DNA of 61,338 nt from Candidatus Methanodesulfokora washburnensis (lineage in GTDB: Archaea > Korarchaeota > Korarchaeia > Korarchaeales > Korarchaeaceae), in the NCBI RefSeq assembly GCF_003947435.1, contig NZ_RCOS01000066.1:1-61338 (forward strand), in the 5' to 3' direction. This document shows positions 1-61,338 of the stretch, one piece after another. The notes beneath the pieces were generated by a model. That model ran no database searches. It was not told the origin of the DNA and was given only the letters and a program-made list of their open reading frames with translations. Every line of letters starts with the position of its first letter. Positions within the stretch are counted from its first letter, which is position 1. A program made the translations under genes and the position numbers.

Positions 1-1099
1 TGGCTTTCAGGGGCAACGGGGCTCCCCTCATCCTGAGCATATTAATGCCTGCGGTCACATCCCTATCTTTCTCGTAACCGCACCGCAGGCATCTCATAAG
101 CCTGTGCCCATTCGGAGCTAGTCTTCCCCCACATATCGGGCACAGGCTTGAAGTTCCCCTCGGGCTAACATACTCAACTGGTAGACCATTAAGCTTAGCC
201 TTGTATTCAATATAGAACTGTAACATTCTAAAGTTCCAGTTATGCAACCTTCTGTTCAGCATTCTTCCCCTTTTTATGCGTTTTCTTATCCCCTTCAAGT
301 CCTCCATCAGTATTCCGAGATTGTGTTGCTTAGCAAAATTCACAATTTCCCTTGAAATTTTGTGGCATAGATCCCTTGTCCTTCTTTTCTCCCTGTCGGA
401 GTACTTCTTCAGAAGCCTCCGAGCAGTCCTTGGTTTATATTTAGCAAGCTTCTGAATATTTCTCCTGATGATAAAATAGGTTGTGTGAACTGTCCTAAGC
501 TCATGATCTACCCTTAAAACATGGGGATTTGAACTTACCGCTGTTATGTTAGATTCATTTATGTCGATGGCTATCCATTCCTTTGGATTCTGCAGATCCA
601 CACCTTTCTTGAAGGGAATGATTATTTTGTCCTCATTTATAGTCATCTCACCTGTCTTGAGCTTTCCCTCTTTCCAGGAATCTATAAACTTCTTCTGATA
701 TTCCCCGAATTTCAGATTTATGAACAGAAACTGCCTCGGCCTCACCGAGATCCTAACCCCGTCACCATAGAACTTGTAAAGCACTGGGTCAAGCTGCATG
801 AATAACTTCTTGGCCTCAGGCTTCTCCTTCTTATGCTTCTTCCTGTGTTTCTTGAGCATAGCTAAAGCTATTTTACAGGCTGAATGGCAGAAATGGGTTG
901 AGTAATCCCATCTCCGCTTCCACTCCTCATAAACTCCTTTTCTTAGCTTTGCGAAAGAGGTAATCCTTCTCTTGTGAGCATAATCTATGCAGAAGTTTAT
1001 CATATCCCTGAAGTCCTCAAGGAGCTTTCTCATCTCATCGTTGGGCTCATATCCGAAGGGAACCCCTAGGTAGACTTCCACAATACTGAGTATACACAT
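1..1099 (-). CDS. tnpB: TnpB (IS605/IS1341-type OrfB), 3' end cut by window edge
   Basis: The frame is open from an ATG at 1099 to the window edge (about 366 residues), so the protein is truncated by the window and not by decay. TnpB is the RNA-guided nuclease of IS200/IS605-family elements. I can place the RuvC-like D-E-D triad: Asp179 in AIDINES, Glu266 in GILMEDLKG, Asp347 in KDRDVTAG. A zinc ribbon follows the expected order (CPICGG at about 320, CLRCG at about 337). All key residues are present, so it may be active. No tnpA lies upstream, so it looks like an IS1341-type element. It is clearly different in sequence from the tnpB at 32245-33303. Confidence 0.88.
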   Translation of the reverse strand, partial: MCILSIVEVYLGVPFGYEPNDEMRKLLEDFRDMINFCIDYAHKRRITSFAKLRKGVYEEWKRRWDYSTHFCHSACKIALAMLKKHRKKHKKEKPEAKKLFMQLDPVLYKFYGDGVRISVRPRQFLFINLKFGEYQKKFIDSWKEGKLKTGEMTINEDKIIIPFKKGVDLQNPKEWIAIDINESNITAVSSNPHVLRVDHELRTVHTTYFIIRRNIQKLAKYKPRTARRLLKKYSDREKRRTRDLCHKISREIVNFAKQHNLGILMEDLKGIRKRIKRGRMLNRRLHNWNFRMLQFYIEYKAKLNGLPVEYVSPRGTSSLCPICGGRLAPNGHRLMRCLRCGYEKDRDVTAGINMLRMRGAPLPLKA

Positions 1100-1178
1100 T
1101 AAGAGTTATATAAAATTAACTTTTTTGGGAACTGCCGACGAACCCTAGAATGATTTTTATGATAGGTAAAAAGAGATT

Positions 1179-1529
1179 CTAGATTCCGGTTTTCACTATT
1201 ATAGCCGTTTGAGAGGAGGGAGATAAAAGAGATGCAAGTTTATTAAAAGTGTCCCAGCACCACTTTTCATCCGAATAATTCACCACATTTGCTGCTGCAT
1301 AAATATGCTCTGGCCATGTATGAAGTGCTACATACCCTTCTTTCAACAGAAGGAATGCGCTTACTCCATAGGGCTCGAATTCATGCACATGAATTGCTAA
1401 TATCTCTTCTCCTATCATTTCCGCCAGATCTCTGAGCAATTTCTCCATTAAAACAGGAGAATCCAATACCTCTTTCCTAGAGATATTGTATAGTTCTCCT
1501 ATAAGATGGTTCTCGGGCAACTGGATCAC
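1179..1529 (-). CDS. S-adenosylmethionine decarboxylase-like protein without catalytic Ser/Cys
   Basis: The 116-residue protein has the length and fold signature of prokaryotic class 1B AdoMet decarboxylase (SpeD/SpeH), best seen in the block around HTWPE (residues 70-74). In that family the proenzyme cuts itself before a Ser in a Glu-Ser-His motif to form a pyruvoyl cofactor, and a downstream Cys is catalytic. Here the Ser position is Gly65 (KEGYVALH) and the Cys position is Tyr85 (VVNYSD). Pyruvoyl formation therefore looks impossible, although His70 and Glu64 remain. Its start overlaps the end of the UPF0173 gene by four bases (ATGA), so the two are probably co-translated. The function is unknown: pseudoenzyme, regulatory homologue, or a repurposed fold. 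The family is clear; the activity is not. Confidence 0.7.
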   Translation of the reverse strand: MIQLPENHLIGELYNISRKEVLDSPVLMEKLLRDLAEMIGEEILAIHVHEFEPYGVSAFLLLKEGYVALHTWPEHIYAAANVVNYSDEKWCWDTFNKLASLLSPSSQTAIIVKTGI

Positions 1530-2197
1530 AGCTCCCTGCGCTCACCGGGTTCCAGCTGAATGACCTCTGCTTTTATACCTCTCTCCTTAAGCTCCTTCTT
1601 TAAGTCCTCTGGTTTCCCATACAACACTGGAAATGTCCCATAGTGCATTGGCACAACCCTCTCCACTCCAAGGAGCTCTACTGCCTTGGCTGCCTCCCTT
1701 GGATCCATTGTAAAATGACCTCCTATCGGTAATAAAGCTAGATCAGGTCTATAAAGCTCTCCCAATAACTTCATATCATAGAAGAGGCCTGTATCTCCAG
1801 CATGATAGACTGAAATCCCTCCAGCCTTTACGATAAAACCGACAGGTGCTCCTAAGTCCGAGCTGTGAACTGCCTGAGTCAGCTTTATCAAAACACCATC
1901 TACTTCGAAGGGTCCCCCTATGTTTGCCCCTATAGAATTAGCTCCGTTCTTACTAGCATGCTGAGCTATTTCAAATATTCCAACTATCTTTCCCTTCCTC
2001 CTCTTGGACAGTTCTATTGCATCATCTAAGCCGTGATCGGAGTGGCTGTGAGAAACAGCATAGATATCTGCTCCCTCGCATTCGCTCAGCTTTGTGGGAC
2101 ATTTGGGGTTTCCTGAGATCCATGGATCAAACATTATCTTTTTTCCTCCTACCTCAAGAAGAAAAGCCGAATGGCCGAGATATATCAGCTCAGCCAT
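1526..2197 (-). CDS. UPF0173 metal-dependent hydrolase (metallo-beta-lactamase fold)
   Basis: A 223-residue metallo-beta-lactamase-fold protein of the UPF0173 family, related to UlaG. It shows the metal motif HSHSDH (about residues 50-55), then HAGDTG and PMHYGTFP in the expected order. The substrate of the family is not established. I start it at the ATG at 2197, preceded by GGTGAT; a TTG at 2212 in the same frame is a weaker choice, and family members begin at this Met. It is the first gene of a pair with the AdoMetDC-like gene, which it overlaps by four bases. Confidence 0.85.
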   Translation of the reverse strand: MAELIYLGHSAFLLEVGGKKIMFDPWISGNPKCPTKLSECEGADIYAVSHSHSDHGLDDAIELSKRRKGKIVGIFEIAQHASKNGANSIGANIGGPFEVDGVLIKLTQAVHSSDLGAPVGFIVKAGGISVYHAGDTGLFYDMKLLGELYRPDLALLPIGGHFTMDPREAAKAVELLGVERVVPMHYGTFPVLYGKPEDLKKELKERGIKAEVIQLEPGERREL

Positions 2198-2244
2198 GCT
2201 ATCACCGCTCAAAGTTATGACGAGACTAAATAAAGATTTTGATC

Positions 2245-2550
2245 CTAGCAGTCCCTGAGCTTTGTGAAGAGTACCTCTATCATTTTGTTCACGCTCTTTC
2301 TAGCCCTCTTGTTCGGTATCACGACCTTTACTCCCTTTAAATCAAGTAAACTTCTTCTAAAAGTTACAAGAACTTTTATGTTTTTTCTGAAACAGTAGCT
2401 CAACAAGGACTCAGGCGTATCCTCCTTTAGAGAGGAAAAAGGTAGCCATATTGCACTGTAGCCTATCAGATTTAGTCTCCTCTTTACCTTAAAGTAGAGC
2501 TCTCTGGGCACGCTTTTATCGAAAAGAAATGGTGTCTCCAGCTTTCCCAA
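2245..2550 (-). CDS. Hypothetical protein, 101 aa
   Basis: I do not recognise this small basic protein. It sits three bases after the stop of the deacylase gene and in the same direction, so it is likely co-transcribed with it. The pattern of an early Phe-Asp, a central helix-rich part and a strand before VLVTF is loosely reminiscent of small PIN-like or Mut7-C-like folds, but the acidic residues that would define a nuclease site are not convincing. Confidence 0.55.
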   Translation of the reverse strand: MGKLETPFLFDKSVPRELYFKVKRRLNLIGYSAIWLPFSSLKEDTPESLLSYCFRKNIKVLVTFRRSLLDLKGVKVVIPNKRARKSVNKMIEVLFTKLRDC

Positions 2551-2553
2551 GGC

Positions 2554-3339
2554 TCACACCAGGTCCTTTGTTTTCACAATACTAACGCCTATTTCTTCTA
2601 AAATAGGAATTATTTTTGATTTGTGATCACTTCTTAAGCTTTTCCAGTCCAGAATAGCTGTTCTTGCAGGGGGAACACTTCTTTCAAATGCTGATATTAC
2701 CGAGGATTTGCTGGCCCCATCTATGTCGTAGTTTCTCAATATGTGGCCTACAGCATATTTTGATCTAAGCTGTATCTCAGTGAAGTGGTGGTTTATGTGA
2801 GGTCCCCCTAGCCCAACTGCTACCTCGAAATTTCCCTGATCCAGCTTTTTGAGGGCACTTAAAAGAGAAACTGCGACTATTTCTCCCGCTTTTTCGTCGA
2901 TCCATTCCCTCTCGCTGCTTCCTATCTCAACAAAAGCAGTTGGAACATCAAAGGATGGGCCATGATGAGTGGGTTCCATAGCCACTTCATAGCCAGATCC
3001 AGCACTATTCTTCTCAGCTTCTATCAGGAATAGCTTCATCAGATATGGAAAGGCTATGCTTAGCTTTCCTGGCTCTCCTCCATATTCTGCATTTGCGAAA
3101 TTTCCGGGAGCATGAGCTGTTATCACGGGCTTTCCTGGGCTTCCACTGTGCCTAGAGAGAAATATTACAGCATCTGCCCATGGAGCCAGCTCTTTATGTG
3201 ATTTTAAGTATATATGAAGCTCATTTGTCCTTACCAGCTTTATTCTCTCCTCTTTTTCCGAAAGAAGAAGTTCAACATGTCTTCCTATATTTACAGATGC
3301 CTTATCCTCCTCTGACACTGCAAGAGCTATTTTTTGCAT
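2554..3339 (-). CDS. dtdA: D-aminoacyl-tRNA deacylase (DtdA/GEK1 type)
   Basis: This enzyme of archaea and plants removes D-amino acids wrongly loaded onto tRNA, and depends on zinc. Family signatures are visible in order: FLSRHSG, TAHAPGN, EPTHHGP and GLGGPHINHH. I take the ATG at 3339 as the start because it has AGGAGG just upstream and gives the usual N-terminus (KIALAVSEEDKAS). A TTG at 3384 would add 15 unconserved residues. The full family length is present. It is followed three bases later by the 101-residue hypothetical gene. Confidence 0.9.
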   Translation of the reverse strand: MQKIALAVSEEDKASVNIGRHVELLLSEKEERIKLVRTNELHIYLKSHKELAPWADAVIFLSRHSGSPGKPVITAHAPGNFANAEYGGEPGKLSIAFPYLMKLFLIEAEKNSAGSGYEVAMEPTHHGPSFDVPTAFVEIGSSEREWIDEKAGEIVAVSLLSALKKLDQGNFEVAVGLGGPHINHHFTEIQLRSKYAVGHILRNYDIDGASKSSVISAFERSVPPARTAILDWKSLRSDHKSKIIPILEEIGVSIVKTKDLV

Positions 3340-3434
3340 ATACCTCCTATCTAAAGGAGGAATAAAAACACAACTTAAATCCAACTCAAATTATTTCATT
3401 TAGCTATACCGCTATCAACGCATTATAGCCCTTT

Positions 3435-3681
3435 TTGACATTCTCCGCGGCTAAAGCCGGGAGATTCCCGGTTTGTCAGCCTGAGGCTTCATCCTACCGA
3501 GTTCAGGGCTGTGTCAAGACCAAGGCATAACGCCCTACCAGCCCCTGCTATGGGCATGTAGCCCATAGCCCGCTTGAGTACGTTCACCGGCGACTCGCCA
3601 AAGATATGAGGAGCACTCTTATTTAAGGTTATCGGCAATTCATCCCACGGTTTTAACCGTGGGCTTTCTTGTCGATTTTCT
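3435..3681 (-). mobile_element. 247-bp internally deleted IS605-type derivative (MITE-like)
   Basis: On the minus strand this segment carries both ends of the element at 32165-33357 with almost all of tnpB removed. The left end has the hairpin with arms cacggt/accgtg (about 3646-3663). The right end has the hairpin ccggga/tcccgg followed by the terminal block ending tgtcaa at 3435. Between them is only the last part of tnpB (coding for GYMPIAGAGRALC). Both this copy and the long one follow CTTAC on their left. It is probably mobilised in trans, or is a dead remnant. Confidence 0.8.
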
Positions 3682-3721
3682 GTAAGATAATAGGCTAAGA
3701 TTAGCCTCAAAACTGCCAGAA

Positions 3722-3733
3722 ATATTTTTAATC
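3722..3733 (+). promoter_or_regulatory. TATA box for acyP, implying a leaderless mRNA
   Basis: The AT-rich block atatttttaatc is centred about 27 bases before the ATG at 3754. That is the normal archaeal TATA-to-start distance, so transcription should begin at or next to the start codon. There is no Shine-Dalgarno sequence before the ATG, which agrees. Confidence 0.5.
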
Positions 3734-3753
3734 AAGGCCATCTGAAGCTATGT

Positions 3754-4032
3754 ATGAGCTTAGCGAGGGCCCACCTGAGAATATATGGTTGGGTTCAGGG
3801 CGTTTTCTTTAGATCATCTATGAGAAGAGTTGCTAAAAAGCTTGGAGTTACTGGATGGGTGAGAAATCTACCAGATGGAAGCGTGGAAGCTGTAGTAGAG
3901 GGGGAGAAAGATAAGGTGGAGGAGATAATAAGATGGGCGCATAAAGGACCAGAGCTCGCTGTGGTAGAAAGAGTAGATGTTGAATGGGAGGAGCCTACAG
4001 GCGAGTTTGATGATTTCTCTATAATCTACTGA
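3754..4032 (+). CDS. acyP: Acylphosphatase
   Basis: A 92-residue enzyme that hydrolyses acylphosphates. The catalytic Arg20 lies in [12 protein letters not shown] and the catalytic Asn38 in [10 protein letters not shown], exactly as in the family, and the length is typical. It stands alone between an IS derivative and a convergent hydrolase gene. Its promoter suggests a leaderless transcript. The 230 bases after it show no convincing gene. Confidence 0.95.
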
Positions 4033-4262
4033 ACACGCTGAGTAACTGTTACATATCTCCCCTTTAGCTGAGGATCTTGCTGCAGAAGTTTCATATTTCA
4101 AGCAGTTACCGAACCTCCACTTGAAAGCTTTCTGTGCCAAGATATATTGGTTTACTTAATTTTCCACGTGATTTAATTATGGTTTATCACAAAAATCAAC
4201 TAGCTCTTGGCTTAGATGTTGCTCTCAGGCTGATTGTTTAATTTTTAAGTTAAATAGACCTA

Positions 4263-5087
4263 TTAAGGTGGATAAAATCTGTTGAGAAAGCTGATAATAT
4301 GGGTGTTTACCTCCTCAGCTCTCTCCAAGATGAGATAATGGCCTGCCCCTCTCAGGACGACGATCTCAGAATTGGGTATCTCCTTGAGACGAAGAGAAAG
4401 AGAGGGATCTATTACTTTGTCTTCATCTCCTATTATGATCAAGGTGGGTGCTTTTATCTCCTTTATCCTATCCCCAAGTTCGTATCCGGAGACGCTAAGG
4501 GCCACATTTAGTGGATCCCCTGGAAACTTTTTTATCTCCTCTATCATCCAATCTAGCAGCTCTCTTGGAACATTTTTAGAAAGGACTTCCTTCAGTTCCT
4601 CCTTCAGAACTTTTGTCCTGTAATTATCATCTGCTAATTTTGCTAGCTCATATGGAGATGACATCATTTTGTACAAATTTTCCTCAAATCTCTCTATGTA
4701 GTCCCTGACAGGGTCATATCTGTAGTTCTTATGAGCTCTTGTGGCTATTAAAACAAGAGCTTTGACGTCGTTCTCAATAGCATATCTCATTGAGATTATC
4801 CCTCCCATGGACCAGCCTATAAGAGCTACTTCTTCCACTTCTTCCTTTTCCAGAATTGCTTTTATGTCATTGGAGAACTCATCTATCGATATAGGTTTTT
4901 TAAGCTCGCTTGAAAGACCATGACCTCTTAAATCTACTGCTATAACTTTATACCTCTTTGATAGCACTGGAATTTGATTTTTCCACCACTTATGCGATGC
5001 CCAAGCCCCGTGTATCAGGACAACACATCTTCCAGATCCAAAAACCTCATAGAATATTCTTTCACCATCCAGCTTGATGAATGGCAC
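4263..5087 (-). CDS. Alpha/beta-fold hydrolase
   Basis: A 274-residue single-domain serine hydrolase. The oxyanion motif HGAWASHKWW comes first, then the nucleophile elbow GWSMGG (Ser93), the acid region IGDEDKVID and the catalytic His in GAGHYLILE. The substrate cannot be told from the sequence; esterase, lactonase or haloperoxidase-like relatives all share this pattern. The start is a GTG at 5087 with no strong ribosome-binding site. It is transcribed on its own, downstream of the tRNA-Arg gene. Confidence 0.85.
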   Translation of the reverse strand: MPFIKLDGERIFYEVFGSGRCVVLIHGAWASHKWWKNQIPVLSKRYKVIAVDLRGHGLSSELKKPISIDEFSNDIKAILEKEEVEEVALIGWSMGGIISMRYAIENDVKALVLIATRAHKNYRYDPVRDYIERFEENLYKMMSSPYELAKLADDNYRTKVLKEELKEVLSKNVPRELLDWMIEEIKKFPGDPLNVALSVSGYELGDRIKEIKAPTLIIIGDEDKVIDPSLSLRLKEIPNSEIVVLRGAGHYLILERAEEVNTHIISFLNRFYPP

Positions 5088-5163
5088 AAGATGAATACCG
5101 TTTGCTTAAAATTTTTGTGATGATACAAAGCACTCGATTTATACCGCCAATTATCTGTATAAA

Positions 5164-5239
5164 CGGGCCCGGCGGGACTTGAACCCGCGACCTACGGCTC
5201 CGAAGGCCGCCGCTCTAATCCTTGCTGAGCTACGGGCCC
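5164..5239 (-). tRNA. tRNA-Arg (TCG anticodon)
   Basis: The minus strand folds as a full cloverleaf: acceptor GGGCCCG pairs with CGGGCCC, the anticodon stem GCGGC/GCCGT holds the loop CTTCGGA (anticodon TCG), and the T arm is GCGGG-TTCAAGT-CCCGC. The discriminator is G at 5164; CCA is not encoded. No intron is seen. The body is nearly the same as tRNA-Arg(TCT) at 60908-60982. Confidence 0.95.
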
Positions 5240-5257
5240 AAGAAATAGGAAGTGAGA

Positions 5258-5273
5258 AGATAAATTTTTATCT
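5258..5273. promoter_or_regulatory. Shared palindromic TATA element between tRNA-Arg and mrp
   Basis: The sequence agataaatttttatct has 7-base inverted arms around a 2-base centre. Its centre is about 26 bases from the tRNA 5' end on one side. On the other side it implies a roughly 20-base leader for the ATPase gene, which holds GGTGGGAT before the ATG at 5310. One element can therefore serve two divergent promoters. Confidence 0.55.
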
Positions 5274-5309
5274 TGAATGCAAAGTTAAGCTAACCTAACT
5301 GGTGGGATA

Positions 5310-6122
5310 ATGGCGGAAGGAAGAATTCAGCTTAAACCTCCGAGAAAACCGGAAAACATAAGGCATATAGTGGCTGTTATGAGCGGAAAAGGTGGTGTTG
5401 GAAAAACTACTGTCGCAGTTAACCTAGCTGCAGCATTTTTCAGACTTGGAAGGAGAGTCTCTATATTTGATGCAGATATAACAGGACCGAATGTTGTAAA
5501 AGCTTTAGGGGCAGAAGGAGGTCAATTAACTGTTTTTAATGATAAAATAGTGCCATATAAAGCCCATGGTGGAATAGGTGTTGTCTCAATGGCTTTTTTA
5601 GTAGGAGAAGGAGAGCCTATTATATGGAGAGGCCCTCTTAAGATAAAAGCAATACAGCAGCTCTTCGATCAGACAGACTGGGGCTATCTTGATTGGTTGA
5701 TCATAGATCTTCCTCCTGGAACAAGTGATGAGCCCTTATCAATAATGCAGGATTTGAGCTTAGATGGAGTTATAATAGTCACCACCCCGCAGAGGCTAGC
5801 ACTGCTGGACGTTGAGAGAGCCATAAATATGGTTAAGAGGCTTGATAGGAGAGTTCTAGGAATAATAGAGAACATGAGCTACTTTATATGCCCCGGAGAT
5901 GTGAAGGTCCAGATGTTCGGTGGAAACTGGACTGATGAAGTGGCAATGAGAACCAATGTCCCGGTTCTTGGAAGACTCCCATTTGATCCATCAGCAGCCT
6001 GGATGACCGATGAGGGAAAACCCTTTGTCCTCTTTAAGCCGGAATCGGAGATGAGCGCTGAGATGATGAGAATAGCTGAAAAGCTTGAGAATATGTTAGA
6101 GGAGAAAGAGAGTCAAAAATAA
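5310..6122 (+). CDS. Mrp/NBP35-family P-loop ATPase (iron-sulfur carrier-like)
   Basis: A 270-residue ATPase of the Mrp/ApbC/NBP35 family, which carries and delivers Fe-S clusters. The deviant Walker A is MSGKGGVGKTT (residues 24-34), followed by FDADITGPN and LIIDLPPGTSDE. The usual C-terminal CPxC cluster ligand is not intact: the site reads SYFICPGDVK, with one Cys only. Cluster binding may be altered or lost. The ATG is preceded by GGTGGGAT. Its 3' end overlaps the convergent PAP2-like gene by 27 bases. Confidence 0.85.
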   Translation: MAEGRIQLKPPRKPENIRHIVAVMSGKGGVGKTTVAVNLAAAFFRLGRRVSIFDADITGPNVVKALGAEGGQLTVFNDKIVPYKAHGGIGVVSMAFLVGEGEPIIWRGPLKIKAIQQLFDQTDWGYLDWLIIDLPPGTSDEPLSIMQDLSLDGVIIVTTPQRLALLDVERAINMVKRLDRRVLGIIENMSYFICPGDVKVQMFGGNWTDEVAMRTNVPVLGRLPFDPSAAWMTDEGKPFVLFKPESEMSAEMMRIAEKLENMLEEKESQK

Positions 6123-6653
6123 TGGTTCTAAAGCTCCTACAAACAGACCAATTAATATCTGATGTGGTGTGTGAGCTTTTATTCTGTATCTAGACCAAGC
6201 TATCAATGGAAGGGATGGAAAAATTAGGAGAGAAAACTCCGATCCTAGAAGAGTCAGGACCGCCCAAGAGCTAGAAGCTCCTGCTGAGTGTATACTGACT
6301 TTCGTGAATTTATTTAAGATCAGTATTGAAGTGCTCACTGCAAGATACGAAGCTGCTATTATCATGCCTACACGACATCTTACTACAAAAAATGAAATTA
6401 AGCCTAGTAAATAGCTTATGGAGGAAAATATCAAAAAGGGCGTTCTTCTTCTCCTCTCCACCACCATGAGGTCAACTCTTCCAGCTAACGACATTATCAC
6501 GACCGGAGCGACCGGAAGAATAACCAAGAAAACAATTCCTATTAGAAGAAAGGTGAGCATTTCTTTTATCATAGGAAGCGTTGCCAGCACAACTAGAAAG
6601 GCCATCGATGTTGGAGAGAGCAACAGGGCTATGACATCATGTTTGCTGTGCAT
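6096..6653 (-). CDS. PAP2-like integral membrane phosphatase
   Basis: A 185-residue protein with about five or six hydrophobic segments. The last third carries a PAP2-like pattern: SIHSAGASSSW matches the second signature (a Ser-x-His core) and SRYRIKAHTPHQ matches the third, with Gln where Asp is common. It probably acts on a lipid or isoprenoid phosphate at the membrane. The first signature is weak, so the call is tentative. It starts at the ATG at 6653 and converges on the mrp gene. Confidence 0.6.
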   Translation of the reverse strand: MHSKHDVIALLLSPTSMAFLVVLATLPMIKEMLTFLLIGIVFLVILPVAPVVIMSLAGRVDLMVVERRRRTPFLIFSSISYLLGLISFFVVRCRVGMIIAASYLAVSTSILILNKFTKVSIHSAGASSSWAVLTLLGSEFSLLIFPSLPLIAWSRYRIKAHTPHQILIGLFVGALEPLFLTLFLL

Positions 6654-6706
6654 CTGAACCTATCCAAAACAAAAATAAAAAGATAGAGGGGGAGGGATAA
6701 GCTGGC

Positions 6707-6937
6707 CTACTTCTTCAGTATAGCTGAAACAGCTAGCTCTATGTCAGAGCTAGTTACTGTCTTCCTCTTAGAGTGCTTAGCTATGTCTATTGCATGCTTG
6801 GCCACTTCTGTAGCCAGTTTCTCCATGTAGTAGGCCAGCCTCTCCCTTGCTCCATCACTAACCCTCTCGGCACCAGAATCTTTTATTATTCTATAAACTG
6901 GTGCAAGAGGGAGGTACCGGGCAGCCTTCTCAGACAT
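6707..6937 (-). CDS. Archaeal histone
   Basis: A 76-residue single histone fold: YLPLAPVYRIIKDSGAERVS, then a long central helix from RERLAYYMEKLATEVAKHA, then KRKTVTSSDIELAV. It compacts DNA as dimers and higher multimers. I choose the ATG at 6937 because GGTGA lies five bases before it and the protein then begins MSEKAARY; a GTG at 6946 is also in frame. It is monocistronic with its own TATA box. Histones are absent from many Crenarchaeota, so this helps to place the organism. Confidence 0.95.
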   Translation of the reverse strand: MSEKAARYLPLAPVYRIIKDSGAERVSDGARERLAYYMEKLATEVAKHAIDIAKHSKRKTVTSSDIELAVSAILKK

Positions 6938-6990
6938 CTCTCTCACCTTGGTCCCTTAGGTTGAGGGACCATAAATGTTCTAGGGGTCCT

Positions 6991-7000
6991 ATTATTTAAG
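6991..7000 (-). promoter_or_regulatory. TATA box of the histone gene
   Basis: On the minus strand the block reads cttaaataat. The expected start of transcription, about 25 bases downstream, leaves a leader of roughly 30 bases that holds the GGTGA ribosome-binding site. Confidence 0.5.
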
Positions 7001-7470
7001 CTTTTCTCACTCAGCTTGATATGGACATAGATATACCCATCCTGAACTACTTTAACAACCTACTCTTAGTAATTCCCATTAAGATTAACGATTTGTTTTT
7101 ATGAAATCCTAAAATTTATTTAAAAAAGAAAGGAATAAGGTAAATTTTTCTTTTATAAACAGTAAAGATGGAAAAAGTAGTTAATAGGAGATCGAGGCTG
7201 CCCTTGGCAATAGGAAGAGAAAAAGCGGAGATAACGCTATTTCTTACGAATGAGATTAAAATCTCTCAATAAATAAGGATCCAAACAGCATATTCGTCCT
7301 AAAAATTAAGTTTGTGGTAAGAATAGGACTTTTCTAGATGTCATTTTTGCTCAATTTTTCCTAAAGTAAGTCTGTAAAGAGAAAACAAACTGTAAAATAG
7401 TCTAACTGGACATTATTTATTGTGAGCAGCTATGTTTTTATCTTTATAGAAAATTTTATCTGAGATCGCG
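7001..7470. other. AT-rich intergenic region, no supported gene
   Basis: The stretch is very AT-rich and holds only very short frames: 28 codons from 7021 and 34 codons from 7168, the latter behind a tttataaa block. Neither has a ribosome-binding site or a recognisable product. Near the right end, ctttatagaa (about 7440-7449) sits 26 bases before the ATG at 7471 and is a good TATA box for a leaderless mRNA. Confidence 0.4.
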
Positions 7471-8154
7471 ATGGTCAGGCCCATAGTAACATGCTCCACT
7501 GAGTTTCTGTGGGGAGTGGGACTTGGATCAGCTGTAAAGGCCCTTCTCTCCATGGATTGCGACGGAATATTCGTGCCAACAGATAGCATTTTCTTTCCAA
7601 GCAGACTAGAAAAAGAGGATATATACACGATAAAGAGGGCAAAGGATAGCAGGAAAATTGTGGTAGGAACCCCGGAGAAGGACATAAACATATCAAGTCA
7701 AAATCCATACGTCTCAGAGGCGTCTAAGAGAGCTATAATGGAGGTGGTATCGTTCTCAAAGATTATAGGATCCGATCTGTTGGTGATAGATCCTGGATCC
7801 ACCTATATAGACAAATATGCCGCTTTTATAGGAATAAGGCGTCTCATCGAGCAGATAAAATCAGAAGGCCTCAAGGTATGCCTTAAAGTTGGGGGCTTAG
7901 TGAACTCCGAGGATGATTTAAGATATTTTGAGGATGTGGATGTTGCTGTTGAGCATTCCGGACCATGGAGATCCTTTAGAAAGATAGCTGTTTTCATGTT
8001 TCAGGAGGATATAGATGATAGGACTCTAAAAGAGCTTAGGGAAAAAGGCTTCAGCGGATATCTAGTTATCAGGCCAAAAATACTTAGATATGATTATAAT
8101 GGCTTGAAGCACTTCCTTCCAAAGTTTATGTACAGAATTTACAGCATGTGGTGA
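7471..8154 (+). CDS. TIM-barrel-like protein of unknown function (sugar-isomerase/AP-endonuclease-like)
   Basis: A 227-residue protein whose alternating strands and helices suggest a TIM barrel of the xylose-isomerase/endonuclease IV type: an early strand PIVTCST, then SDLLVIDPGSTY, VCLKVGG and VDVAVEHSG at the barrel C-terminal edges. I cannot name metal ligands with confidence. It ends five bases before the transporter gene and is probably co-transcribed with it, so it may act on the transported compound. Confidence 0.6.
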   Translation: MVRPIVTCSTEFLWGVGLGSAVKALLSMDCDGIFVPTDSIFFPSRLEKEDIYTIKRAKDSRKIVVGTPEKDINISSQNPYVSEASKRAIMEVVSFSKIIGSDLLVIDPGSTYIDKYAAFIGIRRLIEQIKSEGLKVCLKVGGLVNSEDDLRYFEDVDVAVEHSGPWRSFRKIAVFMFQEDIDDRTLKELREKGFSGYLVIRPKILRYDYNGLKHFLPKFMYRIYSMW

Positions 8155-8158
8155 TAAG

Positions 8159-9943
8159 TTGAGATATTCCGGTGTTCTTCTACTTCTATCAGCTGTCTAC
8201 ATGATAGGCATGGCAACAGGAGTTCAGAGAACTATTCTATCAAATGTCTCCATCCAATTATCCGGAACAAATGCCCTGTTTGTTTTCTTCCTCCCTTTGA
8301 TCTCATTTGGATTCATGAAAGGCCTTATGGGAATAGTGAGTAGCTGGATAATCGAGCTAGGCGGAAGCAGGAAATCATTTATAGCTGGAGGAGTGTTGTA
8401 TATCTTAGGGGTAACGCTTTTAGTAACCAGCAGGGACATAACAAGCCTTTTTCTGGGAAATATTTTCGTGGGATCAGGGGAGGGGATAGTTCACTCAACA
8501 GCATATTGCTTCCTCTCCTCAGAAAGAAGGAGCGCTGGAGCCAAAATAGGAAGTATGGAGAGCTCTGTCTATTTTGGGTATGGAACCGGTGCTCTTCTTG
8601 CTGGAGTAGTTGCTTCTTATTTGGGACTGTTGAACTCCTTCCTCATATCTCTTCTCAGCTCTCTGACCAGCACTATAATAATGGCAAACATAAGGGAAAA
8701 TAGATTCATAAAATCGAATACAAATGAGAGCCATAGTGTATATATAATTGGATTAAAGAGTAAAACTCTAATTGCAACATATATAACAGCTCACGCATCC
8801 AAGATGTCGGATTCTGTTATGTGGGGTTTCTACCCGATAATTCTGTCATCCCTCGGGTTTTCCATGCCTGAGATAGGCTTGGCTCAAGCAGTGATAATGG
8901 TATCGTTTTCCGGCTCAATGCCACTAGCTGGAAAGCTCTCTGATGCTATAGGAAGGAGAGGACCTCTTCTTCTAGGACTTATCATGAATATAATAGGTCT
9001 AATTGGTGTAGCCACTCTTACAGATCATTTGCTACAGCTAGTCATATCGGCTGTGTTCGGCATCGGTCTTGGCCTCTACTACCCAATACTTCCCGCTATG
9101 ACAGCAGATTCTGTTCCAGAAGAGGCAAGATCAAAGGCTCTTGGTCTGTATAGAGGGTTCAGAGATTCCGGATATGCCACTGGAGCTATGCTAGCTGGGA
9201 TTATAGCTTCATATTCACTTAAGGGCATATTTTTTGTGATGTCCCTTTTGCTCTTACTAGTTTTTGCGATAAGCATGCTTGTCATTAAGGAGACAAGGCC
9301 TATATGGGCCACTTATGAGCTTCATCTTCACCACACAGATCTGCTTGTCAAAGCTGCATCTGAGTTTGAGGATGCCTTAAACTTACTTCATGATAATAAA
9401 ATCGATATGTTCGAGGAAAAAGGATCTGTAATAAAGGATTATGAGAGAAAAGCTGATTGGTATAGAAGGGAGATGGACAGAGTTATCTACGACAGCGTGC
9501 TGAGCAGAGACAGGGAAGACCTGTTGAAACTAGCATCTAGGACTGATAGATCAATAGCTTATATTCTAGGAGCTTTTAGAAGGCTTAACCTTGCAAAGGA
9601 CAGGGTTCCAGATAGCATAAGGGATAAAATGCCGGAGATGGGAAGAAAAATAAGAGAAGGGGCGGAACTGTTGAGAAATGCTGTTAGCAAGATGAGAGAC
9701 GATCCAGAAAATGCAATAAAGCTCTTAGAGGAGTTGGATAAATTAGAACATGATTATGATGTTCTTCACAACGAGCTCCTTGCGATTATAGTGAGGGAAA
9801 GAGAGATTTTGGATCCCGTGTCCGCGATAATGCTGATGTACTTCATAGAGTTCTGCGAGAGCTCAGTAGACTTAATGCAGGATGCAGGAGATGTAATAAG
9901 ATTGATAATATCAAAGCATGCTATCTGGCCATCTGAAGTTTGA
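8159..9943 (+). CDS. MFS transporter fused to a C-terminal PhoU-like helical domain
   Basis: A 594-residue protein. Residues 1 to about 385 are a major facilitator permease with about 12 membrane segments and the loop motif GKLSDAIGRRGP between the two halves. From about 390 the protein is hydrophilic and all-helical (LLVKAASEFEDAL, AYILGAFRRL, LDKLEHDYDVLHNELL), resembling the DUF47/PhoU-divergent domains that accompany phosphate transporters. The start is a TTG with GGTGAT just before it. The fusion suggests a transporter gated or sensed from inside. The substrate is unknown. Confidence 0.75.
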   Translation: MRYSGVLLLLSAVYMIGMATGVQRTILSNVSIQLSGTNALFVFFLPLISFGFMKGLMGIVSSWIIELGGSRKSFIAGGVLYILGVTLLVTSRDITSLFLGNIFVGSGEGIVHSTAYCFLSSERRSAGAKIGSMESSVYFGYGTGALLAGVVASYLGLLNSFLISLLSSLTSTIIMANIRENRFIKSNTNESHSVYIIGLKSKTLIATYITAHASKMSDSVMWGFYPIILSSLGFSMPEIGLAQAVIMVSFSGSMPLAGKLSDAIGRRGPLLLGLIMNIIGLIGVATLTDHLLQLVISAVFGIGLGLYYPILPAMTADSVPEEARSKALGLYRGFRDSGYATGAMLAGIIASYSLKGIFFVMSLLLLLVFAISMLVIKETRPIWATYELHLHHTDLLVKAASEFEDALNLLHDNKIDMFEEKGSVIKDYERKADWYRREMDRVIYDSVLSRDREDLLKLASRTDRSIAYILGAFRRLNLAKDRVPDSIRDKMPEMGRKIREGAELLRNAVSKMRDDPENAIKLLEELDKLEHDYDVLHNELLAIIVREREILDPVSAIMLMYFIEFCESSVDLMQDAGDVIRLIISKHAIWPSEV

Positions 9944-10690
9944 TCATATTCCTATCTCCTGTATATCCCATCCCTTTATTATTTTCTTCAACTCCTCGGC
10001 CATCCTAGATACCAGCTCTTGGACGAACTTTCTGGATGTCTCAGCATCCGGTATATACGCTCTGTCCTCTTTATCATATATCAATATTGATCCGGGAGCT
10101 GGCACTGGATCTAGTCCTCTTACAGTGTAGTACACCTGATCGCTTAGCTCCTCTTCCTCCCTAACAAGAGATTTGTCTATGGCAATTATCGCAGCAGTCT
10201 CCTCTGTTCCTGCATGCCCGCCAACAGATCCAAACATTTCCTTGGAGAGCTCCTCTCCGTATATCCACCAGTTTACAACCACGCTTTTCACTCCATCCTC
10301 CTTCCATGTCTCTTTGCATGCCTCTGATATGGCATCAAGATGATCCCTTGATCCATGACCGTTCAGTATGATCACCTTGTCTAGACCGTTGCTTGCCAGT
10401 CCTTTTATCAGATCCTTTATGAGGTTCTTTAGAGTATCCTTTCCTATGCTTATAGATCCTGGATAGCCAAGTAAGGAGTGAACAACACCATATGGAACAG
10501 CTGGAGCTATTAAAGCATTCAGCTTTGATGCTAAAAGCTCAGCTAAATGTTGTGGAACAATGAAATCAGTACCCAGAGGGAGATGAGGGCCATGTGCCTC
10601 CAGAACTCCAACGGGAAGTATTACTATGTCGGTCTCCTCTGCAGCCTCTTGAAACTCCCTCCAAGACATAAGCCATATCTCTCTTCTCAT
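9944..10690 (-). CDS. Creatininase-family amidohydrolase
   Basis: A 248-residue metal-dependent hydrolase. The metal ligands of the family are visible: Glu31, His33 and Asp42 in LEAHGPHLPLGTDF, then NGHGSRDH and GGHAGTEET. Members act on creatinine or on formylamino-pyrimidines of the riboflavin/F420 pathway (ArfB); the sequence does not tell which. It overlaps the upstream gene by four bases (ATGA), so the two are probably translated together. Confidence 0.85.
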   Translation of the reverse strand: MRREIWLMSWREFQEAAEETDIVILPVGVLEAHGPHLPLGTDFIVPQHLAELLASKLNALIAPAVPYGVVHSLLGYPGSISIGKDTLKNLIKDLIKGLASNGLDKVIILNGHGSRDHLDAISEACKETWKEDGVKSVVVNWWIYGEELSKEMFGSVGGHAGTEETAAIIAIDKSLVREEEELSDQVYYTVRGLDPVPAPGSILIYDKEDRAYIPDAETSRKFVQELVSRMAEELKKIIKGWDIQEIGI

Positions 10691-12012
10691 ATCCCCACCT
10701 TCTCCAAGAACCTGCCAATTATGTCCTCTAAATTAGGCCTTCCTATCTCCTGAAGCTCATATTTAACGTGAACTGTTGGTTTGTTCAGCTTCAGATATCT
10801 TCCTAAATCGGTAGGAGTTCCGAGTATCACGGAGTCGGCTGGTATCCTGTTTATCGTCTCCTCCAGCTCTTTCATCTGCTGTGCTCCATATCCAACTGCT
10901 GGTAGAACTTCCCTCAGGTGCTGGTATTTCATATAAGTCTCTTTTATGGATCCAACAGCATAGGGTCTAGGATCGACTATTTCTCTTGCTCCGAGCTTTC
11001 TGGCCACAAGATACCCAGCTCCATATCCCATATCTCCATGAGTTACTGTTGGCCCATCCTCCACCACAACAACCCTCTTTCCTGCGACCAGATCAGGTTC
11101 CATAACGCTATATGGTATAGCTGCCTCGATTATCGTAGCCCTCGGATTTACGGATCTTATGTTCTCCATCAGCTTTATTATCGAGTCTCTATCTGCTGTG
11201 TCCACTTTGCTAACTATGACAACATCTGCGGATCTTATATTAACGCTTCCAGGCCAGTATGTCAGCTCATGACCCAGTCTGAGAGGATCTGCCACAGTTA
11301 TCCACAGATCTGGCTTGTAAAATGGAAAGTCATTGTTACCTCCATCCCAGAGGATTATGTCAGCTTCCTCCTCAGCTTTTCTCAGTATCTTCTCATAATC
11401 CACTCCTGCGTAGACGATATTTCCCATTTTTATATGCGGTTCATAATCTTCCCTCTCCTCTATTGTGGTCTTGTGCTTTTCAAGATCCTCAAGGCTCTCA
11501 AATCTCTGGACAACCTGTTCCCTCAGATCACCGTATGGCATTGGATGCCTCACCACCACAACCTTTAGCCCCTTGCTCCTGAGGATTGATGAAACCCTTC
11601 TGCTCGTAGGACTCTTTCCTGCACCAGTCCTTACAGCAGTAACCGCTATTACGGGTTTTCTGGATTTTAGCATAGTGCTCTTTGGTCCAAGAAGCATGAA
11701 GTCAGCTCCATTTGCTTGAGCTATTGCCGCTCTTTCCATTATATATTGGTGGCTCACATCACTGTAGGAAAAAACAACGAGATCGACACCTTCCCTTCTT
11801 ATTATCTCAGGAAGGTTCTCCTCGGGAAGTATGGGTATGCCTTCTGGATAGAGCTTCCCAGCAAGCTCAGGTGGATATTTTCTTCCCCAGATATTCGGAA
11901 GCTGAGCTGCTGTGAAGGCGACTACTTTGTAGTCAGGATTATCTCTGAAGAATACATTGAAGTTGTGGAAGTCTCTCCCAGCTGCCCCCAATATGACGAC
12001 TTTTCTAGCCAT
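10687..12012 (-). CDS. Cyclic 2,3-diphosphoglycerate synthetase-like P-loop protein
   Basis: A 441-residue protein with a Rossmann-like N-terminal part (VVILGAAGRDFHNFN) and then a P-loop (TAVRTGAGKSPTSRRV) and LWDGGNNDFPF. This matches the family of cyclic 2,3-diphosphoglycerate synthetase and related GTPases. cDPG is a thermoprotectant in some methanogens, but many family members occur where cDPG is not made. I start at the ATG at 12012, with GGGGGTG upstream, and not at the GTG at 12021. It is first in a two-gene operon with the creatininase-family gene. Confidence 0.75.
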   Translation of the reverse strand: MARKVVILGAAGRDFHNFNVFFRDNPDYKVVAFTAAQLPNIWGRKYPPELAGKLYPEGIPILPEENLPEIIRREGVDLVVFSYSDVSHQYIMERAAIAQANGADFMLLGPKSTMLKSRKPVIAVTAVRTGAGKSPTSRRVSSILRSKGLKVVVVRHPMPYGDLREQVVQRFESLEDLEKHKTTIEEREDYEPHIKMGNIVYAGVDYEKILRKAEEEADIILWDGGNNDFPFYKPDLWITVADPLRLGHELTYWPGSVNIRSADVVIVSKVDTADRDSIIKLMENIRSVNPRATIIEAAIPYSVMEPDLVAGKRVVVVEDGPTVTHGDMGYGAGYLVARKLGAREIVDPRPYAVGSIKETYMKYQHLREVLPAVGYGAQQMKELEETINRIPADSVILGTPTDLGRYLKLNKPTVHVKYELQEIGRPNLEDIIGRFLEKVGI

Positions 12013-12081
12013 AACAGACACCCCCTATCTATAGAGCTAGATCCTCAAAAACTTTAACATTAGCCTTACCAATTATTTCAT

Positions 12082-13053
12082 ATGCCATTCACCCAGATGG
12101 ACTTGATACGTTTCATAACGATGACAGTAGAGCATGATCCGGAGAACTTGCTTCAGATAGGAAGGGATGATGCTGCAGCTAAGAGACTGGACAGGGGAAT
12201 TTACATCCTGAAGAGCGATATGGTGACGGAATCTGCAGATCTATTGCCTGGAATGACCCCGAGAGAGCTAGCTAGAAAATGTGTAGTGAACAATATCTCA
12301 GATCTAGCATCTAAGGGGGCTTATCCTATTGCATTTCTCGCCTCAGTAGGCCTTCCTAAGGGGATAAATATAGACTTAGCAAAGGAGATCATAGCTGGAT
12401 TGGAGGATGGTGTGAAAGAATATGGAACACACCTAGTTGGAGGAGATATATCGATAGCAAAGGAGATCATAGTTGATGGATCGGCCATTGGAAAGGTTCA
12501 TAAGAACTTGATAGCCAGATCGGGAGCCAAGCCGGGACATGATGTCTATGTGACTGGTGAATTTGGCCTTACTTGGCTGGGCTACAAGATACTTCTGGAG
12601 GGGATGCATGCAGAAGAGCCATTCAGACAGCAGGCCTTGAGCTCTGTCTACAGGCCTAAGGCTCAGCTCAAGCAGGGGTTATTGTTGTCAGAAATAGATG
12701 AAATAAGCTCATCTACAGACAGCAGTGATGGGCTCTACTGGTCTCTCAGATACATAGCTGAGTCAAGCGATGTAGGTATCCTAGTGGAAGATATTCCGAT
12801 AAGCGACAAACTTGCTGATTTCCTTACTTCAAAGGGAATTGATTGTGTAGAAGCTGCTTTTTATGGGGGAGAGGAGTTTAACATAGTTTTTACTGCTCCA
12901 GAGGAGATGAGAAGGGAGATAGAGGATATATTCTTGGAAAACAATTTCTTCCTCAAGAGAATAGGAAGAGTTGTCAGGGAAAAGGGCATTTTCCTGAGAA
13001 GAGAAAACAGAACTATAGAATTGAAGGAAGGAGGATGGGTTCACTTCTTTTAA
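12082..13053 (+). CDS. thiL: Thiamine-monophosphate kinase
   Basis: A 323-residue enzyme that makes thiamine diphosphate from thiamine monophosphate. ThiL marks are present: GRDDAAAKR near the N-terminus, the metal-binding KSDMVTESADL, NISDLASKGA, LVGGDIS and SSTDSSDGLYWSL. It is a single gene. No ribosome-binding site precedes the ATG, and an AT-rich block about 27 bases upstream suggests a leaderless mRNA. Confidence 0.92.
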   Translation: MPFTQMDLIRFITMTVEHDPENLLQIGRDDAAAKRLDRGIYILKSDMVTESADLLPGMTPRELARKCVVNNISDLASKGAYPIAFLASVGLPKGINIDLAKEIIAGLEDGVKEYGTHLVGGDISIAKEIIVDGSAIGKVHKNLIARSGAKPGHDVYVTGEFGLTWLGYKILLEGMHAEEPFRQQALSSVYRPKAQLKQGLLLSEIDEISSSTDSSDGLYWSLRYIAESSDVGILVEDIPISDKLADFLTSKGIDCVEAAFYGGEEFNIVFTAPEEMRREIEDIFLENNFFLKRIGRVVREKGIFLRRENRTIELKEGGWVHFF

Positions 13054-13060
13054 TATTGCT

Positions 13061-13426
13061 CTAAATTCTTTCTATTCTTGCTTTTTCCCCTGTTTTAGCC
13101 GCGGATATTACCTCCAGACCCTCTCTCACTATGCCCAGTCTGGTCGCCCTGAAATCGAGCTTTATGTTTCTTAGTGCTATTATCATCATCTTTCTCTCCA
13201 CGTTCATTCCGACCTCTCCAGCTTTAAGCTGATTGGTCACTCCCTCAAGAGTTCCCTCTATATCCAACGAAATATAGATAGCATTACCAGCGTTTACCAC
13301 TATTCCCTCAAGGGGGAGGCTCATCGCTATCCTTTCAGATGTCAGAGGGGATAAGTACCTCAGAAGGGATATTACTGCCCTTCCTGAGGATATAACTACT
13401 GCTATCTTATATTCCTCCATCCTCAA
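13061..13426 (-). CDS. Small beta-rich protein, possibly cyclophilin-like fold
   Basis: A 121-residue protein with no Cys-rich or charged motifs. The repeated strand pattern (KIAVVISSGRA, MSLPLEGIVVN, NAIYISLDIE, LKAGEVGM) recalls the small cyclophilin-like family seen in Thermotoga and archaea, but I cannot confirm it. The frame begins with a TTG at 13426 that has GAGAGG five bases upstream; an ATG six bases later is the alternative. It follows the S25e gene by nine bases and is probably in the same operon. Confidence 0.5.
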   Translation of the reverse strand: MRMEEYKIAVVISSGRAVISLLRYLSPLTSERIAMSLPLEGIVVNAGNAIYISLDIEGTLEGVTNQLKAGEVGMNVERKMMIIALRNIKLDFRATRLGIVREGLEVISAAKTGEKARIERI

Positions 13427-13435
13427 GCAACCCTC

Positions 13436-13675
13436 TCAGGACTCAACGCCCTTGTATATCTTCAGCTTAGAATTGCCATTAACGTATATCACAACCCCTT
13501 CCTTTTCGAGCTCTCTGAGAATTCTCTTTGCAACACTAACCTTTATCCCATAGCTTTCTGCTATACTCTGCGGAGTTACAACTTTTGCCCTTTTTAGAGC
13601 TTTTTTCATCTCATTCAGCATTTCTTGAGTAACCTCTACAGACCTGACTATTTTCTCCTTTTGTTTCTCGCTCAT
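13436..13675 (-). CDS. rps25e: Ribosomal protein S25e
   Basis: A 79-residue basic winged-helix protein. The segment AKVVTPQSIAESYGIKVSVA followed by LRELEKEGVV and LKIYKG matches archaeal S25e, a small-subunit protein shared by eukaryotes and part of the archaea. It begins at an ATG, ends nine bases before the next gene, and the two are likely cotranscribed. Confidence 0.8.
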   Translation of the reverse strand: MSEKQKEKIVRSVEVTQEMLNEMKKALKRAKVVTPQSIAESYGIKVSVAKRILRELEKEGVVIYVNGNSKLKIYKGVES

Positions 13676-13774
13676 CGGAGGAACACCTCTTGAGACTATT
13701 AAAGCAAAGCCCAGCTATACCTTGTGAGCTCTCTATTTAACTATTGCGGAGATATAATAAAAATATAAAAATAG

Positions 13775-14641
13775 CTAGCTGCTTTTCCTGCTGCTCAGAG
13801 CTTTTTCTACTGATGCAAGCTCCTCAAGCTTCTCTTCTATGGATCTTTTTAGATTTGCAAGCTCCTTTTTCTTCTCCTCTATCTCTCTCTGGATAGCATC
13901 TCTCTGGGCCATCAGATCATTTATCCTTCCAAGCTCCATGTTTACTTTGGCCTCTTTTATCGCCACTTCCCTTTCCCTTACAAGGATCTCGCTTATCATA
14001 TCGGATAGTTTTTTCAGTATGCTGTTAAGTTCTTTTATATCTGGAATATTTTCTTTTACTGAATTAAAGATCTCCTTTACAGTAGATGAAATTTGACTGA
14101 TCTCCTGTCCAGCTCTCCTGAAGGATCCCTCAAGACTAGATGCTATGGCCTCCATTGATTTTATCAGATCCTCTCTCATCTTCTTAAGATATTCTATGCT
14201 CCCTTCGAGCTCAGATCTTCTAGCTTCCATGTCCTTTATTTCTATCTCCAGTCTGGACTTCTCCTCTCTCATTCTCGCAATCTTCTGATTTAACTCAGTT
14301 TCCTCGCTTCTAAGAGAAGCTACTTCTGCCTCCAATCTTCCCTTCTCAGCCTTTAGAACTGATATCTCAGATATAAGCCTCTCCTTTCCCTCCTTAAGAT
14401 TGTCAACATCTTTTTCCAGCTCATATATCTCATTTCTCAGCTCATTCAGACGAAGGGATTCCTCTTTAACGTACTTTTCCATCTCCTCCTTCTTCACTCT
14501 GAGTGATTCTATCTCAGAAAGAAGGGTGCTATGCTCTTCAGTTAACTTCACAAGCTCCATTCTCATCGAATTTACCTCTGCTCTTATATCATTAAGTCTG
14601 GATAGCTCTTCCTCCTCAAAGTCGCTTGAATCCTCTGACAT
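13775..14641 (-). CDS. Coiled-coil protein of unknown function
   Basis: The 288-residue protein is almost entirely heptad-repeat helix, rich in Glu, Lys, Arg and Leu, from about residue 15 to 280. There is no signal peptide, membrane segment or nucleotide-binding motif. A break near the middle (residues about 165-200) has fewer charged heptads. It may be structural or a chromosome-associated coiled coil. It is divergent from the CoA-binding gene with only 42 bases between them. Confidence 0.75.
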   Translation of the reverse strand: MSEDSSDFEEEELSRLNDIRAEVNSMRMELVKLTEEHSTLLSEIESLRVKKEEMEKYVKEESLRLNELRNEIYELEKDVDNLKEGKERLISEISVLKAEKGRLEAEVASLRSEETELNQKIARMREEKSRLEIEIKDMEARRSELEGSIEYLKKMREDLIKSMEAIASSLEGSFRRAGQEISQISSTVKEIFNSVKENIPDIKELNSILKKLSDMISEILVREREVAIKEAKVNMELGRINDLMAQRDAIQREIEEKKKELANLKRSIEEKLEELASVEKALSSRKSS

Positions 14642-14683
14642 CTATTTTTTATACTCCTCCAAGATTTAACCTTGAGGGATCCT

Positions 14684-15115
14684 ATGAGTGATCTTAAGTC
14701 TCTCATAGATGAATTTCTCAACAAGAATTTCTCTGTAGCTGTTGTCGGAGCATCTACAAATCCAGAAAAATGGGGATATAAGCTATACAAGTTCTTTAAA
14801 GAAGCTGGTTTTAGAAAAGTGTACGCAATCAATCCAAATGCTGAAAGGATAAATGGAGACAGAGTTTATCCTTCTATAAGCTCCCTTCCTGAGGTACCAG
14901 ATGTTGTGGATTTGGTTGTTAGACCAGAGGTATCCGAGAAAGTTGTGGAAGAATGTATAAAAGTAGGAGTTAAGAGAATATGGTTCCAACCTGGCTCGGA
15001 CAGCGAGAGAGCTATTGAACTCTGTAAAAAAGCTGGAATAAAATTTGTTCATGGAGCATGCATGATGGAGGAAGGAAAGAAAAAAGGAATAGACAAGCCA
15101 GTTTTCAAGGTATAG
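14684..15115 (+). CDS. CoA-binding domain protein
   Basis: A 143-residue single-domain protein of the CoA-binding (YccU-like) family. The Rossmann motif SVAVVGASTNPEKWGYKL is followed by YAINPNA, VDLVVRPE and KRIWFQPGSDSE. The fold is the same as the N-terminal domain of the ADP-forming acyl-CoA synthetase at 24029-25426, but no catalytic His domain is present. I start at the ATG at 14684, six bases after GAGG; a TTG at 14672 is also in frame. The 3' end overlaps the convergent peptidase gene by 11 bases. Confidence 0.85.
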   Translation: MSDLKSLIDEFLNKNFSVAVVGASTNPEKWGYKLYKFFKEAGFRKVYAINPNAERINGDRVYPSISSLPEVPDVVDLVVRPEVSEKVVEECIKVGVKRIWFQPGSDSERAIELCKKAGIKFVHGACMMEEGKKKGIDKPVFKV

Positions 15116-16169
15116 GCAGGCACATTATCAGAATAAACGCGTAAGCAAGACCTCCTATTACTTTCTTTCTTCTGGATATTCCAGTGCATTCATCTAGAGG
15201 GGGAGGGTGAGGTAAGAATATCATAAAAAAGGCCAAAAATAAGGCCATTGCAGGGCTTATCATGAAAGCCAGCATCAAGGATGCCAGCGAGACAATCATC
15301 CTCTTTTTATCATCTCTTATCAAGGAGTAAATTACATGGCCTCCATCCAGCTGAGAAACAGGTAGCAAGTTGAGAAAGGTTATTATCAATCCTATTACGC
15401 CTGATATCGCAAGAGGTGAGAGAAGAAGAACTCCTTCATGGGATCCAAGCATTCTCTCCATGATAACTGTTACAAGAGGCATTGGAAGCTCCGATACTTC
15501 CCCGCTCTGAGTCCATCTTTTAGCTACATCCTCCGGAACATAGCTTGATGTCATTATGCCGAGGAATGATACGACAAGAGCCACGAGAAAACCTGCTACT
15601 GGGCCGGAGATCCCCAGATCCATCAGCTCATCCCTATTCGCGGGTATCTTTCTGCTCGCTATAACTGCACCAAGCGTACCCCAAGGAGGTATAAATGGTA
15701 TGAAGTAGGGAAGCTCCGTCGTGCCTCCCCACTTGAGCTTCGATATCATATGACCTGCTTCATGTATCCCCAGTATGAGGAGGAGCCCAAGAGAATACAA
15801 AATTGCCTGAGAAGTTATATCAAAAGGAACATTTAGCTCAGAAAGAAGCTTAGCTGTTCCTGATGAGAGAAGATAGCCTGAAAACATCACGGTACCAATA
15901 GTTGCCAGAAATAATAGCAGGGCCCTTTTCCAGTTATATCCTTGGATTATAGGATACCTGATCACCCTTATATGCACTTCATTTCCATATCTGAACATCC
16001 TTGGAATGTATCCCCTTTCTTGACAAAATCTCATCAGTGAAAGAAAGTTCTCCCTCATCTTATCCTCATTTTCCTCAGCTACAATGTATTCTGCTCCATC
16101 TGGCACTAGATAATAGTCCTTTACAGCAAAGAGAGAATGCACCCTTACAGTGAGCTCGTCGAATGTCAT
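15105..16169 (-). CDS. Site-2 protease-like membrane metallopeptidase (M50 family)
   Basis: A 354-residue membrane protein. A hydrophilic N-terminal part (about 75 residues) precedes six or seven membrane segments. The zinc motif HEAGH is at residues 136-140 and the third ligand motif QLDGGHV is near residue 275, as in archaeal site-2 proteases, which cut membrane-embedded substrates. I prefer the ATG at 16169; upstream starts would overlap the divergent acetyltransferase gene and add unlikely sequence. No anti-sigma-like substrate gene is adjacent. Confidence 0.82.
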   Translation of the reverse strand: MTFDELTVRVHSLFAVKDYYLVPDGAEYIVAEENEDKMRENFLSLMRFCQERGYIPRMFRYGNEVHIRVIRYPIIQGYNWKRALLLFLATIGTVMFSGYLLSSGTAKLLSELNVPFDITSQAILYSLGLLLILGIHEAGHMISKLKWGGTTELPYFIPFIPPWGTLGAVIASRKIPANRDELMDLGISGPVAGFLVALVVSFLGIMTSSYVPEDVAKRWTQSGEVSELPMPLVTVIMERMLGSHEGVLLLSPLAISGVIGLIITFLNLLPVSQLDGGHVIYSLIRDDKKRMIVSLASLMLAFMISPAMALFLAFFMIFLPHPPPLDECTGISRRKKVIGGLAYAFILIMCLPIP

Positions 16170-16217
16170 CCCGTTACATGTAGCTAAACAATTTAAAAAA
16201 GAATTCCACCTACTAGC

Positions 16218-16766
16218 TTGGTGATATCTCTGGTAACTCAGAAAACTATCTTTAAGATAAGATTTTACAGGCCAGAGGACATAGATCAAGTTCAAAGACT
16301 GAACAGAGTTTTCCTACCTGAGCATTACCCGCCATACTTCTTCGATGAGAACTTTAGGAGGTTTCCCAAAGCTTTCATCGTGGCTGAAGGACCCAGCGGA
16401 ATTCTTGTGGGTTATGTGATGTGTAGAGTGGAGAGAGGTTTCACAAGAGGAGGGATGTTCAATATGGGCCACATACTCTCTATAGCAGTGGATAAAGGGT
16501 TCAGGAGAATGGGAATAGGTACCTCCCTTATGCTAGAAGCGGAGAAGAACTTGGTGAATGAGTACAGAGCTGACCTGATATATCTTGAGGTAAGAGTGTC
16601 AAATGAGCCAGCGATAAATCTGTATAAAAAGTTGGGATATGACTTTCTCGGCGTAATGCCGTCCTATTACCATGACGGAGAAGATGGATATTTGATGTAC
16701 AAGATAACGTCAGCTAAGACATCAAAGAGCGATGTCATGGCATTGCTTGGCGATAGGATCGAATAA
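16218..16766 (+). CDS. GNAT N-acetyltransferase, archaeal Ard1/RimI type
   Basis: A 182-residue acetyltransferase. The N-terminal pattern LPEHYPPYFF is typical of archaeal Ard1 (NatA-like) enzymes, and the acetyl-CoA motif appears as FRRMGIGTSLM, followed by EVRVSNEPAINLYKKLGY. It probably acetylates protein N-termini. The start is a TTG at 16218 or GTG at 16221; an atttaaaa block about 26 bases upstream points to a leaderless message. The last 20 residues are a hydrophilic tail. Confidence 0.88.
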   Translation: MVISLVTQKTIFKIRFYRPEDIDQVQRLNRVFLPEHYPPYFFDENFRRFPKAFIVAEGPSGILVGYVMCRVERGFTRGGMFNMGHILSIAVDKGFRRMGIGTSLMLEAEKNLVNEYRADLIYLEVRVSNEPAINLYKKLGYDFLGVMPSYYHDGEDGYLMYKITSAKTSKSDVMALLGDRIE

Positions 16767-16841
16767 ATGTCATATTTTGTTCAATAACAGCTGACCTGTA
16801 ACTCTCCGAACATTTATATTTTCTAGACTCCAGCTTACTGG

Positions 16842-17078
16842 ATGAAAAGAGGCACAAAGTTTCTTGATCTCAGAGGACAGAAGAGCCCATTTGCATTGAT
16901 AAGAATAGCAAAGGAAGTGAAAAAAGCAAAACCGGATGAGATACTGGAGTTTTTAGTTGATGATCCGGCAACTGTCGACGAGATAGCACCTTGGTCTGAG
17001 AGAACTGGGAATAAGATAATAAGCATGAAGAAGGAAGACAGCTCTTGGATAATCAGAATAAGGAGGAGGTCATCATGA
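16842..17078 (+). CDS. TusA/SirA-like small protein lacking the active Cys
   Basis: A 78-residue protein of the TusA fold. TusA proteins carry sulfur on the Cys of a CPxP motif after LDLRG. Here LDLRGQK is followed by Ser15-Pro16-Phe-Ala18, so both the Cys and the second Pro are gone. It cannot carry persulfide on that residue. It overlaps the adenosylhomocysteinase gene by four bases (ATGA) and heads the operon. A regulatory or scaffold role is possible; its function is unknown. Confidence 0.75.
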
Positions 17079-18304
17079 GCTACAAAATCAGAGATATATC
17101 ATTCGCTGAGAGGGGAGAAAGAAGTGTTAAATGGGCTGAAATGCATATGCCAGTTCTTATGAGGATAAGGAGAGAATTCTCAGCGGACAAGCCCCTAAAG
17201 GGGATAAAGATAGCCGCTTGTATGCATGTTACAAAGGAGACTGCTGTTTTAATGGAGACATTACAGGAAGGTGGAGCTGAGATATGGCTCTCAGCCTCCA
17301 ATCCTCTTTCAACTCAGGATGATGTAGCTGCTTATCTAGTAAGAAAGGGCATTCATGTATTTGCATGGAGAGGAGAAACTGAAGATGAATATTATTCCGC
17401 TATAAAAACAGTTTTAAGTGGACATAGAGACATAACAATGGATGATGGGGGAGATCTTACTGTCATGGCAGCAAGAATAGGGATAAATGCGATAGGAGGA
17501 ACTGAGGAGACGACAACGGGAGTGATAAGGATAAAGGCCTTGGAAAGAGAGGGAATCTTGAGGTATCCAGTTATAGCCGTGAACAATGCTGAGACAAAGT
17601 GGGAATTTGATAATGTTCATGGAACAGGACAGAGCGCATTGGATGGAATTTTAAGGGCAACAAATGTCTTGATAGCAGGAAAAACTGTTGTTGTAGCTGG
17701 ATTTGGACATGTTGGAAGAGGAATAGCAATGAGAGCTAGGGGCCTAGGGGCAAGAGTTGTGATAACAGAGGTTGATCCTATAAGAGCTCTGAAAGCAGTA
17801 ATGGATGGTTTTTCTGTCATGAAAATGATAGAAGCAGCCAAAATAGGGGATATATTCATCACAGCAACTGGAAATAAGGATGTGATAACAGAGGAGCATA
17901 TAATGGAGATGAAGGATGGAGCTATATTGGCAAATGCTGGGCACTTTGATGTAGAGGTCTCTGTCAGAGATCTGGAGAAGATAGCTACCTCAAAAACCGA
18001 CTTAAGAGAAAATTTGACTGAGTATACACTGCCGAATGGAAAAAGAGTGTACTTGATAGCCAAGGGAAGGCTCGTAAATCTGGTAGCAGCAGAAGGCCAT
18101 CCAAGCGAGGTCATGGATATGAGCTTTGCAGACCAAGCACTCGCTGTTAGATACCTTTTGAGCAGAAAGCTCGATCCTGGAGTTCATGAGCTACCCAGAG
18201 AGATAGATGCTAGAGTGGCATATCTTAAGCTCGAGAGCATGGGGATCTCTATAGATTCCCTAAGCGATGAGCAGAAGAAGTACTTAGAAAGCTGGATGAT
18301 CTAA
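17075..18304 (+). CDS. ahcY: Adenosylhomocysteinase (SAH hydrolase)
   Basis: A 409-residue NAD-dependent enzyme that splits S-adenosylhomocysteine to adenosine and homocysteine, removing the product of methyltransferases. Seen: [31 protein letters not shown], the NAD motif [12 protein letters not shown], and the C-terminal [14 protein letters not shown] choose the ATG at 17075, which follows GGAGGAGGT and overlaps the TusA-like stop codon. It is followed with no gap by the radical SAM gene. Confidence 0.95.
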
Positions 18305-19375
18305 ATGGAGAAGTTGAAATTTGGAGCTCTCAGAGTAAGAGGATGGAGTAAGGGCTGCGAACTCTGCTGGAAAGGAGCTAAGATGGTGCTCTTCATAACC
18401 GGAATATGCCCTTTATACGGTGAGTGCTTTTACTGCACTATATCTGAGAGAAGAAGAGGAAAAGATATTGTTTTTGCTGATGAGGTTGAGGTCAAAAAAG
18501 ATGAGGATATCCTGAGAGAAGCAGAGCTTATATCAGCAAGAGGAGCGGGAATCACAGGAGGAGAGCCCACCCTCGTTCCGGATAGGGTAATCAGTTATAC
18601 TAAAATACTAAAAGAGAGATTTGGCAGTAATTTTCATATTCATTTATATACAAATGGATTAATGCTCAGAGAATCTATTAAAGCGTTTTCAGATGTTGGA
18701 GTGAATGAGATAAGGCTGCACAGCTGGGATGAGAGCAGATGGAGCGTCATAAGGGAGATAAAGGATTTCGGAATGCAAGCAGGAGCTGAAATACCTGCAA
18801 TTCCGGATGAAAGATATGAGGAGAAGATAAAGCGCTTGGCTCTTGAGCTGGACAGAATGGGCGCAGATTTTCTGAATTTGAATGAGATGGAGTTCAGCGA
18901 TTCAAATAGAATTAGCCTTTTATCGCTTGGATTCAAGCCGGATGAATTAAGCGAGGTAGCTGTTAAGGGAAGCAGGAATCTTGCTGAAAAAATACTGGAG
19001 TTTATCGAGAAGGAAACCGGGATTTATAGCTATTTCTGTCCTGCTATACAAAAGGATTACCAGATGTGGATGAGATGGAAAAGAAGATCCAAGAAGGTTG
19101 CCCTACCGTTTGAGACTCCAACAAGAGATGGGACTCTTCTCAGAATTGAGGTGAAGAATCCCTCTGAAAGGATACTAAAGCTAGCAGGAAGCATTGCACA
19201 CATCGATGGAGACAGGGTATTTCTCCCGTTAGAGATCTTAGATGAATTGGACGAGATAGAGGAATGTTATATTGTGGAATGCGCACCAACTGATGATAGA
19301 ATAGAGCTAGCTAGGTATCCATGTAAACTTCTCTCAGGAGGTTCAAGAGATTGGAGGAAATCAGGGAAAAAGTAA
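18305..19375 (+). CDS. Radical SAM protein, uncharacterised (COG2108-like)
   Basis: A 356-residue protein starting directly after the adenosylhomocysteinase stop. The cluster motif is spaced CX5CX2C (Cys35, Cys41, Cys44 in CPLYGECFYC), wider than the usual CX3CX2C. ITGGEPTL follows at about residue 80, the usual SAM-binding GGEP. Two further Cys (18 and 21, GCELCWKG) near the N-terminus may bind metal. It resembles a conserved archaeal family of unknown reaction. Its place between SAH hydrolase and a DUF59 protein suggests a SAM-linked biosynthetic step. Confidence 0.85.
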   Translation: MEKLKFGALRVRGWSKGCELCWKGAKMVLFITGICPLYGECFYCTISERRRGKDIVFADEVEVKKDEDILREAELISARGAGITGGEPTLVPDRVISYTKILKERFGSNFHIHLYTNGLMLRESIKAFSDVGVNEIRLHSWDESRWSVIREIKDFGMQAGAEIPAIPDERYEEKIKRLALELDRMGADFLNLNEMEFSDSNRISLLSLGFKPDELSEVAVKGSRNLAEKILEFIEKETGIYSYFCPAIQKDYQMWMRWKRRSKKVALPFETPTRDGTLLRIEVKNPSERILKLAGSIAHIDGDRVFLPLEILDELDEIEECYIVECAPTDDRIELARYPCKLLSGGSRDWRKSGKK

Positions 19376-19593
19376 TAGAAGCCTTAAAAGGGATAATAGA
19401 TCCGGAGCTCAAGATGAACTTAGTAGATGCAGGTCTCATCAGGGATGTTGAGGTGGAAGGTGGAGTTGTTAGAATAAAAATCTCCTTCACAACTCCGTTC
19501 TGTCCGCTGGCGAACTTTCTGATATTTAGCATAAGGAGAGCTGTTGAGAAGATAGAAGGTGTAAAGTCAGTTGATATAGAAGTTATATTTTAA
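19351..19593 (+). CDS. DUF59/MIP18-family protein (SufT-like)
   Basis: An 80-residue protein of the MIP18 (DUF59) family, which takes part in Fe-S cluster assembly or in phenylacetyl-CoA-type systems. The typical order is EALKGIIDPELKMNLVDAGL, then SFTTPFCPLAN with the family Cys, then EGVKSVDIE. The start is a TTG at 19351, nine bases after GGAGG, and it overlaps the radical SAM gene by 25 bases. The pairing suggests help in maturing that Fe-S enzyme. Confidence 0.88.
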   Translation: MEEIREKVIEALKGIIDPELKMNLVDAGLIRDVEVEGGVVRIKISFTTPFCPLANFLIFSIRRAVEKIEGVKSVDIEVIF

Positions 19594-20855
19594 AGCATAA
19601 CTTCCTCGTAAGGATCTCTTAAGGCAAATGATGATATCCCCATCTTTCTTATCTCTTCAGAGAATTTCTCCGTGTCCTCACCGTGTACCGGTATGACTAC
19701 ATCTGGTGAAGCTATTTTTATAAGTTCAAATATATCCGATCTGCTTGCATGCGCGGAGAAGTTGAGCTGGCTTACCTTCATGCTAACATCTAGATCTGAC
19801 CCCTCAAGGTTTATTTTCCCCTCTTCCAGAAGTCTCCTTCCATCTGTACCCTCTATCTGATACCCAGTCAATACCACTGCACTTTTTTCATCCTCAGCTT
19901 TTTCTCCAAGATAATATCTCACAGGTCCTCCTTCAAGCATGCCTGAGGTTGTCAGCACTATGGAAGGCCTTTTTATAAGCTTTTTCCTCATCCTCCATCC
20001 TCCAACAAAAGTTATCGTATCGGATATCCTGCTAAGTTCTTTAAAGTCCCTAACTCTGTCTGGGTACTGCTGTGTTATCCTCATCCCCTCCCTCGCCATT
20101 CCATCGAGGAAAATCTGTTCCTTAATTCCTGTAGCTCTGAGTGCCATTGCCACCTCAGCAAGCCTGCCTATTGCAAATCCAGCTATTATGGGCATACCTC
20201 CTTTGCTCATCACATTTTTTACCAATTCTTTAAGGAGAATTTCCTGTCCAGCTCTCGGAGGATGCTCCCTGAATGCATAAGTAGACTCTGTTATTAGGAC
20301 ATCCACCTTAGGAAAGTTAGTATCAGCTGGAGGCATTAATCTTGTCTTCTTTAAGTTGAAGTCCCCTGTGTATAGGAGAGAGAACCCGTTGTACTCAAGC
20401 CTGAACATCGCACTACCCGGTATATGGCCAGCATTGTATGCTGTAATTCTAACATCCCCTATCCTGAACGGAATCCCGTATTCCACAGACCTGTAAACAG
20501 ACAATGCCCTTTTTATCTGTTCTGCACCATATTTAAGCTGATATCCCCTCTTTTTCGCAACCCTAAGGGAATCAAAGAGGAGAAGCTCTGTGAAATCTCT
20601 TGTTATATCTATTCCATATATTGGAACTTCCTTTCCGTTAAATAAAAGAGGTATGGAGCCCGAGTGATCCACATGCGCATGAGTTAACAGTACTGCATCC
20701 ACATCTTTCACTTCCTCGGGGTACATTGGTTCCTTCTTTGGCACTAGCTTCATGCCGTAGTCCATTAATATCCTCTTTCCTCCTATCTCAACTAGGATCG
20801 CACTTCTCCCTACTTCTAGATTCGATCCGAGCACTCTTATAGACACTTTAGGCAT
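19590..20855 (-). CDS. Beta-CASP metallo-beta-lactamase ribonuclease (aCPSF2-like)
   Basis: A 421-residue nuclease. The zinc motif HAHVDH (residues 59-64) is followed by GHIPGSA, GDFN and ITESTYA in the MBL part, a beta-CASP insert, and LTTSGMLEGGPVRYY, NFSAHA and PVHGE in the C-terminal part. It has no N-terminal KH domains, so it is like aCPSF2 and not aCPSF1, the termination factor. It probably processes or degrades RNA. GGGAGTG precedes the ATG. The 3' end overlaps the convergent DUF59 gene by four bases. Confidence 0.88.
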   Translation of the reverse strand: MPKVSIRVLGSNLEVGRSAILVEIGGKRILMDYGMKLVPKKEPMYPEEVKDVDAVLLTHAHVDHSGSIPLLFNGKEVPIYGIDITRDFTELLLFDSLRVAKKRGYQLKYGAEQIKRALSVYRSVEYGIPFRIGDVRITAYNAGHIPGSAMFRLEYNGFSLLYTGDFNLKKTRLMPPADTNFPKVDVLITESTYAFREHPPRAGQEILLKELVKNVMSKGGMPIIAGFAIGRLAEVAMALRATGIKEQIFLDGMAREGMRITQQYPDRVRDFKELSRISDTITFVGGWRMRKKLIKRPSIVLTTSGMLEGGPVRYYLGEKAEDEKSAVVLTGYQIEGTDGRRLLEEGKINLEGSDLDVSMKVSQLNFSAHASRSDIFELIKIASPDVVIPVHGEDTEKFSEEIRKMGISSFALRDPYEEVML

Positions 20856-20952
20856 TCCATTTCACTCCCACATGATAAACATAAATTAATTAATGTAAGC
20901 TCCATGGTACCAGACCGATGCACTTATTAATATTTCCCTCCACAAACAGCAC

Positions 20953-21288
20953 ATGAGCGAGTATATCGACATAGACTATTTCAGAAAGGTTGACCTCAGG
21001 ATAGGAGAGGTAGAGCAAGCAGAAAGAGTTCCCGGATCAGATAAGCTTCTCAAAATAAAAGTGAATTTAGGAGATGAGAAGAGAGAGTTAGTAGCTGGTA
21101 TAGCTGGCCAATATAAGCCTGAGGAACTCATTGGAAGGCAGATTGTTGTGGTTGTAAATCTTCAGCCCAAGAAGATAAGAGGGATATGGTCCCAGGGGAT
21201 GCTATTAGCTGCATCTGTTGGAGAGGAGGGAACTCCGGTTTTGATACAACCAGAGAAAAAAGTTCCTCCAGGAAGCAGGATAACTTAG
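20953..21288 (+). CDS. tRNA-binding OB-fold protein (MetRS beta subunit/CsaA-like)
   Basis: A 111-residue OB-fold protein. The pattern IDYFRKVDLRIGEVEQAERV, KLLKIKVNLGDEKRELVAGI and NLQPKKIRGIWSQGMLLAA matches the C-terminal tRNA-binding domain of methionyl-tRNA synthetase, found as a separate beta subunit in many archaea and as CsaA in bacteria. It probably increases tRNA binding by MetRS. The catalytic subunit is not in the window. Confidence 0.9.
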   Translation: MSEYIDIDYFRKVDLRIGEVEQAERVPGSDKLLKIKVNLGDEKRELVAGIAGQYKPEELIGRQIVVVVNLQPKKIRGIWSQGMLLAASVGEEGTPVLIQPEKKVPPGSRIT

Positions 21289-21342
21289 CATTAAATTCAG
21301 ATAAAGCTTAAAAGCCTTTACAGTAATATCGAGGGGGTTGTG

Positions 21343-22740
21343 ATGGATCTTTTCCACATAGCCGAAGCGCTTATTCAAGAGGCCTCATATCCATATGCAG
21401 AAGTAAGAGTTCAGATAAATGATCAGGAGTTTATATGGCTGAGAAATGGAGAGCTGGAGGCTTATGGAACTGGATCCATGGGAGGTATATCTGCAAGAGT
21501 CCTAGTAGACGGAGGCCTAGGTTTTGCATCAACTAGCTCAGAGAAGAAGGCTAAGCAAATTATGGAGCTTGCTGCAAAAAACTCTAGGGCAGCTTCTAGA
21601 AAGGGAAAGGTAAGCTTATCTGAGGAGAGATTTGAAAGAGCGGAGTTCAGAGTCCCAACCGTCAGGGATCCTTGGGATGTACCGACCGAGGAGAAAATAG
21701 AGCTCTTAAAATCGATAGATTCAATAGCCAGAGAGGAGGGAATAGTGGCAAGAAGCATAATGATGAACATATCGAAGGAGATAACATACTTTCTGAACAA
21801 TGAGGGAGCTTCTGTGAGAGGAGAGATTCCAAGAATAAGCATAAGCATGATGCTCACTCATGTATCAGGACAGAACTCTACCCAAGAATTCGAGAGCAAA
21901 GGAGGAAGCGGGGGATTTGAAATCATAAATAGCTGGAGACTTGAGGATTTCATGAAGGAGATATCAAAAAGCATGAAAGAAAGACTTGAGAAAGGAGTTC
22001 CGGCTCCAAAAGGTAAAATGGATGTTGTGATAGGCCCTCCCATATCAGGTCTGGTTGCTCATGAATCCACTGGCCATCCATATGAGGCGGATAGGGTTCT
22101 GGGAAGAGAAGCAGCTCAGGCAGGCGAATCCTTTGTCACAAGAGATATGCTGGGGACTAGGATAGGATCCGAGCTTGTCAGCGTTGCTGATGATCCAACA
22201 ATAGAGGGAAGCTATGGGTTTTATCTGTATGATTTCGAGGGAGTAAAGGCAAGAAGAAGAATTTTGATGAAAAACGGCATTATAAATGAATTTCTGCACA
22301 ACAGGGAGACAGCCAGCATATTTGGCATCAAGAGTAATGGGGCCGCAAGAGCGAGCGATTTCAACAGGGAGCCAATAGTCAGAATGTCAAATACCTTCAT
22401 AATGCCGGGAGATAGTAGGGTGGATGAGCTAATAGAGGATGTATCTGAGGGAGTTTACATAAAGAGGTTTATGGAATGGAATATAGATGATAGAAGATAC
22501 AATCAGAGGTATGTTGGCTCGGAAGCTTATATGATAAGGGGAGGAAGAATAGCTGAGATAGTGCTGAAGCCTGTTTTAGAGGTAACCACTCCTTCTTTCT
22601 ACTCTAGTGTGGATGGGGTTGGAAAAGACCTAGAATTTCAGGCTGCTACATGTGGAAAGGGAGATCCTGCACAGGGAGTTCCTGTCTGGACTGGAGGTCC
22701 TACTATAAGGTTGAGGGGTGTTGGACTTGGAGGAATATGA
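21343..22740 (+). CDS. tldD: TldD-type metallopeptidase
   Basis: A 465-residue protein of the TldD/PmbA family. The zinc motif HExxxH is present as HESTGH near residue 240, followed by a long conserved region with SVADDPTIEGSYG and EFLHNRETA. TldD works as a heterodimer with TldE, cutting unfolded peptides threaded through the pair. The ATG at 21343 follows GAGGGG by six bases; the GTG before it is less likely. Its end overlaps the tldE start. Confidence 0.93.
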   Translation: MDLFHIAEALIQEASYPYAEVRVQINDQEFIWLRNGELEAYGTGSMGGISARVLVDGGLGFASTSSEKKAKQIMELAAKNSRAASRKGKVSLSEERFERAEFRVPTVRDPWDVPTEEKIELLKSIDSIAREEGIVARSIMMNISKEITYFLNNEGASVRGEIPRISISMMLTHVSGQNSTQEFESKGGSGGFEIINSWRLEDFMKEISKSMKERLEKGVPAPKGKMDVVIGPPISGLVAHESTGHPYEADRVLGREAAQAGESFVTRDMLGTRIGSELVSVADDPTIEGSYGFYLYDFEGVKARRRILMKNGIINEFLHNRETASIFGIKSNGAARASDFNREPIVRMSNTFIMPGDSRVDELIEDVSEGVYIKRFMEWNIDDRRYNQRYVGSEAYMIRGGRIAEIVLKPVLEVTTPSFYSSVDGVGKDLEFQAATCGKGDPAQGVPVWTGGPTIRLRGVGLGGI

Positions 22741-24079
22741 TGAGTCCTTGGGTTTTTTGGAGGATGTCTTGGATCTTCTGGATAAGCAGGATATTGATGA
22801 GGCAGCAGTTTATATGAGGAGCACGAGGGGGGATCAAGTAAGATTCTCTAATAATAAAATAGACATAGCAAACACATGGTTTGATTTCAATTTGGATATA
22901 CAGCTTGTAAAAGACAGGAGAATCCAGATAATCTCCGTAACAAGCCCAGATATTGATGCTACCAAACTACAAATAGAGAGGGCCATGAAGGTTATGAGTT
23001 CTCTTCCTCCGAGGGAGGCCTATGACTCTCTTCCGGAGGGACCGTTTAGCTATCCCATAATAGAGGGGCTCTATGATCCAAAGCTTGAGGATCCAGGAGA
23101 AAGGCTTTCAGATATTGTTTCGGTAGCAATAGACTCTGGATTATCCTCAGGAGCAAAAAAGATGGCTGGATCAATAAGATCTGCTGTTGAGATGTCGTGC
23201 ACTGCAACTACAACAGGAATTAAGGTTTGTGAGAAGAGGAGCAATGTCTATCTAGACATAAGGGCTTTTGTTAGCTCTGAATCCACGGGACACTCATTTA
23301 GTTGCTCCAGAATGATAGATGAAATAAAACCAGAGGAAGCTGGTAGAGAGGCCGCTGAAGATGCTGTTCTCTCCTCGAGACAGGTCAAAGTTGAGCCTGG
23401 AAGATACAATGCATTGATATGGTACAGCGCTATGGGAAATCTAGGAGGTGTATTTGGCTCTCTTGCAAGCGCAATGTCGGTCATGATGCAGATGTCCCCA
23501 TATGTAGGAAAGCTGAATGAGCAGATAGGCTCGGGTTTGATATCCATAATAGATGATCCTCTCAAGCCTAGAGGTTATGGATCTAGGTCATTTGACATGG
23601 AGGGATATCCAACGAGGAGAAATGTTATACTAGATGCGGGCTTTCTCAGGACATATCTGCATAACAGGCTGACAGCTAAGGCAATGAACACAACTACAAC
23701 AGCAAATGCAGGATGGGTAAGCCCTCAACCTTGGAATATAGTTATAAGCCCAGGAGATATGAATAACGAGGAGCTCGTACATGAGCTAAGGAATGGTCTT
23801 ATAATAAGAAATGCAACCTATCTAAGATTTCAGGACTACAGAGCAGGAGATTTCTCTGCAATAATAAGAGATGGATTGTTCAAAGTGGAGAAGGGAGAGA
23901 TCATTGGATCCGCTAGAGGACTTAGGCTGAGTGACAATGTCCTGAGAATTTTATCCAACATATTCGCTGTCGGAAGAGATTCAAGGCAGATATATCACTG
24001 GTGGATGGAGTGGGAGGTTCCAGTGGAGTCACCTCCGATAGCTGTGAGGGATGTCGGCTTCACCTCGGCCACTGTATGA
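22718..24079 (+). CDS. tldE: TldE/PmbA-type partner subunit
   Basis: The 453-residue partner of TldD. It shares the fold but lacks HExxxH, as expected for TldE; SIIDDPLKPRGYGSRSFD and YLHNRLTAKA are the equivalents of TldD's conserved blocks. The start is a TTG at 22718 or, with better spacing from GAGGGG, the TTG at 22724; both overlap the end of tldD. The 3' end overlaps the convergent acyl-CoA synthetase gene by about 50 bases. Confidence 0.92.
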   Translation: MLDLEEYDESLGFLEDVLDLLDKQDIDEAAVYMRSTRGDQVRFSNNKIDIANTWFDFNLDIQLVKDRRIQIISVTSPDIDATKLQIERAMKVMSSLPPREAYDSLPEGPFSYPIIEGLYDPKLEDPGERLSDIVSVAIDSGLSSGAKKMAGSIRSAVEMSCTATTTGIKVCEKRSNVYLDIRAFVSSESTGHSFSCSRMIDEIKPEEAGREAAEDAVLSSRQVKVEPGRYNALIWYSAMGNLGGVFGSLASAMSVMMQMSPYVGKLNEQIGSGLISIIDDPLKPRGYGSRSFDMEGYPTRRNVILDAGFLRTYLHNRLTAKAMNTTTTANAGWVSPQPWNIVISPGDMNNEELVHELRNGLIIRNATYLRFQDYRAGDFSAIIRDGLFKVEKGEIIGSARGLRLSDNVLRILSNIFAVGRDSRQIYHWWMEWEVPVESPPIAVRDVGFTSATV

Positions 24080-25426
24080 CCTTCCATATTCATAGAGGAA
24101 GTAGATAGCCCTAGCTGCTCTCTCCGGAGATTCGTAAACTGGAATTCCTGATCCCTCTATGATCTCTTTTGCTTTATCTGTCTCCTCTGTGTGAGAGACA
24201 AAGGATACCACAACTGGCCTTTTGCACTTCATGCTTGAGATCACCTCAGCTACTTCCATCGGATCGAAATTGGGAATGCCCATCAGGGGTATCACTAATA
24301 TCGCATCGCAGACCTCAGAGTTGCATAGAATATCCAGCACCATTCTATATTGATCAGGTGTCGAGTTAGCTGTTAGATCTATGGGGTTCTCCAAGGAGTA
24401 GTAGGGAGGGAATTCCTTCTTCAGGACAGCTTTAATTTCATCGGGAGTTTTTGGAACGACCATTCCTCTTCTCTCAAGCTCGTCAACAGCCATTATCCCA
24501 TATCCTCCCCCATTTGTCACTATAAACACCCTTTTTCCCATGACAGGAGGCTGCATTGAGAGAGCTTTGGATGCGTCAATCAACTCCTCCATCGAATCCA
24601 CTATTACAGCACCTGCTTGTCTCAAAGCTGCTATGTACAGCCTGCTTGATCCTGCAAGAGATCCCGTATGAGATGCCACAGCTCTTTCTCCCGCCTCTGA
24701 TCTTCCCACTTTAAGGACAACTACAGGCTTTCTTATCCTTCTTATTGCATTCATCAGTCTCCTTCCATCTCTCACTCCCTCGAGATATATCGTTATAACT
24801 CTCGTCCTTTCATCATCTGCCAGCACATCGAGTAGATCAGCTTCATCGACATCTGCCTTGTTTCCATAACTCACAAACGTGCTTATTCCGAGGTTCATTC
24901 TCCTCAGCATTGATAGCATATTTGTCCCCACGCTTCCGCTTTGAGAGAGCAGCGCTATACTTCCCGGTTTGCACCTTGGAAGCAGCTCCTCCTTAACAAA
25001 CAGCATATCTATTCCTCTTCCCGGATCGAATATTCCCATACAATTAGGTCCTATTATCCTAACCCCTCCTTTTCTTGCCTCCTCGACCAATCTTTCCTCC
25101 AGCTCTCTGTTTCCTATCTCAGCAAAACCGGAGCTTAGAACAACCGCTGCCTTTACTCCCTTGGCTCCGCACTCCTTTATCACCTCGATTACATGATCTG
25201 CTGGCACTGCTATAACAGCCAGATCTACCACATCTGGCACTTCCATTATACTCTTGTAGCATTTCAGGCCAAGTATCTCATCAGCTGAGGGATTAATTGG
25301 GTATAGTTTTCCCCTAAATTTTGAGAGGAGCTGTTTTAACACGACATAGCCTATTTTTTCAGGGTTTCTTGAGGCTCCTATCACTGCTATGGATCTGGGA
25401 TTCAGAGCTTCTGCTACACCTACCAT
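24029..25426 (-). CDS. acdA: ADP-forming acyl-CoA synthetase, alpha subunit
   Basis: A 465-residue protein with a CoA-binding domain (SIAVIGASRNPEKIGY), a succinyl-CoA-ligase-like domain (IGPNCMG, LLSQSGSVG, VSYGNKADVDEADL) and the phosphorylated His in VASHTGSLAG near residue 250. It forms ATP from acyl-CoA, ADP and phosphate, the last step of peptide and sugar fermentation in many archaea. The ATP-grasp beta subunit is not adjacent. The gene is single, and converges on tldE. Confidence 0.9.
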   Translation of the reverse strand: MVGVAEALNPRSIAVIGASRNPEKIGYVVLKQLLSKFRGKLYPINPSADEILGLKCYKSIMEVPDVVDLAVIAVPADHVIEVIKECGAKGVKAAVVLSSGFAEIGNRELEERLVEEARKGGVRIIGPNCMGIFDPGRGIDMLFVKEELLPRCKPGSIALLSQSGSVGTNMLSMLRRMNLGISTFVSYGNKADVDEADLLDVLADDERTRVITIYLEGVRDGRRLMNAIRRIRKPVVVLKVGRSEAGERAVASHTGSLAGSSRLYIAALRQAGAVIVDSMEELIDASKALSMQPPVMGKRVFIVTNGGGYGIMAVDELERRGMVVPKTPDEIKAVLKKEFPPYYSLENPIDLTANSTPDQYRMVLDILCNSEVCDAILVIPLMGIPNFDPMEVAEVISSMKCKRPVVVSFVSHTEETDKAKEIIEGSGIPVYESPERAARAIYFLYEYGRSYSGRGEADIPHSYRR

Positions 25427-25521
25427 TCAAACACCTAGAATCCAAGCTGAGAAACTATAAAGACCTTTAATCCCTGTATACTTCAGATAAATAGCTTAAG
25501 TGTTTAAATTCCCTATTAAAA

Positions 25522-26772
25522 TTACATCTTGATCATATGAACTGAGCATGAGATACATGGATCAAGCGCTCTTATCGTCTCCTCTAATTTTCTCGTCACT
25601 TTTTCATCGTCCATTCTCCCAAAATTGTTTCTGGCCTCCTCATACAAGCTAAGCTCCATAAAAGCATGGTTCATTGCTGTCGGAGTTATTATATTAGAAT
25701 ATTTTATTTTTCCATCTTCCTCTATTCTGTAATGATGAACTAGAACTCCTCTGGGTGCTTCAACATAGCCTATTCCTTCCCCTTCAACCGGTTTCACTAG
25801 AACATTGTTAGCTCTAACTCCTTTATCTAACAGCTTTCTTGCTATTTCACCAGACTTTTCTAGGGCATATATTAACTCTATTGCTTGAGCCAAGTTGTTT
25901 CTACTGGCATATCCCTCTAGAAGCAGATCCTTATATCTATCAAAAAATTCAGCAGCAGTTGGAGTCAGATATTTGTTTTTGAGAAGCAACCTAGAGAGTG
26001 CGCCCACCATAAATATCTTTCCTTTATATCTGCTCTGCTTGGCAAAGCTATATGGGAGGGATTTCTCCTCAATGCACTCGTGATAATCGAATAGAGCTCC
26101 ATCATCTGCCATTAATTTATCCCCAAGAAGGTAATTGTTTGTTACTATTTTTGCGTTGGATCTCGCTCCAAAAGGTTCCTGAGAAACAAATAGTTCCAAT
26201 ATTTTAGTAGACATTTTAATATACTCCGCAGAGTTTTTCTCAATAAATCTCAGTTCCTTCTCAGAGGGATATCTGCCAAAGCCTCCTGGTTTTATGTTGA
26301 TTCCATGTATTTCTCTCCCTCCTATAAGATCCCTTATATAATTACCAAAGTTCATTATTGTTATACCATCTTTTACGAGATTCCAGTGCTTTTTCGCCAA
26401 ATTTATCGCATCAGGTTGCCCAAATATGTCAGGGGAGACTAAAAGATATAAATGAAGCGAGTGGCTCTCTATCATCTCACCAAGAAGGCCTAGTTCCCTC
26501 AAGAGCTCTATTTCCTCTGTTACCTCTACTTCAAATGCACGCTCTATTGCAACAGTAGATGCTATTGAGTGAGAAAGATAGCATATGGCACATATCCTTG
26601 CCTCCAAATCTGGAACGTCATAGTAGTTTCTTCCGAGGGTGAGAAGCTCGAAGAACCTTGGTCCCTCCAGAAATCTGACCCTTACTTCCTTGACCTTTCC
26701 ATTTTCTATTATTATGTCTGCCGAGCCGCTCCCCTCAACTCTTGTGAATGTTCTCATCTCTACTCTTACCAT
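25522..26772 (-). CDS. hydA: [NiFe] hydrogenase (group 3b) alpha, catalytic large subunit
   Basis: A 416-residue large subunit that holds the Ni-Fe site. The N-terminal nickel ligands are Cys61 and Cys64 in ARICAICYLSH and the C-terminal pair is in DPCISCSVH, four residues from the end, so little or no peptide is left to be cleaved after the final His. The sequence and gene order match the cytoplasmic sulfhydrogenases of Thermococcales. Its start overlaps the delta gene by seven bases. No maturation genes are in the window. Confidence 0.95.
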   Translation of the reverse strand: MVRVEMRTFTRVEGSGSADIIIENGKVKEVRVRFLEGPRFFELLTLGRNYYDVPDLEARICAICYLSHSIASTVAIERAFEVEVTEEIELLRELGLLGEMIESHSLHLYLLVSPDIFGQPDAINLAKKHWNLVKDGITIMNFGNYIRDLIGGREIHGINIKPGGFGRYPSEKELRFIEKNSAEYIKMSTKILELFVSQEPFGARSNAKIVTNNYLLGDKLMADDGALFDYHECIEEKSLPYSFAKQSRYKGKIFMVGALSRLLLKNKYLTPTAAEFFDRYKDLLLEGYASRNNLAQAIELIYALEKSGEIARKLLDKGVRANNVLVKPVEGEGIGYVEAPRGVLVHHYRIEEDGKIKYSNIITPTAMNHAFMELSLYEEARNNFGRMDDEKVTRKLEETIRALDPCISCSVHMIKM

Positions 26773-27500
26773 TTGAGCTCCCCTCCACCAAATGTTTTAA
26801 ACTTTTTATGTATATATTCATCATCGTATCCAAGCTCTCTAAGAATTCTAGCTTCGCTAGCCGGATTTGCTCCCTTTGGAAGAGGACCTCTGCATCCTAT
26901 GCAACCCACGCCAGATCTTAAACAGATTGCATTACAGCCTCCTACTGTTAGAGGACCTAGGCATGGAATCCCTCTTTTCACAAGCACACATTCGTATTCA
27001 TTAAGCTTGCATTCAACACAAACTGGATAGTCCTTATACACCGGTTCTACTCCCTTCGCAAGCAGCATTAATGCTTGATAGAGCTCATCTTTGTCATAGG
27101 GACATCCGGGTAGTGCGAAATCAACTTTAACATATTCTACAATGGGTTTAGAATTTAATGCATTCATATAATTGTCTTCGATTCCTATACTCTCAAGTTT
27201 TTTCTTTATATCTCCCTCCACACTGGACTGCATATTTCCATGTGTTGCACAGGTCCCGATGGCCATCAGGAATCTTGAATGCTCTCTCGCATACTTCAGC
27301 GTGTCAAGATCTCTCTGCGTGGATACACTTCCAGATACAAGCGCTATGTCCACCGGCCCATCTTCCCTATAGCTAGATACCATATGAAATTCTTTTATTT
27401 CATATATAGATACTATATCAAATAGCTTATTATAAAGGAATACTATATTTAAAGCGCATCCTCCACAGCCAGTCAGCTCAAATACACCAAGAGTCTTCAT
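26766..27500 (-). CDS. hydD: [NiFe] hydrogenase delta, small subunit
   Basis: A 244-residue small subunit that carries Fe-S clusters to the Ni-Fe site. The proximal cluster motif is LTGCGGCALN at the N-terminus; further Cys lie in IGTCATHG, LPGCPYDK and the C-terminal run VCVECKLNEYEC, CLGPLTVGGCNAIC and CIGCRGP. It overlaps the gamma gene by four bases (ATGA). Confidence 0.94.
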   Translation of the reverse strand: MKTLGVFELTGCGGCALNIVFLYNKLFDIVSIYEIKEFHMVSSYREDGPVDIALVSGSVSTQRDLDTLKYAREHSRFLMAIGTCATHGNMQSSVEGDIKKKLESIGIEDNYMNALNSKPIVEYVKVDFALPGCPYDKDELYQALMLLAKGVEPVYKDYPVCVECKLNEYECVLVKRGIPCLGPLTVGGCNAICLRSGVGCIGCRGPLPKGANPASEARILRELGYDDEYIHKKFKTFGGGELKW

Positions 27501-28363
27501 TCTATCAGCCCCCTAGTAGACAAGGCATCCCAGTAGGTGAAAACAGGGCCGTCTTTGCACACATACTTTATCGAGCTACTTGTTCCAACAATACAGTGAC
27601 CGCATTTGCCCACCCCACATCTCATTCTTCTTTCGAGTGTCATGTAAATCCTACCTGGGGAAAAATTCCTACTAAGAAGCTCTTTGACAACAAATTTGTA
27701 CATCACAGGCGGGCCGCAGACTATAGCATAGGTATTCTCAGCATCTAATTCCTCTCCTTCGAATAGATCTGTCACTAGACCCTTGCACACGCTCTGAGGG
27801 CAGTTGCTTTTCAGTTGAGAGAAGTGGGGGGAATCTATCTCATATGATAGCTTTACATAACAGTTCATATGTTGTCCATGTTGCAATAAATTAAGTATTT
27901 CATCTTTGAAAAGTATGTCCTCATAGCTCCTCGTGCCATAGAAAAGCCTTATCTCAGCATACTTTCCGCTATCTAAAGCATACCACAGAACGCTTCTTAA
28001 AGGAGCCATTCCAAGTCCTCCAGAAACAAGGAGCAACTTGCTTTTCTCCATTATTTCCATAGGAAAACCATTTCCATAAGGCCCTCTTATCCCAATAACA
28101 TCTCCTTCTCTCAGTTCATGCATGTATTTCGTCAGTCTTCCTGCCTTCCTTACGCAAAGCTGGATGTATCCCTTTCTCGTTGGAGTAGAGCAGATGCTTA
28201 TTGGAAATTCACCGAATCCCCTGAGATCCACCATGACGAACTGCCCTGGTTTATATGTAAAGCCATCATTTAGATGTGGATCAATAAAACGGAGTGTAAA
28301 GAGCTTCTCCTTCGGAGTTAACTCCCTTACTTCAAGCAATTTTGCGCTGAAGGATCGGAACAT
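27497..28363 (-). CDS. hydG: [NiFe] hydrogenase gamma, FAD/NAD(P)-binding subunit
   Basis: A 288-residue flavoprotein of the ferredoxin-NADP reductase fold that links the hydrogenase to NAD(P)H. Visible parts: a flavin domain (YKPGQFVMVDL), a nucleotide domain (LLLVSGGLGMAPLRSVL) and a C-terminal [2Fe-2S] site in RRMRCGVGKCGHC. I start at the ATG at 28363, which has GGGAGG upstream; a longer frame to 28405 lies inside the beta gene. It overlaps the beta gene by 32 bases. Confidence 0.93.
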   Translation of the reverse strand: MFRSFSAKLLEVRELTPKEKLFTLRFIDPHLNDGFTYKPGQFVMVDLRGFGEFPISICSTPTRKGYIQLCVRKAGRLTKYMHELREGDVIGIRGPYGNGFPMEIMEKSKLLLVSGGLGMAPLRSVLWYALDSGKYAEIRLFYGTRSYEDILFKDEILNLLQHGQHMNCYVKLSYEIDSPHFSQLKSNCPQSVCKGLVTDLFEGEELDAENTYAIVCGPPVMYKFVVKELLSRNFSPGRIYMTLERRMRCGVGKCGHCIVGTSSSIKYVCKDGPVFTYWDALSTRGLIE

Positions 28364-29369
28364 CGCATAACCTCCCTCTTGCAATTTCATAGAGAACTTT
28401 GACATGCTCTATTTTTGCAGGACAGAATTCGTCGCATCTTCCGCATCCAACACAGTTAAAGCCAGCCTGTGGATCGAAGTAGCTCTTGCAGTAATATCGA
28501 TTCCTGAATCTCTCAAGTCTAGTGGCTCTGAAGTTGTGGCCTCCTGCAACTAATCCATGGGTCTCCATAAAACATGAGTCGTATCTTCTTATTCTCTCAG
28601 CTTCATGAGGGCTTGTCCAAAGGTCACAGATCTCATAACATTTGCAAGTAGGGCAAACCATGTTGCAATTTCCGCATCCAAGGCATAATTCCTCATACTT
28701 TTTCCATATATCACTGTCATATGCTAGGTCGAAGAGATCGGCAAGTCCCTGCATATTTAACTCCTTTTTGAAGGATTTATTTCTCCTTTCCTCAAAATTC
28801 CTGAAGTTTTCCAGATCAGCTTCATCAGGCTCCTGAAGGAGGTTCCTATTCTCCCAGATTATTTCATGTCCTCTTACACTTCCGATTCTGATGAGCCATC
28901 CATCTGGAAGCTCATGAAGAAATAGATCAAAGCCATGCATTGCGAAATCAGTGCCCAAACTTTTACAGAAACAAAGCTCATCAGGCATACAACTGATGCC
29001 TATTATTATGGAGTTTTCTCTTCTCATTCTGTACAATGGATCCTCTGGATGGCTGAGATAAACCTTATCCAGTATTAGAAGCGCATTAATGTCGCAGGAA
29101 TGAACTCCAAACAAAACCTTCTTCTCCTCATCCCATTCCTCTATCCACTCACCATCTTTAAGCTTGAGAACTCTTTCCCTCGGCTTTATGAAGAACTTCT
29201 TGGGAGGGATCATTGTTCTTGTATAATTAAGCGACATATCCTCAGGGTCATTAATTTTCTCAAAGGAGTATATTCCTCCTCTTTTAACAGGACCGTAAAC
29301 AGTTCCCCATTTTTCAATACTCCTGTAAAATGCCTCAAAATGTTCCTGAGGTAACTTAAAGTACTGCAT
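28332..29369 (-). CDS. hydB: [NiFe] hydrogenase beta, iron-sulfur subunit
   Basis: A 345-residue first gene of the operon. Two [4Fe-4S] binding motifs lie in the C-terminal part: CLGCGNCNMVCPTCKC and CVGCGRCDEFCP. The N-terminal two-thirds resembles anaerobic sulfite reductase A/sulfhydrogenase beta and includes CDINALLILDK. The order B-G-D-A is that of the Pyrococcus soluble hydrogenase. About 220 AT-rich bases lie upstream before the divergent peptidase gene. Confidence 0.93.
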   Translation of the reverse strand: MQYFKLPQEHFEAFYRSIEKWGTVYGPVKRGGIYSFEKINDPEDMSLNYTRTMIPPKKFFIKPRERVLKLKDGEWIEEWDEEKKVLFGVHSCDINALLILDKVYLSHPEDPLYRMRRENSIIIGISCMPDELCFCKSLGTDFAMHGFDLFLHELPDGWLIRIGSVRGHEIIWENRNLLQEPDEADLENFRNFEERRNKSFKKELNMQGLADLFDLAYDSDIWKKYEELCLGCGNCNMVCPTCKCYEICDLWTSPHEAERIRRYDSCFMETHGLVAGGHNFRATRLERFRNRYYCKSYFDPQAGFNCVGCGRCDEFCPAKIEHVKVLYEIARGRLCDVPILQRKIA

Positions 29370-29601
29370 TTTTATCCCTCCTATATCATTATCTCTTGTC
29401 GGGATTTAAATAAAAATTTTTTCTTCTACATAGCAAGTGTTATACAGTTACAAATGTAATTTTTGGTCAGAAAAATCAGAAAAATTTCCTATACGCAGCA
29501 TAAATGTAAAAAATGACGTTGTAAAAGATCTATCAATAAACTATAAAATAAAGAATTGCTATCATGCTAGTTAAGAGATATTAAGAAAAATTTTGCCTAA
29601 A

Positions 29602-30474
29602 ATGTCGATGCAGACCATTATCGATACCTTCAACGATTTCATGCGCTACTGGACCCTTGCTTCTCCAAAGACACAGAAAGAAAAGCTTCAAGCATGGATG
29701 GCATATATCTCCAGCTATCCGGAGTTATTGGAAAAACAAATAAATAATTACAAGGAAATGGGTTTGAACTGGATGGAGTTTGCGGAGAGAGTTCTGTTTA
29801 GAATCGAGGATTATATTCCATTGATGAAAAAAGCTAGAGATAATGCTTTTGAGATCTGCAACAATGTATATGAACAAGCCACTAGGAGAATCAAGTTGAA
29901 TCTTGATGTCATTTTTGTTTTGTATGTCGGTATTGGATGTGGAGCTGGATGGGCAACCTTGTACAAAGGCCATCCTGCATGTCTTATTGGATTAGAGAAA
30001 ATCGCAGAACTGGGATGGTGGACCAAGGATAAACTGGAAGGACTTATAGCTCATGAGCTGGGACATTTAGTCCATATGATGTGGAGAAATGGCTTTAGAT
30101 CATTTGAGGAGGAGGAAAAGGATCCTGCATTTCTTCTATATAGTGAGGGATTTGCAAAAAGATGCGAGCATCTAATACTGGGAAGGGAAACATGGAATGA
30201 AGCGGATGATGAAAACTGGATTTCATGGTGCCGAAAACACATTAAATTCCTAGCTAAAGAATATTTGTCCAGGATAGAAAAAGCAGCACCCGTAAATGAT
30301 TTCTTTGGCGATTGGCTGAACATAAGGGGAAGAAGACAAACAGGTTATTTCCTTGGAAGAGAACTAATTTTATGGCTTGAAAGATCAAATAGCTTGGAAA
30401 GCATAGCAGTACTGTCCCCCGATGAGGTGAGAGAAAAGACAATCCGATTTCTAAGATTCATAGCAAAGAATTAA
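29602..30474 (+). CDS. HELGH-motif putative zinc metallopeptidase
   Basis: A roughly 290-residue protein with a clear zinc-protease helix, LIAHELGHLVHMMW, near residue 150, and a downstream Glu-rich region with SEGFAKRCEHLILG that could supply the third ligand. It looks like the DUF2268-type predicted peptidases, but I cannot assign a family firmly. There is no signal peptide, so it should be cytoplasmic. The ATG at 29602 is preferred to the TTG at 29593; a ctataaaat block lies about 55 bases upstream. It borders the decayed AbiE-like module. Confidence 0.65.
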   Translation: MSMQTIIDTFNDFMRYWTLASPKTQKEKLQAWMAYISSYPELLEKQINNYKEMGLNWMEFAERVLFRIEDYIPLMKKARDNAFEICNNVYEQATRRIKLNLDVIFVLYVGIGCGAGWATLYKGHPACLIGLEKIAELGWWTKDKLEGLIAHELGHLVHMMWRNGFRSFEEEEKDPAFLLYSEGFAKRCEHLILGRETWNEADDENWISWCRKHIKFLAKEYLSRIEKAAPVNDFFGDWLNIRGRRQTGYFLGRELILWLERSNSLESIAVLSPDEVREKTIRFLRFIAKN

Positions 30475-30555
30475 TTTTCCGCTTTATAATTACTTCCCTC
30501 TTCTCTGAATGTTTTCTTTAACAAAAACTTTTTAAGAGAAGACCCTAAAATATAT

Positions 30556-30723
30556 GTGCTCAGCGGGATTCGGTGGAAAATCCTAGATGCCCTAAGGAAG
30601 AGTGAAAAGCCAGTTGGAATAAGAAGGATATCCTATATGACTGGCTGCAGCATATCCGAGACTTGGAGGCAGATTAAGAAGATGGAAAAGATGAAACATC
30701 GTTACAAGAGTGAGCTACGGTAA
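30556..30723 (+). CDS. Small winged-helix/HTH protein, 55 aa (AbiEi-like N-terminal part)
   Basis: A short frame from a GTG at 30556 to TAA at 30723. The product, with IRWKILDALRKSEKPVGI then MTGCSISETWRQIKKMEK, is a plausible winged helix-turn-helix. It overlaps the next gene by 14 bases in another frame. In AbiEi antitoxins a winged helix is normally joined to the domain encoded by that next gene, so this is either a coupled split antitoxin or one gene broken by a frameshift near 30710. Confidence 0.5.
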   Translation: MLSGIRWKILDALRKSEKPVGIRRISYMTGCSISETWRQIKKMEKMKHRYKSELR

Positions 30724-31372
30724 ATACAGGAGGTATATCCTCAACTACAGGAATCCGATAGCAAAGCCATTATTGAGGCTTCTTGAGACCTCAGAGAGAT
30801 ATTCATGGCTTATTGGAAGGGATATCTATGATGCCATCAAGCAATTGGGTAAATACTACATTACCGGCTTGTTCTCAGTAAAAGGGCTAGTTTTAAACTT
30901 TGTTATCCCGAGAAAGCTTATCATAGCAACTAGTGGGGAAGAGGTTGAGAAAGCAACTATGATGAAGGAATGGTTCAACGGCATATATGAGATAGAGGTT
31001 GTGGAGAAACCCTTGGAAGAATCTCTATTTATTCAAGATACCTACGGAATTAACATAGCTTCCCCAGAACAAGCTGTAGCAGATTCAGCCACCTTCTTCG
31101 AGCTGGACCCTATGGGAAATGCAGAAGTTCTCCTTCTTATATTGTATAGAGAACTTGATTTCCCTCTCATATCCAAATTAGCTGAAATTCAGAAAGCCCG
31201 TTATAGGATATGGTTTGTCATGAGACTTGGAAGGCTCATAGGAATGCCCCTTCCATCTGAGGACTTCAAACCTACAGAGATAGTAAGCGATCCAAGCTTT
31301 GAGAGGATAATAACCGCTGCATTTCTCCGCCTCATAAGATCCGGTCAGCTAACGGGGGATAAAGGATGGTAG
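30710..31372 (+). CDS. AbiEi-like antitoxin domain protein
   Basis: A 220-residue protein beginning at a GTG inside the end of the small HTH gene. The block NIASPEQAVADSATF resembles the conserved region of AbiEi/COG5340 proteins, the antitoxin and repressor of type IV AbiE systems. The DNA-binding part is on the separate 55-residue frame upstream. The stop overlaps the next start by seven bases, as expected for an antitoxin-toxin pair. The family call rests on this pattern plus the downstream AbiEii-like gene. Confidence 0.55.
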   Translation: MSYGKYRRYILNYRNPIAKPLLRLLETSERYSWLIGRDIYDAIKQLGKYYITGLFSVKGLVLNFVIPRKLIIATSGEEVEKATMMKEWFNGIYEIEVVEKPLEESLFIQDTYGINIASPEQAVADSATFFELDPMGNAEVLLLILYRELDFPLISKLAEIQKARYRIWFVMRLGRLIGMPLPSEDFKPTEIVSDPSFERIITAAFLRLIRSGQLTGDKGW

Positions 31373-31611
31373 AATGGTTTAAACCGATAAAATGCTGGGA
31401 AAAAAGTCTTTTTGCAAGGGAATCCCTTAAAGATATAGCTGACAAATTAGGATGGGCTCTTGGATATGATATTGTGGAGAGAGAAATGTTATACTATGAT
31501 ACAATGTTCTGCTTTCTCACATATTTTCCAGAGGAGCTAGTGTTTGTCGGAGGATCGATGATAAACAGAATTTACATAAAAAAAGAGGAATTAGATTCTC
31601 TTTTGACTTAG
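31366..31611 (+). pseudogene. AbiEii-like nucleotidyltransferase toxin, 5' fragment
   Basis: The 81-codon frame covers the N-terminal helices and the first half of the nucleotidyltransferase motif (LVFVGGSMINRIYI). It then ends because of a one-base frame change at a run of seven A (about 31578-31584). One extra A, or a -1 slip, would join it to RGIRFSFDLDTV in the next frame, completing the GG...RFSxDLD signature of COG2253/AbiEii. Confidence 0.6.
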
Positions 31612-32164
31612 ATACCGTGACAATTAATCCTTTTTCTGGAAAATCAATGATTGTAGAGAAGCTAATTTTATTGAACAGGGCTTTGGATGAGGAGGGATTT
31701 TCCACTCCACTAAAATTAGGGGATATAGAGCTCAGGCTTGGCGAGGTGATAATAGATACAAAGAAGGATATATTTCCGGATGTGCTGTCCCTTAAGAGAA
31801 TAGTTCCAGCCATGACCTTCGGAACACCGATATCGCAGTACATAAGGTCTAGATATGGGGTAGATCCGGGAAGAGAGCCCTATGCCTCATATATTTCAGA
31901 GCTGAGAAATTCCCTTGGTTTCATGCCAATGCTTGAGGAGGTAAGAATAGAGGTGGGAATTTCAAAGAAAGGCTTTCAGGACACAGTGGAAGCAGAGGTA
32001 GGATCGATAATAGAACCTTATGCAAGGCCCAAACTCAGGTTAAAGACCAGAATTTCCTCACTGGAGTCCTCTATCTCAGCAAAGCTGAAAAGCCTATCGA
32101 GAAGTTTTTCAGAGGAGTTGTTGATGGATTTTGTAAGGGATTTGTGCGATCTAAGAATGCTTAC
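31582..32164 (+). pseudogene. AbiEii-like toxin, central part, interrupted by IS element
   Basis: This frame starts in effect with RGIRFSFDLDTVTIN, carries IELRLGEVIIDTKKD, and reaches RDLCDLRML, which fits the last conserved motif of AbiEii (usually a KDlyDL-type helix). The coding sequence is cut at codon ...CTT AC at 32164, where the IS605-type element begins. The open frame runs on to 32207 inside the element, giving a false tail. Confidence 0.6.
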
Positions 32165-33357
32165 ATGGAACCCGACAAGAAAGCCTACGGTTTTAACCGT
32201 GGGATGAATTGACGATAGGCTTAAATATAGCTTAGGATAATTTCATGTCAAGCGAGTCGCTCATGAAGGCTAGGAAGACCATTAAGGCTAAGATTCTTGA
32301 GCTTCGAAAGGGCAAGGAAGAGCTTCTTAAACGAGAATACGAAAATTTTCAACGCTACCTTCATGGAGACAAGTCTGTCCTGCTCTATTCAGCTACACGT
32401 CAACAGGCTGAAAGGCTTCTTAGAAGGTTGAAGGGGAAACTTAAGCCGAACAAAGAATATCCAATGATTCTAAGAAGAGACATTTATAGAGCAAACACTA
32501 AGCTTACGCCTTATTGGCTAAAGATACCCATCTATGGAGTTAAAGGCGGGATAAACGTTCCAATTAAAACACATGAACCAATAACAGAAGACATGATTTG
32601 CAGAGAGGCTAAAATTTTAAGGCGAAATGGTGAATAGTTCGTCTACATAACTGTAGAGAAAGAAGTTGAAGAAAGAAACCCCAAATCAGTTTTAGCTGTC
32701 GATTTAGGGATAAGGTGGATTGCCACAACAGTAAACTCCAATAATCCGAAACCGAAATTCTATGACAAAGAGCTTAGACGTGTCAAAGGACATTATTTCT
32801 ACCTCAGAAGGTCTCTGGCTTTGAAGAAAGCATACAAAACAATAAAGAAGATTGGAAATAAAGAAAGGCGAGTAGTAAATGATATACTGCATAAGATAAG
32901 CAGAGCGATTGTTAATGAGGCCTTAGAAAACGATTCTATGATTGTTCTCGGAAAACTCAGAGGCATAAGAAAGAACGGCAAAGGAAGAAAATTCAAAAGA
33001 AAATTGAACAATGGATTCCCATACCACAGATTAAGCCAATTCATAGAATATAAAGCCAGATGGGTTGGGATAAAGGTGATCAAGATAAGTGAAAGAAACA
33101 CATCGAAAACATGCCATAGATGTGGGCACAGGGGGCTCCGAGTCGGAAGCCTCTTCAAATGCCCGCATTGTGGCTATGTGTGCAATGCAGACTACAATGG
33201 TGCGATGAACATGCTCAAGCGGGCTACGGGCTACATGCCCATAGCAGGGGCTGGTAGGGCATTATGCCCTGGTCTTGACACAGCCCTGAACCCGGTAGGA
33301 TGAGGCCTCAGGCCGACAAACCGGGAATCTCCCGGCTTTAGCCGTGGAGAATGTCAA
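32165..33357 (+). mobile_element. 1193-bp IS605/IS1341-type element (tnpB only)
   Basis: The left end has a hairpin (acggtt-tt-aaccgt, 32187-32200) and the right end has ccggga/tcccgg (33321-33335) and a terminal block finishing tgtcaa. The edges are set by comparison with the 247-bp derivative at 3435-3681; both copies follow CTTAC and neither has a target duplication, as expected for this family. There is no tnpA. Deleting 32165-33357 rejoins the AbiEii-like frame exactly (CTT AC|A CTT AAA). Confidence 0.8.
32245..33303 (+). pseudogene. tnpB: tnpB with internal TAG and lost catalytic Glu
   Basis: Read through one TAG at 32635-32637, the frame encodes a full TnpB of about 352 residues. Asp is kept in LAVDLGIRW and in CNADYNGAMNML, and the zinc ribbon is intact (CHRCGHRG, CPHCGY). 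The middle catalytic Glu is Gly (MIVLGKLRGI, where active proteins have E-D/N-L). With the stop codon this makes the nuclease inactive. The second half has internal starts, so a C-terminal fragment could still be made. Confidence 0.8.
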
Positions 33358-33571
33358 ACTTAAACATGACAGAAAGAAGCTGAAAAGCTTAATAGAGAAT
33401 GAAAAAATTGATATTAATGCTGTTTTGAGTAATTTAAATGATATAAAATCCAAGGGAAAGCATATTTACGAAAATTCGTGGCATCTCTCCCTTGTGAAGG
33501 AGAGCATGAGCTGGGAGAAGCTGTGTAGTGTCGTTGAAAGAGGCATAGGGAGAATTCTAGCAGACAGCTAA
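33358..33571 (+). pseudogene. AbiEii-like toxin, 3' remnant after the IS element
   Basis: Immediately after the element the frame continues LKHDRKKLKSLIENEKIDIN and ends at TAA 33571, adding about 70 residues. It is in phase with the fragment that ends at 32164 once the element is removed. The apparent ATG at 33344 lies inside the IS end and is probably not a real start. It ends five bases before the convergent AmrS-like gene. Confidence 0.55.
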
Positions 33572-33575
33572 TTTA

Positions 33576-34589
33576 CTACTTTGGTATATACCTTCCCCTC
33601 ATGTATATTTTCTGTCCGCATCTAGGGCATCTATACACACCTTCCTCGTATACAGGGGAGAAGTAGGTAACCCTGTGCCAGCTCCTTCTAATGAGAACCT
33701 TCCCGCAGTTGGGACATTTTGTGCTCTCCAGCTCCGGATCTCCAAGATTACCTACGTATACATATTTTATCCCCTCCTTCCTTGCTTTTTCAGCAAAACT
33801 TAGCAGATCCCTCAAGGGAGTCGGGGGTTCCCTCCATAGATGTGCTGGAAAGTACCTGTTTATGTGAAGCGGGACATCGGGGCCCAGAAGGGAGAGATGC
33901 TTGTTCAACAACCAGTCAGTACATTCCTCGAAATTATTTGCCTTTGGAACTAGTAAAAAGACTATCTCAACATGTCCGCCCATTTCAAGAGCTATCTTGG
34001 CATTTCTGAATGGTATCTCGTGATTTATATGAGGAAGAACTCTTCTTTGTGCCATTGAAGGACAACCCTTCACATCTATGCTCCACCCATCAGCTCCTGC
34101 TTCTATAAGCATCTTCATTGCTTTCTCCGTCTGGTAGCCATTTGTCACCATCATTGAGTAAAGCCCCTTCTTCGAAGCTAGTGAGAATACATCCATTATG
34201 AAATCGAAGTTTGTGGTCGGTTCATTGAAGCTGGCTGACATCCCCTCATCTCCCTCTTTTATCGCCCTTTCTACAAGATCCTCCGGACTAAACCTCTTCC
34301 TTCCAGATGGCCACCTGAAGCTTATGTGATCGTTCTGACACCAAGGACAGTAAAAGTTACAGCCCCAGTTGGAGAAAGTAAGAGCTGTGCTATTTGGCCA
34401 GTAATGAAACAGAGGCTTTAGCTCTATGGGTCTGCTTTCAACAGCACTTAAATCTCCATATCCTATGTGTTTAAGCCTTCCATCCGAATTCATGTAGTTC
34501 CCGCATGCTCCCTTCATTCCAACTGGAATTAAGCATCTTCTCTCGCATATCTCGCATACAATTCCCTTATCTGATGAGGAGTACAGCAA
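33576..34589 (-). CDS. AmrS-like radical SAM enzyme (AmmeMemoRadiSam type)
   Basis: A 337-residue protein with the cluster motif CNFYCPWCQN (spaced CX3CX2C), preceded by an N-terminal Cys group (CEICERRC) and ending in a zinc ribbon (CPNCGK...CPRCGQ). The pattern fits the PflA-like radical SAM protein of the AMMECR1-MEMO-radical SAM system, whose target is not known. The AMMECR1 and MEMO partners are not in the window. The start is a TTG at 34589 with no strong ribosome-binding site. Confidence 0.85.
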   Translation of the reverse strand: MLYSSSDKGIVCEICERRCLIPVGMKGACGNYMNSDGRLKHIGYGDLSAVESRPIELKPLFHYWPNSTALTFSNWGCNFYCPWCQNDHISFRWPSGRKRFSPEDLVERAIKEGDEGMSASFNEPTTNFDFIMDVFSLASKKGLYSMMVTNGYQTEKAMKMLIEAGADGWSIDVKGCPSMAQRRVLPHINHEIPFRNAKIALEMGGHVEIVFLLVPKANNFEECTDWLLNKHLSLLGPDVPLHINRYFPAHLWREPPTPLRDLLSFAEKARKEGIKYVYVGNLGDPELESTKCPNCGKVLIRRSWHRVTYFSPVYEEGVYRCPRCGQKIYMRGRYIPK

Positions 34590-34650
34590 CTTTTATCATG
34601 CTATATGACAGTTATTTAAATGCTGATGCGATGAAGAGAAAAGCTGATAA

Positions 34651-35829
34651 GTGTCAAGATCAGAATTTCTTATGTTTCAGGACATAATGGAGGAGGCATT
34701 GAGAGTCAGAGATATTATCCTGAGGTTTATAGACACGGAAAGCAGGGTTCCCATTGAGGAAAAATGGGTGAGATGCCATCCGAGCATCAGAAGCTCTGAG
34801 GAGATAATAGAGAAGTACAACAGGATAACAGGATGCGATGGTGGAAGCAACTCCTTCCCCCTTGGACCCGGAGATGTTGTTTTTGCTATATCAGCTGCCA
34901 CATCAACCCTGAGCAATGATGGAATTCAGAAAGAGAGGATTTACCAGATGGGCTGGCTTGAGAGGTTCAAGCTTGATGAGAGGATATCCGCCATGAGAAG
35001 CTCTCTTGAGATGAAACATCTCATGAGAAATCTTAAGAGGGGATCAAAGCTCCTTCTGATGGACGGATCGCTTTACTCTATTCTGGAGGAGTCATCTAGG
35101 TTTGTGGGATTCCTTTCTAGGAGGAAAAGTGAGGGCACAAAATTTGATTTTCTCCCCGCTGAGTTCATACTTGATGTAGTGGAGAGGCTTAGAGATGAGC
35201 TCGGCAGTGAGGTAGAAAAAGAAAGAGTGTTTACGGGAGATCCCGAGAGCAGGAAGATGAGGGAGAAAATTGTGGAGGAGATAGTTGATAGATATCTGGA
35301 GGTTGGCTCTGAGAGAGGAAGATATGATTCCCTCCTTCTCTCCCTTATGGAGAGAGTTGAGAACTTAATGACAATGAGAAGACTGCTGGATCTATCGAGC
35401 TCGGCTGGCGCAACACTAGTAGCTATCTCAAAGAGATCATCTGGGAGAGAGGTTTTCAGGACTAAGATGCCTGATATGACCATAATAGACATGAGAACTA
35501 GGGAGGAAGGATACACAAGGCCCGAGTATCAGGAGCTCAGAGCCTCACCTTATTTTGAAACCATATGGAATAGTCCATATACTATAACAGTTTCATACAT
35601 GAGATTGGAAAGAGGATCAAATCCCCTGAGAGTTGAGATCCTTGGAGCCAGAGATGAGAGCTTTTTAAGGGATATTATGGAAGATCTCAGAGGGATTTCA
35701 GTGAGGGGATATCCTTATCCTCTTCTCATGAGCCACATGCTGGCTAGAATAGGAGACAAGGATATTAAGGGGATAAGGGAGCTTATAAGAGGATATCTTC
35801 ACGGTGGGAGGGAGATGCTCAATGAATGA
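34651..35829 (+). CDS. nurA: NurA 5'-3' nuclease
   Basis: A 392-residue nuclease that works with HerA in resecting DNA double-strand breaks. The NurA acidic motifs are seen in GCDGGSNSF and LLLMDGSLYS, with a third conserved Asp in TIIDMR. It is first in the operon nurA-herA-mre11-rad50, all with overlapping ends. The start is a GTG at 34651, with a later ATG at 34675 as an alternative. Confidence 0.92.
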   Translation: MSRSEFLMFQDIMEEALRVRDIILRFIDTESRVPIEEKWVRCHPSIRSSEEIIEKYNRITGCDGGSNSFPLGPGDVVFAISAATSTLSNDGIQKERIYQMGWLERFKLDERISAMRSSLEMKHLMRNLKRGSKLLLMDGSLYSILEESSRFVGFLSRRKSEGTKFDFLPAEFILDVVERLRDELGSEVEKERVFTGDPESRKMREKIVEEIVDRYLEVGSERGRYDSLLLSLMERVENLMTMRRLLDLSSSAGATLVAISKRSSGREVFRTKMPDMTIIDMRTREEGYTRPEYQELRASPYFETIWNSPYTITVSYMRLERGSNPLRVEILGARDESFLRDIMEDLRGISVRGYPYPLLMSHMLARIGDKDIKGIRELIRGYLHGGREMLNE

Positions 35830-37420
35830 TGTAATAGGGATGATAGCCGAGGTCACAACTCCAACTGAAGTGGAGTTTGTGGCAAGCAGGGATCACATAC
35901 CTCAAGTTGGAGATTATGTTATGCTTGAGTTCGATGGAAATAGGAGCATACTTGGCATGATAACGCATGTGGAGAGAGGCTCTATAGAGCTATCGGATAG
36001 ATCATTAAGGTTTGCAGAAGAAGTGGAGAAGATAGTCAGGATGATTGGAGGGAAGCCGAGCAACTGGGCTAGGGCAACAGTAAAGCTTCTCGGCATGGTC
36101 ACAAATACCGAGAACGGAGTTGAGCTCATGATGCCCAGATCTCCTCCTCCTACAGGAGGAGCTGTTGGAAGAGCTCCATCGGACGTTCTCAGGAGAATTT
36201 TCAGCGACGCAGGCCAAGTTAAGCTCGGCCATCTTCTCACAAGGGAGGATGTTGAGGTGAGAATTGATATAAATGAAGTTGTCTCAAGGCATTTAGCTGT
36301 ACTTGCAGTTACTGGAGCTGGGAAATCCAACTCCATTGCTGTTATAATAAAGGAAGTTGTGGAAAGAGGAGGTCCTGTTGTCCTCTTTGACATGCATTCA
36401 GAATATGCTGGAATAGACTTGGGAAACGGATGTCCTGTAGTGGAGATAGATCCATTTTTAGATGTGAACAAGCTTAGCTTGAAGGAACTAGCTAGACTTC
36501 TTGGTATCAGCTATGAAAAAGCTGCGAAGCAGTATATATATCTGAGGAGAGCTTGGAATCTGATCAATCAAGCTTATGACAGGGACAGGATAAATGAGCT
36601 GATCAAGGAGGCTGGAGGAAGTCCGAAGGGAAGTGCTGATTTCCTTGAGTGCCTTGAGCTTGTGGTTAAAAAGATGATCGAAGCAACAAAGCAGGATAAG
36701 CCCAGAGTTCAGCTCATCGATAACGATATAGAGATAGAGAAGAAGGACAGGAACAGCATTTACAGCCTTCTTGCTAGGATAGAGAATCTGAAGGAGAACT
36801 ATGGAAACATAATAAAGCCAAATGAGGGGGAGATAGCCGATAGAATTAGAGGAGGCACTCTTGTAGTGGTGAAGCTGGGGTCGGTTGACACCGATATATC
36901 GGATGTGATAGTGGGACATGCCCTCTCCACAATACTATCAAGAGCGAAGAGGAGGATAATACATGGAAAACACCACATTCCAGTTTTAACTGTACTAGAG
37001 GAGGCACATATCCTCATACCAAACGATAGAACCACGTATACAAGGGAGGCTGCATCAAGAATTGCAAGAGAGGGGAGAAAATTTGGCGTAGGCCTTATAC
37101 TTGTCAGCCAGAGGCCGAAGAAGCTGGATCAGGATGTCCTATCCCAGATGGTGAATAAGATAATCTTGAGGATAGTTGAGCCAGAAGATCAGAGCTATGT
37201 AGTGAGGGCTACTGAATTCATGAGCGAGGAGATGCTTGAGTACCTGCCATCCTTAAATGTGGGAGAGGCTATTTTAGTCGGTCCCATGGTGAAGATACCC
37301 GCTATAGTGAAGTTCGATAAGTTTGAGGGGAAGAGGGGAGGAGCTAGCATAAGGGCGACCGATGTGTGGAAGATTTCTTCTGAAGACAGTGAAAACCAGT
37401 ACTGGGAGATGATAAGATGA
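35822..37420 (+). CDS. herA: HerA bipolar DNA helicase/translocase
   Basis: A 532-residue hexameric ATPase of the FtsK/HerA superfamily. An N-terminal HAS-barrel precedes Walker A (AVTGAGKSNS, near residue 164), Walker B (TVLEEAHIL) and the arginine region (RIAREGRKFGVGLILVSQRP). I start at the ATG at 35822, overlapping the nurA stop, with GGGAGGGAG upstream. It loads and drives NurA. Confidence 0.95.
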   Translation: MNDVIGMIAEVTTPTEVEFVASRDHIPQVGDYVMLEFDGNRSILGMITHVERGSIELSDRSLRFAEEVEKIVRMIGGKPSNWARATVKLLGMVTNTENGVELMMPRSPPPTGGAVGRAPSDVLRRIFSDAGQVKLGHLLTREDVEVRIDINEVVSRHLAVLAVTGAGKSNSIAVIIKEVVERGGPVVLFDMHSEYAGIDLGNGCPVVEIDPFLDVNKLSLKELARLLGISYEKAAKQYIYLRRAWNLINQAYDRDRINELIKEAGGSPKGSADFLECLELVVKKMIEATKQDKPRVQLIDNDIEIEKKDRNSIYSLLARIENLKENYGNIIKPNEGEIADRIRGGTLVVVKLGSVDTDISDVIVGHALSTILSRAKRRIIHGKHHIPVLTVLEEAHILIPNDRTTYTREAASRIAREGRKFGVGLILVSQRPKKLDQDVLSQMVNKIILRIVEPEDQSYVVRATEFMSEEMLEYLPSLNVGEAILVGPMVKIPAIVKFDKFEGKRGGASIRATDVWKISSEDSENQYWEMIR

Positions 37421-38604
37421 GAATAGTTCACATTGCGGATACTCACCTAGGAAAAAGACAGTATGGCATTTTAGAGAGGGAACAGGATCTGTACAACGCA
37501 TTTGATGAGGCTGTGGAGAAGATAGTTGAAGTGAAGCCTGATATAGTGGTGCACTCAGGGGATATATTTGACAGCTACAGACCGGCTCCTTGGACCCTCC
37601 TCAGGGCTGTCAATGGAATAATGAGGATAGTTGAATCAGGAGCTAACTTCATCGCAGTTCAGGGAAATCATGATCTAGGTCCGAGTCCTGAGGGAGGAAA
37701 GGATTCCCCATTCCCTCTTCTGGAGAGGATATTTGGTGAGAAATTCGTTTATCTTGGAAGAAAGAGACCATTTATCAGATTTGATGATGTGATCATATGC
37801 GGGTTGCCGTATCATCCAGCATCCATGAGAAAACAGCTGATATCCTTAATCGAGGATATAGCAAAAAGCGTTAAAGATGACAATGGATTCAAAATAGCGG
37901 TGCTTCACCAAGGGATATCCCCTTTTCTCTCGGAATACAAGACCGAGATTCATAAAGCGGACATAGAGCGATTACCCTTTGACTACTTTGCCCTAGGGCA
38001 TTATCACAACAGAAGGGAGCATAGCGATGGCAGGAAGATCTATGCATATCCAGGATCTACCGAGAACATAGAGGAGAGAGAGGTAGAGGAGAGCAGGGTT
38101 CTTGGAAAAGGATTTTTCCTTATAGATACAGAAAAAGAGGAGAGGAATTTCATAAGGCTTGAGAGAGTGAGACCTTACTACATACTGAAGAAGAGCATAT
38201 CCAGCATAATGGGAATAGAAGAACTCATGAATGAGGTGAGAAGGATAGCTTTATCCGAGAAAATCCCTCCAATGATGAGAATAAGAGCTAAGACAAGGGA
38301 GGATCTGGTGGATGAAGTTAACAAAGCCCATAAGGATCTATTGGACGAGCTTGAGGGAAGATACCTCAGGATCTTCCTTGATATAACCTCAGAGGAGATG
38401 GAGAGAGTGGAGTTGGAAGGAGCAAGCTCGCTTGACATAGAGGAGATGCTCAGGGAATGGTTCAAGGAGAGAGAGCTTGAAAGAGAGCTGGGTATTGAGA
38501 TCTACAGGGCTTTCAGGGAGGGGAAAAGAGGGGAGGATCTGAAAAACTTTGTCATGAGAAAACTCGAGAGGTGGTTGGATGAGGTTAATATCGGTCGATC
38601 TTAG
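37417..38604 (+). CDS. mre11: Mre11 DNA repair nuclease
   Basis: A 395-residue phosphoesterase. The five metal motifs are visible: ADTHLG, SGDIFDSY, QGNHDLG, VLHQG and ALGHYHNR. The C-terminal part after about 330 is helical and should hold the Rad50-binding region. It starts with an ATGA overlap on herA and overlaps rad50 by 26 bases. Confidence 0.96.
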   Translation: MRIVHIADTHLGKRQYGILEREQDLYNAFDEAVEKIVEVKPDIVVHSGDIFDSYRPAPWTLLRAVNGIMRIVESGANFIAVQGNHDLGPSPEGGKDSPFPLLERIFGEKFVYLGRKRPFIRFDDVIICGLPYHPASMRKQLISLIEDIAKSVKDDNGFKIAVLHQGISPFLSEYKTEIHKADIERLPFDYFALGHYHNRREHSDGRKIYAYPGSTENIEEREVEESRVLGKGFFLIDTEKEERNFIRLERVRPYYILKKSISSIMGIEELMNEVRRIALSEKIPPMMRIRAKTREDLVDEVNKAHKDLLDELEGRYLRIFLDITSEEMERVELEGASSLDIEEMLREWFKERELERELGIEIYRAFREGKRGEDLKNFVMRKLERWLDEVNIGRS

Positions 38605-41272
38605 GAACTTCAGATCCCATGTAAACACTAAACTTGATTTCTCAGATGGAGTTGTGGCCATAGTAGGGGAGAACGGGGCCGGAAAGAGCTCCATTCTTGA
38701 GGCCATAAACTACGCTCTTTTCCCAATGAGCTACAGAAATCAGGAGGAGCTAATGAGGAGGGGCTCAAGGGAGATGGCAGTCAGCTTGGTCATCGAGATA
38801 GATGGGAAGCAGTACAGGATAACTAGGACTAGAAGGGAGGGAAAACCTGAGTCGAAGCTGGAGGTTAAGCAGGGTGATATGTGGAGGCTTATTCAGCATG
38901 GAAGCCAGGATGTGAACAAGAGCTTGGAGGAGCTCGGTCTCAGATCTGATGTTTTTGAGAACACAATATACATAAGACAGGGGGAAATTGCCTCTCTGCT
39001 GAACGCAAAGCCTGCTGAGAGGAAGAAAATAGTCGGAAGAATTCTGGGAACGGAGGATCTGGAGGAGATATATGAGGATCTAAGGGATGTGATATCAGAT
39101 ATAAGACAAAGAGAGTCGGAGCTTGAAGGAGAGATAAAGAGAGTAGGAAGCCTGAGAGAAGAACTTGAAAGGGCAAGAGAGGATCTAATTAAGAAGAAGG
39201 AGAAGAAAAAAGAGTTAGAGAAGGGAGAAAAAGAGCTTTCCATTAAGATAGAGGAAATAAAGAGGAGAATAGAGGAAGAAGAAAAGAGAAGAGATCTTTA
39301 CCATAAATTAAACGCTCAGCTGGAGGAGAAAAAGAAGGAGAAAGCTGAAAAGGAGGTGAAAAGAGAGGAGATAAACAGAAGCATTGCATCTAAGAATGAG
39401 GATCTCAGGGGAGTTCTGGGCCAAGAGAGCATAAGTGAGCTCGAGAGAAAAGCTAGGGTTTATGAACCGTATCTCAAGTACTGGCAGTTAATAGGGGAAA
39501 TACAGTACATAAACAACGATATCATGAGATTGGAGAAGGAGATTGAGGAGATAGAGACAGCAATGAAGAAAATACCAGAGCTAGAGGAGGAGAGAAGCAG
39601 GATTGAGAAAGAGCTTCTTGAGGCTGAAGGAGAGTTAAAGAGCATGGAAAGATTGGAAGGAGAGCTTAAATCAGAAAGAAATAGTTTAATTAAGGCTGAA
39701 AATGAGGTAAATTCCCTCAAAAACAGTATAGATGGAATATTAAAGTCGATAGGCGTTGAGGATATCTTCGCTCTGAAGAAAGTACTGCTCGAGGCTATAG
39801 CAAAGGTAGATGAGCTAAACAACTTGATATCATCGCTTGAAGCTGAGAAAAAGAGCAAGAATAAGGAAGTATCCGGTCTTGAGGAGATGATAGAGATTCT
39901 GGAGAGAGGGGAGAGAAGATGTCCAGTTTGCTCAACTGAGCTTTCTGATGAGAGGATAAAGGAGGTAATTTCGGAGAAAAGAAGTGAGATAGATGAGCTT
40001 ATAGTGAAGATAGAGGAGATTGAGAAGGAGATTACAAACAAAAGGGAAGAGTTAGAGAGAATAAAGAAGAAAGCCGATGATATGACAAGGCTGGAGAAGG
40101 ACATCGATTTCATGAATAGAAGCCTTGAGGAAAAGATAAGTGAGGTGGAGATGAGAAGGGAGAAGATAAAAAATCTGGAGCTGAAACTTCGTGAGAAGTC
40201 TGAGAAAGAGAAAAGATTTGATGAGCTCAAAAGGAGAATTAACGAGCTCAACAGAAGCATTGGTGAATTAAGTAAACATGGAAAGACTGTAGAGGAACTT
40301 TCCAGAGAAAAAGAAATGAGAAGAGAAAAGCTTGACTCCTACAGGAAGAATCTTGAAGTCTTAAACAATGAAGCTGAGAAAATAGCTGAAGAGATAAGAG
40401 GAATAGCAGGAATAAGCACAATAGAGAAAGGACTTGAGCAAGAACTGGAGAAAGCTAAAAGAAGAAAGGAAGAAGCGGACAAACTTATAAGAGATCTAGA
40501 TGAGCTCAGAAGAAGGCTGAATGAGGTAAATCTTGAGATAGAAGAACTTGATAAGCGGATAATTGAGCTTAGAAAGGAGATTGAGGATATAGGGTTCAGT
40601 GAAGATACCTATTCTGAGCTAAAGAGGGAGCTGGAGAACCTAAGCAGAGAGAAGGAGAAGACGGCTAGGGAGATTTCACAGCTGGAAGGAGAGATGAGAA
40701 TAAGAGAGGAAAGAGTTAGATCACTTGAAGCCGAGATATCTGATCTGGAGAGAAAGGAAAAAGTCCTTGAGAGAATAAGAAGATTTTTAGATGCCTTGCA
40801 TGAGGTTAGAAACGCTTTCAGCAAGGATGGAATCCAGAGAATATTGAGAGAGAGGGGAAAAGCAGCTATAGAGCACTACTCCAACAGGATATTTAGAGAC
40901 TTCAGTCTCCCATACGAGAAGCTGGAGCTCACTGAAGACTACGGAATAAACTTGATAAGAGGGAATGAGAGGTTCTCCATTGAAAATTTAAGTGGAGGAG
41001 AGAAGATAGCTGCAGCTATATCTCTTAGGCTTGGAATTGCATTGGCAAAGGCTGGAAAAATGGACTTTCTCATAATGGATGAGCCCACTGTTCATCTAGA
41101 TGATATAAGAAGGGAGAACTTGATGGAAATAGTGGATAGGCTGCCACAGTTAGGAGGAAGGATGCAGCTCATTGTTGTGACCCATTTGAAGGATTTTGAG
41201 ACTGTTGCAGATCAGATAATAAGGGTTAGAAGGGACAGATCCGGAAATTCTATAGCAGAAATTGCTCAATAA
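38579..41272 (+). CDS. rad50: Rad50 ATPase
   Basis: An 897-residue SMC-like protein. Walker A is GENGAGKSS near the N-terminus and the C-terminal half carries LSGGEK, the ABC signature, and LIMDEPTVHLD, the Walker B. Between them lie two long coiled coils around a zinc hook, CPVC, near residue 447. With Mre11 it tethers and processes DNA ends. It is the last gene of the resection operon. Confidence 0.97.
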   Translation: MRLISVDLRNFRSHVNTKLDFSDGVVAIVGENGAGKSSILEAINYALFPMSYRNQEELMRRGSREMAVSLVIEIDGKQYRITRTRREGKPESKLEVKQGDMWRLIQHGSQDVNKSLEELGLRSDVFENTIYIRQGEIASLLNAKPAERKKIVGRILGTEDLEEIYEDLRDVISDIRQRESELEGEIKRVGSLREELERAREDLIKKKEKKKELEKGEKELSIKIEEIKRRIEEEEKRRDLYHKLNAQLEEKKKEKAEKEVKREEINRSIASKNEDLRGVLGQESISELERKARVYEPYLKYWQLIGEIQYINNDIMRLEKEIEEIETAMKKIPELEEERSRIEKELLEAEGELKSMERLEGELKSERNSLIKAENEVNSLKNSIDGILKSIGVEDIFALKKVLLEAIAKVDELNNLISSLEAEKKSKNKEVSGLEEMIEILERGERRCPVCSTELSDERIKEVISEKRSEIDELIVKIEEIEKEITNKREELERIKKKADDMTRLEKDIDFMNRSLEEKISEVEMRREKIKNLELKLREKSEKEKRFDELKRRINELNRSIGELSKHGKTVEELSREKEMRREKLDSYRKNLEVLNNEAEKIAEEIRGIAGISTIEKGLEQELEKAKRRKEEADKLIRDLDELRRRLNEVNLEIEELDKRIIELRKEIEDIGFSEDTYSELKRELENLSREKEKTAREISQLEGEMRIREERVRSLEAEISDLERKEKVLERIRRFLDALHEVRNAFSKDGIQRILRERGKAAIEHYSNRIFRDFSLPYEKLELTEDYGINLIRGNERFSIENLSGGEKIAAAISLRLGIALAKAGKMDFLIMDEPTVHLDDIRRENLMEIVDRLPQLGGRMQLIVVTHLKDFETVADQIIRVRRDRSGNSIAEIAQ

Positions 41273-41282
41273 TAAAATATAG

Positions 41283-41290
41283 CTTATATA
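41283..41290 (+). promoter_or_regulatory. TATA box of the small heat-shock gene
   Basis: The block cttatata is placed so that transcription should start near 41312. This makes the ATG at 41326 the likely start, because the ATG at 41299 would lie upstream of the transcript. Confidence 0.45.
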
Positions 41291-41325
41291 CTTCTTGCAT
41301 GATAAGCTACAGGAAGGGCGTAAGT

Positions 41326-41808
41326 ATGGGAGATGATGAGGATCCAGTCGACTCTTGGTTCAAGGAAATAATGAAGATATTCATGCAACTTGAGAGGGAT
41401 ATGAGGAAAATGCTTGAGGACGAGGGGATAAGAGAAATCGAAAATGAAGAGGGACCCTTCGTATATGGGTACTATTATGGGCTTGGACCGGATGGAAAAC
41501 CGGAGATAAGGTACTTTGGAAGCAGGGAAGAGATAAAAGAGGTCGATGAAGGAAATTATGATATAATGGATTATGGTGATAGAATAGTGCTAGTGGCTGA
41601 GGTCAAGGAGGAAGAAGTGCTTGTAGAGGTGCAGGCAGAGAAGATCAGAGTTGAAGGGGGAAATGAGAGAAGGGAGATTAGACTTCCATGTAGGGTGGAT
41701 CCGGAGACTGCAAGCATAAACTACAAGAACAATGTTCTCACAATCGAGGTGAGAAAAGGAGAGGGGAGAGGAACGAAGAAAGTTAAGCTGAGGAGAAGTT
41801 ATGTATGA
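41326..41808 (+). CDS. Small heat-shock protein (Hsp20/alpha-crystallin)
   Basis: A 160-residue chaperone. A charged N-terminal helix (residues 1-35) precedes the alpha-crystallin domain: VVLAEVK-type strand (RIVLVAEVKEEEVLVEV), then REIRLPCRVDPETASINYKNNVLTIEVRK, which carries the family's strand-turn pattern. The C-terminal tail is short. The start is chosen from the TATA box position and AGGAAGG upstream. Its end overlaps the convergent PAC2 gene by ten bases. Confidence 0.85.
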   Translation: MGDDEDPVDSWFKEIMKIFMQLERDMRKMLEDEGIREIENEEGPFVYGYYYGLGPDGKPEIRYFGSREEIKEVDEGNYDIMDYGDRIVLVAEVKEEEVLVEVQAEKIRVEGGNERREIRLPCRVDPETASINYKNNVLTIEVRKGEGRGTKKVKLRRSYV

Positions 41809-42548
41809 TATGGAACACCTTCCTCCTTCTTCCCCTCAACTTCCTGCGTCTTAACCTCCTTCGGCTTGGTGCTCTCTCTTATCACTTCATCCATTTCCAC
41901 AAGCTCTGACATATCTGTTTTCACACCAAGCCACTGCTCCAACACGCTGAGAACCATCATCGCTGCCTTGGGATCAGGGAGGGATCCGGGAGTTGTTCCT
42001 AACAGGCATATACTTCTCATTCCCCTCACTTTAGCCAAGCCTACTACGACTCCAGCTGCTCCTGTTACATATCCTCCTGTCAGTCTTTTTACACCATATA
42101 TCCCCATCTCATCAAGCATCTCCTCTGGATAAGCTGCTCCATAAACTCCGAGTCCCTCATCCGTCACATATCCTCCTAGGGAGACAACAAGCTTGGTTCC
42201 GAGCTTCTCAGCATAATCCAAGAGGAGGTTTATCACTTGGTACTGTCCCCAAGGTATTGGCTGAGCCTCTGAGGTCACCAAGAGAAGGGATCTTCCAGTG
42301 CTGGATCTGGCATGATATATCCTGTATGAGGGGATCTCTAGCTGAGATCCATCCACACTTATCCCCGCATTTCCATCAGGTAGAGGTATGAGATCCCCAT
42401 ATATCTCTGCTATCAGCTCCGCCTTAAGCTGGTTTATCAGATGGGATACAGCTATTTTGCTCACTAGACCCACTCCTGGGACTCCATGTATCAACACCGG
42501 ATCTTTTAAGTCGACTTTCTTCAGTTCAACAAGCTTGAGAAATGACAT
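41799..42548 (-). CDS. PAC2-family protein (proteasome assembly chaperone-like)
   Basis: A 249-residue protein of the PAC2/PbaB superfamily, related to eukaryotic proteasome assembly chaperones. Seen: IHGVPGVGLVSKIAVSHLI, PIPWGQYQVINLLLDY, VVSLGGYVTDEG and GSLPDPKAAMMVLSVL. A second, related protein is at 45552-46310. GGTGG precedes the ATG. Proteasome genes are not nearby, so its role here is inferred from the family only. The last 25 residues are a charged Lys/Glu tail. Confidence 0.85.
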   Translation of the reverse strand: MSFLKLVELKKVDLKDPVLIHGVPGVGLVSKIAVSHLINQLKAELIAEIYGDLIPLPDGNAGISVDGSQLEIPSYRIYHARSSTGRSLLLVTSEAQPIPWGQYQVINLLLDYAEKLGTKLVVSLGGYVTDEGLGVYGAAYPEEMLDEMGIYGVKRLTGGYVTGAAGVVVGLAKVRGMRSICLLGTTPGSLPDPKAAMMVLSVLEQWLGVKTDMSELVEMDEVIRESTKPKEVKTQEVEGKKEEGVPYHT

Positions 42549-42643
42549 ACATCCACCAGCTCATGTCTCATGTAACCTATTTTAGCCTTTCTATTTTCCA
42601 GTCAAGTTTTTAGCTTTTTCAATAAGCATCCCTAGGATGAAAA

Positions 42644-43948
42644 ATGAGAGTAGTGGTAATCGGATATGGGACTGCCGGTCAGACTGCTGCTTCTTTTGCG
42701 AAGAAGTTCGATGAAAATGCTGAGGTAATTGTAATAGAGAGACACTCATATCCAATATACCATCCCTGCTCCCTTCCGATGGTGCTGAGCGGAAAGTTCA
42801 GCTTGGATGAGCTCTATGAGAGGAAGCCATGGCCCGGAGTGGAGGTGATAACAGGAGCTGAGGCGAAGGAGATAGATAAAGAGAGGAGGATCGTGAAATA
42901 TGAGAAAAACGGCACATATAATGAGATAGAATATGATAGCCTTGTGCTTGCCATGGGGCTGAAACCAACATTTCCACCCGTAAAGGGAATGGATTTAGAG
43001 GGAGTTGGGACTGTATGGGACATAGAATCAGTAAAAAACTTGAAGATAGGGGACAAAGTAGCGGTTGTAGGAGGAAGCGCGACTGGAATAGAGGTATCAG
43101 CAGAGCTTTCGAAAACAGGAAGGAAGGTCTACCTATTTGAGATGATGGAGCAGCTTATGCCTGGAAAAGTGGATCCTCCAATATCTTCACTCGTGGCAAA
43201 AAAGCTGACTGAAATGGGAGTAGAAGTTAGAGTGAAATCCCCACTGAGGGAGATATTGGGAAAGGATAGAGTGGAAGGAATTGATGTTGGTGAGAGGATA
43301 GATGTGGACAGCGTGATAGTGGTCACAGGAGCTAAGCCAAACTCGGATTTAGCGAGAAAATCTGGAATAGAGGTTGGGGAGACAGGGGGAGTGAAGGTCA
43401 ATGAGAGAATGGAGACGAGTGTAAAGGGCATATTCGCAGCAGGAGATGTAGCAGAGGTGAGGGATCTGATAACAGGGCTTCCCACAACAACAGGCCTTGC
43501 ATCAACAGCACTTGTACAGGGAAAGGTGGCTGGATGCAATGCTGTAGGCGGAAATGAGGTTTACAAGGGAGCTCTAAGCCCATTCATAGTGACCTTGGGG
43601 GATTATCAGTTCGGAGGAGTTGGCCTTACCTCATCTCAAGCAGAGAGACTTGGAATAAGACATGAGACCATGAGAATAATGGCATCCGATCTGCCAAAGT
43701 ACAACAAGGAGAGGGACAGGGTGGTCCTCTGGGCAGTTGTAGGAGAGGATGGCAGACTTCTGGGAGCCCAGATATTCGGAAAGAGGGAGGTAAGGGGGAG
43801 ATTGATGTTCTTAACTCTCGCAATAGAGATGGGACTCAGAGTTCAGGACATCAGAAAAATCCCGATTCCATATCACCCAGATATATGCGATGTGAACGAT
43901 CCTATATCGATGCTCTCCGATGTCTTCCACTTAATTCACAAAAGTTAA
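42644..43948 (+). CDS. Pyridine nucleotide-disulfide oxidoreductase (CoA-disulfide reductase/NADH oxidase-like)
   Basis: A 434-residue FAD enzyme. The FAD motif VVIGYGTAGQTAA is at the N-terminus; the single redox Cys is in YHPCSLPMVLSG (about residue 44), as in CoA disulfide reductases and NADH oxidases/persulfide reductases. The NAD motif VAVVGGSATGIEVSAELS and FAAGDVAEV follow, with a C-terminal dimerisation domain. It reduces CoA disulfide, polysulfide or oxygen with NAD(P)H. AGGATG lies upstream of the ATG. Confidence 0.88.
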   Translation: MRVVVIGYGTAGQTAASFAKKFDENAEVIVIERHSYPIYHPCSLPMVLSGKFSLDELYERKPWPGVEVITGAEAKEIDKERRIVKYEKNGTYNEIEYDSLVLAMGLKPTFPPVKGMDLEGVGTVWDIESVKNLKIGDKVAVVGGSATGIEVSAELSKTGRKVYLFEMMEQLMPGKVDPPISSLVAKKLTEMGVEVRVKSPLREILGKDRVEGIDVGERIDVDSVIVVTGAKPNSDLARKSGIEVGETGGVKVNERMETSVKGIFAAGDVAEVRDLITGLPTTTGLASTALVQGKVAGCNAVGGNEVYKGALSPFIVTLGDYQFGGVGLTSSQAERLGIRHETMRIMASDLPKYNKERDRVVLWAVVGEDGRLLGAQIFGKREVRGRLMFLTLAIEMGLRVQDIRKIPIPYHPDICDVNDPISMLSDVFHLIHKS

Positions 43949-44202
43949 GCTCTAGAGCTGCTGATAAGCTCGCCCAATATTCCATCTGCTTTCTCAGTCG
44001 ATATTACCTTCTTTCCCAATATTACGGACAAAAAAGCTATAAGTGATGCATCTGCTTCTTTTGGATCCGTTATGACGACAACTTCCACCTTTCTCAAGGT
44101 TTCCAAAAGCTCCTTTAGGCTCTTAGGATTCTTATAAAGCTCGTATCCGCTGAGATCTATCCCTTTTGGTTCCTTATTTCCAACTATCATCAAACCTGGC
44201 AT
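43945..44202 (-). CDS. Hypothetical protein, 85 aa
   Basis: I do not recognise this protein. A short alpha/beta pattern (GLMIVGNKEP, KVEVVVITDPKEAD, SVILGKKVIS) suggests half of a Rossmann-like fold. Its start lies inside the last codons of the DUF354 gene (13-base overlap), so the two are translationally coupled and perhaps interact. It converges on the flavoprotein gene and their stop codons overlap. Confidence 0.6.
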   Translation of the reverse strand: MPGLMIVGNKEPKGIDLSGYELYKNPKSLKELLETLRKVEVVVITDPKEADASLIAFLSVILGKKVISTEKADGILGELISSSRA

Positions 44203-45224
44203 TGTATCACCTTCTCAACAGCCTCCACAGGGCTCTCGAGTTGTTCCACTAGATCCCTTACATTTCTCCTGTATCTTTTCGGGGATGACAGTATCTCCTT
44301 TGCTAGAGGAGCTGCCTCTTTCCCTGAGGAGAACCTCCATAGTGGAAAGCCCATCTTTGAGAGGAAATCGTTCACATACAAAGGTACATTTAATGGAAAT
44401 ATTGAAATAGATGGTGTTCCTACAAGAGCAGCCTCCCTCGACATGGTACCTCCTCCAGTGACAACAAGGCTCGAGAAGAAGTAAAGGGAGGAGGCATCAG
44501 GAGGAGAGGATGGTATTATTATGGAGCTTCCATACCTCCTGCTGTAGTAATCTCTTTGGTCCTCATATCTGGGCATTAAGACAACCTTATAGCCCATCTC
44601 AATAGCGATATCTATTATCACTGATATACCTGCCTCATCTTTTAAGTATGAGGCCTTGGATTCCTCCGGCCTTATTATAACAAAATCTCCGTCTAAACCA
44701 AGTTTTTCCACCTCTTCCTTTCTAGGTATGGCCTTTCTCATCCATGCAACTTCATCAACACCATTATAGCTGATAAGCGATTCTTTGCATGCCCAGTTTC
44801 TCAGGTATAATTCCTCCGGCACAGCCACAGGGTGTATTATCCTCCAAGAGAGCGGGAAAGTGAGCCTGCATACATGAAAAGCATGAGGAGTATCATTTAT
44901 CGTAACTGCCCTTATTTTCAGCCCAAATGCAACTCTTGTTGCCTCTGGAGAGGAAAAAGATATGAGAATATCTGGTTTTCTCTCCTTAACTATGTCTATC
45001 AGCCCCATCATTCTTTCTGCATACTGAACTAGCTTATCCAGCTTGTTCTCCCCATAGCCTCCCACAGATATATAGCTCAGATCCCTCATCTCCAGCATCT
45101 GCTCTGTCTCCGCATACCTTCTACATGTTACTAGGAGCTCCTCTCCTCTTTTTCTCAATTGATCTGCTATTTCAGCCATCAATCTTGCCTGCTTTGGCGT
45201 GAGAGCATCGAGCCAGATCAGCAT
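44190..45224 (-). CDS. DUF354 (COG1817) glycosyltransferase-like protein
   Basis: A 344-residue protein with two Rossmann-type halves, like GT-B glycosyltransferases and UDP-GlcNAc epimerases. The N-terminal WLDALTPKQARL and the C-terminal VVTGGGTMSREAALVGTPS are DUF354 marks. Its reaction is not known. It overlaps the PadR-type gene upstream by seven bases and the 85-residue gene downstream, so all three form one operon. Confidence 0.82.
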   Translation of the reverse strand: MLIWLDALTPKQARLMAEIADQLRKRGEELLVTCRRYAETEQMLEMRDLSYISVGGYGENKLDKLVQYAERMMGLIDIVKERKPDILISFSSPEATRVAFGLKIRAVTINDTPHAFHVCRLTFPLSWRIIHPVAVPEELYLRNWACKESLISYNGVDEVAWMRKAIPRKEEVEKLGLDGDFVIIRPEESKASYLKDEAGISVIIDIAIEMGYKVVLMPRYEDQRDYYSRRYGSSIIIPSSPPDASSLYFFSSLVVTGGGTMSREAALVGTPSISIFPLNVPLYVNDFLSKMGFPLWRFSSGKEAAPLAKEILSSPKRYRRNVRDLVEQLESPVEAVEKVIQCQV

Positions 45225-45562
45225 ATGCTCTTCCCTGAGAGCTTTTCATAAGTCTGTTTTATAAACTCAAGTCCCTTTTCAAGCATCTCCTTGCCAGCAT
45301 CTGTTATCTCGAAGTAATCTCTCATTCTCCCGGATTCACCCCTTCTCTTCGTCATCTTGACAAGTCCCTTGGATCGAAGAGATCTAAGCACTATGTAAGA
45401 TGTCACTTTCGCAGGTCTCCATCCAAATCTCTTCTCTATTAAGGAGTCCAACTCATATGGATATTTTGGTCCCTCTCTTAAAAGAGAGAGTATATATATC
45501 CAGAGGTTTTCCCTCGTCATCTTCTCCTTCAACCTATCAAGAGGAATGTTATCACCCCACAT
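45218..45562 (-). CDS. PadR-family transcriptional regulator
   Basis: A 114-residue winged-helix protein. LWIYILSLLREGPKYPYELD, then SYIVLRSLRSKGLVKM and DYFEITDAGKEMLEKGLEF, match the short PadR-s2 group, in which the C-terminal helix forms the dimer. The ATG at 45562 lies inside the end of the PAC2 gene. It probably controls its own operon. Confidence 0.85.
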   Translation of the reverse strand: MWGDNIPLDRLKEKMTRENLWIYILSLLREGPKYPYELDSLIEKRFGWRPAKVTSYIVLRSLRSKGLVKMTKRRGESGRMRDYFEITDAGKEMLEKGLEFIKQTYEKLSGKSIC

Positions 45563-46310
45563 ATTCAGGAGATTGCTCCTCAGATTCCTCCGAAACCTGC
45601 TCCTCGAGCTCCTCTATCAATCTCCTTCTTATCTCCTCTATCTCAGCTATTTTCTTGTCTAAATGCTCGAAGTTCAGATTAAGCTTCATCACACTATCCA
45701 TCATAGATAGAACAGCTCTGGAAGCCTTGGGATCATATGATATATCCTCTGCAATCCCTGTTATTGAGATATACTTCATGCTGTCGTTTTTCTTCAGCGC
45801 TCCCAAGAATGCACCTGCCAGCCCTATTATCGTTTTTATCTGCCTGTTCTGCAAGGCCCCGTGCTTGTAAAACTCCTCTATCATGGAGCTATCGTTCCCA
45901 AATATTATTACCTTTCCGGCATCATCTTTATTCACAAATCCCGTGATCACAAAAACTGTCTCTACTCCAAGATCCTTAAGGTATCTGACTATCTCCTCCG
46001 CTACCTCCATTTGTCCCCAAGGAAGCGGCTGAACTTGGCTGTAAACCAAAACTATCGGCCTTGTTGATGCCAAGTAGAAGTCCACTGATGGCAGATTGAA
46101 TCCTCCTCTCTCATCTATTGTTATTCCTGCGACATTTCCCGGGAGAAGAAGGTGTTCTGAGAATATTCTGGCTATAAGCTTCCCCTTTAGCTCATTCACT
46201 AAGTATGCCTGAACCTGTCCGCCGACATTTGCAACTCCAGGGAACCCGGCAACCGCTATTTTCACTGGAGCCTTCGGCCTCTCATATTCTATGAGCTTTG
46301 TCCACCCCAT
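45552..46310 (-). CDS. PAC2-family protein, second copy
   Basis: A 252-residue relative of the protein at 41799-42548, with VAGFPGVANVGGQVQAYLV, PLPWGQMEVAEEIVRYL and FVITGFVNKDDAG in matching places, so the two may form a heterodimer as PbaA/PbaB-like chaperones do. The C-terminal tail is acidic. It is the first gene of an operon with PadR, DUF354 and the 85-residue protein. Confidence 0.85.
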   Translation of the reverse strand: MGWTKLIEYERPKAPVKIAVAGFPGVANVGGQVQAYLVNELKGKLIARIFSEHLLLPGNVAGITIDERGGFNLPSVDFYLASTRPIVLVYSQVQPLPWGQMEVAEEIVRYLKDLGVETVFVITGFVNKDDAGKVIIFGNDSSMIEEFYKHGALQNRQIKTIIGLAGAFLGALKKNDSMKYISITGIAEDISYDPKASRAVLSMMDSVMKLNLNFEHLDKKIAEIEEIRRRLIEELEEQVSEESEEQSPEYVG

Positions 46311-46370
46311 TCGAGTCCCTCGAGCAGTGAGCTTGAGGAGGTTATTAAACAGGTAAATTATTATTTTGTA

Positions 46371-47300
46371 CTATCTTTCAATTACTTTCATTATCTCTGC
46401 TTTAAGCTGACATGCCTTGCAAACCCTTTCGGTTGTTGGCTCCCCGCATATCTCACATTTTCTCAGCTCAATTCCCTCAGACAACCTTGCTCTTGAGGCT
46501 GATATCATTTTTTCAGCTGATTTTAGTAAATTTAATTTGAATCCAGGATTTCTCAACTCCATGTTATCTAGAGCTCTCCTGATCCCTATTCTCATCCCCT
46601 GAGTTAGGGGGCACTTCCCAACATGCGCAGGAATTCCCGCAGCTATGCAATATGCAGCTACTTCCTTTTCGTACACATACATAAGCGGCCTTACCCTCTG
46701 AACCAAGGAGCTTGATGGAGGCTCCCTGCTCAAAAATCTGGAGAGAGCACTAACATCCCCTCTAGTCAAGTTCATGACAAATGTCTGGACTAGATCATCC
46801 AGATTATGACCTGTCACCACTTTAGTTGCCCCCCATTCCCTTGCAATTGTGTTTATCATCTGCCTCCTGAGCACACCACAGTACGTGCATGCAGTTCTCC
46901 TTTCATTCGGAAGCTTCTTCTCCCTTATCTCCTCTATTGAGAAGCCATGAAATTCCTTCATTCTTACTATTCTGTGCTCCACTCCAAGCTGTGATGTCAG
47001 CTTCATTGCCATCTCTATTGATGCCCTCCTATAGCTTGTCCCCTCATCAACAGTCAATGCCGCAACCCTTACATCAATCCCCTCTCTCTCAACAAATTCC
47101 TTAGTGAGAATAAGTGATAAGGAACTGTCCTTCCCTCCGGATAAAGCCACTACAGCAAAATCTCCATCCGAAAGATCTCTCCTAAGGACACTATATGCCC
47201 TTCTTCTGATAGATAAGAATAAGCAGCTTTCGCACAGAGCCTCTCTCTTATTTCTTATGTATATAATAGCTTCTCTCCCGCACCTATCGCACCTTCTCAT
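46371..47300 (-). CDS. TtuA/Ncs6-type tRNA 2-thiolation enzyme
   Basis: A 309-residue PP-loop ATPase. An N-terminal zinc ribbon (CDRCGREA...CESC) is followed by the PP-loop (VVALSGGKDSSLS), the central CTYCGVLRR and GHNLDDLVQTF, and a second C-terminal zinc ribbon (CEICGEP...CKAC). This is the layout of TtuA and Ncs6/Ctu1, which put sulfur on U54 or U34 of tRNA using an Fe-S cluster and a ubiquitin-like sulfur carrier. Such a carrier gene is directly upstream and overlaps this start. Confidence 0.9.
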   Translation of the reverse strand: MRRCDRCGREAIIYIRNKREALCESCLFLSIRRRAYSVLRRDLSDGDFAVVALSGGKDSSLSLILTKEFVEREGIDVRVAALTVDEGTSYRRASIEMAMKLTSQLGVEHRIVRMKEFHGFSIEEIREKKLPNERRTACTYCGVLRRQMINTIAREWGATKVVTGHNLDDLVQTFVMNLTRGDVSALSRFLSREPPSSSLVQRVRPLMYVYEKEVAAYCIAAGIPAHVGKCPLTQGMRIGIRRALDNMELRNPGFKLNLLKSAEKMISASRARLSEGIELRKCEICGEPTTERVCKACQLKAEIMKVIER

Positions 47301-47530
47301 CCTCTTCCTCCCACAGGGCTGAAGTGATATGTGATCCTTGTGAACATCACAACATCCCCTTCCTCCAAGTACCTGTCCTCCGGCGCTGGTTTTCCATTCA
47401 CCAAGGCAATATAGCTCTCCCTGTTGTGGTCTGTCATATCATGAATATCTCTCACAGTGGTGTTCCAAGGAAGCTCTAAAAGCTCCCCCTGCACATAGAC
47501 TTTTATTGTCCTTTCCACATGCTTCCACAT
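47297..47530 (-). CDS. Ubiquitin-like (MoaD/ThiS-type) sulfur-carrier-like protein
   Basis: A roughly 77-residue beta-grasp protein (ERTIKVYVQGELLELPWN, YIALVNGKPAPEDRYLEEGDVVMF). Carriers of this type normally end in Gly-Gly, which is thiocarboxylated. This one ends GGRG, two residues longer. The ribosome-binding site of the thiolase gene (GGAGG) is encoded by the same bases. Starts at 47539 or 47530 are the most likely; a frame to 47638 overlaps the divergent gene. It probably feeds sulfur to the TtuA-like protein. Confidence 0.7.
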   Translation of the reverse strand: MWKHVERTIKVYVQGELLELPWNTTVRDIHDMTDHNRESYIALVNGKPAPEDRYLEEGDVVMFTRITYHFSPVGGRG

Positions 47531-47555
47531 GCTGTACATATCTAAAAAGTCTTCT

Positions 47556-48230
47556 ATGGGGGGCATGCTGGAGGGAGACTCCATAATACTCGGATCCTCC
47601 GTTATAGGGAAGGGAAGCCTGATAGGAGTGGGGGTCATAATAGGGTATCCCAGCTACAGGAAGGTGAAGAATCTCATAGCAGAGGGAAAAATTAGCTTGG
47701 AATCATATGATGAAATCAGCGAGGGAAGCAGAATAGGCGAAAGTTGCGTGATCAGAAGCAGCAGCGTGATATATGAGGGAGCTGTTCTTGGAAGAGGTGT
47801 TCAAACAGGGCATAATGTGATGATAAGGGAGAACTGCATCATTGGGGATGGAAGCGTTGTGGGATCTCACAGCGTTCTCGATGGAAATGTGAAAGTTGGA
47901 AAAAATGTAAGCATTCAGACTGGCAATTATCTGCCTCCGGGAACTGTGGTTGGGGATGGAGTGTTCCTGGGTCCCTTCGTTGTGATAACAAACGACAGAT
48001 ATCCAGCCAGCAAAAGGCTGCTTGGCGTGGAAATAGAGGATAATGCAGTGATAGGGGCAAATTCAACGCTGATATCAGGGGTTAAAATAGGGAGAAACTC
48101 TGTCGTGGCTGCGGGTGCCGTAGTAACTAGGGATGTTGAGCCCGGGAAAGTGGTAGCAGGGGTACCTGCAAGAGTTATAATGAGCAGGGAGGAATATGAT
48201 ATTAAGAAGAAGGAGTATGAAGAAGGTTAA
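47556..48230 (+). CDS. Left-handed beta-helix (hexapeptide) acyltransferase
   Basis: About 225 residues of hexapeptide repeats from near the N-terminus to about residue 185 (IGKGSLIGVGV, VIRENCIIGDGSVVG, IGANSTLISGVKIGRNSVVAAG), then a short helical tail. The VAGVPARVI ending is typical of sugar N- or O-acetyltransferases of the WbbJ/WcaF type. The substrate is probably a nucleotide sugar. The ATG at 47556 (or 47565) fits the start better than the upstream one at 47529. Confidence 0.82.
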   Translation: MGGMLEGDSIILGSSVIGKGSLIGVGVIIGYPSYRKVKNLIAEGKISLESYDEISEGSRIGESCVIRSSSVIYEGAVLGRGVQTGHNVMIRENCIIGDGSVVGSHSVLDGNVKVGKNVSIQTGNYLPPGTVVGDGVFLGPFVVITNDRYPASKRLLGVEIEDNAVIGANSTLISGVKIGRNSVVAAGAVVTRDVEPGKVVAGVPARVIMSREEYDIKKKEYEEG

Positions 48231-49225
48231 GCGTCCTCTATCCCATGCTCTGTTATCTTCACCTCAACGGAATCCTCTGGCAAGTAGGGGCTCTTAACAA
48301 GGGTTATCTGTCTCAGTCCCTTCTTTGATCTCCTTATGTAGAGCCTAGCTGTCACTCCATGTCCCAGTATATGCCCTCCTGCTGGCTTATTTGGATCACC
48401 AAAGAAAACGCTTGGATCAGCCACTACCTGATTTGTCACCAGAACAGCTGCATTGTAGCCTAATGCAAGCTTCAACAGCTTGTGCAGATACTTGTTTAGC
48501 CTCTGCTGCCTTGCTGCCAATGATTCCCTTCCAACATACTCTCCTCTAAAGTGGCTTATCAGGGAATCAACAACTATCAAGCCGACGTTTCTCTCCTTTA
48601 TGAAAGGCTCTGCTTTCTCTGTCACTATCATCTGATGATCGCTTGTGAATGCTCTTGCATACATTATGTTCTTCAGGGCTGTCTCAGGATCAAGGCCGAA
48701 TCTCTCAGCTATCTGTACTATCCTCTCAGGCCTGAAAGTGCCTTCTGTGTCTATGAAGAGAGCCGTTTTTCCAAGACCACCCTTGTCCTCTGGAAGTTGA
48801 ACTGTGACCGAGAGCTGATGGCAGAGCTGCGTCTTGCCTGATCCATATGGACCATATATCTCTGTTATCGCCTGAGTCTCTATTCCTCCGCCTAGAAGGT
48901 CATCAAGCCCCTTTGATCCAGTAGTTATCCTCTTAACAGATCTCCTTTGAACATAGTAATCGTAAGCCGACATCACCTCAACATTCAACTTCTTTCTAGC
49001 TGCAGCTATTATCTTCTTTGCTGCAGCCTCAGTTATTCCTGTTGCTGCCGCAAGCTCAGAGCTGGTAGCCAGAACAAGGGATTCCAGAGTTGTGTAACCA
49101 GCTTCAACCAGCCTTTTTGCTGTAGCTGGGCCGACTCCTTCCAGCTCCTCCAGCTGATCTATGCTGGTCTCCTCAACTACCTCCTCCTCTTCCTCCTCTT
49201 CTTCAAGTTCCTCATCATCAGACAT
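48227..49225 (-). CDS. radA: RadA recombinase
   Basis: A 332-residue strand-exchange protein. An unusually acidic N-terminus (a run of Glu) precedes the helix-hairpin-helix domain (LEGVGPATAKRLVEAG) and the ATPase core: Walker A EIYGPYGSGKTQ, Walker B VGLIVVDSLISHF, and the L2 region with VADPSVFFG. It forms filaments on single-stranded DNA. It shares a short upstream region with the divergent OGG2 gene. Confidence 0.97.
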   Translation of the reverse strand: MSDDEELEEEEEEEEVVEETSIDQLEELEGVGPATAKRLVEAGYTTLESLVLATSSELAAATGITEAAAKKIIAAARKKLNVEVMSAYDYYVQRRSVKRITTGSKGLDDLLGGGIETQAITEIYGPYGSGKTQLCHQLSVTVQLPEDKGGLGKTALFIDTEGTFRPERIVQIAERFGLDPETALKNIMYARAFTSDHQMIVTEKAEPFIKERNVGLIVVDSLISHFRGEYVGRESLAARQQRLNKYLHKLLKLALGYNAAVLVTNQVVADPSVFFGDPNKPAGGHILGHGVTARLYIRRSKKGLRQITLVKSPYLPEDSVEVKITEHGIEDA

Positions 49226-49232
49226 GGGTAAC

Positions 49233-49265
49233 CCTAATAAACTTAGGAGAGGTGGGATATAAATT
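49233..49265. promoter_or_regulatory. Overlapping divergent promoters of radA and ogg2
   Basis: On the minus strand atataaatt (49257-49265) is a TATA box that puts the radA start site about ten bases before its ATG. On the plus strand ctaataaactta lies about 26 bases before the OGG2 ATG. GGTGGGAT at 49251-49258 is also a good ribosome-binding site for that ATG. Two DNA repair genes thus share about 40 bases. Confidence 0.45.
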
Positions 49266-49910
49266 ATGCGGCCCAGTTCGGAGAACGCTCTAGCAGAGAT
49301 GATCAGATCATTGAGGAATGATTCAGAGCTGAGAAGAACTGTAGAGAGCAGATTGAGGGAGTTTGAGGAGATAGGAAGGATGGGATCAGATATATGGATG
49401 AAGGAGATGACCTTCTGTCTTTTAGCAGCAAATTACAGCGCAGTAACAGCATACAGAATAGCTGAATTGCTTTTCTCCTCAAATTTGCTGTTCAGAGGAT
49501 CTAAAGAGGACATCAGAGATATGCTTATCAGAGAAGGCTACAGATTTCCCAACAGATCTGCTTATATTGTTAATGCGAGGGAAATAATAGATGAGATAAG
49601 AAGCGTTGTTCCAGATTTGAATGACTTCAAGGCTAGGGATTATCTAGTCAGCAGGGTAAAGGGCTTTGGAATGAAGGAGAGCAGCCATTTCCTGAGAAAC
49701 ACTGGAAGAAAAAATTTAGCAATAGTTGACAGACATATAATAAGAGTTTCCGTAGAATATGGTCTTATCGATCATGTGAGAAGCCTTACCAGAAGGAGGT
49801 ATCTTGAGATAGAGGAAAAGCTCAGAGAAGTTGCCAACAGGCTTGAGATAACGCTAGCAGAGCTGGATCTGTATTTGTGGTACACAAAGACAGGATTCGT
49901 CTTTAGATAA
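49266..49910 (+). CDS. 8-oxoguanine DNA glycosylase/lyase, archaeal OGG2 type
   Basis: A 214-residue helix-hairpin-helix glycosylase. The catalytic Lys and Asp of OGG2 are visible in VKGFGMKESSHFLRNTG and NLAIVDRHII. It excises oxidised guanine and cuts the backbone. It is shorter than OGG1, as expected. It is divergent from radA, so the two repair genes may be regulated together. Confidence 0.92.
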   Translation: MRPSSENALAEMIRSLRNDSELRRTVESRLREFEEIGRMGSDIWMKEMTFCLLAANYSAVTAYRIAELLFSSNLLFRGSKEDIRDMLIREGYRFPNRSAYIVNAREIIDEIRSVVPDLNDFKARDYLVSRVKGFGMKESSHFLRNTGRKNLAIVDRHIIRVSVEYGLIDHVRSLTRRRYLEIEEKLREVANRLEITLAELDLYLWYTKTGFVFR

Positions 49911-49950
49911 TATTTTTATTCTTTTTTTGACTGATTTTTAGGGGGATTAG

Positions 49951-50949
49951 ATGAAGCCAAGCCTTTTCATGACAAGAGAGATACCGAAAAGAGGACTTGA
50001 TATAATAAGAGAGAATTTCGATGTAGATCTCTGGCCTGATGAAGCTCCTCCAAGCAAGGAGGAGATAATAAGAAGGATAAAGGACAAGCAGGCTCTTGTC
50101 TCCCTTTTAACAGATCCGATAGATGAGGAGGTTATAAACTCGGCCCCAAATCTCAGGATAATAGCTCAATATGCTGTTGGATTTGACAACATAGACCTTA
50201 AGGCTGCTACAAAGAGGGGAATTTATGTGACCAACACACCTGAAGTCTTAACGGAGACGACAGCTGATTTTGCATTTGCTCTGATGCTAGCTGTGGCAAG
50301 GAGGGTTGTGGAAGCCGATAAGTATGTTAGAAACGGAAAGTGGAAAGTTGCGTGGCATCCTCTGATGATGCTGGGAGAGGATGTCCATGGAAGAACCTTG
50401 GGGATAGTCGGGCTTGGGAGGATAGGATGTGCTGTAGCTAGGAGAGCAAAGGGATTCGATATGAAGATTTTGTACTATGATGTGATCAGAAGGGAGGATC
50501 TGGAGAGAGAGCTGGGGATAAAATATGTGGATCTCGAGACCCTGCTGAGGGAATCCGATTTCGTGACAATTCACACTCCTCTGACGCCTGAGACCTACCA
50601 CTTGATAGGGGAGAAACAGCTGAGGATGATGAAGAAAACAGCATTTCTGATAAACACATCAAGAGGGAAAGTTGTGGATCAGAAAGCCCTTTACAAAGCC
50701 CTTAAGGAGGGTTGGATAGCTGGTGCAGCTCTGGATGTGTTTGAACAAGAGCCTATATCAATGGACGATCCCCTTCTGGAGCTTGAAAACGTAGTTCTTG
50801 CTCCTCACATAGCAAGCGCAACTCATGAGACAAGGTCGAAAATGGCTGAGATAGTTGCAGAGAACCTGCTGGCCTTCAAAAGAGGGGAGATTCCGCCAAC
50901 TCTTGTGAACAAGGATGTGCTGAATGTGAGAAAACCCGGATTTTCATGA
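49951..50949 (+). CDS. gyaR: Glyoxylate reductase/2-hydroxyacid dehydrogenase
   Basis: A 332-residue D-isomer specific 2-hydroxyacid dehydrogenase. NAD(P) motif TLGIVGLGRIGCAVARRA, and the catalytic residues in INTSRGKVVDQ (Arg), DVFEQEP (Glu) and APHIASATHETR (His). The N-terminal MTREIPKRGLDIIRENF fits archaeal glyoxylate reductases; hydroxypyruvate reductase is the main alternative. GGGGGATT lies six to eight bases before the ATG. It ends 10 bases before the convergent MtnA-like gene. Confidence 0.9.
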   Translation: MKPSLFMTREIPKRGLDIIRENFDVDLWPDEAPPSKEEIIRRIKDKQALVSLLTDPIDEEVINSAPNLRIIAQYAVGFDNIDLKAATKRGIYVTNTPEVLTETTADFAFALMLAVARRVVEADKYVRNGKWKVAWHPLMMLGEDVHGRTLGIVGLGRIGCAVARRAKGFDMKILYYDVIRREDLERELGIKYVDLETLLRESDFVTIHTPLTPETYHLIGEKQLRMMKKTAFLINTSRGKVVDQKALYKALKEGWIAGAALDVFEQEPISMDDPLLELENVVLAPHIASATHETRSKMAEIVAENLLAFKRGEIPPTLVNKDVLNVRKPGFS

Positions 50950-50958
50950 AGCTTCGCA

Positions 50959-51963
50959 TCAATGCCCCAATATCTTTTTTATAGATCTCCTGAAGGGCCT
51001 TCTTATTATCCCTTTTTCTGTTATTATCCCAGTAAGCAGGTCAGGAGGAGTCTCGTCAAAGGCAGGATTTATCACATCAACTCCCTCGGGTGCTATTTTT
51101 ATCCCCCTTATTTTTGTCACCTCATCAGCAGGCCTCTGCTCTATCCTCACATCCTCCCTTCTGCTCCTCAAATCGAATGTGGAAGTTGGTGCAACTGAGT
51201 AAAAAGGTACTTTATGCCTTTTTGCCAGAACAGCTAGGTTGTATGTCCCTATCTTGTTGTAAACAGTCCCATCAGAAAGTATTCTGTCAGCCCCGACTAG
51301 AACCAGATCAACACCTATATTTTTCATCACATAACCAGCAGCTCCATCCACTATGAGCTTAACTGGAATGCCCGCATGAATCAGCTCAAAAGCAGTTATC
51401 CTAGCACCTTGAAGGACAGGCCTTGTCTCAAGAGCTATAACCTCCAATTTTTTCCCTTTCTCCCATGCAACATACACAGGAGCCAGAGCAGTTCCGTAAT
51501 AAACTGTGGCCAAGGAGCCCGCATTGCATATAGTCATTATCCTCATTCCATCCTCTATCAGGGATGAGCCTATCTCCCCTATTCTCCTGTTTGTCTCGAT
51601 ATCCTCCTCCATTATCCTGATGGCCTCCTCCTCAGCTGCTCTTGCTATGTCATCAGAGGACTCGACTGCTCTCATAACCCTCTCTATTGCCCAGAATAGG
51701 TTTATTGCTGTCGGCCTTGTGCTTTTCAGGATATCAGCTGCTTTTCTAACCTCCTCTATTTTCCCGGATTTGGCTGCTATCGCAAGGCCAAATGCAGCCG
51801 CAACTCCTATGGCAGGAGCTCCTCTCACAGCCATTGATTTTATTGCATCAGCTACGGACTCAACGCTATCGCACTCTATGAACGCAAGCTCATCCGGAAG
51901 CCTCCTCTGATCGACAAGAACAAGCTTTCCATCAACCCAGCTCACAGTCCTCGGTAGATTCAT
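50959..51963 (-). CDS. mtnA: MtnA-like methylthioribose-1-phosphate isomerase (aIF2B family)
   Basis: A 334-residue sugar-phosphate isomerase. The catalytic Cys is in TICNAGSLATV and the Asp in LVGADRI; LETRPVLQGARITAFEL and VYNKIGTYNLAVLAKRH match MtnA closely. In archaea, members may act on methylthioribose-1-phosphate (methionine salvage) or on ribose-1,5-bisphosphate; the match is nearer to MtnA. It lies four bases downstream of the DUF434 gene. Confidence 0.88.
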   Translation of the reverse strand: MNLPRTVSWVDGKLVLVDQRRLPDELAFIECDSVESVADAIKSMAVRGAPAIGVAAAFGLAIAAKSGKIEEVRKAADILKSTRPTAINLFWAIERVMRAVESSDDIARAAEEEAIRIMEEDIETNRRIGEIGSSLIEDGMRIMTICNAGSLATVYYGTALAPVYVAWEKGKKLEVIALETRPVLQGARITAFELIHAGIPVKLIVDGAAGYVMKNIGVDLVLVGADRILSDGTVYNKIGTYNLAVLAKRHKVPFYSVAPTSTFDLRSRREDVRIEQRPADEVTKIRGIKIAPEGVDVINPAFDETPPDLLTGIITEKGIIRRPFRRSIKKILGH

Positions 51964-51967
51964 CCAA

Positions 51968-52636
51968 TCACCATATCACTATTATCTCAGCATTTCTCTT
52001 CCTAGCGATAAGCTCAGGTATATCAAGCACAGCTTTAGCTTTTTCTATCACAGATACATCACTGCTAGCTGATATCTCTCCTCTTGCCACAGCTGAGTCA
52101 GCATCTTTCTCAGCTCTGCATGACCAATCAACTCCCATCTCGGACATTATATCCCTGACCATCGAAGCAAGCTTTCCGCTTCCTGGATGAGGGCTATCGA
52201 AAATTATCTCCACGTATCCAGCTCCTATTTCTACAAGCTCCCTTATTACCTCTCTTATGGCCTCATTCGTCATATTTCCAGGCCTGTAAGATGAGTATGC
52301 AGCCCTAGCATCCCTTATAAAGCCATCTGTTGAGAGATAAACCGGTTTTCCGGATAGTATTTCCTCAACTGTCACCAATACATTAAGGCCATCAACTGAG
52401 ATTGACCTTCCTCCAGCTAAGAAGGGAGGGATTTTCTTCAAAGCATTCCTCAGGGATTCATCAGGCCACCTTATCACCCTTTTCAGCAGGAGGATATCCT
52501 CCTTCCTCAGGGAGAACTTCTCAGATACAATTCTGAGAGATTGATCCCTGGAGAAGCCCATTGATGCAAGCATCAGCAGATATCTGGATGCCTCTTTGAG
52601 ATCCACATGAGAGCATGTAAAATCTATATAAATCAC
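51968..52636 (-). CDS. DUF434-family protein
   Basis: A 222-residue protein. The N-terminal half is helical; the C-terminal half has an alpha/beta pattern with SISVDGLNVLVTVEEILSG and VEIIFDSPHPGSGKLASMV, marks of DUF434 (COG2454), with conserved Asp residues that resemble NYN/PIN-type nucleases. The function is not known. Its start overlaps the alaS stop (ATGA), so it is translated with alaS. Confidence 0.8.
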   Translation of the reverse strand: MIYIDFTCSHVDLKEASRYLLMLASMGFSRDQSLRIVSEKFSLRKEDILLLKRVIRWPDESLRNALKKIPPFLAGGRSISVDGLNVLVTVEEILSGKPVYLSTDGFIRDARAAYSSYRPGNMTNEAIREVIRELVEIGAGYVEIIFDSPHPGSGKLASMVRDIMSEMGVDWSCRAEKDADSAVARGEISASSDVSVIEKAKAVLDIPELIARKRNAEIIVIW

Positions 52637-55320
52637 TTTGCTGCTTTCCTCAGCTCCTCAAGCACTGCACTTTTGATCTCATCGTAAGAGGCTGATGTCG
52701 ACCCTGTTGCGAAGGCATCTGATCCTCCTGCCCTTCCTCCAACTTTTGATACAGCATTTTTCAGCACACCGCTTGCACTTACATTGGTTGAGCTTCCAAC
52801 CATGAAGTAGAGGTTCTTGTCCTCAACCAACAGGATGGCAAGATCTCCATTCTCCTTAGTAAATTTATCCATAACCTCTGTTATTATCGATCTATCGCTC
52901 AAATCAGTTCTAAGCGATACAAATCTCACATTGTTTATGGCCAAAGAACTTTCTATCTCCTTCTCCAGCAGAAGCTCAAGCCTCTTCCTTCTCTCCTCCC
53001 TGAGCTCCTTGAAAAGAGACCTGTTGTTAGCTAGAAGGGAGTTGAAAGCCTCTTCGACTTCATCAATTCCAGTGCCCAGCTTCTCCGCTATTCCCCTGAG
53101 CTTCTCATATCCATCCAGTGTTCTCTTAACAGCAGGCATCCCTGCGCTGAACTCAAGTCTCACAACCCCATCCTGTATCCTCCTACTCCTCCATATCTTT
53201 ATAAGTCCGATCTCTCCAGTTCTCGTTACATGAGTCCCAGCACATGCCTGCACATTGAATCCGTCAACCTCAACTATTCTAAGCACTGGATCGGGCACAA
53301 CACCTCCCTGATAGAGGACAAAGCCGTACTTCTTCTCAGCCTCATCCCTCGGCATGAAGAACTGCTTTACCTCCCTGTTCTCCATCACTATCCTGTTTGC
53401 GAGCATTTCTATCTCCTTTAGCTCCTCCGGCTCTATCTGCTTGTAGTGGGTTATGTCAAGCCTGCTTTCCTCCACATCTTTCTGGGCTCCTGTCTGCCAG
53501 ACATGCTTCCCCAGCACAGATCTTGCAGCTCCGAGTATTATGTGAGTTGCTGTGTGATGCCTCATCAGGGATCTCCTTCTCTCAGCATCTACCCTGCCCT
53601 TCACATGTCCCCTGCTTATTGGCTTATCCACATGGTGAAGAACCCTTCCCCTCACTTTCTCCACATGCTTTACCCTTATCTCCTCCCCGTTGAATATGAA
53701 AACTCCTGTGTCCGATGGCTGCCCTCCTCCCTCAGGGTAAAATGCAGTCCTGTTCAATATGACAGCATCCCCTATTGCTCCAAGAACATCTGCCTCAAAT
53801 TCAAGCATGTAGGGATCCTTGTAGAAGAGGAGTTCGGTCTCCGCGAACTCATCTATACCCTTCACCTCCCTGACCTCCTGCTGTCTCTCCCTCGGAGCTT
53901 CATGCCTAGATGCTACAAGTTCATAGAAGTTATCGGGTATCCTGATTTCTATTCCCTCCTCCTTGAGCACTTCAGCTGCTACTTCAGGCATTATCCCATG
54001 AGAATCATACATCTCCACAAGAAATTCCTCATCCACTTTCCTCTTCCTCGCCTCCCTTCTTATCAGATCTCTCCCTCTTTTAACGGTCTCCTCATACCTC
54101 TTCTGCTCTATATCAACGATCTCAGCTATCTTGTCCTCAGCCTCAAGAAGCTCCGGGAATGATCTCGACCAGTGATGTAGCTGCATTACGACAAGATCGG
54201 ATAGGTTTACATCCGGGTTCAGGGATCTTGCAATCCTCAATGCCCTTCTTATAAGAAGCCTTCCTAGATAGCCCTCATCCACATTCGATGGTACAAGCCC
54301 ATCTGATAGCATAAATGCTATGGATTTCGTGTGATCAAGGACTGAAAACGCCTTTTCCAATGGGCTAAGGGCCGAGTTGAGATACTCCGAATCAACTCCC
54401 ATTTTTTTGGCTGCTTCCTTTCTCAGCTCGCTGAACCTGTTTCCAGCCTCTATCTTGGTCATAAGGGATGAAACCCTTGAGTAGGATTCCAGAAGCTTTT
54501 CATCAGGCCTCTCAACGTTAAGCACTTTCAGAAACTTGTCCAGCAGCTCTCCATACACAGCATCAAATGCAGTTGCCCTCCCACTAAGGAACCAAGTTAT
54601 CCTCTCAAGACCATAGCCTGTGTCCACAACTTTTGTGTCCATCGGAATTAGCTGTGAGTCCTTCGTCCAGTACTCCATGAACACCAAAGTTGCTATTTCA
54701 AGCCCTCCTGCTATAGGCTCTACATCCGGGCCCGCATTGCCCCCTCCTATCCACACTCCCTCCTTATATGTTATCTCATCCTCATTAAGGCCAAGGACCT
54801 CTCTTGCATACTCATGGAATAGGCTTAGGGTCTCCTCCTTCCAGTACACCATCTTTCCCGGTCTGTTGAACGCATGATGTGCCATCATCTCGAATATGGT
54901 CAAATGCCTCCCCATTGTGAGGCCTACCTTGTCTATGTCCTTCATCCTTATGCATGGCTGAGATATGACAAGGGGATTTGCAGGAGGCGGAACTATACCT
55001 GCCGTGACAAAAGGCTGAAAATCAACTATAGATGCTGATGTTAGGAAGAGATCATCCCTCCATCTGGCTATAACTGGATATCTGTTCACTCTGGTGTGCC
55101 CCTTCTTTTCCATGAAGGAGAGAAAGTCCTCCCTCACTTCATCAATATTCTTCTCCTTTCTTCTTTTCCCAATGAAGGAGTAGGGCTCGCATGGAGCTTC
55201 TCCGCATGTTATCCTGTCTGGATCGCTCGTCCAAAAGTGTTCATTGCATATGGGGCATTTCTTTCTGATATAGCCATGCTCCTTGAAGAACTCCAGTTTT
55301 AGAGCTTCGCTTAGATCCAT
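52633..55320 (-). CDS. alaS: Alanyl-tRNA synthetase, archaeal type
   Basis: An 895-residue enzyme. N-terminal zinc-like CPICNEHFWTSD, class II motifs in the aminoacylation domain (RVNRYPVIARWRDD, GGGNAGPDVEP), then the editing domain with MRHHTATHIILGAARS and VQACAGTHVTRTGEIG, and the C-terminal DHHA1-like domain (GGRAGGSDAFATG). The length is that of archaeal AlaRS. It lies 33 bases after the P1/L12 gene and overlaps the DUF434 gene. Confidence 0.97.
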   Translation of the reverse strand: MDLSEALKLEFFKEHGYIRKKCPICNEHFWTSDPDRITCGEAPCEPYSFIGKRRKEKNIDEVREDFLSFMEKKGHTRVNRYPVIARWRDDLFLTSASIVDFQPFVTAGIVPPPANPLVISQPCIRMKDIDKVGLTMGRHLTIFEMMAHHAFNRPGKMVYWKEETLSLFHEYAREVLGLNEDEITYKEGVWIGGGNAGPDVEPIAGGLEIATLVFMEYWTKDSQLIPMDTKVVDTGYGLERITWFLSGRATAFDAVYGELLDKFLKVLNVERPDEKLLESYSRVSSLMTKIEAGNRFSELRKEAAKKMGVDSEYLNSALSPLEKAFSVLDHTKSIAFMLSDGLVPSNVDEGYLGRLLIRRALRIARSLNPDVNLSDLVVMQLHHWSRSFPELLEAEDKIAEIVDIEQKRYEETVKRGRDLIRREARKRKVDEEFLVEMYDSHGIMPEVAAEVLKEEGIEIRIPDNFYELVASRHEAPRERQQEVREVKGIDEFAETELLFYKDPYMLEFEADVLGAIGDAVILNRTAFYPEGGGQPSDTGVFIFNGEEIRVKHVEKVRGRVLHHVDKPISRGHVKGRVDAERRRSLMRHHTATHIILGAARSVLGKHVWQTGAQKDVEESRLDITHYKQIEPEELKEIEMLANRIVMENREVKQFFMPRDEAEKKYGFVLYQGGVVPDPVLRIVEVDGFNVQACAGTHVTRTGEIGLIKIWRSRRIQDGVVRLEFSAGMPAVKRTLDGYEKLRGIAEKLGTGIDEVEEAFNSLLANNRSLFKELREERRKRLELLLEKEIESSLAINNVRFVSLRTDLSDRSIITEVMDKFTKENGDLAILLVEDKNLYFMVGSSTNVSASGVLKNAVSKVGGRAGGSDAFATGSTSASYDEIKSAVLEELRKAAK

Positions 55321-55353
55321 CGTGATCCTCTTGTAAAGAAGAATAATAAAAAC

Positions 55354-55668
55354 TTAGCCGAAGAGACCGGCAAGTCCCTCCAGAGCCACTTCTTCTTCCT
55401 CTTTCTTCTCCTCCTTCTTCTTTTCCTCTTTCTTCTCCTCCTTTACCTCCTTCTTCTCAGCTACAGGAGGAGCCATTACCGGAGCTGCCTGTGCCTGCGC
55501 TAGTATCTTGTCTATGTCAACCTTGCTCAAGGTCTCAACAACCTGCTTCACCCTAGCCATATCTGGCTCTATTCCAGCAGCTTTTATCACGCTTGAAAGG
55601 GCATTCTCCTCCAGAGGTTTACCGAGCTCGTGCAGCAGAAGGGCAGCATATATGTACTCCAAGCCCAT
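55354..55668 (-). CDS. rpl12: Ribosomal stalk protein P1 (L12)
   Basis: The 104-residue acidic stalk protein. The N-terminal LEYIYAALLLHELGK and VIKAAGIEPDMARVKQVVETL form the dimer and P0-binding part; then an Ala/Pro hinge and a long Lys/Glu run, ending GLAGLFG, which binds elongation factors. I start at the ATG at 55668, after GGTGAT. Rpl10, L1 and L11, its usual neighbours, are not next to it. alaS follows. Confidence 0.96.
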   Translation of the reverse strand: MGLEYIYAALLLHELGKPLEENALSSVIKAAGIEPDMARVKQVVETLSKVDIDKILAQAQAAPVMAPPVAEKKEVKEEKKEEKKKEEKKEEEEVALEGLAGLFG

Positions 55669-55671
55669 CAC

Positions 55672-56035
55672 ATCACCTACTCCTCAAAAGCAGAGGGGTT
55701 TTTAAAACTTTGCTGCGGACAACAATTTTATAAAGACTTATTATTAGTTATTGAATTCGGAATTGTTTAGGTCGTAAGTAGCATTAGAGCTCCCTTGAAT
55801 GAGCTTTACAGAAAAAGGTGCCCAGAAAGCCCAGAGCTTTAGCCGTGGAGAGTGCCAAATTTCCGGTCTGGTGCAGAATAGAGAGCTGAATGAGCAAAAG
55901 AGGACTGATGAATTTCAAGATATCAAGAATCATAATCACTAACTTCTAATATAAGAATTGAACACATTCAATATTTAAACTTATATCTCTATACCCAACA
56001 GCAGGTTTTTCTTAAACCACTTATTATGTTTACAT
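55672..56035. other. Intergenic region with an IS end remnant
   Basis: The left part holds the P1/L12 promoter (gttttaaaaacc on the minus strand, about 55698-55710). A short IS right-end remnant lies at 55835-55858. The rest is AT-rich with no supported gene. Confidence 0.5.
55835..55858 (+). mobile_element. Right-end remnant of the IS605-type family
   Basis: These 24 bases match the right terminus of the element at 33334-33357 at 21 of 24 positions (agctttagccgtggag then agtgccaa). The bases just before (agaaagccca) resemble the left terminus, so it may be an extreme internal deletion with both tips left. Confidence 0.55.
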
Positions 56036-56266
56036 GTGGAGAGGACGGTCGAGGAGCTCAGAGAATATGAAGAGGAAGCTAGAGAGATAAGAAAAAGAAG
56101 GGCAAATTGGGATTTTATAAACTCACAATCTCCTAGGATAAGAGCCGCATTAATCTACTATATTGAGAAAGGAGATCTCAGGATCGCGCAGAAGCTCTCA
56201 GGCCTTCCTCTGGAGGATTTCAGGGAAATGCTGAGGAGAGCAGGGATACCTACGACCTACTTCTGA
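56036..56266 (+). CDS. Small UPF0175/antitoxin-like protein, 76 aa
   Basis: A small helical protein whose second half, AALIYYIEKGDLRIAQKLSG then LPLEDFREMLRRAGIP, has the pattern of the UPF0175 antitoxin family common in thermophilic archaea. The first half is charged helix. The start is a GTG at 56036. No toxin gene (PIN or RelE type) sits beside it; the only near features are an IS remnant and a convergent surface-protein gene. Confidence 0.6.
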   Translation: MERTVEELREYEEEAREIRKRRANWDFINSQSPRIRAALIYYIEKGDLRIAQKLSGLPLEDFREMLRRAGIPTTYF

Positions 56267-56360
56267 GTTTAGTGCTCAGGTGAAGGATAGCTGTAAATTA
56301 AGGTCTTTCAGAGTTCCATCAAAATTTTAAGAAATAATATTTTATAAAACAGCATTAGTT

Positions 56361-58454
56361 TCAAGCTCCAAGCCTTCTTCCAGTCTTTATTCTGAACGGA
56401 AGTCCCTTTGTAGCAGCTATGACGAACAAGGCAACTAGCACAACCCATAAGGCTAGAAGAGTTGCTGAGAACAGCCTCATCTCTATTGGGGTTATGACTA
56501 GAATATGATAGCTAAGGCCTCTTGTGTCCAAGTTGTAAGGGGAGCCATAACGCATGTACATTGCTTTATCGATATTTATGGATGTATTTCCAGCTGATAC
56601 AGGCTTCAGAAGCATCTTAACCTCCACATTTCCATCGGGATCTATGGAGGAGCAGATAAGCCTTACCTTTGAGACATTTCCAGCTGGCTCATAGTATGGA
56701 GGGGAGCACTGCGCATTTACAGCTGTATCTATCTTGGGAGCTGTCACAAGCTGTAAAGATGCAGATAGGGTCATGTTCAGCCTGAAATCCTGAGCTTTTC
56801 CGGTTCCCTTGTTTGATATGACTATGGAGAACGGGAACATTGAGTTGACAACAGTAGCTGGTGGAGGCACCTCCCTCACGGTTATGCTCACCTCAGGCTT
56901 GACTATGTACACTATTATGGGCTCCTGCTGAGATGTAGACGCCTTGGTAAGCCCTGATTGATCCGTATATGTGGCCTTAGCAGGGCCGAATGTGGCAGTT
57001 CCAACGCTTTTGGCCCTGAGCTTGTAGCTCAGCGTAGCTGTTTCTCCAGGGTTTATCTTTGGGAATGTACCAGTTGTCTTCCCGCTGACAAGATCGAAGA
57101 ACTCATTGGGATAGCTGTCTGACACTGATACGGAGAGAGCTGGTGCAGTTCCGTTGTTCACAATCGATATCATCACATCCAGCTCCTGATCCACGCCTAT
57201 CTCAGTTGCTCCAACTGTTTTTCTCAGCACCAATGAGGCAATTCCAGGCTTCTTTACATCTATTGTGAAGTTCTTGCTCACACTGTAAAGGTTTTCCCTT
57301 ATGTCCATGTAATTCACGGCTATCTGGAGCATGAAGGTCATCCCCTCAGTTCCCTGGGGTATGCTCATCGTGAACTCTATATCCTGAGTCATAGCTCCTT
57401 TAGGTATCTCAGGAAGGTTTACAGGAAACTTCTTCCCAGCTATTGTCAGAGGCTGGGTTATCGTTATGAAGGGACCTTTTGATGTCTGAGGCTGGACCTT
57501 CACATAGACAGAGGTGTTGAATGCTGAATCTCCTCCGTTGTTCTTCAAGTAAAACCTGAATGTAAGAACATCACCTGGGTTGACAAGAAGGCTTACAGAC
57601 AGCGGGTTCTTCATTATTATCCAAAGCTCCGGATTTCCAGCCCTTCCCTTGTATTTTTCACCCACTATTATGAAGAAGGTCTTTGATACCGAAACTGTGG
57701 TGTTCTTGAAATCGTATACTATCTTGTCAGCTGTGCTTGCAGTTTTATTATATGAGAAAGCTGATTTATATGAAAGAGATAATCCAACCATGTAAGTTGC
57801 GTAGTACTTCCCTCCAGGATCAACTTTTGTCGTAAGTGTGAAGTCCTGTTTTGCCTTTGGGTCAAGGGATATGGAGTAATAAAGGGGTTTTGTTATGTTC
57901 TTCGGCGGAGACACCTGTAAAATTGATATATCACCGCTTCCGTTCACCTTCATCCAGTTTATCTGCAGTGTTGCATTGTATACAGGCTTATCTCCTATGT
58001 TTACAATGCTGAACGGTAAGTTGAAGACCTGTGCTCCCTCATACCTAGTGATATTTGAGAAAGTAGATTGAACATCAAGGACTTCTGCAGGGTTGAAGAC
58101 CGAATCTTCTATGTTGAATGTGACACTGCTTTCTGTTTTACTGATGAGACTTATGGTAAATAACTCGCTTCCTGGCATTCCCCATATAGAACAGCCTCCG
58201 TATACAGACTCCCTATCTCCCTCCTCTCTCAGGTCGAAGCTTGTGGGTCCTCCTGATGGGCAGTACACAGTAAACGTTGCATATTTCTGGTATTGACCCT
58301 TTATCTCAACTTTTATGGAGTATCCCCCTCCTATCACTATCATTCCGCCATTATCCAGAGTTATTCCTCTTGCATAATATTTGGCAGGAGAAGATAGTGA
58401 GATGTTAATTGGAAGCAGAAGAAGAGCGAGCAAGAACAGGAAGGTCCATCTCAT
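56361..58454 (-). CDS. Large surface-anchored protein with repeated Ig-like (CARDB/DUF11-like) domains
   Basis: A roughly 697-residue exported protein. A signal peptide (WTFLFLLALLLLPINIS) begins it; the C-terminus has one membrane segment (LALWVVLVALFVIAA) followed by a basic tail, so it is anchored with the bulk outside. The body is beta-rich with repeated blocks of the type VNIGDKPVYNATL, LKNNGGDSAFNTSV, SIVNNGTAPALSVSV and ISNKGTGKAQDFRL, the mark of CARDB/DUF11-like repeats. Many Asn-X-Thr/Ser sites are present. I start at the ATG at 58454, five bases after AGGTG. Confidence 0.75.
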   Translation of the reverse strand: MRWTFLFLLALLLLPINISLSSPAKYYARGITLDNGGMIVIGGGYSIKVEIKGQYQKYATFTVYCPSGGPTSFDLREEGDRESVYGGCSIWGMPGSELFTISLISKTESSVTFNIEDSVFNPAEVLDVQSTFSNITRYEGAQVFNLPFSIVNIGDKPVYNATLQINWMKVNGSGDISILQVSPPKNITKPLYYSISLDPKAKQDFTLTTKVDPGGKYYATYMVGLSLSYKSAFSYNKTASTADKIVYDFKNTTVSVSKTFFIIVGEKYKGRAGNPELWIIMKNPLSVSLLVNPGDVLTFRFYLKNNGGDSAFNTSVYVKVQPQTSKGPFITITQPLTIAGKKFPVNLPEIPKGAMTQDIEFTMSIPQGTEGMTFMLQIAVNYMDIRENLYSVSKNFTIDVKKPGIASLVLRKTVGATEIGVDQELDVMISIVNNGTAPALSVSVSDSYPNEFFDLVSGKTTGTFPKINPGETATLSYKLRAKSVGTATFGPAKATYTDQSGLTKASTSQQEPIIVYIVKPEVSITVREVPPPATVVNSMFPFSIVISNKGTGKAQDFRLNMTLSASLQLVTAPKIDTAVNAQCSPPYYEPAGNVSKVRLICSSIDPDGNVEVKMLLKPVSAGNTSINIDKAMYMRYGSPYNLDTRGLSYHILVITPIEMRLFSATLLALWVVLVALFVIAATKGLPFRIKTGRRLGA

Positions 58455-58460
58455 CAGCAC

Positions 58461-58797
58461 ACCTACTGGATATTCTGTTTCATTTTAAAAATTCTTGCTC
58501 ACTTTAAGGCTTAGCTTTATCAAGCATAAAGTTAAATTTCAACCTATATACTATAGGGGCCTGTAGCTCAATCTAATTTCATTATTGAATTTATATTAAA
58601 ATGAGTACGTTAGTACTAATAGTGAAGGTTTTAATAGAATATTTAAATTTTTCTTTTTCAAGATACAATTGTATCTGAACATTATTTCTCTAATGTTAGA
58701 CACTAGCCAATGTCAAAAAGAAGAGTAAGGATTTTTATCTTAAAAATGAGCTAAAATCGCGCTCCTACGTGTACACCCTTAATCCATTTTCTGAGAT
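58461..58797. other. Intergenic region with a possible tRNA 5' fragment
   Basis: The left end holds a TATA block (tttttaaaat on the minus strand, near 58485) for the surface protein. At 58556-58576, ggggcctgtagctcaatct looks like the first 20 bases of a tRNA, but no D-arm closure or 3' part follows. The rest is AT-rich and holds no supported gene. Confidence 0.35.
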
Positions 58798-60423
58798 CTA
58801 GGATGAGATCACTTTCACCACTTTCTCCTCACCCATTAGTCCCTCGCCAGATGTAGAAATTCTTATATAATAAGTTCCCTTCTTAAGAGGTTTTAAAATG
58901 TACTTAATATCTAAGGATTTTCCAGAGAATATAACAAATCCAGTTTCAATATTTTCAGGATATTTAAGAGAGATACTTAAAGCATCTCTTGGATAACTTA
59001 TTGATGGGAGATAGATTCTATTTGAATATGGTAAATTATTATAAATTTTTACTATAAGATTTATTTCCTGTCCATTTGACACTGTGATGGTTGAAGGCAC
59101 AAGCACCGTAAGAGCAGGGTGCAAAGAAAGAACTACATTCTTTACTGGCATATCATCCGATACTTCTATTTTTACTTTCTGGCTAACTCCTACTATTCTT
59201 TTATCATTTCCAATACTCTTATATGCAAGTAAGTAAAGTTCACCACTTCCAGAAAGTAGGATATCTTGAGCTTGTGATTTTACCGGAAGAACATTATCCG
59301 GAGCAGTGATGCAATGTAGGTATTCAAGTGCACTTACAGCCTTCATAGCTGGAAGTAAATTAGGAGCATATTTCTTTAATATATATTCTATTAATTTCTT
59401 AGTAGCACTATACTGGTCTGAAGGAATAGGATTAATTGCATCAATTGTACAAATTAGAAGTTTCTCTCCAAATGGCTTGTAAAATGATACTTTCAACTCA
59501 TCATACTTAAGCTGATTTGAACTATCTATAATTAACCGTATTTTATAAGCACGCTGAACTCCTACTATACATCCAGAGGAATCCGTTATAACAATCGGCG
59601 TTAAGGCCTTTTCTGGGGAGGATAGTATCCCTAAAGCTACATTGGATGGTACATTGGATGGTAAGCGTATGCATCCTAAAGGCACAGTTATTGAGTCCAT
59701 CGAAAGTAATAATTTGCTATAATAATCCCTTACCTCGATAATGACCGAACCCATCATTGAAGTGGGCTGGTTGATAATATAAGCCTCCATGGTGGCTTTT
59801 TTTGATTCTTTAGGTCCTAGAACAAATTCCTTTGTTGAAAGGCACCTATCTCCTCCGCTATATATTGAGCTCCCTTTTATACATACATATACATGCCGTG
59901 TAAATGAGTCTTTATTTATTAAAGTAAATAGAATACGTACCTGAGTACTTGAACCTAAATTATTAAATATAACGCCAAATTTATCTATTTTTATTTCTAC
60001 TGATCCTGAAGGTGATGAAACTTGCTGAACTTGGATGTAGAAGTATTTCTCGTCGGCTTTCACCCATTGATTTCCATCCCAGTAGCTAACTGTGACTTTA
60101 TACCCGTAGGTTCCCGGCTGGCTTGGTACTTTGAATGCAACAGTGTAGGAGAGAGTTCCCTGTCCAGATCTCTGCCTTTGATAATCAGAGTTGTACCAAA
60201 CTTTGTTTCCTGCGGAATCCCGTATAGAGACTTCTATATAAGATGGCGTTGGGAAGCTGTATGATATGGATAATCTGACTGATACAGTATCACCAGTCCC
60301 TGCTGAGGATGGTGAATTAAGACTTACTATAGCTACTTTTATGTACCCCGCCGCAACTGGGTAGAGGTAGGTAGAAAGAATAAGGATCATGAAAACGAGC
60401 AGGAATACCTTCCTGCTGGACAT
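58798..60423 (-). CDS. Secreted protein with N-terminal Ig-like domain, unknown function
   Basis: A roughly 541-residue protein with a signal peptide (VFLLVFMILILSTYLYPVAA) and no C-terminal membrane anchor. Residues about 25-130 look like an Ig-like domain (TGDTVSVRLSISYSFPTPSY, SQPGTYGYKVTVSYWDGN). The middle and end are beta-rich, with several Cys that could form disulfides. Codons for residues after about 140 look more AT-rich than the first part, so the two sections may differ in origin. I start at the ATG at 60423, seven bases after GAGGTG. Confidence 0.7.
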   Translation of the reverse strand: MSSRKVFLLVFMILILSTYLYPVAAGYIKVAIVSLNSPSSAGTGDTVSVRLSISYSFPTPSYIEVSIRDSAGNKVWYNSDYQRQRSGQGTLSYTVAFKVPSQPGTYGYKVTVSYWDGNQWVKADEKYFYIQVQQVSSPSGSVEIKIDKFGVIFNNLGSSTQVRILFTLINKDSFTRHVYVCIKGSSIYSGGDRCLSTKEFVLGPKESKKATMEAYIINQPTSMMGSVIIEVRDYYSKLLLSMDSITVPLGCIRLPSNVPSNVALGILSSPEKALTPIVITDSSGCIVGVQRAYKIRLIIDSSNQLKYDELKVSFYKPFGEKLLICTIDAINPIPSDQYSATKKLIEYILKKYAPNLLPAMKAVSALEYLHCITAPDNVLPVKSQAQDILLSGSGELYLLAYKSIGNDKRIVGVSQKVKIEVSDDMPVKNVVLSLHPALTVLVPSTITVSNGQEINLIVKIYNNLPYSNRIYLPSISYPRDALSISLKYPENIETGFVIFSGKSLDIKYILKPLKKGTYYIRISTSGEGLMGEEKVVKVISS

Positions 60424-60907
60424 TTCCATGCACCTCGAAAAAGGGGATTGAAAAATAAAAACTTTTCTATTTACATTTTACTAAGGTATTTAGCTATGAA
60501 ATAAATGAGCAGAGCAGGCAATATCCTCGTTCTATAAGCCCATTTGTTTAGATTTCTTCGAGCTATGAGATTTTCTTGAGGAAATTCTCAGGATTAAATT
60601 TGATCTTCTTACCCTGAAAGCAATTAAACAAAAACCTCTGCTCTAGAGCGACATAGAGGAGGATCTGACTCATACTCAGGAAGAAAGTTATCTGTGTGTG
60701 CATTGCAATATCCGTTATCGCCTCTTTGTCTCCTTTCCTGTCACCTCCTTTAAGATCCTCAGGACCTTTTTACAGCGTATATCCTCTGTCCTCGTTGAAA
60801 CTATTGAGTCAATATTTAAATAGCGCTAAGCTTTTCCTTCTCTTGATCCTCCTCGCCATTATATCCTTAAGCAGTAGAGGAGGGTCGATATAAAGTTGAG
60901 CTACGTA
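60424..60907. other. Intergenic region with a possible decayed small gene (minus strand)
   Basis: On the minus strand, IRCKKVLRILKEVTGKETKRR (about 60770-60705, in a frame with no start) is followed in the next frame by AITDIAMHTQITFF and on to a stop at 60563. This could be one small gene split by a frameshift, perhaps of an antitoxin type. tatttaaata near 60815 could be its promoter. Nothing else is convincing. Confidence 0.25.
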
Positions 60908-60982
60908 GGGCCCGTAGCTCAGCAAGGATAGAGCGACGGCCTTCTAAGCCGTAGGTCGCGGGTTCGAGTCCCGCCGGGCCCG
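60908..60982 (+). tRNA. tRNA-Arg (TCT anticodon)
   Basis: A complete cloverleaf: acceptor GGGCCCG/CGGGCCC, anticodon stem ACGGC/GCCGT with loop CTTCTAA (anticodon TCT), T arm GCGGG-TTCGAGT-CCCGC. Discriminator G at 60982, no CCA encoded, no intron. It differs from tRNA-Arg(TCG) mainly in the anticodon loop and by one base in the D loop. An AT-rich block (gatataaag, 60887-60895) is closer than the usual TATA distance. Confidence 0.95.
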
Positions 60983-61219
60983 TTTTTCTCAAAAGTGTGA
61001 GTTTAGGAGAAAATCTAGGGCTGGTTGATTATCTGACATAAAATCTGAGATCTAGTTTTAGAGTTTTCTAGTGGGAATGGGCATAGGGCTGATTAAGAGC
61101 CGTACAATAACAGTATGGTCAGGATAACTGGCTGAATGCTAAATCAAGGGAAAAAGCAAATATAAAAAATACAAAAAGCCTGATTAGGATCTTAGAGCTA
61201 ATCAGCTAAAAATCAGCGA

Positions 61220-61338
61220 TCAGCCCTTCAGCAGTTTTACTATCTCCGAGGGATCTCCTATTACGGGAACTCTCGCTACTCTTTCCATGCTAAGTTTTCC
61301 AAGCCATGGTATGCCAAATTGCTTTCCACTGTTGGGAT
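61220..61338 (-). CDS. C-terminal end of a protein cut by the window edge
   Basis: The last 38 residues of a minus-strand frame, ending at TGA 61220-61222, include FGIPWLGKLS and ARVPVIGDPSEIV. The pattern of a strand with a Gly-x-Leu-Gly turn and a closing helix is like the end of MinD/ParA-type ATPases, but too little is present for a firm call. Confidence 0.45.
   Translation of the reverse strand, partial: PNSGKQFGIPWLGKLSMERVARVPVIGDPSEIVKLLKG

What the first reader, a model, noticed from the sequence alone, without database searches (positions are those of the whole stretch)
31366..33571. AbiEii-like toxin gene inactivated by an IS insertion that can be removed exactly
Deleting 32165-33357 rejoins CTT AC|A CTT AAA without a frame change and restores a toxin with a nucleotidyltransferase motif, a terminal conserved helix (RDLCDLRML) and about 70 more residues. 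The insertion falls just after the last conserved motif. With the antitoxin intact this may be toxin silencing by transposition.
Basis: partly seen in the sequence, partly recalled or inferred. Interest (0 to 1): 0.62.

Follow-up and report, generated by a model that had tools for sequence, protein, structure and literature searches.

The report
Decayed toxin-antitoxin pair carrying IS608-like insertion
In a hot-spring korarchaeon a toxin-antitoxin gene pair is broken at three places (a frameshift in each gene plus a mobile element in the toxin), so the element could leave without a scar but the toxin would still be dead: an ordinary case of recent gene decay.

Summary
An IS200/IS605-family (IS608-like) element lies at exactly 32165-33357 in an AbiEii-like toxin gene. 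It made no target duplication, and the two flanks align to adjacent positions in an intact 335-aa homologue in a Methanodesulfokora relative (same neighbours). The boundaries are confirmed by 13 shorter copies elsewhere in the genome: all end in TCAA, and 10 of the 11 with a readable left end follow TTAC. The end anatomy (TTAC, AAAG, hairpin; GAAT, hairpin, TCAA) matches published IS608.

The antitoxin is not intact: a 1-nt indel separates its winged helix from the rest. The toxin is also frameshifted by 2 nt in an A-run between GGS and RFSFDLD of its nucleotidyltransferase motif, upstream of the element, so losing the element would not restore a reading frame. No Y1 transposase was found in this genome, and the element's TnpB carries a TAG before all its catalytic residues. 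Nine neighbouring genes are undamaged, and dN/dS is low (0.05-0.16). This is recent decay of a TA locus, not reversible silencing. Minor interest: the short copies keep a conserved, covarying ~155-nt right-end RNA without tnpB.

The parts
30556..30723 (+). 5' part of the antitoxin gene: winged-helix domain
   Evidence: tblastn of the intact 271-aa antitoxin, residues 1-47, 79% identity; weak HTH_24/IclR matches below Pfam's cut-offs
30691..30697 (+). Antitoxin frameshift (1-nt length difference from the intact relative)
   Evidence: DNA alignment; frame change in tblastn
30710..31372 (+). 3' part of the antitoxin gene (C-terminal domain), out of frame with the winged helix
   Evidence: tblastn residues 39-271, 78% identity
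31366..31584 (+). Toxin gene, 5' part with GGS of nucleotidyltransferase motif I
   Evidence: tblastn residues 1-73, 84% identity; PADLOC AbiEii E=0.0086
31578..31584 (+). Toxin frameshift in a run of seven A, between GGS and RFSFDLD (2-nt length difference from the intact relative)
31584..32164 (+). Toxin gene, middle part (RFSFDLD to RDLCDLRML)
   Evidence: tblastn to residue 265, 78% identity
32161..32164 (+). TTAC: target / left cleavage site, outside the element
   Evidence: same as IS608 CL (PMC5934647); shared by 10 of 11 readable short copies
32165..33357 (+). IS608-like tnpB-only insertion element, no target duplication
32179..32203 (+). Left-end guide AAAG followed by subterminal hairpin
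   Evidence: sequence; DNA fold z = -2.2; compare IS608 GL AAAG
32245..33303 (+). tnpB, one in-frame TAG at 32635-32637; DLG RuvC-I and alternative RuvC-II glutamate
   Evidence: Ealt definition in PMC10711439
33203..33357 (+). Conserved 155-nt right end: predicted right-end (omega) RNA scaffold, ending in GAAT, hairpin, TCAA
   Evidence: 88-98% identical in most short copies; consensus fold with covariation in one helix; compare ~150-nt reRNA of ISDra2
33358..33373 (+). Predicted guide of the right-end RNA: 16 nt of toxin-gene flank
   Evidence: inference from the reRNA layout (PMC8612924)
33358..33571 (+). Toxin gene, 3' part (C-terminal ~70 residues)
   Evidence: tblastn residues 267-334, 69% identity

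Best explanation
This is a recently inactivated chromosomal AbiE-type toxin-antitoxin pair in a korarchaeon of the Methanodesulfokora genus. Both genes carry frameshifts. A non-autonomous (tnpB-only) IS608-like element, inserted after a TTAC in the toxin's 3' part by single-strand 'peel and paste', is a third lesion. The insertion is chemically reversible in principle, as for every IS200/IS605 element. Here reversal would not give back a toxin, and the transposase needed for it (TnpA) is not detectable in the genome. Shown: the lesions, the exact boundaries, the intact syntenic relative and the undamaged neighbours. Inferred: the order of the lesions, the mode of transposition and the loss of function.
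For: The intact relative G002 has toxin (335 aa) and antitoxin (271 aa) as single frames between the same neighbours. Nine neighbours (Rad50, Mre11, HerA, NurA, radical SAM, four hydrogenase-type genes) are each one full-length tblastn match in the window, while the antitoxin falls into 2 pieces and the toxin into 3. Flanks abut without duplication. Thirteen short copies share the ends TTAC|...TCAA, with one left-end exception and two left ends not on the contig. The end anatomy equals published IS608. No Y1_Tnp match in G000, though the same search finds it in three family members. dN/dS of the pieces is 0.05-0.16 against 0.05-0.07 for four neighbours, so loss is recent.
Against: dN/dS near that of the neighbours could also mean that the genes still work and the two indels are assembly errors; the A-run is a plausible place for one. 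No reads were available. The assembly is a draft (179 contigs, 98% complete, 5.5% contamination), so a tnpA could be missing from it.
Confidence: 0.82

Rival explanations
1. The two frameshifts are assembly or sequencing errors; the antitoxin is intact and the toxin is interrupted only by the element, so the insertion is the sole, reversible inactivating event.
For: Low dN/dS; the toxin indel lies in a 7-A run; a lone loss of the toxin is tolerated while the antitoxin stays.
Against: Two indels in ~1.8 kb of TA coding sequence and none in ~11 kb of neighbouring genes of the same contig; the antitoxin indel is in a run of only three A; no TnpA to excise the element.
Confidence: 0.12
2. The toxin frameshift is programmed or phase-variable: slippage on the A-run (A AAA AAA G) makes a small amount of full-length toxin, as in contingency loci.
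For: The shift needed fits -1 slippage on A AAA AAA; low dN/dS.
Against: The intact relative reads through in frame without a slippery run; the element lies downstream in any case; the antitoxin frameshift is not at a slippery site.
Confidence: 0.04
3. The element was selected as a silencer of a toxin whose antitoxin had decayed: antitoxin loss came first and insertion in the toxin rescued the cell. This is a variant of the best explanation that adds an order and a selective reason, so its confidence overlaps with it.
For: Of the 12 copies that can be tested, only this one has long open frames on both sides.
Against: The toxin frameshift alone would already have rescued the cell; the order cannot be read from one genome.
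Confidence: 0.2

Closest known systems
IS608 (IS200/IS605 family) and its tnpB-only relatives
   Same: TTAC target kept on the left flank, AAAG and GAAT guide tetranucleotides, subterminal hairpins, TCAA right cleavage site, no target duplication, tnpB with its 3' end inside the right-end RNA
   Different: No tnpA in the element or detected in the genome; TnpB is of the alternative-glutamate type and has an in-frame TAG
AbiE / MenAT toxin-antitoxin family (AbiEii, PF08843)
   Same: Pol-beta-type nucleotidyltransferase motif (GGS...RFSFDLD), RDLCDL motif, upstream winged-helix antitoxin overlapping the toxin start
   Different: The intact same-genus toxin is below Pfam detection and is linked through PADLOC AbiEii models and ~30%-identical phylum-level relatives that pass the PF08843 cut-off; the copy here is frameshifted and interrupted
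Palindrome-associated / MITE-like derivatives of IS200/IS605 (from memory)
   Same: Short copies with both ends and no genes
   Different: These keep the whole 155-nt right-end RNA, with covariation in one helix

Membership tests
IS200/IS605 family (IS608-like) | Insertion 3' to a short fixed target, no duplication | tested here: met
   TTAC, flanks abut in the intact relative; copies
IS200/IS605 family (IS608-like) | Subterminal hairpins with guide tetranucleotides and right cleavage site | tested here: met
   AAAG, GAAT, TCAA and hairpins against PMC5934647
IS200/IS605 family (IS608-like) | Y1 (HUH) transposase TnpA | tested here: not met
   None in the element; no PF01797 match in the genome. 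tnpB-only elements are known, so this makes it a non-autonomous derivative
TnpB | RuvC D-E-D triad and zinc ribbon | tested here: met
   DLG; glutamate six residues before CxxC (alternative position); NADYNGA; Cas12f1-like_TNB E=8.7e-26, guided_TnpB E=2.1e-38. An in-frame TAG precedes all three
AbiEii (PF08843) | Match to the family profile | tested here: inconclusive
   Pieces: none in Pfam. Same-genus intact homologue: none in Pfam, PADLOC AbiEii E=1.8e-9. Relatives 30% identical: PF08843 E=1.6e-14 and 6e-12, over the cut-off
AbiEii (PF08843) | Nucleotidyltransferase motifs in one open frame | tested here: not met
   Motif I split by a frameshift, 3' part split off by the element: a pseudogene of the family
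AbiE toxin-antitoxin system | Toxicity and neutralisation | not testable with these tools
   Needs expression

The most novel reading that the evidence does not exclude
The lineage-specific short copies (at least 13, up to 18, in this genome) are tnpB-less carriers of a selected right-end RNA. Each brings a different 16-nt guide from its own flank and could work in trans with a TnpB, so that one RNA-guided nuclease protects a whole set of non-autonomous copies from loss.
Probability: 0.2. Interest if true: 0.45.

Novelty: new member of a known kind. Interest (0 to 1): 0.2.

Why it matters
Mostly a caution: the insertion is exactly removable, but removal would not give back a working gene, because the toxin and its antitoxin are broken elsewhere. 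It documents an IS608-type element in Korarchaeia with its exact ends, and a family of short derivatives that keep the right-end RNA, a small natural set for studying TnpB guide RNAs without their gene.

Tried and rejected
Rfam search of 30400-33800 with E up to 1: no match. NCBIfam gave no family for either gene; Pfam gave only sub-threshold HTH matches, and chance matches for the toxin pieces. PDB sequence search with the toxin profile: no meaningful match. I first read the missing canonical RuvC-II glutamate (IVLGKLRG) as a dead active site; rejected, because the intact 43%-identical TnpB in G050 has the same IVLGKL and both have the alternative glutamate described in PMC10711439. Read-through of TAG as a general recoding: unlikely, since TAG ends 7 of 47 long open frames of the window. 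Literature searches for AbiEii with insertion sequence and pseudogene gave no paper on this mechanism in titles or abstracts.

Full report
What is there. The window is contig C66 of a 2.94-Mb archaeal draft genome. Its closest matching relative with this locus is a MAG named Candidatus Methanodesulfokora sp. (Korarchaeia by name, from my own knowledge). Between a hydrogenase-type gene (28332-29369, -) and a radical-SAM gene (33576-34589, -) lies a + strand pair. In the same-genus genome G002 the same two neighbours enclose an intact pair: an antitoxin of 271 aa that overlaps the start of a toxin of 335 aa.

Family. The window pieces themselves give no Pfam or NCBIfam match of note. The intact toxin of G002 matches PADLOC AbiEii models (E=1.8e-9). 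Its 30%-identical relatives in the same phylum, which also have an upstream winged-helix partner, pass the PF08843 cut-off. Invariant residues of the three include GG...R.Y.S..RFS.D.D and the DL.DL stretch. AbiEii/MenT toxins are nucleotidyltransferases whose N-terminal motifs I and II resemble DNA polymerase beta (PMC10435456).

The insertion. Aligned separately, the left flank matches the intact gene up to position 2043 of L004 (reverse complement) and the right flank from 2047. One codon lies between, and no bases are duplicated. The element, 32165-33357, follows TTAC and ends in TCAA. Thirteen shorter copies in the same genome share its right 113-156 nt at 91-98% identity. All 13 end in TCAA, and of the 11 whose left end is on the contig 10 follow TTAC and one (L017) has TTAT or is ambiguous. 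AAAG stands before the left hairpin and GAAT before the right one. IS608 has precisely TTAC, AAAG, GAAT and TCAA in these roles (PMC5934647). Such elements leave no duplication and are excised exactly by TnpA (PMC8612924).

The other two lesions. The antitoxin changes frame near 30691-30697, between its winged helix and the rest. The toxin changes frame in the A-run 31578-31584, inside the nucleotidyltransferase motif. Both lie upstream of the element. Nine neighbours over 25.5-41.3 kb are each a single full-length match. Pairwise dN/dS is 0.05-0.11 for the antitoxin and the first two toxin pieces, 0.16 for the toxin's last piece, and 0.05-0.07 for four neighbours. The locus was therefore under purifying selection for most of the divergence from G002, and was lost recently. 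Without reads I cannot exclude that one or both indels are assembly errors.

Can the element leave? It carries only tnpB. No Y1 transposase was found in the genome, whereas the same profile finds one in three members of the family. TnpB has a TAG at codon 131, before the RuvC aspartate (residue 153); the next listed start in frame is at 32821, beyond it. The RuvC-II glutamate is in the alternative position six residues before the zinc ribbon, as in a described TnpB clade, so the protein type is not dead by design; this copy is interrupted.

The short copies. They are about 235-310 bp long with no tnpB, and most have no long open frame on either side, so the toxin copy is the only clear insertion in a gene. 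They keep the last 155 nt, which folds into several helices; 99.7% of cells are paired, and one helix has both-side changes in three copies. The three copies may share one ancestral change. The length and place equal those of the ~150-nt reRNA of ISDra2, whose last ~16 nt come from the flank. DNA search finds 19 places in this genome and only traces in two of 23 family members.

Verdict. A real and exactly bounded IS608-like insertion in an AbiEii-like toxin gene, but in a locus that is broken in both genes. 'Silenced but restorable toxin' is not supported. Ordinary, with a minor lead in the tnpB-less copies.

Noticed in passing
window 3435-3681 (-): A short tnpB-less copy of the same element family, with right-end RNA 94% identical.
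   Followed up: yes
window 55836-55862: 27-nt match to the element's right terminus, perhaps a degenerate copy.
   Followed up: no
window 8-625 (-): Another, different tnpB with the canonical glutamate, close to the contig end.
   Followed up: partly
window 29593-30474 (+): 293-aa predicted HExxH-type protein between the hydrogenase-type gene and the antitoxin; there is no room for it at the same place in G002 (about 320 bp).
   Followed up: no
L001 (G000:C30:14573-15175) and L002 (G000:C140:8625-8774): Two other AbiEii matches in the same genome, in open frames of 273 and 214 aa.
   Followed up: no
L061 (G050:C48): Intact TnpB relative, 43% identical, with the same IVLGKL and alternative glutamate, in a distant archaeon.
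   Followed up: partly
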